From a virus: a stretch of 24,282 bases of DNA. A program made the position numbers and the translations under genes. The DNA lies in IMG/VR virus record IMGVR_UViG_3300048548_000591, positions 1 to 24,282 of that record, one strand, 5' to 3'. Of this stretch, positions 1 to 24,282 are shown piece after piece (position 1 is the first letter of the stretch; each line of letters opens with the position of its first letter). The notes beneath the pieces were generated by a model. The model saw only the letters and a program-made list of their open reading frames with translations. It ran no database searches and was not told where the DNA came from.

Positions 1-396
1 TTTCGGATACTTGTCCTTTACTGCTTTTATTTTCGCCGTCATCTCACTTGGGAAAACTCCGGCATGGTATAGTGCGTCTAACTGATCTCCAATATAGGGA
101 TACTCCATACGTCTGTTTTCATCGACTGTTTCTAAGGCACTCGGATCTGGATGTTTTAAATTATATGCGTCTGAGTCAAAGGTAGCGGTCTTGTTAGATT
201 CATCTATATTCACGCAAGTAAAATCAAAATTATTATATTGTTTTTCAGTAAGAGTTATCGTTGCCGGAAATTGCTCTAAATCTATTCCGCTAGAGTGTTT
301 AGGTATAATAGACGCAGGATTACCATCGTCATCAGTCATTACATATGACCATTTAAGGTTTTCTCTTTTAAATGCTATTATTTTAAATTCTGCCAT
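1..396 (-). CDS. Tail-assembly-like protein, C-terminus cut by window edge
   Basis: An open frame of 132 codons runs leftward from ATG at 396 without a stop to position 1, so the gene is partial. A GGAAAG Shine-Dalgarno lies 9 bases before the ATG. The N-terminal half begins MAEFKIIAFKRENLKWSYV. The C-terminal part contains EYPYIGDQLDALYHAGVFP followed by a charged helix (KIKAVKDKYPK). The Y-P-x-I-G-D-Q-L-D-A-L pattern recurs in small phage proteins encoded next to tail fibres (XkdW-like or tail-fibre-assembly types). It follows the fibre-tip genes after 6 bases in the same direction, which fits a tail-assembly role. The function is inferred from motif and position only. Confidence 0.65.
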   Translation of the reverse strand, partial: MAEFKIIAFKRENLKWSYVMTDDDGNPASIIPKHSSGIDLEQFPATITLTEKQYNNFDFTCVNIDESNKTATFDSDAYNLKHPDPSALETVDENRRMEYPYIGDQLDALYHAGVFPSEMTAKIKAVKDKYPK

Positions 397-402
397 TATA
401 CT

Positions 403-1128
403 CTACTTTCCATAAATCATATGTGCTTTTGAACTTGCGTGTTTTCTCAAATACCAAGTACTAGATGAAGATGTGAAAACGCCAGATGCGGTGCAGTAGA
501 AACCATAATTATATTTATATCCCCAAGTTCTAAACCAAGGAGTGGTTTCACCGAGGTTTCTTAATTGTACCCAGTGAACTGAATTATTTACCCATCCACT
601 ACTGCTAGTTCCCATAGGCAGACCCTGATGGCTATTATAACTGCTAGTTAAACCATTAAAGCTAAATGCCCAACTAGATTCAAAAGCATAACCTTCGACC
701 CCTACACCAGATGAACCGGCAGAGTTTGTAGCTACTCCCCATGCAGATCGATCATTACTACCACTACCGGTATTCCCACTATGATAAAATAAAACGGCAT
801 CTACATCAGTATAAGCACTAATGTTATAAAGAGTGCCAGTTGCGTGGCTACCACCAGTTGGGTTAGTATCGTTGTGTTCTTCAGATACAATAGTCCAACT
901 ACTACTACCACCGCCTCCACTTGGAGCCTCCCATGTCATTCCACCGGTATTACCGGAGCGTGCTACTAAAACATGACCATCCGTTGGAGAGTTACTACAT
1001 TTTAAATTAGCCTCGTCTATTATATTATCAGCAACTGTAGTGGCTCCATCTGCTACTGATGTCACTTCACCAGTGTGATTAGGATGTTGATAAAATATTG
1101 GGCTTTCGCCGATATAACCTATTCCCAT
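403..1128 (-). CDS. Fibre-tip / receptor-binding-like structural protein
   Basis: The product has 241 residues, starting MGIGYIGESPIFYQHPNHTG. The ATG at 1128 is preferred over an upstream in-frame start at 1203 because it has a good Shine-Dalgarno (TTTGGAGAC, 8-9 bases upstream) and lies 1 base after the stop of the preceding gene; the longer version would overlap that gene by 74 bases. Residues about 45-80 carry a DGHVLVARSGNTGGMTWEAP segment and a Gly/Ser linker, the same kind of GQVLTSNG...W module that recurs in the long fibre encoded just upstream. The rest is rich in Ser, Gly, Tyr and Trp with no transmembrane segment, as expected for an exposed beta-rich tip domain. Receptor binding is inferred from position and composition. 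Confidence 0.7.
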   Translation of the reverse strand: MGIGYIGESPIFYQHPNHTGEVTSVADGATTVADNIIDEANLKCSNSPTDGHVLVARSGNTGGMTWEAPSGGGGSSSWTIVSEEHNDTNPTGGSHATGTLYNISAYTDVDAVLFYHSGNTGSGSNDRSAWGVATNSAGSSGVGVEGYAFESSWAFSFNGLTSSYNSHQGLPMGTSSSGWVNNSVHWVQLRNLGETTPWFRTWGYKYNYGFYCTASGVFTSSSSTWYLRKHASSKAHMIYGK

Positions 1129-1129
1129 T

Positions 1130-1462
1130 TTATGTTGTCTCCAAATATGACATAAATGCATCTCCGCTATTACTTGCGCTAGTTGTAAGAACAACTTGAT
1201 CACTAGCCTCTAAAACTATTTTTTGATCACCGCCAACAACCACCAAACTACCGCCGACTAAAACTGGTGCATTTTTTACAATATGATAATAGGTACTAGC
1301 AGACGCATCATATATTGTTATACTTGTGGTTATACTTGAGGTGGTAACATTTGCTACTGTTAGTCCTAGTATAGTAGTAGCAGTTAAACTAGGAGTAACA
1401 TATAAAGTTACACCAGATGTTCCTACATTCGTTGCACCTTTATTCTTAAATGTATTTGCCAT
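1130..1462 (-). CDS. Small beta-rich virion protein of the fibre cluster
   Basis: The protein has 110 residues and is rich in Thr, Val, Ser and Ile (for example TTSSITTSITIYDAS and VGGSLVVVGGDQKIVLEASD), suggesting an all-beta fold. It has no signal peptide, no cysteines and no membrane segment. The ATG at 1462 has an AGGGA Shine-Dalgarno. The gene sits between the 976-residue fibre and the fibre-tip-like gene, same strand, gaps of 9 and 1 bases. Small beta proteins of this sort are common next to fibre genes in marine phages and are usually annotated only as structural. A virion role is likely; the exact part (baseplate, fibre accessory, decoration) cannot be told. Confidence 0.7.
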   Translation of the reverse strand: MANTFKNKGATNVGTSGVTLYVTPSLTATTILGLTVANVTTSSITTSITIYDASASTYYHIVKNAPVLVGGSLVVVGGDQKIVLEASDQVVLTTSASNSGDAFMSYLETT

Positions 1463-1471
1463 TATAAATCC

Positions 1472-4402
1472 CTATCCACATTGAAAAGCTAAAGCCGTTG
1501 CGTCTGAAACTGATATTCCACTTCCACCACCACCTCCGCCAGAAACTGTCTGCCAAGATGGTGCTGAGCCACTACCATTTGATGTTAATACTTGTCCGCT
1601 AGAGCCGTAATTCGTTCCACCGATTCCGATTGCTCCATCATGTGAAATTCTAACTTTTTCACTATTTCCAACATGAAATCGTATGTCTGCTCCTGCTCCA
1701 CCAGAATCGCTATCATCTGCTGATAATAATAAGCCATCACCATTTGATCTAATTTTGTGGTAATAAGATTGACCGCTAACAGATAGTCTTATTCCATCAG
1801 AACCACTACCTTGAATTTCTAATTTATCAGAAGGATTAGCCTGTGTAATACCAACTTTTCCACCAAAGTTAGCATTCATTGTGCTATCACCGGCTAAAGT
1901 TAAAATGGTTCTATAGGTAGACCCATCATAACTTGAAAATGCATGATTATTGGTTGTTGTCCTAGTATCTTGGAAATAACCTAATCCGTTATAATTAGTA
2001 TCTTGTAAAGTTACTCCACCGCTACTATTTTCATCAAGGTTACTTATTATGCCTTGAGAATGTCCATTGTTATCTGAATAAACCGCAACATTTAAACCTA
2101 CTGATTGACCATTCTTTTTAAATTCTGCAACATTTGCCGTTGTTGTGCCACCAGTCGCAGATGAGGTAGTTGCAGACAATTTAGCATTAATATCTAATTC
2201 ATCATCAATAGTAACTGTCGAGCCACTAGATGTTATCGTACTACCGCTGAAACTTATATCGCCGGTTGAACTACCACCGCCAGAAACAGTTGCCCAAGAT
2301 ACAGTCCCATTTCCGTTGGTCTGTAAAACTTGATTAGCCACACCATCCGAGGCAGGTAATGTAAATGCGTTAGCAAAAGTAATAGCACCAGTCGAGGCTA
2401 CTTTAAGTAATTCAGAGTTAGAATTATTCTTAAAAACTATAGGATTAGTGCCTTGCTGAATCTTAAAGATTGTCTCATTGCTCGCATGGTACATATAGAA
2501 ATCGTTGCCAGTTCCTAAAGCAATTGTCGTATTATCATCTGCCTTTAAAATATTACCGGCTGAATACCAAACAAGATTACTATTATTTCCGTTTAATTGA
2601 AAATCTATGCCGTAGTTATTCGCGCCATCAAATGTAAACATTGAGTCTACATGGACATTTGCTGAATTATTAAATGTTACATTTCCGGTAAAAGTGCCAC
2701 CGCTAGTCGGCATTCCACTTGAACCACCACTAGCAGTTTGCCAAGTAGGTGCGGAACTAGAACCATTAGATGTTAATACTTGACCACTTGTGCCATAATT
2801 CGTTCCAGACAATCCAATTTGACCGGCTGACCCTATGCGTAATCTTTCTCCATCATTAGTGCCAAAACGTAAAGCATTTACATCATGTTGATAAGTTAAA
2901 TATCCAATGTACTGTTCAGATCCAGATGTACCATCAGAAAAGTAAATATTGTTTTGTCCGGAGTTAGTTGAGCGTATTGTAATTCCAGTATTTCCACTAT
3001 CAGAAACAGTTAATTGATCTCCATTATTAGCTAATCCAGATGTAGTAGTACCAATTAGCAAATCCCCAGTAAATGTACCGCCAGTTTTAGGCATATATGT
3101 AGAGGTTGCGCTAGATTGAGTTAAATAGGTGCTAGATGCATTGGATTGAGTTAAGTAAGTTGATGATGCATTAGACTGCGTTAAATAAGTTGATGATGCA
3201 TTAGACTGCGTTAGATAGGTACTAGACGCGGAAGATGTTGTTAAATAATTACTTAAATCGCTATGATTGGCTAATCTAACCCAACTACCATTATGAGAAA
3301 ATAATCCTGCGCCTAACGAGTGATCGTGAATGAAACAACCATGATATGTACTTGCATTTGGGTATGAAGTGCTATTTGCGTACATATTCGCATATAACAT
3401 TTTGCCGGTTGTCGTAATGTCGTTGCTACCCATATCCAAATCACCGGTCATCGTACCGCCGGCTAATGGTAACTTGGTTGCTATTGAATTAGTTACTGTA
3501 GTTGAGAAGTTTGCATCATCACCTAGTGCAGATGCTAATTCATTTAATGTATTTAAAGTTGATGGAGACGAGTCAACAAGGTTGCTAATCGCCGTTGATA
3601 CAAATTCCGTACTCGCTATCCGTGTTGTGCTATTACCGGCAGTCTGAGTTGGTGTAGTTGGGTTGCCGGTTAAACTCGGAGAGCCAAGAGGCGCGTATGT
3701 ATTAGATATCGATGTAGTAGTTGAATAAGCACTTAAATCTACTGTTGGAGTTTGCCAAGTCGGTGCAGAGGTTGAGCCATTACTTGTTATGACTTGTCCA
3801 GATGTTCCGTAGTTTGTGCCACCTAGACCCCATGCTCCATTTCCAGAACCACCACCATTAATTCTTAATTTTTCTAAACCATCAACGGCTAGAATTACTC
3901 TAGAATTATTGGCTTGATTCATTCCGTCTGCAAGTAGCCAAAGCGTGCCAGATGCGTCACCTTGAACTTGAACAATTGTAGATGATGGCGCAGTAGTATT
4001 TCTTAAAGTGATTGCCGGATCGCTAGATTTATAAACATTTATTCCGGTTACTTCGATATTATCAACAAAAGTAGTTTTTCCATTTTGGTCGGCTACCACC
4101 GATCTACTTGCGGGACTTGTTATAAATACTGATTTAGTCCCAGACCCAAAATTAACCGCATTATTACTATTTGAGGATTCATAAACTGTTGTCCTCGTTA
4201 ATGTACTATTACCCGATGTCCAAGTTCCTAAACCGGTTTCCCAATTACCATTTTCATCTGTAATAGCATATGTTGTTGTATCGCCGTCTGTTAAAGCACT
4301 CGCAAATGTTTGAAAGCCTGCGCTTGTACCGGATACAACCATATTAGTAGTGCCGGTTGTGGTAGAGGGTTGGTTTACTCGGTCTTTTACATTAAACCCC
4401 AT
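1472..4402 (-). CDS. Large repetitive tail fibre protein
   Basis: At 976 residues this is the longest protein in the window. It begins MGFNVKDRVNQPSTTTGTTN, with a Shine-Dalgarno-like AGGTT before the ATG. Residues about 312-328 (LPLAGGTMTGDLDMGSNDI), after a TLNELASALGDDANFSTTV helix, match the phage tail-fibre repeat type common in marine and T4-like fibres. Residues about 388-431 are tandem 10-residue repeats (S-N-A-S-S-T-Y-L-T-Q). A GTNYGTSGQVLTSNG...APTWQ module appears three times (near residues 193, 531 and 928), with a weaker fourth (ANQVLQTNGNGTVSWA). The C-terminus is a poly-Gly linker then SDATALAFQCG. This fits an elongated, probably trimeric host-binding fibre. It is followed by smaller tip-like genes. 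Specificity is unknown. Confidence 0.88.
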   Translation of the reverse strand: MGFNVKDRVNQPSTTTGTTNMVVSGTSAGFQTFASALTDGDTTTYAITDENGNWETGLGTWTSGNSTLTRTTVYESSNSNNAVNFGSGTKSVFITSPASRSVVADQNGKTTFVDNIEVTGINVYKSSDPAITLRNTTAPSSTIVQVQGDASGTLWLLADGMNQANNSRVILAVDGLEKLRINGGGSGNGAWGLGGTNYGTSGQVITSNGSTSAPTWQTPTVDLSAYSTTTSISNTYAPLGSPSLTGNPTTPTQTAGNSTTRIASTEFVSTAISNLVDSSPSTLNTLNELASALGDDANFSTTVTNSIATKLPLAGGTMTGDLDMGSNDITTTGKMLYANMYANSTSYPNASTYHGCFIHDHSLGAGLFSHNGSWVRLANHSDLSNYLTTSSASSTYLTQSNASSTYLTQSNASSTYLTQSNASSTYLTQSSATSTYMPKTGGTFTGDLLIGTTTSGLANNGDQLTVSDSGNTGITIRSTNSGQNNIYFSDGTSGSEQYIGYLTYQHDVNALRFGTNDGERLRIGSAGQIGLSGTNYGTSGQVLTSNGSSSAPTWQTASGGSSGMPTSGGTFTGNVTFNNSANVHVDSMFTFDGANNYGIDFQLNGNNSNLVWYSAGNILKADDNTTIALGTGNDFYMYHASNETIFKIQQGTNPIVFKNNSNSELLKVASTGAITFANAFTLPASDGVANQVLQTNGNGTVSWATVSGGGSSTGDISFSGSTITSSGSTVTIDDELDINAKLSATTSSATGGTTTANVAEFKKNGQSVGLNVAVYSDNNGHSQGIISNLDENSSGGVTLQDTNYNGLGYFQDTRTTTNNHAFSSYDGSTYRTILTLAGDSTMNANFGGKVGITQANPSDKLEIQGSGSDGIRLSVSGQSYYHKIRSNGDGLLLSADDSDSGGAGADIRFHVGNSEKVRISHDGAIGIGGTNYGSSGQVLTSNGSGSAPSWQTVSGGGGGGSGISVSDATALAFQCG
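3111..3240 (-). repeat. 30-bp tandem repeat inside the fibre gene
   Basis: About four head-to-tail 30-bp units start at 3121, 3151, 3181 and 3211, with partial copies on both sides. Each encodes the 10-residue unit S-N-A-S-S-T-Y-L-T-Q. The two central units are nearly identical at DNA level and the outer ones have drifted, a sign of slippage or unequal exchange that can change fibre length. The frame is open throughout, so this is a coding repeat, not a CRISPR. Confidence 0.9.
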
Positions 4403-4410
4403 TGTTTAAC

Positions 4411-4809
4411 CTATGTTAGAGTCACTGTCAGTGTTCCCGATGATATCTGTAAAATATCTGTATTCTGTATTGTCTTGGCATTTGATAAATTAGCATATGC
4501 GATTAAATTTCCCGAGGTGGATGCGTCAAAAATGCCCGCCGTCGTCACAGAACCCCATGAACCAGATGCAGTCGGAAATGTTAATGTCGCCGTGTTTGAG
4601 GCTTGATTGCCAGAAACACTAAATGTAGCCGAGACTCTCGAGTAGTTACTTCCGGATATTTCCGTACCGCTTGCGCTATCTGTTGGCGCATTCCCACTCG
4701 CGAATAATCCGACATACCATGAAGTCGGTCTTGCCGGACTTGGTGTTCCGGTAGTAAACAAATATTGAAGGGTAGATGTCTCAAAAAGGTCTGTGAGGGC
4801 GTCGCTCAT
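4411..4809 (-). CDS. WYVGLF-type phage structural protein
   Basis: The 132-residue product starts MSDALTDLFETSTLQYLFTTG and contains SWYVGLFASGNAPTDS, then EISGSNYSRV, TLTFPTASGSWGSVT and GIFDAS, ending in short beta strands. This order of motifs is a recognisable family in marine and environmental tailed phages, usually annotated as a virion or tail-fibre-associated protein; I cannot name a solved homologue. A strong AAGGAG lies about 10 bases before the ATG. It lies between the adaptor and the long fibre, 8 bases before the fibre gene. A structural role is well supported by context; the precise role is inference. Confidence 0.75.
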   Translation of the reverse strand: MSDALTDLFETSTLQYLFTTGTPSPARPTSWYVGLFASGNAPTDSASGTEISGSNYSRVSATFSVSGNQASNTATLTFPTASGSWGSVTTAGIFDASTSGNLIAYANLSNAKTIQNTDILQISSGTLTVTLT

Positions 4810-4812
4810 CTT

Positions 4813-5433
4813 CTAAAAACTCCTTATTCTAAGTTGTAAATTACTCGCGGAGTGCCTTGTAGAATCTGACTCTCCTCGAATTGCGTTTATTGAATTTTGA
4901 TAAGCAGACCCCCAAACTGCTAATCTTTCATCCTCTCCGATATAAGGCGAGGCTTGTAATAAAGACCCATATAAGTATGCGTCTGGGGACATAGCTAATA
5001 ACCAATTACTTGTATTAGCATCACTAAGAGCCGGAATACGTTGATAGTACAAAATTTCTCCGGTAAAATTTGAATTGGGAGTTGGATGTACTTCTATTAA
5101 ATCACCTACGTGTGAATAATATTCCGGTACACCGGTTGCGTTATCATTATCATCTCTGTATTTAGCAATCTCTTCCGGAGATGTTTGCTTTAATAATGTT
5201 AAAGATGCGTTATTTAAATGAAACCTAACAGTCTGCAACCAATCTGGAGGAGTCGCAGAATATTGGGTTTCAATGATTGCGGTGCTTTTGCCAATCATCT
5301 TATAGTGCCTTAACTCGCGATTTAACTGAGCCTCTGCTAAAGTTATAAAATCTGGAATGGTAGCCGTTAAGTCTGATCTATTAAGCCAGTCTGCTATACT
5401 AGTTTTTAAATTTGCGTAACTATCTAAAGCCAT
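4813..5433 (-). CDS. Head-tail adaptor protein, SU10-type
   Basis: The product has 206 residues from the ATG at 5433. A TTG one codon upstream would also be in frame, but TGATG coupling with the preceding gene favours the ATG. The N-terminus (DSYANLKTSIADWLNRSDLTA) followed by IPDFITLAEAQLNRELRH, and the central Y-Y-x-H-V-G-D-L-I-E-V-H-P pattern, are typical of phage adaptor (connector) proteins of the SU10/phiEco32 type, which sit below the portal and link it to the tail. Late helices (SPDAYLYGSLLQASPYIGED, AVWGSAYQNSINAIRG) also match. It is encoded downstream of portal, scaffold and capsid genes, the usual order. The family assignment is from recognised sequence patterns, not a search. Confidence 0.8.
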   Translation of the reverse strand: MALDSYANLKTSIADWLNRSDLTATIPDFITLAEAQLNRELRHYKMIGKSTAIIETQYSATPPDWLQTVRFHLNNASLTLLKQTSPEEIAKYRDDNDNATGVPEYYSHVGDLIEVHPTPNSNFTGEILYYQRIPALSDANTSNWLLAMSPDAYLYGSLLQASPYIGEDERLAVWGSAYQNSINAIRGESDSTRHSASNLQLRIRSF

Positions 5434-5714
5434 CAAAATCCCTTAACTAATAATTTTTTAAAATCTGGGTCTTTTAATTTTTTAGCGCAGTATTCCATAT
5501 GCTCTGGTGAGCCTAATCTTGCGCCACATTCTAATGCCCATTGCTCGGCTAATATTAGAGGTATTTCTCCGACATACCTCATTCCCATTTCTTTAGTATC
5601 TTTTAAATCCGAATTTCTAAGATGATTAATATGATTTAATAATGGCTCAACATCTTGAGTTTTATTAACAATTAATTTGCCCTCATCTTCCGTTATATGA
5701 GTTTTAATAGTCAC
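5433..5714 (-). CDS. Unknown small protein of the head module
   Basis: The product has 93 residues. The only plausible start is GTG at 5714, directly after the TAA of the preceding gene, and the stop TGA overlaps the adaptor ATG by one base, so it looks translationally coupled on both sides. The protein is charged and mainly helical (PLLNHINHLRNSDLKDTKEM, IPLILAEQWALECGARLGS, KKLKDPDFKKLLVKGF), with no membrane segment and no metal-binding cysteine pairs. Position between the capsid and adaptor genes suggests a head-assembly or early connector role, but I recognise no domain. Confidence 0.7.
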   Translation of the reverse strand: MTIKTHITEDEGKLIVNKTQDVEPLLNHINHLRNSDLKDTKEMGMRYVGEIPLILAEQWALECGARLGSPEHMEYCAKKLKDPDFKKLLVKGF

Positions 5715-5939
5715 TTATTGCCATGCCTCATTCTCGGGAGTTTCTGGATTATCCTTGAGATAGTGTCCTTTTTCATTCCTTGCTCTTTTTTTTTGCTTGG
5801 ATGAAGATACTTCTCCCCATCCTCTCTTTACGATTTGGTCAGCCTCCGCTTGACTTACCTCGATGGTTTCTCCCACAGTTGAGGGTCGTCCGTTGTAAAC
5901 CGGACGAGCCTCTGTGGTTATGGTGACTTTAACACCCAT
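5715..5939 (-). CDS. Small conserved-looking head-module protein
   Basis: The 74-residue product starts at an ATG overlapping the TAA stop of the capsid gene by one base (TAATG). The first half looks like a small beta domain (VKVTITTEARPVY, then G-E-T-I-E-V-S-Q-A-E-A-D-Q-I-V) ending in KRGWGEV; the second half is a basic linker (SSKQKKRARNEKGHYL) and an acidic/Pro tail ending TPENEAWQ. The same layout, with a G-W-x-E after an EVSxxEA stretch, is common in small proteins just after phage major capsid genes. The role is unknown; head stabilisation or completion is a guess from position. Confidence 0.7.
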   Translation of the reverse strand: MGVKVTITTEARPVYNGRPSTVGETIEVSQAEADQIVKRGWGEVSSSKQKKRARNEKGHYLKDNPETPENEAWQ

Positions 5940-6907
5940 TAGGTGTTAAGGTCTGCCACTATGCCGTTAGCTTTGTGATACGCATAAAATGCGTATTCAG
6001 TTGCTATTAGCGTGCGAGAGCCGTGACCGGTTTTCGCTAGTGGTTTCTGACTTAGTGGTTGTAATGTAGCCACATGGATATGTTCCGGATCGAGTACAAA
6101 ACAATCGCGCCCTCTCTGAAATCTGTTAGGAGAAACTGTCATTCGCCCAAAATCAGATTCATAAACTGAGAAGCCGGCAATTATTGCTCTCTCACCCATA
6201 CCTTGTCCTGCGTAGTCGAGGTATTTAGTTGCATTTCCGCTAAATCCGGAAATAGCTTGTTTTACCGCGCTACCGCAAACAATCATTTTTGGATCTGCGC
6301 CGTTTTCCCAACAACTAGCTACTACTGTTGATAAAAGAGTCTCAGTAACATTTCTCTGAGTTCCGTCGGTAGCAGTCGCATTTGGTACACCGCCACTTAC
6401 AGTTGGGTCTGCCCCAGAAGTGCCTCTCGAAGAATTCGAGGAAAGCCATGCCGGTAATCCGGCAGTAATTCTGGCGGTTGCGCCGTTCCCTGCACCTGCG
6501 TTACCTATTGCCGATTTAGTGATGCTCATCTCAATGTCTCTTTTAATTTCCTTCACTTTGAAGGCAATTTGAGATGCTAGTTTTTGTGCGCCCGCAACAC
6601 CATTTACTGCCTCGTCTGTAGAAGTGACTTCAACTAGCTTATCTGCTAACTGTGTATAAGTCCCTTTTCTGACCGGCAATGTTCCGGCATCGTTGTTTGG
6701 GTTATCACCTTCAGCCACAGCATTGTTGTTCACTGCCGTTGCCAAATCCAATTCAGCAAATTCTACATATGTATTTCCTGCTGATCTTTGTTTCGCCATA
6801 GAATATATCGGTGTATCCGTAGGTGAGATAGATTTCAGAAGGTCACTGATATCTTCTCTGATAGTGGTTACATCATATGTTTCTACGGCATTTGCATTTT
6901 GTGCCAT
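5939..6907 (-). CDS. Major capsid protein, DUF5309/SU10 family
   Basis: The 322-residue size is right for the family. The N-terminus (ETYDVTTIREDISDLLKSISP then TDTPIYS) matches the REDLSD...PTDTP signature of DUF5309/SU10-type major capsid proteins, which have the HK97 fold. The central NTYVEFAELDLATAV, AEGDNPNNDA, YTQLADKLVEVTSTDEAV and KVKEIKRDIEMSI segments also follow the family pattern, as does TARITAGLPAWL (about residues 143-154). Start: a strong GAGG five bases before ATG. It is preceded by the scaffold gene and followed by small head genes. Many copies per virion are expected, in line with the strong ribosome binding site. Confidence 0.92.
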   Translation of the reverse strand: MAQNANAVETYDVTTIREDISDLLKSISPTDTPIYSMAKQRSAGNTYVEFAELDLATAVNNNAVAEGDNPNNDAGTLPVRKGTYTQLADKLVEVTSTDEAVNGVAGAQKLASQIAFKVKEIKRDIEMSITKSAIGNAGAGNGATARITAGLPAWLSSNSSRGTSGADPTVSGGVPNATATDGTQRNVTETLLSTVVASCWENGADPKMIVCGSAVKQAISGFSGNATKYLDYAGQGMGERAIIAGFSVYESDFGRMTVSPNRFQRGRDCFVLDPEHIHVATLQPLSQKPLAKTGHGSRTLIATEYAFYAYHKANGIVADLNT

Positions 6908-6919
6908 TTTTTCCTCATT

Positions 6920-7882
6920 TTAAGATGTTGCCAAAAGCCAATTAGCTCCGTCCTCGACGCTCCCCGACTTTTGAAGTTTTGCGGTCGCCTCTTTAATTTT
7001 ATGCGACTTACCAACTGTGCCAACTTGCTTAGAGCCGGCTTTAATAGTAAGAGGTCTTGCTTGGCTGACTTTTTCCTCAATCTTACCTTGAGATTTTTGT
7101 AAATCCTGCCATTTTCGAGCATCGTTTAATATTCGTATAGCACGATTATCAACTATGCTTGCAATCTCTTGCTCTGTAAAACCATACTCACTACCGGTCG
7201 ATATTAACTTACCTCTTAATGAGCTAGCTGATTCCGACTTGGAAAATTCTGGAATATGCTTTTGAAGTATGGTGGCTTGTTCTTTTAAATATGCCTCCAT
7301 AACTTGTTTGTTCTGCTTAGTCTGTTCCACTTGTAATTTTTCAGTTTCTTGAGCTAATACTTTTTGCTTTTCCATAGCATCATTGTATTCAGCCTGCTGA
7401 GTCATATACTTAATGGGGTCAGTTTTAGCTAATGCAATATCTGGCTTTTCCAATTGGTTTTGAGAAAGTTGGGTTTTGTAAGTCTCCATAGCCTTATGAA
7501 GTTGCTCACGCTCTGATTTTAATTGATTGTGAACCTCCTCTGCCTCCTTGCGGATTTGAGCAGTTTCACCCATCTTTTTTTGGATATATGATTGACCACT
7601 AGCACTTCGGGTAAGCTGATCGAGTGTCCATTGTTCCTCACTGCCATCTACCTTTACAGTAAATGTCTGAGGATCAGTTGGTTCTTCAACTTCCGGTGTA
7701 ATGTTTTCCTCTGTAGTATCCTCTGCTTGGACGTTATCATCAACGGCTACGTCCGGAGTCGTTTCATCAGTTGCCTCAACACTTTCATTTTCGGCAGTCT
7801 GATTATCTTCTACTTTTGGCTCACCTAAAAGTGACGCGGTTGCCTCTTCTACTGAACCTTCTTCAAAATTAGTCTCTGTCAT
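6920..7882 (-). CDS. Capsid scaffolding protein
   Basis: The product has 320 residues. The first ~70 are extremely acidic (Glu/Asp/Thr-rich), followed by a short folded stretch (TFTVKVDGSEEQWTLDQLTRS) and long Gln/Glu/Lys helices (about residues 100-140 and 160-210) with coiled-coil character; the C-terminal part is basic. This composition, and the place immediately upstream of the major capsid gene, is standard for internal scaffolding proteins, which guide prohead assembly and are then removed. The C-terminal basic region is where scaffolds usually contact the capsid protein. The ATG overlaps the stop of the previous gene (ATGA). No protease motif is visible. Confidence 0.85.
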   Translation of the reverse strand: MTETNFEEGSVEEATASLLGEPKVEDNQTAENESVEATDETTPDVAVDDNVQAEDTTEENITPEVEEPTDPQTFTVKVDGSEEQWTLDQLTRSASGQSYIQKKMGETAQIRKEAEEVHNQLKSEREQLHKAMETYKTQLSQNQLEKPDIALAKTDPIKYMTQQAEYNDAMEKQKVLAQETEKLQVEQTKQNKQVMEAYLKEQATILQKHIPEFSKSESASSLRGKLISTGSEYGFTEQEIASIVDNRAIRILNDARKWQDLQKSQGKIEEKVSQARPLTIKAGSKQVGTVGKSHKIKEATAKLQKSGSVEDGANWLLATS

Positions 7883-8142
7883 CGAGGTGCTAATCCTTTT
7901 CTTTTAGTTTCTCTTTTATCGAGCATTTCCTTATCTGTAATTACGTTGATAAGTTCATACTCGATGGATGAAAGAGCCAAAATGATCGAGTGTGCCTTTT
8001 CTCTGGTCTCGGTATCATCTTTGCTCGAGGACAAAAATGCGTGTATTTGAGCATCTTTGACTTTCTGCATAGCATCTCTAAAAGCCACAGAATTTAATAA
8101 TTCTTTTGCTTGATTTGCTTTAATTTCTAGCGACTTGTCCAT
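7879..8142 (-). CDS. Small helical protein between portal and scaffold
   Basis: The start is placed at ATG 8142 (MDKSLEIKANQAKELLNSV) because it has a good Shine-Dalgarno (GCAGGAAAG) and overlaps the portal gene by 23 bases; a longer version from 8178 lacks this signal. The product has 87 residues, all helix and strongly charged: FRDAMQKVKDAQIHAFLSSS, ALSSIEYELINVITDKEM and a basic tail. No cysteines or membrane segment. Small helical genes between portal and scaffold occur in related marine phages; function unknown. A minor assembly chaperone is possible but unsupported. Confidence 0.7.
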   Translation of the reverse strand: MDKSLEIKANQAKELLNSVAFRDAMQKVKDAQIHAFLSSSKDDTETREKAHSIILALSSIEYELINVITDKEMLDKRETKRKGLAPR

Positions 8143-10201
8143 TATTTCTTTCCTGCGCCTGCATTCGTTTAATTTCATTTATGTCTACTTGATATCCGTG
8201 TTTGGATAATAATTCGCCTGCTTTTAATAATAGATTTTGATCTAATTCATCTCGTTTTAGATCGTCAGCTAGCATCATTTTTTCTCTTTCTAATCCATAT
8301 TTTGTCATGTCGCTTTGCATCTTAGCATTCGCTCTTATTTGTTCAGTTTGCATAACGGCCGTTGCCGGATCGATTGGTTGAGGTTGGTTTTGAGCTTGTT
8401 GTTGAGCCATCGCCATCATCTGTTGCTCTATTTCTGGATTCATTGGACTAAAATACCTATCGGCATTTCTTATACCGCTACCCGCTAATATATCTTGCAG
8501 GCAATTCCGTATCATCGATAAATTTACCAATCCGTTGCCAGATCCATATCCTTGATAAATAGTCTGTTGTATTTGTAATATTTGCTGAAGAGTCATTTGC
8601 TTTTCTTCAACTTTTCCAGTCCCTAATCCCACCGAAACTTGTAAATCTAAATGGGCATTCCATGATTTAGGATCTACCGGTATATAATTATTATTCATAC
8701 GCATTACCTCATCACCTTTTCTATGCTTAATAATGAGGTTCATCATTTTTCTAAATAATTGAGTCATACCGCCTTCAGCTAAATTACGAGCTATAGTTTC
8801 AACTTGTCCTTGAGCCGTAGCTATATGATGGTCGACCGCCGTTTTTGTAGTTGATTGTAAAACATCTGGATTTAATCCTACACTAGACGCACTAACACCA
8901 ACTTTTTGGTCGATGGTCTGATCTAAGTATTGCATCGCACCTAAAGTGTTACCGGCGGTAAATGGTATTGTTAGAGGCTGAATAGTATTGGGTTGTCGTG
9001 TACGGATAACCGCACCAATTTCATTATTAAGCACATCATCGAGATTAACTTGGCTATCAACTACACTTAATCTAGGTGAATTACATAATGCTATATTATC
9101 TAAAACTCCCCTTAAACAAGAAGTACTCGCATCTTGGTCGTCAAATAACATAGCAACCACACTTTGACCAAATACAGTATGAGGCTCTGGATCACACTCA
9201 AAAACTGCAAAAGGTTGCTGATCGCAGGGCATATAATTTAACAATTTGTAATTACTACCGCCCATAATAAATTGGTGTAAAACCGGCACTCCAGTGCCGT
9301 CCACATCAACTTTCATATAGCATTCAGTTATACCTATTCTTTTAGAGGTAATATCTATATTATTTTGAGAGTCGTTTTTATCCTCTGTAAAACCGGTTCT
9401 CGCGAATAACTCAGCATCATTTAATGAATCGTCACTTATAGAGTCTAAATGGTGAATATCGTCAAAATTAAAACCTTGTTCAACTAATTCTCCGACTGTT
9501 TTATTAACTCGATGCCCTACTATATAAGCAGTTTCAACATCTTTTGCATTTCTATCACAAAACCACTCCTCTGGTGGGACAGAGTCAATTCTACAATCGC
9601 CTGCCGGTGTTATTCGTTGGATTTTCGCATCGTGAACAGATTTTTCAATTTCTTGCTGAGTTGCTTGATCCATTTCCATAGAAACTGTCTGATTATGGTT
9701 AAGTACTGTAACATTTTCATCGGCAACCAGATAATTAAACTCAATATCTGAAAGACCGCTATATGTATGTGTTTCAGTTTTGCTAAAATCTTCATAATAT
9801 ACCTTTAAAATACCTAATCTTTTTACCAAACTATCTTGAAAAGCATTACTTAATAGCTTGAAATAGTTTAGTTTATTTAATTTGTAGTGGACGTACTTGG
9901 TCATCTGCTCTGCAACCGGCACATCTTCCGCCATATTGGGAGTAAATTCTACCGGCGGAGCTTGTCCTAGAAAAACACGAAGAAGTGAAGGTTTAATTGC
10001 ACGAACTGCGTCTCTGCACTTGGTCGCAACTACCTTGCTCCGACCTTCCTCGACCCCAAGTCGTGTTTTTCCATCATAATATTGCTGAGAAAGTACTCTT
10101 TCTGGGACTATTTCACTGTCAATAAAGTCGACTGCGTCCTTTATCGCCTCACTGACCAGACTTTCTAGCTGACCATCCTCTAAAGGAGTCAATTTTGCCA
10201 A
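8120..10201 (-). CDS. Portal protein, SU10-like, TTG start
   Basis: The product has 693 residues, typical for portals of SU10/phiEco32-like phages. The N-terminus (KLTPLEDGQLESLVSEAI, then a SEIVPERVLSQQYYDG pattern and GRSKVVATKCRDAVRAIKPS) is the conserved opening of this portal type. Later landmarks are LKVYYEDF (about 124-131), VPPEEWFCDRNAKD and the long helical section GGMTQLFRKMMNLIIKHR. The C-terminal 120 residues are Gln/Met-rich coil, as for portal barrels. The first possible start after an in-frame TAG is TTG at 10201, with GGAG seven bases upstream, so translation very probably starts at TTG. The dodecameric portal forms the DNA gate and terminase docking site. Confidence 0.88.
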   Translation of the reverse strand: MAKLTPLEDGQLESLVSEAIKDAVDFIDSEIVPERVLSQQYYDGKTRLGVEEGRSKVVATKCRDAVRAIKPSLLRVFLGQAPPVEFTPNMAEDVPVAEQMTKYVHYKLNKLNYFKLLSNAFQDSLVKRLGILKVYYEDFSKTETHTYSGLSDIEFNYLVADENVTVLNHNQTVSMEMDQATQQEIEKSVHDAKIQRITPAGDCRIDSVPPEEWFCDRNAKDVETAYIVGHRVNKTVGELVEQGFNFDDIHHLDSISDDSLNDAELFARTGFTEDKNDSQNNIDITSKRIGITECYMKVDVDGTGVPVLHQFIMGGSNYKLLNYMPCDQQPFAVFECDPEPHTVFGQSVVAMLFDDQDASTSCLRGVLDNIALCNSPRLSVVDSQVNLDDVLNNEIGAVIRTRQPNTIQPLTIPFTAGNTLGAMQYLDQTIDQKVGVSASSVGLNPDVLQSTTKTAVDHHIATAQGQVETIARNLAEGGMTQLFRKMMNLIIKHRKGDEVMRMNNNYIPVDPKSWNAHLDLQVSVGLGTGKVEEKQMTLQQILQIQQTIYQGYGSGNGLVNLSMIRNCLQDILAGSGIRNADRYFSPMNPEIEQQMMAMAQQQAQNQPQPIDPATAVMQTEQIRANAKMQSDMTKYGLEREKMMLADDLKRDELDQNLLLKAGELLSKHGYQVDINEIKRMQAQERNNGQVARN

Positions 10202-10229
10202 ATAATTACTCCATGAACCAAATGTAAAA

Positions 10230-10409
10230 TCAATACTCTAGTGCGTCCTTTACATCCATTAATTTATCTTGACGTTTAAATCGTTTTCTTGAGTAGACTT
10301 TTTTTGATTTCACAATCTTCGGAGGTTGCCGGCGCATCAACATAGCACGAGCCACCGGATTGACCTTTGTTATAGTTAGGTTTTTTCTCCGTCTGGGATT
10401 ATTTGGCAT
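10230..10409 (-). CDS. 59-residue very basic protein
   Basis: This short gene opens with ATG at 10409 and closes with TGA at 10230-10232. The product starts MPNNPRRRKNLTITKVNPVA and continues RAMLMRRQPPKIVKSKK, ending in LMDVKDALEY. About a third of residues are Arg or Lys. It overlaps the preceding gene by 34 bases and precedes the portal gene. I have the impression that short proteins with a K-V-N-P-V-A-R-A-M core recur in marine phage genomes, often next to head genes, which argues for a real gene. It might be a nucleic-acid-binding or assembly factor; the function is not known. Confidence 0.7.
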   Translation of the reverse strand: MPNNPRRRKNLTITKVNPVARAMLMRRQPPKIVKSKKVYSRKRFKRQDKLMDVKDALEY

Positions 10410-10573
10410 AGAGGTTTAACCATGATAACTTGAGGATGCGAATAAGCTAGTTCTCCCTTTTGTATTGATACCTCAAAGCACTCTTCTTTAGTTGGTAATA
10501 ACTCTCTGCCGGTTATAACTACACAAGACTCAGCTAAAACCGATTGACAGACTATTAAAATAGGAATCCACAT
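10376..10573 (-). CDS. Small probably exported protein with conserved cysteines
   Basis: The product has 65 residues. The N-terminus MWIPILIVCQSVLAES is a short hydrophobic stretch ending in an S-V-L-A site that looks like a signal-peptidase cleavage point, although the usual basic n-region is missing. The remainder has cysteines in SCVVITG, EECFEV and PLCQII and no second membrane segment. The ATG overlaps the endolysin stop by one base (TAATG). Being directly after an endolysin gene, a role at the envelope during lysis is conceivable, but it does not resemble a known spanin. Similar small cysteine-containing proteins occur in marine phages without assigned function. Confidence 0.65.
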   Translation of the reverse strand: MWIPILIVCQSVLAESCVVITGRELLPTKEECFEVSIQKGELAYSHPQVIMVKPLCQIIPDGEKT

Positions 10574-11049
10574 TAGTTTATATTAAGTTGCCAATGAGGA
10601 GCGTCCATGAATACTTTCCTGCCTTGTTTTGCGCGTGTCGATATATAATCTTGGATCATATCGGTGCAATCCATATCGCAACCGGCGACATCATCAATAT
10701 GCCAACAAGCACCCCATGATAAATTATTAATTCCTAACTCTTTAGCCGATCTAACTATAGACTCTCCGGCTACCGCATATGTATCTAACTCCCAACAAGC
10801 TCGACCATCGACTATTGTGTACATATCAACCGCGTGAGAAAAGCCGGTACTCTCTTGGATAATATGTTTTGAATACATTGTGGTCGACGCTCCTGCTTTA
10901 ACAAGTTGAGCTTGCCGAGCCTTATTTCGCACACCTTCAGAAATTCCAAAGTCGATAGCTGAATAACCTATCGCTTTTTTAAATATTTTAATTAAGTCCG
11001 GATGGACTCCTTCTAGCCTTGATAAAGACTTTTTGCCGAAAATAAACAC
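10573..11049 (-). CDS. Endolysin, M15-type L-alanyl-D-glutamate peptidase
   Basis: The 158-residue product is a recognisable M15 (VanY/phage T5 endolysin-like) peptidase that cuts the peptide stem of peptidoglycan. The start of the domain reads SLSRLEGVHPDLIKIFKKAI, followed by DFGISEGVRNKARQ. Probable zinc ligands are H62 and D75 (S-K-H...H-A-V-D) and H152 in the final DAPHWQL motif. The family's usual S-x-H-x-x-G-x-A-V-D is stretched here by a few residues between H62 and the HAVD. It starts at GTG 11049 with an AGGAG Shine-Dalgarno. No signal peptide is seen, so release would depend on the holin encoded upstream. Confidence 0.88.
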   Translation of the reverse strand: MFIFGKKSLSRLEGVHPDLIKIFKKAIGYSAIDFGISEGVRNKARQAQLVKAGASTTMYSKHIIQESTGFSHAVDMYTIVDGRACWELDTYAVAGESIVRSAKELGINNLSWGACWHIDDVAGCDMDCTDMIQDYISTRAKQGRKVFMDAPHWQLNIN

Positions 11050-11121
11050 GTCTTTTCTCTCCTATTCTATCAATCAGCATATGCCTTTCTCCCATAAAGC
11101 GTTTTTTATACCTAAATAGTT

Positions 11122-11535
11122 TTATTTTTTCATGTTTTCTCTTGCGACTCCTTTGCTTTTTTCCCACGATCTCATTCCTCCGAGTCCTAAAATGGATAAT
11201 GTCAAAGTTGTTAATTCAGAGGTATTTAAATTTGGTAAATTAATATCCGGATACCAGATAACTGTTATCCATTCAGCAATGGGCATTAAAAAAAACTGAG
11301 TTAATAGTCCTAAAGCGCAAATCCACATTATTGAGGGTCTTGCACCGGCTACAAATAGGCTCGGATGTTTAGCTTGTTCAACATTAGCCTGCATCTGTCC
11401 TTTAGCTACCTCTAAAGCTGATTTTTCAGCTAAAGTGGTTATTTCGTGACTTAATTTTCTTTTTAAATCTGTGTCCGGTATAGCTTTATCTAATATTTTG
11501 CTAACCGGCTCTATTAAGGATGTTAAAAGACTCAT
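11122..11535 (-). CDS. Holin, 3TM family-like
   Basis: The start is chosen at ATG 11535 (MSLLTSLIEPVSKILDKAIP) because of a GGAGG Shine-Dalgarno and a 4-base ATGA overlap with the preceding gene; the upstream in-frame ATG at 11562 lacks this. The product has 137 residues: an amphipathic helical first half, the motif HPSLFVAGARPSIMW (about 57-71), hydrophobic segments at about 67-95 and 107-122, and a basic tail (KSKGVARENMKK). This is the pattern of the phage Holin_3TMs family. It would form membrane lesions that let the endolysin reach the cell wall. The endolysin gene follows after 72 bases. Confidence 0.8.
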   Translation of the reverse strand: MSLLTSLIEPVSKILDKAIPDTDLKRKLSHEITTLAEKSALEVAKGQMQANVEQAKHPSLFVAGARPSIMWICALGLLTQFFLMPIAEWITVIWYPDINLPNLNTSELTTLTLSILGLGGMRSWEKSKGVARENMKK

Positions 11536-11942
11536 AGAATAGCCTCCATAGTTTCCCTCCAAGATGCTTGTTCCACGTTATTTTGCAAGAAATGTTTTTT
11601 TGCAAACCTTTTAGTAATTTGATTGAAAGATTTAGCCGGTTTAAAAATAACTCTACCTAGATCGGTAGCAACAAATCCTAATACATCGCATTCTTTCTCT
11701 GTTAGTGGTCTTTTATCCCCACCATATACAGTTGAAAACTGATAACCTCTAAATAATGATCTGTTATCTTTTAATTTATATTCACTAGACTTTACTTGTA
11801 TCCTAATTACGCGACTATTTTTATGTACTATTAAATCAATAGTTGATAAATTAACTATTTCTGTGTTTTCACCCATTCTTTGTAAATGAGTGGCGCAGAT
11901 AAACTCGCCAAGTTTACCTCGCTCAAAGTTGTTATTAGACAT
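11532..11942 (-). CDS. PD-(D/E)XK nuclease-like protein
   Basis: The 136-residue product has the hallmarks of the restriction-endonuclease fold: GKLGEFICATHLQRMG (E13), STIDLIVH (D36), then VIRIQVKSS with Q49-x-K51 as the (E/Q)-x-K motif. This resembles the PDDEXK group-I-intron-endonuclease-like or small resolvase-like families. It lies just before the holin (ATGA overlap) in the late operon, an odd place for a nuclease. Start ATG 11942 has only a weak ribosome site, so coupling to the gene before it (3 bases away) is likely. Structure-specific DNA processing before packaging is possible; host-DNA degradation or exclusion of rivals cannot be excluded. Confidence 0.7.
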   Translation of the reverse strand: MSNNNFERGKLGEFICATHLQRMGENTEIVNLSTIDLIVHKNSRVIRIQVKSSEYKLKDNRSLFRGYQFSTVYGGDKRPLTEKECDVLGFVATDLGRVIFKPAKSFNQITKRFAKKHFLQNNVEQASWRETMEAIL

Positions 11943-11945
11943 AAT

Positions 11946-12164
11946 TTATTTTCTAAGTTCTTGCTCGATACTGTCTAACTTTTTAAATATTGCCTTTACT
12001 GTTTCCTTAATTTCATTAATTTCTCTATCGTGTTGGGCATTAATGGTTTCAAACATTTTTTCTAATACAGTTATCTGTGTCTGGTGTTTTGTTTGATTTC
12101 TATGGATTAGCCATACGAAACCACCGACCGGCAGGACTATATAAGAAAAAATTTGCTCAACCAT
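11946..12164 (-). CDS. Small membrane-anchored coiled-coil protein
   Basis: The start is placed at ATG 12164 (MVEQIFSYIVLPVGGFVWLI), which has a GGAAAA ribosome site; a GTG at 12191 is in frame but has none. The product has 72 residues: one N-terminal transmembrane segment (about 5-20), a basic border (HRNQTKHQ), then a long charged helix ending in FKKLDSIEQELRK. One membrane anchor plus a coiled coil is the plan of some spanins and holin partners, but there is no diagnostic motif. It is the last of a run of small membrane proteins before the PDDEXK and holin genes. Confidence 0.65.
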   Translation of the reverse strand: MVEQIFSYIVLPVGGFVWLIHRNQTKHQTQITVLEKMFETINAQHDREINEIKETVKAIFKKLDSIEQELRK

Positions 12165-12360
12165 TTGAATGTTTTCCAACAAGATATCCACTTATTATGC
12201 CTATTATACCGGTAAGAGTTTGTCCTAATAAAGTCCACATTTCAGTGCTTGGCTGAATGTTTTCCATTAATGAAACATACATTTCAGTCCCTACTATAAA
12301 AAACATAAGTCCAAAAAAACTGCAGACAATAATATACATTATTTTATCTTTATAATTCAT
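12157..12360 (-). CDS. Small two-pass membrane protein
   Basis: The 67-residue product starts MNYKDKIMYIIVCSFFGLMF. Two hydrophobic segments are visible (about 7-30 and 42-62) with an acidic loop (MENIQPSTEM) and a short basic C-tail (GKHSNG). The ATG overlaps the stop of the gene before it (ATGA). Its size, topology and place ahead of holin and endolysin suggest part of a lysis or membrane-modification set, but no family is recognised. Confidence 0.65.
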   Translation of the reverse strand: MNYKDKIMYIIVCSFFGLMFFIVGTEMYVSLMENIQPSTEMWTLLGQTLTGIIGIISGYLVGKHSNG

Positions 12361-12554
12361 TTACTCGACTCCTTTCCAAGCCATACGGCAAAACAACCGC
12401 TAAAACATCCAAATATAATCGACGCGAATGAAGTCTGATTAATCGATGGGTCTGGTAAATTTATCATCCACCAAGTGACATAAAAGCACATTACTGTAAT
12501 TGCTAACATCATAAGACGCGGAATTACGCGCCATTGATCTAATATAAAACTCAT
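12357..12554 (-). CDS. Small two-pass membrane protein (MSFILDQWRVIPRL type)
   Basis: The product has 65 residues, starting MSFILDQWRVIPRLMMLAIT, with hydrophobic segments at about 13-32 and 43-60 separated by NLPDPSINQTS, and ending WLGKESSK. Short proteins opening with D-Q-W-R-x-I-P-R-L are familiar from environmental phage genomes, generally near packaging and lysis genes, without known function. A strong AAGGAG precedes the ATG, which overlaps the stop of the previous gene (ATGA). A holin or antiholin-like role is possible; nothing in the sequence settles it. Confidence 0.7.
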   Translation of the reverse strand: MSFILDQWRVIPRLMMLAITVMCFYVTWWMINLPDPSINQTSFASIIFGCFSGCFAVWLGKESSK

Positions 12555-13024
12555 GCTTGTTGCTCCTTGAGATATTTTGCTAAAAAGATAATTCCTAATG
12601 AACCGGCTATAAAAAATATCCCCAAAAATACTACTCCGAAAATAGTGTAGAGCGTGTCCCTAAACTCGGCTTTGCGTTGCAACTCTTCACGATGTAAGGC
12701 ACGCTCTTCCGCGATCATCTTTTGTAAAGTTTGCCACTGACTATGTTTCCCAAATAGCATAAACGTCTCTCTCAATTTATCGCGAGCTTGTTTCAACTCT
12801 TCTTGTTTAAAAAACCTATCTATCGCAGTTGACTCCGCACCGGTAAACTTAGCGAGGAAAGAATTTTTTTTTCTATTAGCTCCAAAATTTAACTCCGCCT
12901 CTGCCTTCGCGTATCTCGATAATGGAGTGGATAATGACGCAACATCTTTACCGGCTTTTATAGATGTCGATATTGCGTTAGCACTCGCGGTTATTACAGA
13001 AATAGCTGAAATAGGGTCAATCAT
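12551..13024 (-). CDS. Helical protein with C-terminal membrane anchor
   Basis: The product has 157 residues. The N-terminus (MIDPISAISVITASANAIST) is small-residue-rich and amphipathic; the middle is a long charged helix (LKQARDKLRETFMLFGKHS, then EERALHREELQRKAEF); a strong transmembrane segment lies at about 127-150 (FGVVFLGIFFIAGSLGIIFL) with a short charged tail. This design (small-residue helix, coiled coil, C-terminal anchor) recurs in marine phages near terminase and lysis genes and is unassigned. GAGG precedes the ATG by 6 bases; an 8-base overlap links it to the ART-like gene. It could be a membrane tether for that protein, but that is speculation. Confidence 0.7.
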   Translation of the reverse strand: MIDPISAISVITASANAISTSIKAGKDVASLSTPLSRYAKAEAELNFGANRKKNSFLAKFTGAESTAIDRFFKQEELKQARDKLRETFMLFGKHSQWQTLQKMIAEERALHREELQRKAEFRDTLYTIFGVVFLGIFFIAGSLGIIFLAKYLKEQQA

Positions 13025-14105
13025 CTTTAACCTCTTTTTCTTCTAATAGTTTCTCCATATCTATAAATGGAAGAAGTCCTATCGGTATTCCTGCGGATAT
13101 ATGTTTTAAATGTTTTAATCTAGGGTCAAAACGAGCAAATTTTGACCTAAGGCGTGAGTCTCTATTTGCTAAATTAACAGTCACATTATGTGGTTTGTTT
13201 ATTTTTTTATTGTTTTTTAAATTTTTAGGAAAATTAGAACCTCTGTCTACAATATTTTCAAACTTTACTTTTTGGAATCCTTTATTCATATCAATTATTT
13301 CTTCTGGGACTCCAAGATGATCTTTCCAAACATATTTATCACCCTCATTTACAAAACTCACCAATTCATTAGTAGATATACCACCTTCATCTTTCCAAAA
13401 ATCCATCAGACCTTCCGGTATAACGTCATCCTCCACGTGCAACTTATTCCAATTTTTACCCTTCGCGTCTATTGTCCATGTTTTATCTTTTGAACTTGTC
13501 ATTAAAGGATAAACAACATCTCCGTATGTTTGCGCTACATCCGGATTTGAAGAAGTAAATAAATCTAATACACTTGAAGGAATTTTTATTTTATCACTGT
13601 CTGGTGCTTTATAACTATTATGCAAAGTGCCATGATAGGTATTTTCGTCATAACCCATTTCTTTTGCCCTTTTCATTCTGGATTCAAAATCCATAGGCAA
13701 ATCATAGTTTTCAAATAAATACTTTTCATCAGCATTAGCCATTAAATAATCTGTGACTTTATCGTTTTCGCCAGATTTCAAAAGGTCGATTATTTTTTGT
13801 GCGTTTTGCTCCTCTAAAGTTAATTCAACCTTATTACCTTTTTTAATAACTTTTCTCGCAGTAGTGCCTAATGCATCTCCGATTAAAGGCACTAAACCTA
13901 ATAATCCTGCACCGCCTAACATAGCGATAACACCCCAATTAGGATTTTTTTTACTTAATTCGTTTTTTATATCTCTATAGGTGACCGCCTCAGAAATTAA
14001 CGGAATAGACTCATAAGCTATTTGACCCGCACCTCTTGCACGTGACTCCGGTGTTTTCCCTCCAAAAAAATCAGCGTCGTCACCAAATAGATTTAATAGG
14101 CTCAC
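13017..14105 (-). CDS. ADP-ribosyltransferase-like (ART-PolyVal-type) protein
   Basis: The 362-residue product starts at GTG 14105, overlapping the preceding stop (GTGA). Residues 57-80 form a Gly-rich hydrophobic helix (WGVIAMLGGAGLLGLVPLIG). Residues about 140-340 resemble the ART-PolyVal type of ADP-ribosyltransferases: RAKEMGYDENTYHGT (H158 in YHGT), LFTSSNPDVAQTYGD (Y194) and a late SRLRSKFARFDPR (317-329) that parallels the IRS...FDP end of those domains. H158 and Y194 would be the NAD-binding H and Y of the H-Y-E/Q group; the third residue is not certain. It sits between terminase and lysis genes, so it is made late. It may modify host proteins or be packaged. The domain call is by eye. 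Confidence 0.6.
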   Translation of the reverse strand: MSLLNLFGDDADFFGGKTPESRARGAGQIAYESIPLISEAVTYRDIKNELSKKNPNWGVIAMLGGAGLLGLVPLIGDALGTTARKVIKKGNKVELTLEEQNAQKIIDLLKSGENDKVTDYLMANADEKYLFENYDLPMDFESRMKRAKEMGYDENTYHGTLHNSYKAPDSDKIKIPSSVLDLFTSSNPDVAQTYGDVVYPLMTSSKDKTWTIDAKGKNWNKLHVEDDVIPEGLMDFWKDEGGISTNELVSFVNEGDKYVWKDHLGVPEEIIDMNKGFQKVKFENIVDRGSNFPKNLKNNKKINKPHNVTVNLANRDSRLRSKFARFDPRLKHLKHISAGIPIGLLPFIDMEKLLEEKEVKDD

Positions 14106-14176
14106 TTCTTCTTACCGCCTTTCCCTTTAGGTGGACGTCCTTTTTTAGTCCCATAAGTTCCTTTTCCACTTGGCAT
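14102..14176 (-). CDS. 24-residue basic micro-protein
   Basis: A tiny frame opens with ATG at 14176, overlapping the terminase stop (TAATG), and closes with TGA at 14102-14104, overlapping the GTG of the next gene. The product opens MPSGKGTYGTKKGRPPKGKG and ends in a poly-Lys tail. The GTKKGRPPK part resembles an AT-hook (R-x-P core flanked by basic residues). Interlocked start/stop signals on both sides argue that it is translated. Similar micro-proteins appear next to terminase or head genes in marine phages. Function unknown; DNA binding is plausible. Confidence 0.6.
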   Translation of the reverse strand: MPSGKGTYGTKKGRPPKGKGGKKK

Positions 14177-15594
14177 TATGCTACTCCTCTCAAGTTTCGT
14201 TTAAGTGGTTTAGACCAACGACTTCTATGACCGCCTTTTAAAGCCACCACATTATCGTGAGCCATTGTTAAGCAAAGAGCATCCGCCCTATCCGGAGAAC
14301 TTAATCCTCGTTTACGCATCTCATCTTTGCTTTCTATTTTCGCCTTACCATTTGAGGCAAAACTATATTTGACCGCAATCATCTCATTAATTAACTTATC
14401 ATCGCGTGGTAGTTTACAGTCGCGGTTTTCTAAAAATGCTTTTAACTTAAACCATAACTCGGCTCTTAAATTAGTATAATTAGACTTCATGGCCGGTGAC
14501 TCAGAAACATTTATGCCGACCGCCGGTAATCCTAACTCAGCTAAACGATCCACACATCCAGAGCCTAAACCTATCGAGTCTATAAATATTGTTTCCGGTA
14601 AATCAGTCGGTGACATAATAGCGTCATATTCGGCTTTAACACGACCGCATAACTCCATTAAATCAAGTCCCTTCCAAGTCTGTACCTCTATAATAGTATT
14701 CCCGCGCCTTTTACATAACGCAGATGAATCGTTACCAAATCGCGATACATCTAATCCCCAGACAACTGTGGCGACCGGACTTTCCTCGACATCCCTATTA
14801 CGAGCAGAGTCGCATAAATGATAAGGTATAATCGTATCATCATCGACTTTAGGAAATTCACCTAAAACTCTAACCGCAAACTGCGTACTCTCAGAGCCAT
14901 ATCGCTCTTTCATTTCCTCGATAAATTCATCCGTTACTAACGGACTATCCATACAAGACCATTTACGTCGCCACCAACTTGAGGTCGGACTCATATGCGT
15001 TTCGTAAAATGTACCGGAATTTTTCGTTGGGTTGGATAATAATAAGGTTACACAGTTATGCCCGCTCATCGAACCCGCACTCGCCTCAAAGGTTTTTTCG
15101 TGGACACCGCTTGCCTCGTCGACGACTAATAATACAGATGCCCTATTACCGCCGGATGCGTGAACACCGGCTAGTGCCTCTGGTTGTTCCGGACGAGAGG
15201 TTTTTGCCGATATAAAAGCCTCACTCGGTGCGGAGACTAATTCGATCCGATCCGACTTTACGTTAATCAGTGATCGAAGTGTGTCCGGTAATTTGGTGGT
15301 GTTCGCTTTCAATTCGGCAAAAAGTGCGTCAAATAATTGGGTACTTGAAGGCGCAGTTGTCACTATCTTGACCGGATATCTGGTTAATAAGAACCATAAC
15401 ATTAACCAACTAGCGCAACTTGATTTCCCAGTTCCATGCCCGCTCCGGACACTTAACCGGCGAGTTCCTTTATTAACCGCGTTTAATAACTCGGCTTGAT
15501 AATCAAACGGCTCTACACCTATAACCTCTTTAACAAATAATATAGGGTCGTCCCCATACCTCTCCATAAAATCTTCAAAAGGATTAGTGGACAT
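14176..15594 (-). CDS. terL: Terminase large subunit
   Basis: The 472-residue product has all terminase landmarks. ATPase domain: Walker A GHGTGKS at residues 52-58 (after RRLSVRS), Walker B VLLVVDE at 154-160 with catalytic E160, and a coupling motif LLLSNPT (184-190). Nuclease domain (RNase H-like): WGLDVSRFGNDSSA with D282, TIFIDSIG with D339, and SSPDRADAL with D435/D438. It cuts the concatemer and drives DNA into the prohead through the portal. ATG 15594 overlaps the gene before it by 11 bases, and the stop overlaps the next micro-gene. No intron or split is seen. Confidence 0.93.
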   Translation of the reverse strand: MSTNPFEDFMERYGDDPILFVKEVIGVEPFDYQAELLNAVNKGTRRLSVRSGHGTGKSSCASWLMLWFLLTRYPVKIVTTAPSSTQLFDALFAELKANTTKLPDTLRSLINVKSDRIELVSAPSEAFISAKTSRPEQPEALAGVHASGGNRASVLLVVDEASGVHEKTFEASAGSMSGHNCVTLLLSNPTKNSGTFYETHMSPTSSWWRRKWSCMDSPLVTDEFIEEMKERYGSESTQFAVRVLGEFPKVDDDTIIPYHLCDSARNRDVEESPVATVVWGLDVSRFGNDSSALCKRRGNTIIEVQTWKGLDLMELCGRVKAEYDAIMSPTDLPETIFIDSIGLGSGCVDRLAELGLPAVGINVSESPAMKSNYTNLRAELWFKLKAFLENRDCKLPRDDKLINEMIAVKYSFASNGKAKIESKDEMRKRGLSSPDRADALCLTMAHDNVVALKGGHRSRWSKPLKRNLRGVA

Positions 15595-15787
15595 AACCTT
15601 CCCTCATTTCTGGGAATGCCTCTAACAAGCATTCATTAGTCGCCCAGTCCAAAATAGCGGTGGTAAATATTTCATCTTTAGTCGACATAATCGTAATATC
15701 CCCTTCCCTAACTCCGAGCATAATTATGGAGTCATACTTAACCTTTAGAAATTCTTCTAATTTATTCGTTTTCGATAATTTTGGCAT
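15584..15787 (-). CDS. Unknown small protein between terminase subunits
   Basis: The start is set at ATG 15787 (MPKLSKTNKLEEFLKVKYDS), which has AAGGCGG upstream and overlaps the small-terminase gene by 26 bases; a longer frame from 15805 is less likely. The 67-residue product has a basic, helical N-terminus, a short beta stretch (SIIMLGVREGDITIMS) and a hydrophobic/acidic helix (AILDWATNECLLEAFPEM). No domain recognised. Position between terS and terL suggests a packaging or late-control role, but this is only context. Confidence 0.65.
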   Translation of the reverse strand: MPKLSKTNKLEEFLKVKYDSIIMLGVREGDITIMSTKDEIFTTAILDWATNECLLEAFPEMREGYVH

Positions 15788-16202
15788 TACCGACCGCCTT
15801 CGCATTCCTCAACGCATCTAAATGCAAATCACCTACATTAATTGTAACCGCCGATTGTTTCTGACCATACGTTTCCGGATTCTCACAAGACGCAAGCCAT
15901 TTACGAACAGATGCCTGCTCACGCGCCTTACTTATCTCATTTGGGGATGGGTCTACATTATCTACTATATCGAGGCACTGCTCGGCTAAAGTATTAGATC
16001 GCTCCTTTTTAGCGGATTGTAATAATGCCTTCGCCTCTGGTTCTTTATATAATACTGTCGTCATAAAATTACGGCTTAACCCAAATTCCTTCGCAATCGC
16101 CGTAAAGGTATCGCCGTCCGATATACGATCCGCGATATGTTGTACACCGCCTAATTTTTTTAAATCAGCTAAAAATTGCCGTTTTAAAGGTTGCCCTGCC
16201 AT
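15762..16202 (-). CDS. terS: Terminase small subunit
   Basis: The start is set at ATG 16202 (MAGQPLKRQFLADLKKLGGV), giving 146 residues; an upstream frame to 16241 adds an atypical hydrophobic extension. Residues about 20-52 form a helix-turn-helix (HIADRISDGDTFTAIAKEFG then LSRNFMTTVLYKEPE), the usual DNA-recognition part of small terminases, followed by helices for oligomer formation (ALLQSAKKERSNTLAEQCLD) and a C-terminal section (WLASCENPETYGQK). It recognises phage DNA for packaging. It is the first gene after the late promoter candidate, with terL two genes on. Its ribosome site is weak (CCGGC). Confidence 0.8.
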   Translation of the reverse strand: MAGQPLKRQFLADLKKLGGVQHIADRISDGDTFTAIAKEFGLSRNFMTTVLYKEPEAKALLQSAKKERSNTLAEQCLDIVDNVDPSPNEISKAREQASVRKWLASCENPETYGQKQSAVTINVGDLHLDALRNAKAVGNAKIIENE

Positions 16203-16293
16203 AATGCCGGTTAAAATAACTTGCCGTAAAAAATTATGCAAAAAAATTTTCTTGACGGAAAAAAGAGTCGGCGCGTCTATACGTTTTTACTAG

Positions 16294-16314
16294 TACATTT
16301 ACGTGCGAAATGTA
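16294..16314. repeat. Inverted repeat near terS (7-bp stem)
   Basis: TACATTT, a 7-base spacer (ACGTGCG) and AAATGTA form a perfect inverted repeat. It follows an 8-base palindrome TACTAGTA (16288-16295) and precedes two G-runs. In leftward transcripts it would lie in the leader of terS. It may be a hairpin, a protein site or part of a packaging signal; none of these can be decided from sequence. Confidence 0.5.
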
Positions 16315-16407
16315 TGGGGGATGGGGGGGATTTCTGCGGAATCCTGCCAGATTTTAGCCATTTTCCGCCCTATTTTGTAGCATAAATACTACATTTAGGT
16401 GTGGTAA

Positions 16408-16437
16408 ATTATGCCATAAAAAGCGTAATGAAATCAA
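16408..16437 (-). promoter_or_regulatory. Leftward sigma70-like late promoter
   Basis: Read on the minus strand: TTGATT (16437-16432), an 18-base spacer, then CATAAT (16413-16408) preceded by TGG, an extended -10. The start of transcription would be near 16401, about 200 bases before the terS ATG, so it could drive the whole late operon down to position 1. The -35 and -10 are each one mismatch or so from consensus. Confidence 0.6.
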
Positions 16438-16459
16438 TGGTTTATAAAGGTAAAAGTAA

Positions 16460-16475
16460 CATAATGTGTATTATG
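16460..16475. promoter_or_regulatory. Palindromic site upstream of the late promoter
   Basis: CATAAT, GTGT, ATTATG: a perfect 6-bp inverted repeat, centred about 66 bases upstream of the predicted late start site. That spacing fits an activator site. The flank AAAAGTAACATAATG (16452-16466) matches 14 of 15 bases at 22519-22533, at the start of the ribbon-helix-helix gene. Confidence 0.45.
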
Positions 16476-16564
16476 CGCCCTTTAATTATTATTTACGTCT
16501 CACGAGCGCGATGCCGTCCGTTAGTGCTTAATTCCTACCTCAGACGCAATAATAAGTCCAGATA

Positions 16565-16792
16565 TTAATCCTTTATAGGTGCTCGCCATATCCGGTAAGT
16601 GTCCTTATCAATCTTAGCAGTAATACGCTCGTTAGGATTAGGATATAACATATATAAAGTCCCTCTCGCCCTATTAATATCATTAGCCGGTATATCTACC
16701 CACTCGCCCTCTTTTAACCCACCTAATAGCTTTTTATATTCACCGCGCTTAGAACCTTTTAAATAAGGTTTATGGTTTAATGTTGCTACCAT
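16565..16792 (-). CDS. Unknown small basic protein
   Basis: The product has 75 residues, starting MVATLNHKPYLKGSKRGEYK. A strong AAGGAG lies 8 bases before the ATG, which overlaps the preceding gene by 23 bases. The protein is basic with a likely beta/alpha mix (GEWVDIPANDINRARGTLYM, then NERITAKIDKDTYRIWRAP). The DINRARGTLY...DTYRIWR ending looks like a compact domain, perhaps nucleic-acid binding, but I do not recognise it. It is the last gene of the leftward early block before the late control region. Confidence 0.65.
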   Translation of the reverse strand: MVATLNHKPYLKGSKRGEYKKLLGGLKEGEWVDIPANDINRARGTLYMLYPNPNERITAKIDKDTYRIWRAPIKD

Positions 16793-17147
16793 TCATCTGC
16801 TCCTTATAGTCACCATTAAATCCCTGCCGAGCTATATTCTTTACGATATCGTCCTGCTTTTCGTGGTGCTTATTAATAGCAATAGCAATACCACAATAGT
16901 TTATTATATCGCGCCACGAGTCTAAATGGTTAGGTGACTTCATAAGCCGAGCCATTTTAATAGCTATTATGTTAATAACTACGTCTATCTCAGTTAAGTC
17001 CGTATGTAACTTATCTCTAAGTAATACATTATTAAGATCGCATATATCTTTATGGTTGCTTATAGCATTACCATAATCCTCGCCTCTATCTGATATTAAT
17101 TCGGACGCATCTAATATTTCTTTTTTAATTATTTTATTGATGTCCAT
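16770..17147 (-). CDS. DUF6378-like protein
   Basis: The 125-residue product is all helix, with the pattern ASELISDRGEDYGNAISNH (R21-G-E-D-Y-G), IIAIKMARLMKSPNHLDSWR (K64-x-A-R-L, then D76) and DIINYCGIAIAI. The R-G-x-D-Y-G...H...K-x-A-R...D-S-x-x-D-I-x-x-Y order is that of the phage and bacterial DUF6378 domain, whose acidic and basic helix positions resemble all-alpha nucleotide pyrophosphohydrolases (MazG-like). Whether it hydrolyses nucleotides is not established. It overlaps both neighbours in the leftward early block, which suits a nucleotide-pool or regulatory role. Confidence 0.65.
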   Translation of the reverse strand: MDINKIIKKEILDASELISDRGEDYGNAISNHKDICDLNNVLLRDKLHTDLTEIDVVINIIAIKMARLMKSPNHLDSWRDIINYCGIAIAINKHHEKQDDIVKNIARQGFNGDYKEQMNGSNIKP

Positions 17148-17335
17148 CGTACTGTTTTCTCCTCGATGATTAAATGTTCTGGTATTGGTGCTAATGTAAT
17201 AGTCCTATTTATTCTTGGTCGGCTTTTTATCTCATTACATTTAACTGAGCAGTATTTAGAATGCTTATGATTATGTTTAAATTCTGCTCCACACACCACG
17301 CATTTACTTGTTCTGTTATATCTATGTACTCTCAT
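17129..17335 (-). CDS. Small zinc-finger protein
   Basis: The product has 68 residues. CVVCGAEF (C12, C15) and KYCSVKCNEIK (C29, C33) form a C-x2-C...C-x3-C zinc-binding site with extra histidines (HNHKHSK) between, like the knuckle of HNH or treble-clef domains. The catalytic part of an HNH nuclease is absent; the rest is a short basic and beta tail. GAGG precedes the ATG closely. A DNA-binding or regulatory role is likely, but no partner is visible. Confidence 0.65.
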   Translation of the reverse strand: MRVHRYNRTSKCVVCGAEFKHNHKHSKYCSVKCNEIKSRPRINRTITLAPIPEHLIIEEKTVRWTSIK

Positions 17336-17344
17336 TTTACCTCG

Positions 17345-17848
17345 TTAAAATGGTATCGGGTCGTCATAAAAGTTTTCGGTGTGCAACATAGAGCCGGCAA
17401 AACTTGATTTAATTTTAATAACTGCAGGTGGTATAGACTCGACTAATCCGTCTAGAGTTATCCACGCCTCTGTTTCGTCCCATTTATCCGGTAACTGACT
17501 TAGTCGCTCAACAACTTTAACTGTTACATCACTAACTTGACTATGCCTTGTCGTCCAAACATTATGCGGTATAACTTTAACTTTATTCCTAATGCATTCA
17601 GCGTCGACAACTTTCCACGCTCTTATTAGAGCCTTGCCTCGTTTTAAGATAGCACCGCCATCTTTTTTACGTTTAGCCTCTTTAAATAAAGCCTCTTGTT
17701 TTAAAAACTTTTCTTTTAAATGTTTATCGACTCCATTTAAGCACTCATCTGCTTTTCCATATCTAGCCTCCATCATCGATGCTATTTGTTTTAAATGGTC
17801 GATTAGTGCCTCTTCTTCTGTATCTGTATATCTACTATATAGTCCCAT
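17345..17848 (-). CDS. Unknown helical protein ending in an SSB-like tip
   Basis: The product has 167 residues. The first ~80 are charged helices (EEEALIDHLKQIASMMEARYG, KEKFLKQEALFKEAKRKKDG); the middle is mixed (AWKVVDAECIRNKVKVIPHN, VWTTRHSQVSD); the C-terminus is NFYDDPIPF. The final D-D-x-I-P-F is like the conserved tip of bacterial SSB (D-D-D-I-P-F), which recruits replication and repair enzymes. No OB fold is evident, so this may be a mimic or a partner-recruiting protein rather than an SSB. The ATG at 17848 has GGGAT upstream and lies next to the iteron cluster. Function unknown. Confidence 0.7.
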   Translation of the reverse strand: MGLYSRYTDTEEEALIDHLKQIASMMEARYGKADECLNGVDKHLKEKFLKQEALFKEAKRKKDGGAILKRGKALIRAWKVVDAECIRNKVKVIPHNVWTTRHSQVSDVTVKVVERLSQLPDKWDETEAWITLDGLVESIPPAVIKIKSSFAGSMLHTENFYDDPIPF

Positions 17849-17860
17849 TCTTTTATCCCT

Positions 17861-18001
17861 ATTTACTGCGGATTTACTGAGGATTTACTGCGGATTGACC
17901 GGTTAAAGTGCGCACCGCACCGCACTAATCCGCCCTAAAGGGAAAAGACCCTTTAGTGCGGTAATAGTAGCGGACGCGTTACACTGCGGACTTAGTGCGG
18001 T
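17861..18001. repeat. Iteron-like repeat cluster, candidate origin or operator
   Basis: Three tandem 11-mers of TTTACTGCGGA (17862-17872, 17873-17883 with one change, 17884-17894) are followed by related motifs: ACCGCACTAA (17919-17928, inverted), TTAGTGCGGT (17953-17962 and 17992-18001) and ACTGCGGA (17983-17990). A perfect 8-bp hairpin CTAAAGGG / CCCTTTAG (17935-17956) sits inside. The shared core is A(C/G)TGCGG. This fills the gap between the LexA-like gene and the next gene. Clustered repeats like this are typical of replication origins or multi-site operators. Neither the hairpin nor its surroundings has a T-tract, so a plain terminator is unlikely. Confidence 0.7.
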
Positions 18002-18216
18002 CATAGGAGAGTTACACCTCTCGATGCTCCGGCTATAAAATCTAAATATCCATCCTCTTTTAAAGTTTGACGATGTTCCCTTATCGTTTTTGTTGTTAAG
18101 GGCATTCCCTCGTCACTTTCCATTTCCTCTAAAGTGGGACAGTATTCATTAGCCTCAATAAACTGCCGATAATAGTCATATACTAATTTTTGATTTTTAC
18201 TTCTAAACTGCCTCAT
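18001..18216 (-). CDS. LexA-like winged-helix DNA-binding protein
   Basis: The 71-residue product resembles the LexA N-terminal DNA-binding domain and lacks the LexA protease part. RSKNQKLVYDYYRQFIEANE gives helix 1, CPTLEEMES helix 2, PLTTKTIREHRQTLKEDGYL the recognition helix and start of the wing, and AGASRGVTLL the final strand. It is encoded 1 base after the exonuclease stop, and its own stop overlaps the last copy of the repeat cluster downstream. It could bind that cluster as a regulator or replication protein; this is inference from proximity. Confidence 0.7.
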   Translation of the reverse strand: MRQFRSKNQKLVYDYYRQFIEANEYCPTLEEMESDEGMPLTTKTIREHRQTLKEDGYLDFIAGASRGVTLL

Positions 18217-18217
18217 T

Positions 18218-19228
18218 TTAATAACTCCAATCGGATTTAAATGTTAAGGTTTTCTGCCGTTCCGTCCTCGCCGGACGTGGTGGTACGACTTTCTCGGCGG
18301 ATGCCTTATAATGTCTATTCTTCCGCTCGACCCTAAATATTTCCTGCCCTATTTCGTCATATAGGACACCGATCTCGTGGAGTCCTAATTTCTCCACCAT
18401 CTCAGCCTCTAAGCCGGATATTAACTCTTTATTAACTCGGTCTAGTTTTTTAGCCTCATATAATTCTAGAGCTACCTCTCGGTTATTCCCGCCTAAATCG
18501 ACCGGCGGTAAATCCTCTTCCGCCGTTCCGTAAACTTTAACCGCATCCTTTAGGTCAGCCACCGGATAGTAATCGATATTCTTCAATCGGCGGTAAAAGT
18601 CTTTGCCGGCAGTTTCGTATTCGTTAATGATGTTCTCGTCTATTTCAAAAACATATATAACTAACTCGTTGCCATTAAATAAGACCGATACTGTTCCCCA
18701 TTTAGCTCCGTAGCATTTCATTTGCATCTGGAGTTGGTCTCGTCCTAACCATCGAGGCAGGTCGGTATAGATGTCGTAACTCATATGCGTTTTTGCCTCG
18801 CATATTCCTACTCCATCCATTTTTATTTTTTCCTGCCCTTGAGGTAGTCTTATTTTAGGTTTAGAGCCGGTAGGATTTTCGTCCGGATAAATAAGGCCGT
18901 CATCTAGCGGTTTAAGTAATCCGTCTATCGAGCAGTTTATAAAGTCTAACGGCTCATCCTTGCCATACCATCCATAAGGTATAGTTATATCGGTTTTAGG
19001 CACGCAGTTTAATAATTCGGCGGTGTCTGTTATAACTTCTGCCTCTCGCCTATTACCATATTTCATTTTCTCGTTTTCCGGCTCACTTGGTACGGACTCG
19101 AGGTTTTTCTCTCTAACAACTAACTTCTGCGCTAGTATATCATTTGGAGTTTTATATTTACTTATTTTATTTACTGCTATCGCCTCAGTAGAGGATAAGT
19201 AATATGCCGGTGTTATCTTTCCAACCAT
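18218..19228 (-). CDS. PD-(D/E)XK exonuclease, YqaJ/lambda-exo-like
   Basis: The start is placed at ATG 19228, overlapping the preceding TAA, with GGGG upstream (336 residues); a GTG three codons earlier is in frame but less likely. Nuclease motifs (numbered from that GTG): KYGNRREAEVI (E65), FINCSIDGLL (D105), GICEAKTHMS (E147-x-K149), then RDQLQMQMKCYG, matching the E...D...E-x-K...Q order of YqaJ/lambda-exo nucleases. These produce single strands for recombination or process host DNA. The C-terminal third is helical and charged. It may work with the annealing or ssDNA-binding protein on the right arm. Confidence 0.75.
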   Translation of the reverse strand: MVGKITPAYYLSSTEAIAVNKISKYKTPNDILAQKLVVREKNLESVPSEPENEKMKYGNRREAEVITDTAELLNCVPKTDITIPYGWYGKDEPLDFINCSIDGLLKPLDDGLIYPDENPTGSKPKIRLPQGQEKIKMDGVGICEAKTHMSYDIYTDLPRWLGRDQLQMQMKCYGAKWGTVSVLFNGNELVIYVFEIDENIINEYETAGKDFYRRLKNIDYYPVADLKDAVKVYGTAEEDLPPVDLGGNNREVALELYEAKKLDRVNKELISGLEAEMVEKLGLHEIGVLYDEIGQEIFRVERKNRHYKASAEKVVPPRPARTERQKTLTFKSDWSY

Positions 19229-19425
19229 TATCCCCACCCCAATCCAATTAATAAAATAATTGTAATTGTGAGGAAAAGTAGTATACTCTCTCCTAATAGG
19301 ACAAACAGTCTAAACAGACTGCCCTCTCTATTAAGCCTCATCAATATATAGTGGTAATTCTCTTGCCAGACAGAATATATATTATGCGAACAACTCTGAC
19401 ATTTCCTATAGATGTTATTTATCAT
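19228..19425 (-). CDS. Small C-terminally anchored membrane protein
   Basis: The product has 65 residues: a CQSCSHN cysteine pair near the N-terminus (C9, C12), a short basic part (LMRLNREGSLFRL) and a strong hydrophobic C-terminal segment (about 41-63, FVLLGESILLFLTITIILLI). Start ATG 19425 has a GAGGTT ribosome site. The stop overlaps the exonuclease ATG. It looks like a tail-anchored membrane protein; function unknown. An isolated C-x2-C pair is too little to call a zinc site. Confidence 0.6.
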   Translation of the reverse strand: MINNIYRKCQSCSHNIYSVWQENYHYILMRLNREGSLFRLFVLLGESILLFLTITIILLIGLGWG

Positions 19426-19470
19426 TAGCTCAACCTCGCCTTATTTTGTTACAGTTTCATTCTTTATAAT

Positions 19471-19522
19471 CCCTAGATAGCCGTGTGTGATACTTAAAGA
19501 TTTTATACCACTATATCTAGGG
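19471..19522. repeat. 9-bp inverted repeat flanking a gene end
   Basis: CCCTAGATA (19471-19479) and TATCTAGGG (19514-19522) are perfect inverted copies separated by 34 bases. The right arm contains the TAG stop of the gene at 19517-19885. The spacer is AT-rich without a T-tract, so a terminator is not obvious; an operator or an RNA-level structure is possible. Confidence 0.5.
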
Positions 19523-19885
19523 TCTCTTATAACTGACTCTGGCGCGATGATGTTTGGCATTTAGGTCTTTATTACAACCATATAGAGCGTATCTTAAAAG
19601 TAATATTTTATCTTTAGACTTATGCTCAGAATTAACTAAATCTTTTAATTTCTCTGTTAATTTAAGTATCTCAGCATATGCTCTTTTTAAATCGTCAGTT
19701 GTAAGTGCCGGACAATCTATTCTAACCCGATCGCCCATACAACCCGCGCCAAATATCCTCGCGTCTTCATCAGCCATGAAGTTACGCATTCTGGCATCTC
19801 TAGTAGATCGATCCGCTATATCAGACTCGATAGCCTCGAATCTTAATTTTTTATCTGCGTTATTCATCCATCTAGGTTTTGCCAT
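19517..19885 (-). CDS. Unknown charged protein
   Basis: The product has 122 residues, with a very strong ribosome site (AGGAGG) before ATG 19885. It begins MAKPRWMNNADKKLRFEAIE and continues as Arg/Asp-rich helices (RSTRDARMRNFMADEDARIF), a short hydrophilic break (GAGCMGDRVRIDCPAL) and another helix (DLKRAYAEILKLTEKLKDLV), ending basic (KHHRARVSYKRP). No recognised domain. It is separated from the preceding gene by a 129-base gap with GGTTCA/TGAACC repeats, so it may begin its own transcription unit. Confidence 0.65.
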   Translation of the reverse strand: MAKPRWMNNADKKLRFEAIESDIADRSTRDARMRNFMADEDARIFGAGCMGDRVRIDCPALTTDDLKRAYAEILKLTEKLKDLVNSEHKSKDKILLLRYALYGCNKDLNAKHHRARVSYKRP

Positions 19886-19997
19886 ATTACGTTCCTCCTA
19901 TTACCATTTAATTACATATAAATTACTTTGACGAGTTTTTTATATGAACCAGATTTGCTCCAAAATGGTAAATTTTGCCGATTTACGTTACGTCTGA

Positions 19998-20014
19998 GGT
20001 TCATATTGTGAACC
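19998..20014. repeat. GGTTCA-N5-TGAACC inverted repeat
   Basis: A perfect 6-bp inverted repeat (GGTTCA, TATTG, TGAACC) lies directly after the stop codon of the gene at 20015-20542. A further TGAACC half-site is at 19945-19950 in the same gap. No T-tract follows on the minus strand, so an operator is at least as likely as a terminator. Confidence 0.5.
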
Positions 20015-20542
20015 TTACTCGTCCAATTTGTTTTGCATATACATAATATCGAATCGTCGGCAAAATTCGATAAGAATCGGATCGTCTGTATCGCTCCACA
20101 TATTTGTTGTGTAATATGATGCCGAGTTATTAATTAACTCGTCGGTCATATAACAAGGTGTATAATCGCTTAAATATTTTATATGAAACCATCCTGCCTC
20201 GACACATTCACTACATATTTTTGAGACCATCCCTTTTGAAAGTCCGGTTTTTTCTCTAATCTCTTTTTGCGTAGTACAATTTCCTTCAAAAGTATTAATC
20301 AGTATTGTGCTAGCTACTAATCTTTTTTGTAAAGAGGATCTAAAATATGTACTCGATGCTCTTTCTTTTGGGTTTTTAGGTATCGGGTTATTTTGAAAAT
20401 TTAGCATTCTATTTTCTAATTTTAATGAGGCTATAGTAAATTTAAGTTTCTCACTATTAGGCGGTGCGTTAATAAAATTGCGATTATCTTTTTCTATGCT
20501 CGTACTTGCTTTTTGATTGTTTCTTGCCTTTGCATTATTCAT
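20015..20542 (-). CDS. Winged-helix/HTH DNA-binding protein
   Basis: The product has 175 residues. After a polar, probably disordered N-terminus (first ~60 residues), residues about 74-122 form a helix-turn-helix with wing: LVASTILINTFEGNCTTQKE, then IREKTGLSKGMVSKICSECV and EAGWFHIKYLSDYTPCYM. This resembles MarR/Rrf2-like or replication-initiator-like winged helices; no family is certain. It overlaps the recombinase-like gene before it by 8 bases, suggesting co-regulation. It is followed by a GGTTCA inverted repeat that could be its own site. Confidence 0.65.
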   Translation of the reverse strand: MNNAKARNNQKASTSIEKDNRNFINAPPNSEKLKFTIASLKLENRMLNFQNNPIPKNPKERASSTYFRSSLQKRLVASTILINTFEGNCTTQKEIREKTGLSKGMVSKICSECVEAGWFHIKYLSDYTPCYMTDELINNSASYYTTNMWSDTDDPILIEFCRRFDIMYMQNKLDE

Positions 20543-21200
20543 GTAATTTATTTCCCTCGTTAATTATGTCCCTAATAACAGACGGATACCATTTACTCTT
20601 GCCGGTGAAAGTTAGGACGTTTCTTTCTTCTAGTAATTGACAAACCTCAACCATAGTTTTGGTCTGGTATTCTTTTTGAAGACGCAACACCTCTGGGTAA
20701 AGTTTCATTCTAAATTCGCTCCACCTCGCCTTATTTTGCTCGTGTGCGCCCTTCATTGCTTTAGTCCCTTTAGTATTACCTATTTTTTTACCACCCTTCC
20801 TTGCGCGTTTTTGACCCTCTTTAATACGTTCCGAGTGGTCGAGTTTCTTTCTTTCTGCAATTTTTCTTAATAATCGTAAAAAATGCAGAGTGGATACCGG
20901 CGAGTGGATAGGACTCCAATCTATGCCGATAAGTCTTGACCGAGCCTCTAATAGCAGAGTCAAGGGTCGTAATTTGTCGTCAATCTTATATGCCTCGTTA
21001 GTAATAATAACTCCGGCATTATGTTTTGCTATATCGATTGCCTCTGATAAACCGGTAAAACCTTTAAAATCGGTTTCAGTAATAGATTCTATTATGGTGC
21101 ATTTGCCTTTACTATCCTGCAAAAACCATTTGATGGCATCTTCATTCGCGGAATTTTTGGCGTGATAATAAGCTACCAAATTTCCATAAATCTTAGGCAT
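20535..21200 (-). CDS. Serine-recombinase-like protein without catalytic residues
   Basis: The 221-residue product follows the layout of small serine recombinases: NLVAYYHAKNSANEDA at the usual V-A-Y-Y-R-V-S-T site, a Rossmann-like part (GVIITNEAYKIDD at the usual L-D-R-L-A-R), then STLHFLRLLRKIAERKKLDH, ERIKEGQKRARKGGKKIGNT, and a C-terminal HTH-like TFTGKSKWYPSVIRDI. The catalytic Arg-x-Ser and the D-R-x-x-R positions are replaced (H-A-K-N; N-E-A-Y-K), so it should not cut DNA. It is likely a DNA-binding protein derived from a resolvase. A strong GGGAG precedes ATG 21200. Confidence 0.65.
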   Translation of the reverse strand: MPKIYGNLVAYYHAKNSANEDAIKWFLQDSKGKCTIIESITETDFKGFTGLSEAIDIAKHNAGVIITNEAYKIDDKLRPLTLLLEARSRLIGIDWSPIHSPVSTLHFLRLLRKIAERKKLDHSERIKEGQKRARKGGKKIGNTKGTKAMKGAHEQNKARWSEFRMKLYPEVLRLQKEYQTKTMVEVCQLLEERNVLTFTGKSKWYPSVIRDIINEGNKLHE

Positions 21201-21212
21201 TATTTTCTCCCA

Positions 21213-21764
21213 TTATGCTTTCTCTGATTGTTTTTCTTCCCATTTTTTTTGTGCTATATTAGACCATATGCCAAAATGACGTCGTTGCTCCTCTTGATAA
21301 AATGCAGGATTAAAGCCTCTATAAGGAGTTTGTTTTTCATCGGTTAATTGTTTTCTTAAATGATGTTTAACAACTTCATCTTCAATCGTATCAAAAAATA
21401 TTTTACTCTGAATGTAATCAGCCTCTAATTCGGCTATATTTGTGGCTAATAGTAAAAGAGTATTATATTGAGGACTTTCAAACTCATAATCAAAATCTGG
21501 CGAATTTATTATATTGTTAAAAGCAACTGTCTTTTCTTTTAATATATCTCTAATGCATTCTAACCAGTGATTTTTTTTGTCTAATACTTTTTCTTCTAAT
21601 TCAAAACTTCCAACGCATCTTCTTAAAGGCTCGCATAAATAAGTCTGTATAGTTTTGCTATCGTATTTGACCCACCTATTATAAATATCTCTAATCTCGT
21701 TATCTGTACTTCCGTTAAACTTTATATCGAAAGTTTTTTTAAATTCGGTTTTAAAAGTCGGCAT
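21213..21764 (-). CDS. Unknown helical protein
   Basis: The product has 183 residues with mixed charged and aromatic helices (FKKTFDIKFNGSTDNEIRDI, YNRWVKYDSKTIQTYLCEP, TLLLLATNIAELEADYIQSK). Near the C-terminus is TPYRGFNPAFYQEEQRRHF, and the end is charged (KKWEEKQSEKA). No metal-binding or nucleotide motif seen. ATG 21764 overlaps the previous stop (TAATG) and uses the same GGGAGAAAA leader as its neighbours. Early leftward gene, function unknown. Confidence 0.65.
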   Translation of the reverse strand: MPTFKTEFKKTFDIKFNGSTDNEIRDIYNRWVKYDSKTIQTYLCEPLRRCVGSFELEEKVLDKKNHWLECIRDILKEKTVAFNNIINSPDFDYEFESPQYNTLLLLATNIAELEADYIQSKIFFDTIEDEVVKHHLRKQLTDEKQTPYRGFNPAFYQEEQRRHFGIWSNIAQKKWEEKQSEKA

Positions 21765-21922
21765 TATTTTTCTCCCTTCTGCATTTTGGTTAAAACGTAA
21801 CCTTCTTCATTAAGTCTTTTCATATATTCTTCCGGAGTGATTCCGTCCGGACAGTAATCGCACCCATCATCTCCGCATACGTCACAAATTGGCTTTACCG
21901 GTTGTATTCTAAATCTAGCCAT
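21764..21922 (-). CDS. 52-residue zinc-ribbon-like protein
   Basis: A short gene opens with ATG at 21922, overlapping the preceding stop (TAATG), and closes with TAA at 21764-21766, overlapping the next ATG. The product starts MARFRIQPVKPI and carries CDVCGDDGCDYC: cysteines 13, 16, 21 and 24 in two C-x2-C pairs, a small zinc-binding knuckle. The rest is a charged helix (TPEEYMKRLNEEGYVLTKM). The interlocked stops and starts and a GGGAGA ribosome site support translation. It could be an adaptor or regulator; no partner is known. Confidence 0.65.
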   Translation of the reverse strand: MARFRIQPVKPICDVCGDDGCDYCPDGITPEEYMKRLNEEGYVLTKMQKGEK

Positions 21923-22146
21923 TATTTATCTCCCATTCTTATTTTATCTAACTCGTAGCTGATGCCCTTTAAATCAGACCGCCAAATTAATAAATTTCTT
22001 CTATGATGTAATGTCCATCCGCCGGCTCTACGATTTTGAACATCGCCTTTAGTTATCCAAAAACCTTTATCTTCCCATTCTACTGATAAAAAATTTACTA
22101 AATTACCGGCTTTATTTTCTAGCTTTCTAAAGTTTTTATTAAACAT
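21922..22146 (-). CDS. Unknown small basic/aromatic protein
   Basis: The product has 74 residues, starting MFNKNFRKLENKAGNLVNFL and continuing SVEWEDKGFWITKGDVQNRR, then AGGWTLHHRRNLLIWRSD. It is rich in Trp, Arg and Lys with probable beta strands, hinting at nucleic-acid contact, but I recognise no family. It overlaps the gene before it by 8 bases and the zinc-ribbon gene after it by one base (TAATG). Confidence 0.6.
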   Translation of the reverse strand: MFNKNFRKLENKAGNLVNFLSVEWEDKGFWITKGDVQNRRAGGWTLHHRRNLLIWRSDLKGISYELDKIRMGDK

Positions 22147-22369
22147 CGTTAGCTGTCCTCATCATTTCTCTTATTTTTTTAACAGTTTCAGCATCCTTAT
22201 CTTCCGGATGATAATCGTTAAAATCATTAACTTTACATTTATATGATAAAACTCTCGCCTTATCTTTTAAGGCAGTTTCAAAATGTTGTTGTAATATATG
22301 GCATAAATCTACTGCGTTAAGTCCTATGCCTTGCTCTGCGTCTATTCTAAAAGTTATGTCCATTTCCAT
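22139..22369 (-). CDS. Unknown small protein, first leftward gene
   Basis: The product has 76 residues. ATG 22369 has a strong AAGGAG with 8-base spacing; a second ATG two codons on is less favoured. MEMDITFRIDAEQGIGLNAV is followed by DLCHILQQHFETALKDKARV and a YKCKVNDFNDYHPEDKDAE stretch, then a charged C-terminal helix. A beta-then-helix layout, no motif recognised. As the gene nearest the leftward promoter it should be expressed earliest, where phages often put small takeover or anti-defence proteins; that is only a possibility here. Confidence 0.6.
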   Translation of the reverse strand: MEMDITFRIDAEQGIGLNAVDLCHILQQHFETALKDKARVLSYKCKVNDFNDYHPEDKDAETVKKIREMMRTANDV

Positions 22370-22392
22370 GATTCTCTCTCCTTGTTATATAT

Positions 22393-22422
22393 ATTATATA
22401 GTAGTTTTGTAGTAAATTACAA
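22393..22422 (-). promoter_or_regulatory. Leftward early promoter with overlapping operator-like palindrome
   Basis: On the minus strand, TTGTAA (22422-22417), an 18-base spacer and a perfect TATAAT (22398-22393) give a strong sigma70-like promoter, start near 22386, a short distance before the first leftward gene. The palindrome TTGTA-N6-TACAA (22407-22422) covers the -35 and part of the spacer, a classical position for a repressor site. Confidence 0.6.
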
Positions 22423-22480
22423 GTATTACATATAACTTTTTTTGTTATTTATTTGGTTTAGGTTAATTACATAAAGCATA

Positions 22481-22486
22481 TATAAT
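22481..22486 (+). promoter_or_regulatory. Possible rightward -10 element
   Basis: TATAAT lies 30 bases before the first rightward ATG. The best matching -35 (TTTAGG at 22457-22462, 18-base spacer) is poor, so if used, this promoter may depend on an activator. ATGTTAC (22489-22495) and GTAACAT (22523-22529) form an inverted pair around the expected start site. The alternate reading, that AT-rich DNA produces this by chance, cannot be excluded. Confidence 0.4.
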
Positions 22487-22515
22487 ATATGTTACATACT
22501 AATTTTATATAATTA

Positions 22516-22713
22516 ATGAAAAGTAACATTATGGCTCAGTTAAAAATGCAGACTTATTATTTAAACCGGAATTTGTGTTTAGAGATAAGAAGAGAGGCTA
22601 AACGTCAGCGGATTTCTATGTCGAAGTTAGCTGAAATGGGATTAGAGCAGTATCTCAAAAGCCTCAAGAAAAAGACTCCGTACAATAAAAATATGGAGGT
22701 TACAAATGGCTAA
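22516..22713 (+). CDS. Ribbon-helix-helix DNA-binding protein
   Basis: The product has 65 residues (or 60 from the second ATG at 22531, MAQLKMQTYYLNRNLCLEIR; neither start has a good ribosome site). Residues about 9-16 form the ribbon strand (LKMQTYYL), 18-31 helix A (RNLCLEIRREAKRQ) and 35-50 helix B (SMSKLAEMGLEQYLKS): the CopG/Arc-like ribbon-helix-helix plan. Such dimers bind palindromic operators, often their own. It is the first rightward gene, next to the divergent control region, so it is a candidate regulator of both arms. No toxin partner follows, so an antitoxin role is not supported. Confidence 0.7.
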   Translation: MKSNIMAQLKMQTYYLNRNLCLEIRREAKRQRISMSKLAEMGLEQYLKSLKKKTPYNKNMEVTNG

Positions 22714-23059
22714 TCGTTCAAAACGTATCGGATACGCACTTGAATCGGCGGTGGTAAACTTATGGAAGTCATATGGTGTTCCCTGCAAGAGAGTTTTAGG
22801 GAGCGGTGCGTTTAAAAATTACTCAGAGGACTTAGCCTCAGACGTAAATTTAAATGGTTATAAAATCGAGTGTAAAAGACGTAAAAACGGCACTGGTTTT
22901 CAGACCCTTTATAAGTGGCTCGAACAAGATGAATCCTCGAGTCTATTAGTCCTTCAATCAGACAGAAAGCCAAGACTTTATGTAATGAAAGAAGATCAGA
23001 TGGTTCATTTCGCTAGAGAAATGGGCTGGATGGATAAACCGGAAAATAAAGGAGAATGA
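22706..23059 (+). CDS. Holliday-junction-resolvase-like PD-(D/E)XK nuclease
   Basis: The 117-residue product has KRIGYALESAVVNLWKSYG (E13), the loop VLGSGAFKNYSEDLASDVNL (D46) and YKIECKRRKNG (E55-x-K57), then FQTLYKWLEQ. This is the compact layout of archaeal Hjc-like and phage junction resolvases, in which E, D and E-x-K bind the metal. It should cut branched DNA formed during replication or recombination before packaging. It has a strong GGAGG and its start overlaps the previous gene by 8 bases. Placed in the rightward replication arm with the SSB-like and primase genes. Confidence 0.75.
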   Translation: MANRSKRIGYALESAVVNLWKSYGVPCKRVLGSGAFKNYSEDLASDVNLNGYKIECKRRKNGTGFQTLYKWLEQDESSSLLVLQSDRKPRLYVMKEDQMVHFAREMGWMDKPENKGE

Positions 23060-23061
23060 AT

Positions 23062-23604
23062 ATGGAATTAGGTTTATTATCAAGTGGTGACAGTAAATGG
23101 ATAGGTTTTAAACCATCAATAGGAATTTGGGAGGCTAGTGGCGAACAGATAGAATTAAAGCATTTTATCTTAGATCATATGTCCTTAAAGACCGGATGGA
23201 TACAAATCGCGTCTGGATCAGCACCGGATTGTCATTGGGATGAATCATTAGGAAAAGTTGGGAAACAACCATCCTCAGACCATCGGCGCGGATTTCAAGT
23301 GCAAGTCTATACTAAAGACGGCGGTTGGTATCAATGGCAACAAAACCAAGTTGGTGTTTTACAAGGTTTTAGTCCTTTAATGTCAGCAATTTTTGATAAA
23401 GCAAAAGACAATCCGGACAAAGTGCCGGTAGTAAAATATCTCGAATTTGAGGTTAATTCTAAAGGTAAAGGAACGACCAGAGTGCCTAAATTTGAGGTAG
23501 TTAAATGGGCTGACTATCCTAAAGACGCAGAGCCGGAGGTTCAAGCTGAGCCTGTCGCTGAACCGCCGGCGTCATCTCCAGACGATACTGAAGATTTGTT
23601 TTAA
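23062..23604 (+). CDS. Putative ssDNA-binding protein with acidic tail
   Basis: The start is placed at ATG 23062 because AAGGAG lies 7 bases upstream; an in-frame ATG at 23056 is only one base from it and too close. The product has about 180 residues: a beta-rich body (KWIGFKPSIGIWEASG, QIELKHFILDHMSLKTGWIQ), an aromatic stretch (RRGFQVQVYTKDGGWYQWQQ) and an acidic tail (AEPPASSPDDTEDLF). Acidic C-terminal tips ending in a hydrophobic residue are typical of SSB and T7 gp2.5-like proteins. Position before a primase/helicase supports a replication role. The OB fold itself is inferred. Confidence 0.55.
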   Translation: MELGLLSSGDSKWIGFKPSIGIWEASGEQIELKHFILDHMSLKTGWIQIASGSAPDCHWDESLGKVGKQPSSDHRRGFQVQVYTKDGGWYQWQQNQVGVLQGFSPLMSAIFDKAKDNPDKVPVVKYLEFEVNSKGKGTTRVPKFEVVKWADYPKDAEPEVQAEPVAEPPASSPDDTEDLF

Positions 23605-23619
23605 TTTGCCCTCCAACTC

Positions 23620-23649
23620 GGCGGAGTAATTATCTCCGCCACTTTTTTT
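23620..23649 (+). terminator. Intrinsic terminator
   Basis: GGCGGAG (23620-23626), loop TAATTAT, CTCCGCC (23634-23640), then AC and seven T (23643-23649): a perfect 7-bp GC-rich stem with a T-run on the plus strand. It follows the SSB-like gene by 16 bases and is five bases before the primase ATG. Confidence 0.85.
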
Positions 23650-23654
23650 GAATC

Positions 23655-24282
23655 ATGATAGAAACCAACGCAAAAGATATATCTATAGCTTTACTCGGTG
23701 AGCCTAATGAAAAATTAAGCAAACCGACTGAGTTGCGGTGGGGGACTTTTGGGTCTTTATCAGTCGATTTAGAAAAAGGTACATATTTCAATCACGAAGA
23801 GCAGACTGGTGGCGGAATGGTCGAATTGATACGATCTACCGGCAAAGACCCTAAAATATTTTTAGATGAGATGGGTCTTAACGAAAAATTTGAAGTGCAG
23901 ACCACCGGCACTAAAGTTACGGCTCGTTATTTATATAAAGACGCGGATGATAAACCTTCTTATGAAGTTATCCGGTATGAGCCTAAAACATTCCGGCAAA
24001 GACGATTTGATTGTGAAACTAATAAATTCGTCCCTAATCTTAAAAATGTAACTCCCCTTCCCTACAATTTACCGGAAATTATTAAAAATCAAAAATCACC
24101 TATATATATCTGCGAAGGTGAAAAGGATGCCGACCAACTTATTAAATTAGGACTTTTGGCGACTTGTAATTCTGGCGGTGCAGGGAATTGGTCACCGGCT
24201 TTAAATAAATATTTTGCCGGACGTAAAATTATTATTTTACCGGATAATGATGAGGCGGGATTAAAGCACTCTCAATTAGTGG
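23655..24282 (+). CDS. TOPRIM primase/helicase, C-terminus cut by window edge
   Basis: The frame starts at ATG 23655 and runs off the window after 209 codons. An in-frame TGA lies just before the ATG. N-terminal part: ISIALLGEPNEKLSKPTELR, WGTFGSLSVDLEKGTYFN, GGGMVELI, as in phage primase-helicases with a degenerate zinc region. TOPRIM domain: PIYICEGEKDADQLIKLG (E154) and KIIILPDNDEAGLKHS (D197, D199), the metal-binding E and D-x-D. Product likely makes RNA primers and, if the missing part is a RecA-like domain, unwinds DNA. No ribosome site is seen because the terminator occupies the upstream sequence. Confidence 0.85.
   Translation, partial: MIETNAKDISIALLGEPNEKLSKPTELRWGTFGSLSVDLEKGTYFNHEEQTGGGMVELIRSTGKDPKIFLDEMGLNEKFEVQTTGTKVTARYLYKDADDKPSYEVIRYEPKTFRQRRFDCETNKFVPNLKNVTPLPYNLPEIIKNQKSPIYICEGEKDADQLIKLGLLATCNSGGAGNWSPALNKYFAGRKIIILPDNDEAGLKHSQLV

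Follow-up and report, generated by a model that had tools for sequence, protein, structure and literature searches.

The window analysed here is the whole 24,282-base virus record, which is probably a fragment. Most of its genes are encoded by the minus strand, and gene orientation diverges at ~22.4 kb. In minus-strand order, it contains genes for a YqaJ/RecE-type exonuclease and a LexA-type winged-helix protein, a repeat array, the SSB-tip gene, and genes for a 68-aa protein, a DUF6378 protein, TerS, and TerL. The exonuclease gene (18218-19237, minus strand; phrog_434, E 4e-24; PF09588, E 3e-4) belongs to the replication/recombination block. The winged-helix gene (18001-18216, minus strand) encodes 71 residues matching the Pfam domain LexA_DNA_bind (PF01726, E 2e-7). 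The SSB-tip gene (17345-17848, minus strand) encodes 167 residues and ends in DDPIPF, like bacterial SSB. The predicted model of the SSB-tip protein is of only moderate quality (pLDDT 70) and matched no PDB fold; its function is therefore read from the tip.

On the plus strand, a probable ssDNA-binding protein gene (23056-23604) directly precedes the gene of a toprim primase/AAA_25 helicase, the proposed initiator, whose N-terminal part (23655-24281) is cut by the window end. A homologue of the ssDNA-binding candidate precedes a RepA-type gene in locus L014, and an annotated ssDNA-binding protein gene before the helicase gene of cultured roseophages matches it by position. The helicase part shares 60-64% identity with the full-length helicases of L177 and L178, and AAA_25 was found by Pfam in all four helicases scanned, including that of L178.

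The repeat array spans 17861-18001. The motif ASTGCGG, picked post hoc, occurs exactly seven times in the window, once at 15075 and six times within the array (plus strand 17865, 17887, 17955, 17983, and 17994; minus strand 17920), compared with a maximum of two per 141 nt in 300 second-order Markov simulations. Nine sites are present on the two strands when the variants ACTGAGG, CCGCCCT, and CCGCTACT are counted. The minus-strand form of the unit is TCCGCASTAA, and its nine copies or near-copies start at 18000, 17989, 17973, and 17961, at 17930 and 17920 on the reverse strand, and then at 17893, 17882, and 17871. Several adjacent copies are spaced by 11 bp.

Three tandem 11-bp iterons, TCCGCAGTAAA, TCCTCAGTAAA, and TCCGCAGTAAA, lie directly upstream of the SSB-tip gene (17861-17896, minus strand) and were detected by TRF with a score of 65. 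An inverted iteron, ACCGCACTAA at 17919-17928, is overlapped by partial copies CGCACCGCAC (together 17911-17928, plus strand), and an inverted variant, TCCGCCCTAAA (17929-17939, plus strand), makes up the outer part of the dyad. The dyad element CCCTAAAGGG (17933-17942) is present in a single copy in the window. A hairpin, CTAAAGGG-AAAAGA-CCCTTTAG (17935-17956), occupies the middle of the array. The remaining minus-strand units are ACCGCACTAA (17953-17962), a degenerate iteron TCCGCTACT (17966-17974) whose core CCGCT is retained in L005, TCCGCAGTGTA (17980-17990), and ACCGCACTAA (17992-18001), which shares one base with the LexA-like stop codon. The cluster, tandem 11-mers, inverted copies, hairpin, and stop-codon overlap described in the first-pass annotation are thus borne out. 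Its picture of an otherwise gene-packed genome is not entirely so, as other gaps of ~320 nt (16242-16564) and ~145 nt (22370-22515) are present. Under an exact 6-mer statistic, the window array is borderline (p 0.067) because its copies are degenerate, and the case for the array therefore rests on conservation.

Three loci, L002, L003, and L004, are near-identical to the window and keep the motifs, their spacing, and the hairpin. The same features are kept in L005, in which the exonuclease and SSB-tip proteins are ~70% identical to those of the window. L005 also has the inverted copies, and its three tandem units share the unusual middle sequence of the window (TCCTCA, T variant). Its hairpin is one base pair shorter, and both arms carry the deletion, so pairing is kept. 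The first-pass annotation had proposed comparing repeat spacing in relatives and had named repeats that are absent or random there as the outcome that would speak against the cluster; the arrangement is instead conserved. The exact array pattern was confined to these four close relatives in IMG/VR and was absent from GTDB genomes. A scan of GTDB genomes by exonuclease alignment found no relatives, and a DNA similarity search against phages and plasmids returned nothing useful.

L178 bridges to more distant phages. It is 36% identical to the window in the exonuclease, 38% in the LexA-like protein, 40% in the SSB-tip protein, and 60% in the helicase. Directly before its SSB-tip gene lie three tandem TTCCTCAGTG units, a 9-bp hairpin, a partial inverted unit, and three direct units. 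This is the layout of the window with CCTCAG for CCGCAG (TCCTCAGT replacing TCCGCAGT). The LexA-like gene of L178 is 2.4 kb from the array, with other genes between them, and the array therefore goes with the SSB-tip gene rather than with the LexA-like gene.

Arrays of the same design are widespread. A first set of 80 loci was fetched by TerL alignment, with best matches 58-63% identical, and a blind search for repeat density found arrays with other words in the gap before a gene of 170-220 aa. The product of this gene ends in DDEIPF, DDPIPF, or EDDIPW, and DUF6378 and then TerS/TerL genes often come after it. The SSB-tip gene of the window is its predicted homologue: the protein was recovered by an HMM built without it (E 8e-4) and by profile-profile comparison with the family (P 1.2e-4), and the identity to L178 and the synteny with DUF6378 and TerS/TerL lend further support. 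Identity to far relatives is modest (13-22%). A second set of 80 loci encoding an SSB-tip homologue was then added. Among the 84 loci with sufficient upstream sequence, 77 carry a significant one-word array, with 5-12 copies of one 6-mer, upstream of the homologue (≤400 nt; p < 0.02, Markov null). The 77 exclude the window, L003, and L005, whose copies are too degenerate for an exact-word test. Some high-scoring repeat windows in other loci were discarded as coding repeats (tail fibre, pentapeptide).

Most arrays sit between an AAA_25 primase-helicase gene, just 3' of it, and the SSB-tip gene. The words vary by phage and include CCACAG, CCACAC, CCTCAC, CCGCAC, TTCTACA, TTCATACA, and TGCGTCA. 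The window shares with its relatives the CCNCAS word class, into which its words CCGCAS and CCTCAS fall, the array position, and a CCCTWWAGGG dyad.

The dyad is rare. Across all loci, the frequency of CCCT[AT]0-3AGGG is roughly one per 94 kb with the copies in arrays counted. In the window, L005, L090, the roseophages CRP-811, CRP-821, CRP-823, and CRP-831, and CRP-406 (position 396), its sole copy in the sequence lies within the array. Other relatives carry an AT palindrome in its place, for example TGCATATATATATGCA, which plays the same role. Many relatives have an AT palindrome at the array centre, whereas the window has the G+C-flanked CCCTAAAGGG hairpin.

Cultured roseophages carry such arrays as well. 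The array of CRP-811 and CRP-823 is built of 11 copies of CTACAAA and that of CRP-821 and CRP-831 of 10 copies of GTATAA; in these four phages it lies in the 175-186 nt between a RepA-type helicase gene and the SSB-tip homologue. A GCTGGAAA array lies at the 3' end of the helicase gene in CRP-406, a phage whose helicase differs from these and in which no SSB-tip gene was detected. The roseophage genome paper nowhere uses the words 'repeat' or 'intergenic', and no discussion of such an array was found in it (PMC12629253).

The array word tracks the helicase C-terminus and not the SSB-tip protein. Over 26 dereplicated loci, word similarity correlates with helicase C-terminal identity when the SSB-tip protein is controlled for (partial Mantel 0.71, p 2e-4), and only weakly with the SSB-tip protein (partial Mantel 0.28, p 0.02); these permutation p values ignore the relatedness of the loci. 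The clearest case, a natural exchange, is given by L104 and L091 on one side and L090, L099, L100, and L102 on the other. Their SSB-tip proteins are 91-96% identical (one pair 90%+), whereas their helicase C-termini are 14% identical and their words are CCACAGTT and TTTCTACA, respectively. Co-inheritance of helicase and array as a linked block could contribute to the co-variation. No Pfam or PDB DNA-binding domain was matched by sequence in the helicase C-termini. Their position, the co-variation, and a helix-turn-helix-like stretch seen by eye in CRP-406 suggest that they may nevertheless bind DNA. The helicases of L177 and L178 are the closest to that of the window and have C-termini alignable with those of CCNCAS-type helicases; the window C-terminus is presumably of the same type.

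An array next to replication genes, paired sets of sites around a dyad, and co-variation of word and helicase form the signature of an iteron origin and its initiator. We consider it probable that the cluster serves as a replication origin of the iteron type and that the phage's own helicase opens it; replication of this marine-type phage most likely starts here. As in iteron origins, short repeats are grouped in one noncoding region in both the window and its relatives. In the relatives, the repeats are also tied to replication genes and the initiator; for the window, this comparison covered adjacency to the SSB-tip gene.

Several initiator monomers would bind the CCGCASTAA iterons on either side of the central CCCTAAAGGG hairpin dyad. 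The initiator would be the primase/AAA_25 helicase, most likely acting through its C-terminal domain. It would open the DNA at the dyad and then assemble as a helicase on both strands. The SSB-tip protein would probably assist by contacting host readers of the SSB C-terminal tip. We infer initiator binding, strand opening, and origin activity from comparative sequence data.

Several features of the window count against an origin. Its helicase gene lies on the opposite strand, at least 5.6 kb from the array, and is cut by the window end; the centre of the array lacks the AT-rich palindrome of many relatives; and a ribosome-binding site closely follows the array, an arrangement expected of an operator. 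GC skew adds no support in this fragment. Its minimum, at ~22.4 kb, falls on the divergent gene boundary and not on the array, and the skew of the window reflects gene orientation. The detrended cumulative GC skew of four near-complete relatives weakly supports an origin, with the array at its 2nd-13th percentile; no such position is seen in MW202711, the roseophages, or the window. The origin proposed in the first-pass annotation is thus favoured by the conserved position, the arrays 3' of replicative helicases, and the co-variation of word and helicase C-terminus, but not by its suggested skew test in this fragment. The AT-rich intergenic region at the flip in gene orientation and GC skew (22370-22515) contains TATATAA repeats; it is a likely early promoter region and a fallback candidate for the origin.

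The array could alternatively be a multi-site operator, a transcriptional switch before the SSB-tip and downstream late genes that is bound by a phage regulator other than the helicase. The array is flanked by a winged-helix gene and the SSB-tip gene and shortly precedes a plausible ribosome-binding site, which fits such a switch, as does the 11-bp phasing, which would allow cooperative binding along one face of the DNA. An origin and an operator may also coincide. However, the region contains no sigma-70-like promoter, although phage promoters may differ, the word varies with the helicase C-terminus and not with the SSB-tip gene, and the CRP-406 array sits at a helicase 3' end in a phage with no detected SSB-tip gene. 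We regard an operator of this kind as unlikely.

The first-pass annotation had named the LexA-like protein as a possible reader of such an operator. Its gene adjoins the array and encodes a genuine LexA-type DNA-binding domain. The E. coli LexA half-site is TACTGT, which the plus-strand sequence TTTACTG resembles. However, the CTG is not conserved, with about half of the copies reading GTG, and the array lies downstream of the gene and not in front of it. The 2.4-kb separation in L178 disfavours this reading, and nearly all array-bearing relatives show no detectable LexA-like homologue. Control by this protein is therefore improbable, and it is probably the array's neighbour and not its binding protein. 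A small 'regulatory protein' of L014, considered as a candidate LexA-like homologue, proved not to be one.

A packaging (pac/cos) site read by the small terminase subunit is very improbable: cosB-type packaging sites are repeated, and the repeats here lie upstream of TerS/TerL on the same strand, but TerS is 1.6 kb away and has its own noncoding gap directly upstream, and the words vary with the helicase. The gap before TerS (16242-16564) contains minus-strand C runs (TCCGCAGAAATCCCCCCCATCCCCC) and is itself a candidate packaging or terminus region. Equally hard to credit is an RNA element, a riboregulator or terminator, in the SSB-tip 5' leader: the hairpin is conserved, with the compensated one-pair deletion in L005 and folding z scores of -2.9 and -2.3, but the repeat region has no gathering-level Rfam match and no T-run behind the G+C stem, as an intrinsic terminator would have, iterons lie on both strands and also outside the stem, and the arrays of relatives have sequence-unrelated words and dyads.

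The proposed origin resembles several known systems. The PICI origin follows the 3' end of the initiator gene and has an AT-rich region between two iteron sets (PMC6092414). Here too, two sets surround a central element, the word is specific to each element, and in most relatives of the window the array immediately follows the 3' end of the initiator gene. In the window itself, the helicase gene is on the other strand (23655), and the two sets flank the CCCTAAAGGG hairpin; an AT-rich centre is found in the relatives only. Unlike PICIs and SaPIs, these phages have their own capsid, portal, and terminase genes, an AAA_25 primase-helicase in place of the PICI Rep, and a conserved SSB-tip gene downstream of the array. 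In Vibrio PLEs, the RepA DNA-binding domain and the iteron origin co-vary, and swaps have been shown by experiment to be specific (PMC8263062). The modular swapping of iterons together with the initiator's DNA-binding domain is alike here, but PLE RepA is not a helicase and reads three ~30-bp repeats (PMC8263062, PMC7145576), and the specificity of swaps is experimental there and comparative here (PMC8263062).

More distant parallels are found in phage lambda and the plasmid RSF1010. The lambda origin is likewise a phage origin built of iterons, there with an AT-rich region beside them. The lambda iterons are contained within the O gene, whose product loads host DnaB, whereas the present array is intergenic and the phage encodes its own helicase. 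In L014, TGAACGTGCG repeats lie within the coding sequence of a repA-like helicase (4976-5150), which recalls lambda O. RSF1010 RepA-type helicases share the AAA_25/RepA-like helicase core. RSF1010 leaves iteron binding to a separate protein, RepC, whereas here the helicase C-terminus is the proposed reader.

The proposed origin family is large and, in the open-access literature, apparently unreported; its word switches each time the adjacent helicase gene is replaced. We tentatively propose a widespread marine-phage module composed of a primase-helicase, an iteron origin with a CCCTWWAGGG dyad, and the SSB-tip gene. In this module, the helicase C-terminus and the word would be swapped together between close phages and rapidly diversify origin specificities, possibly as an escape from origin-stealing satellites or origin-directed nucleases, and the SSB-tip protein would represent a new class of proteins that act at the origin to recruit replication proteins of the host. 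If so, replication origins would be located for a large phage group, cultured roseophages included, and the arrays would provide a natural data set for deducing from sequence the code by which a replicative helicase recognises DNA.

Individual loci depart from the common layout. In L059, L108, L109, L119, L133, L134, L156, L163, and L171, the helicase and the array are separated by ~800 nt more than in sister phages, and the array stays beside the SSB-tip gene. The helicase-array interval is thus an insertion hot spot; the extra sequence of L059 is a PAPS-reductase-like gene. In L037, L039, and L044, the distance from the array to the aligned SSB-tip start downstream is about 220-385 nt and includes a terminator-like hairpin with a T-run, so the array is probably more than a simple 5' leader. 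L042 has an AGGTGCA array with CCCCCTAAAGGGGG directly 3' of the primase-helicase gene (8126-8310), followed by a RuvC-like gene and not an SSB-tip gene. L219 (MW202711) contains two separate GGGACA arrays, at about 30326-30450 and 31750-31950. The array at 31.8 kb is upstream of the SSB-tip homologue, and that at 30.3 kb has CCCTAGGG and CCCTATAGGG dyads. In the window, a further tandem repeat of 3.5 copies of 30 bp (3112-3217) lies in a tail-fibre-like gene.
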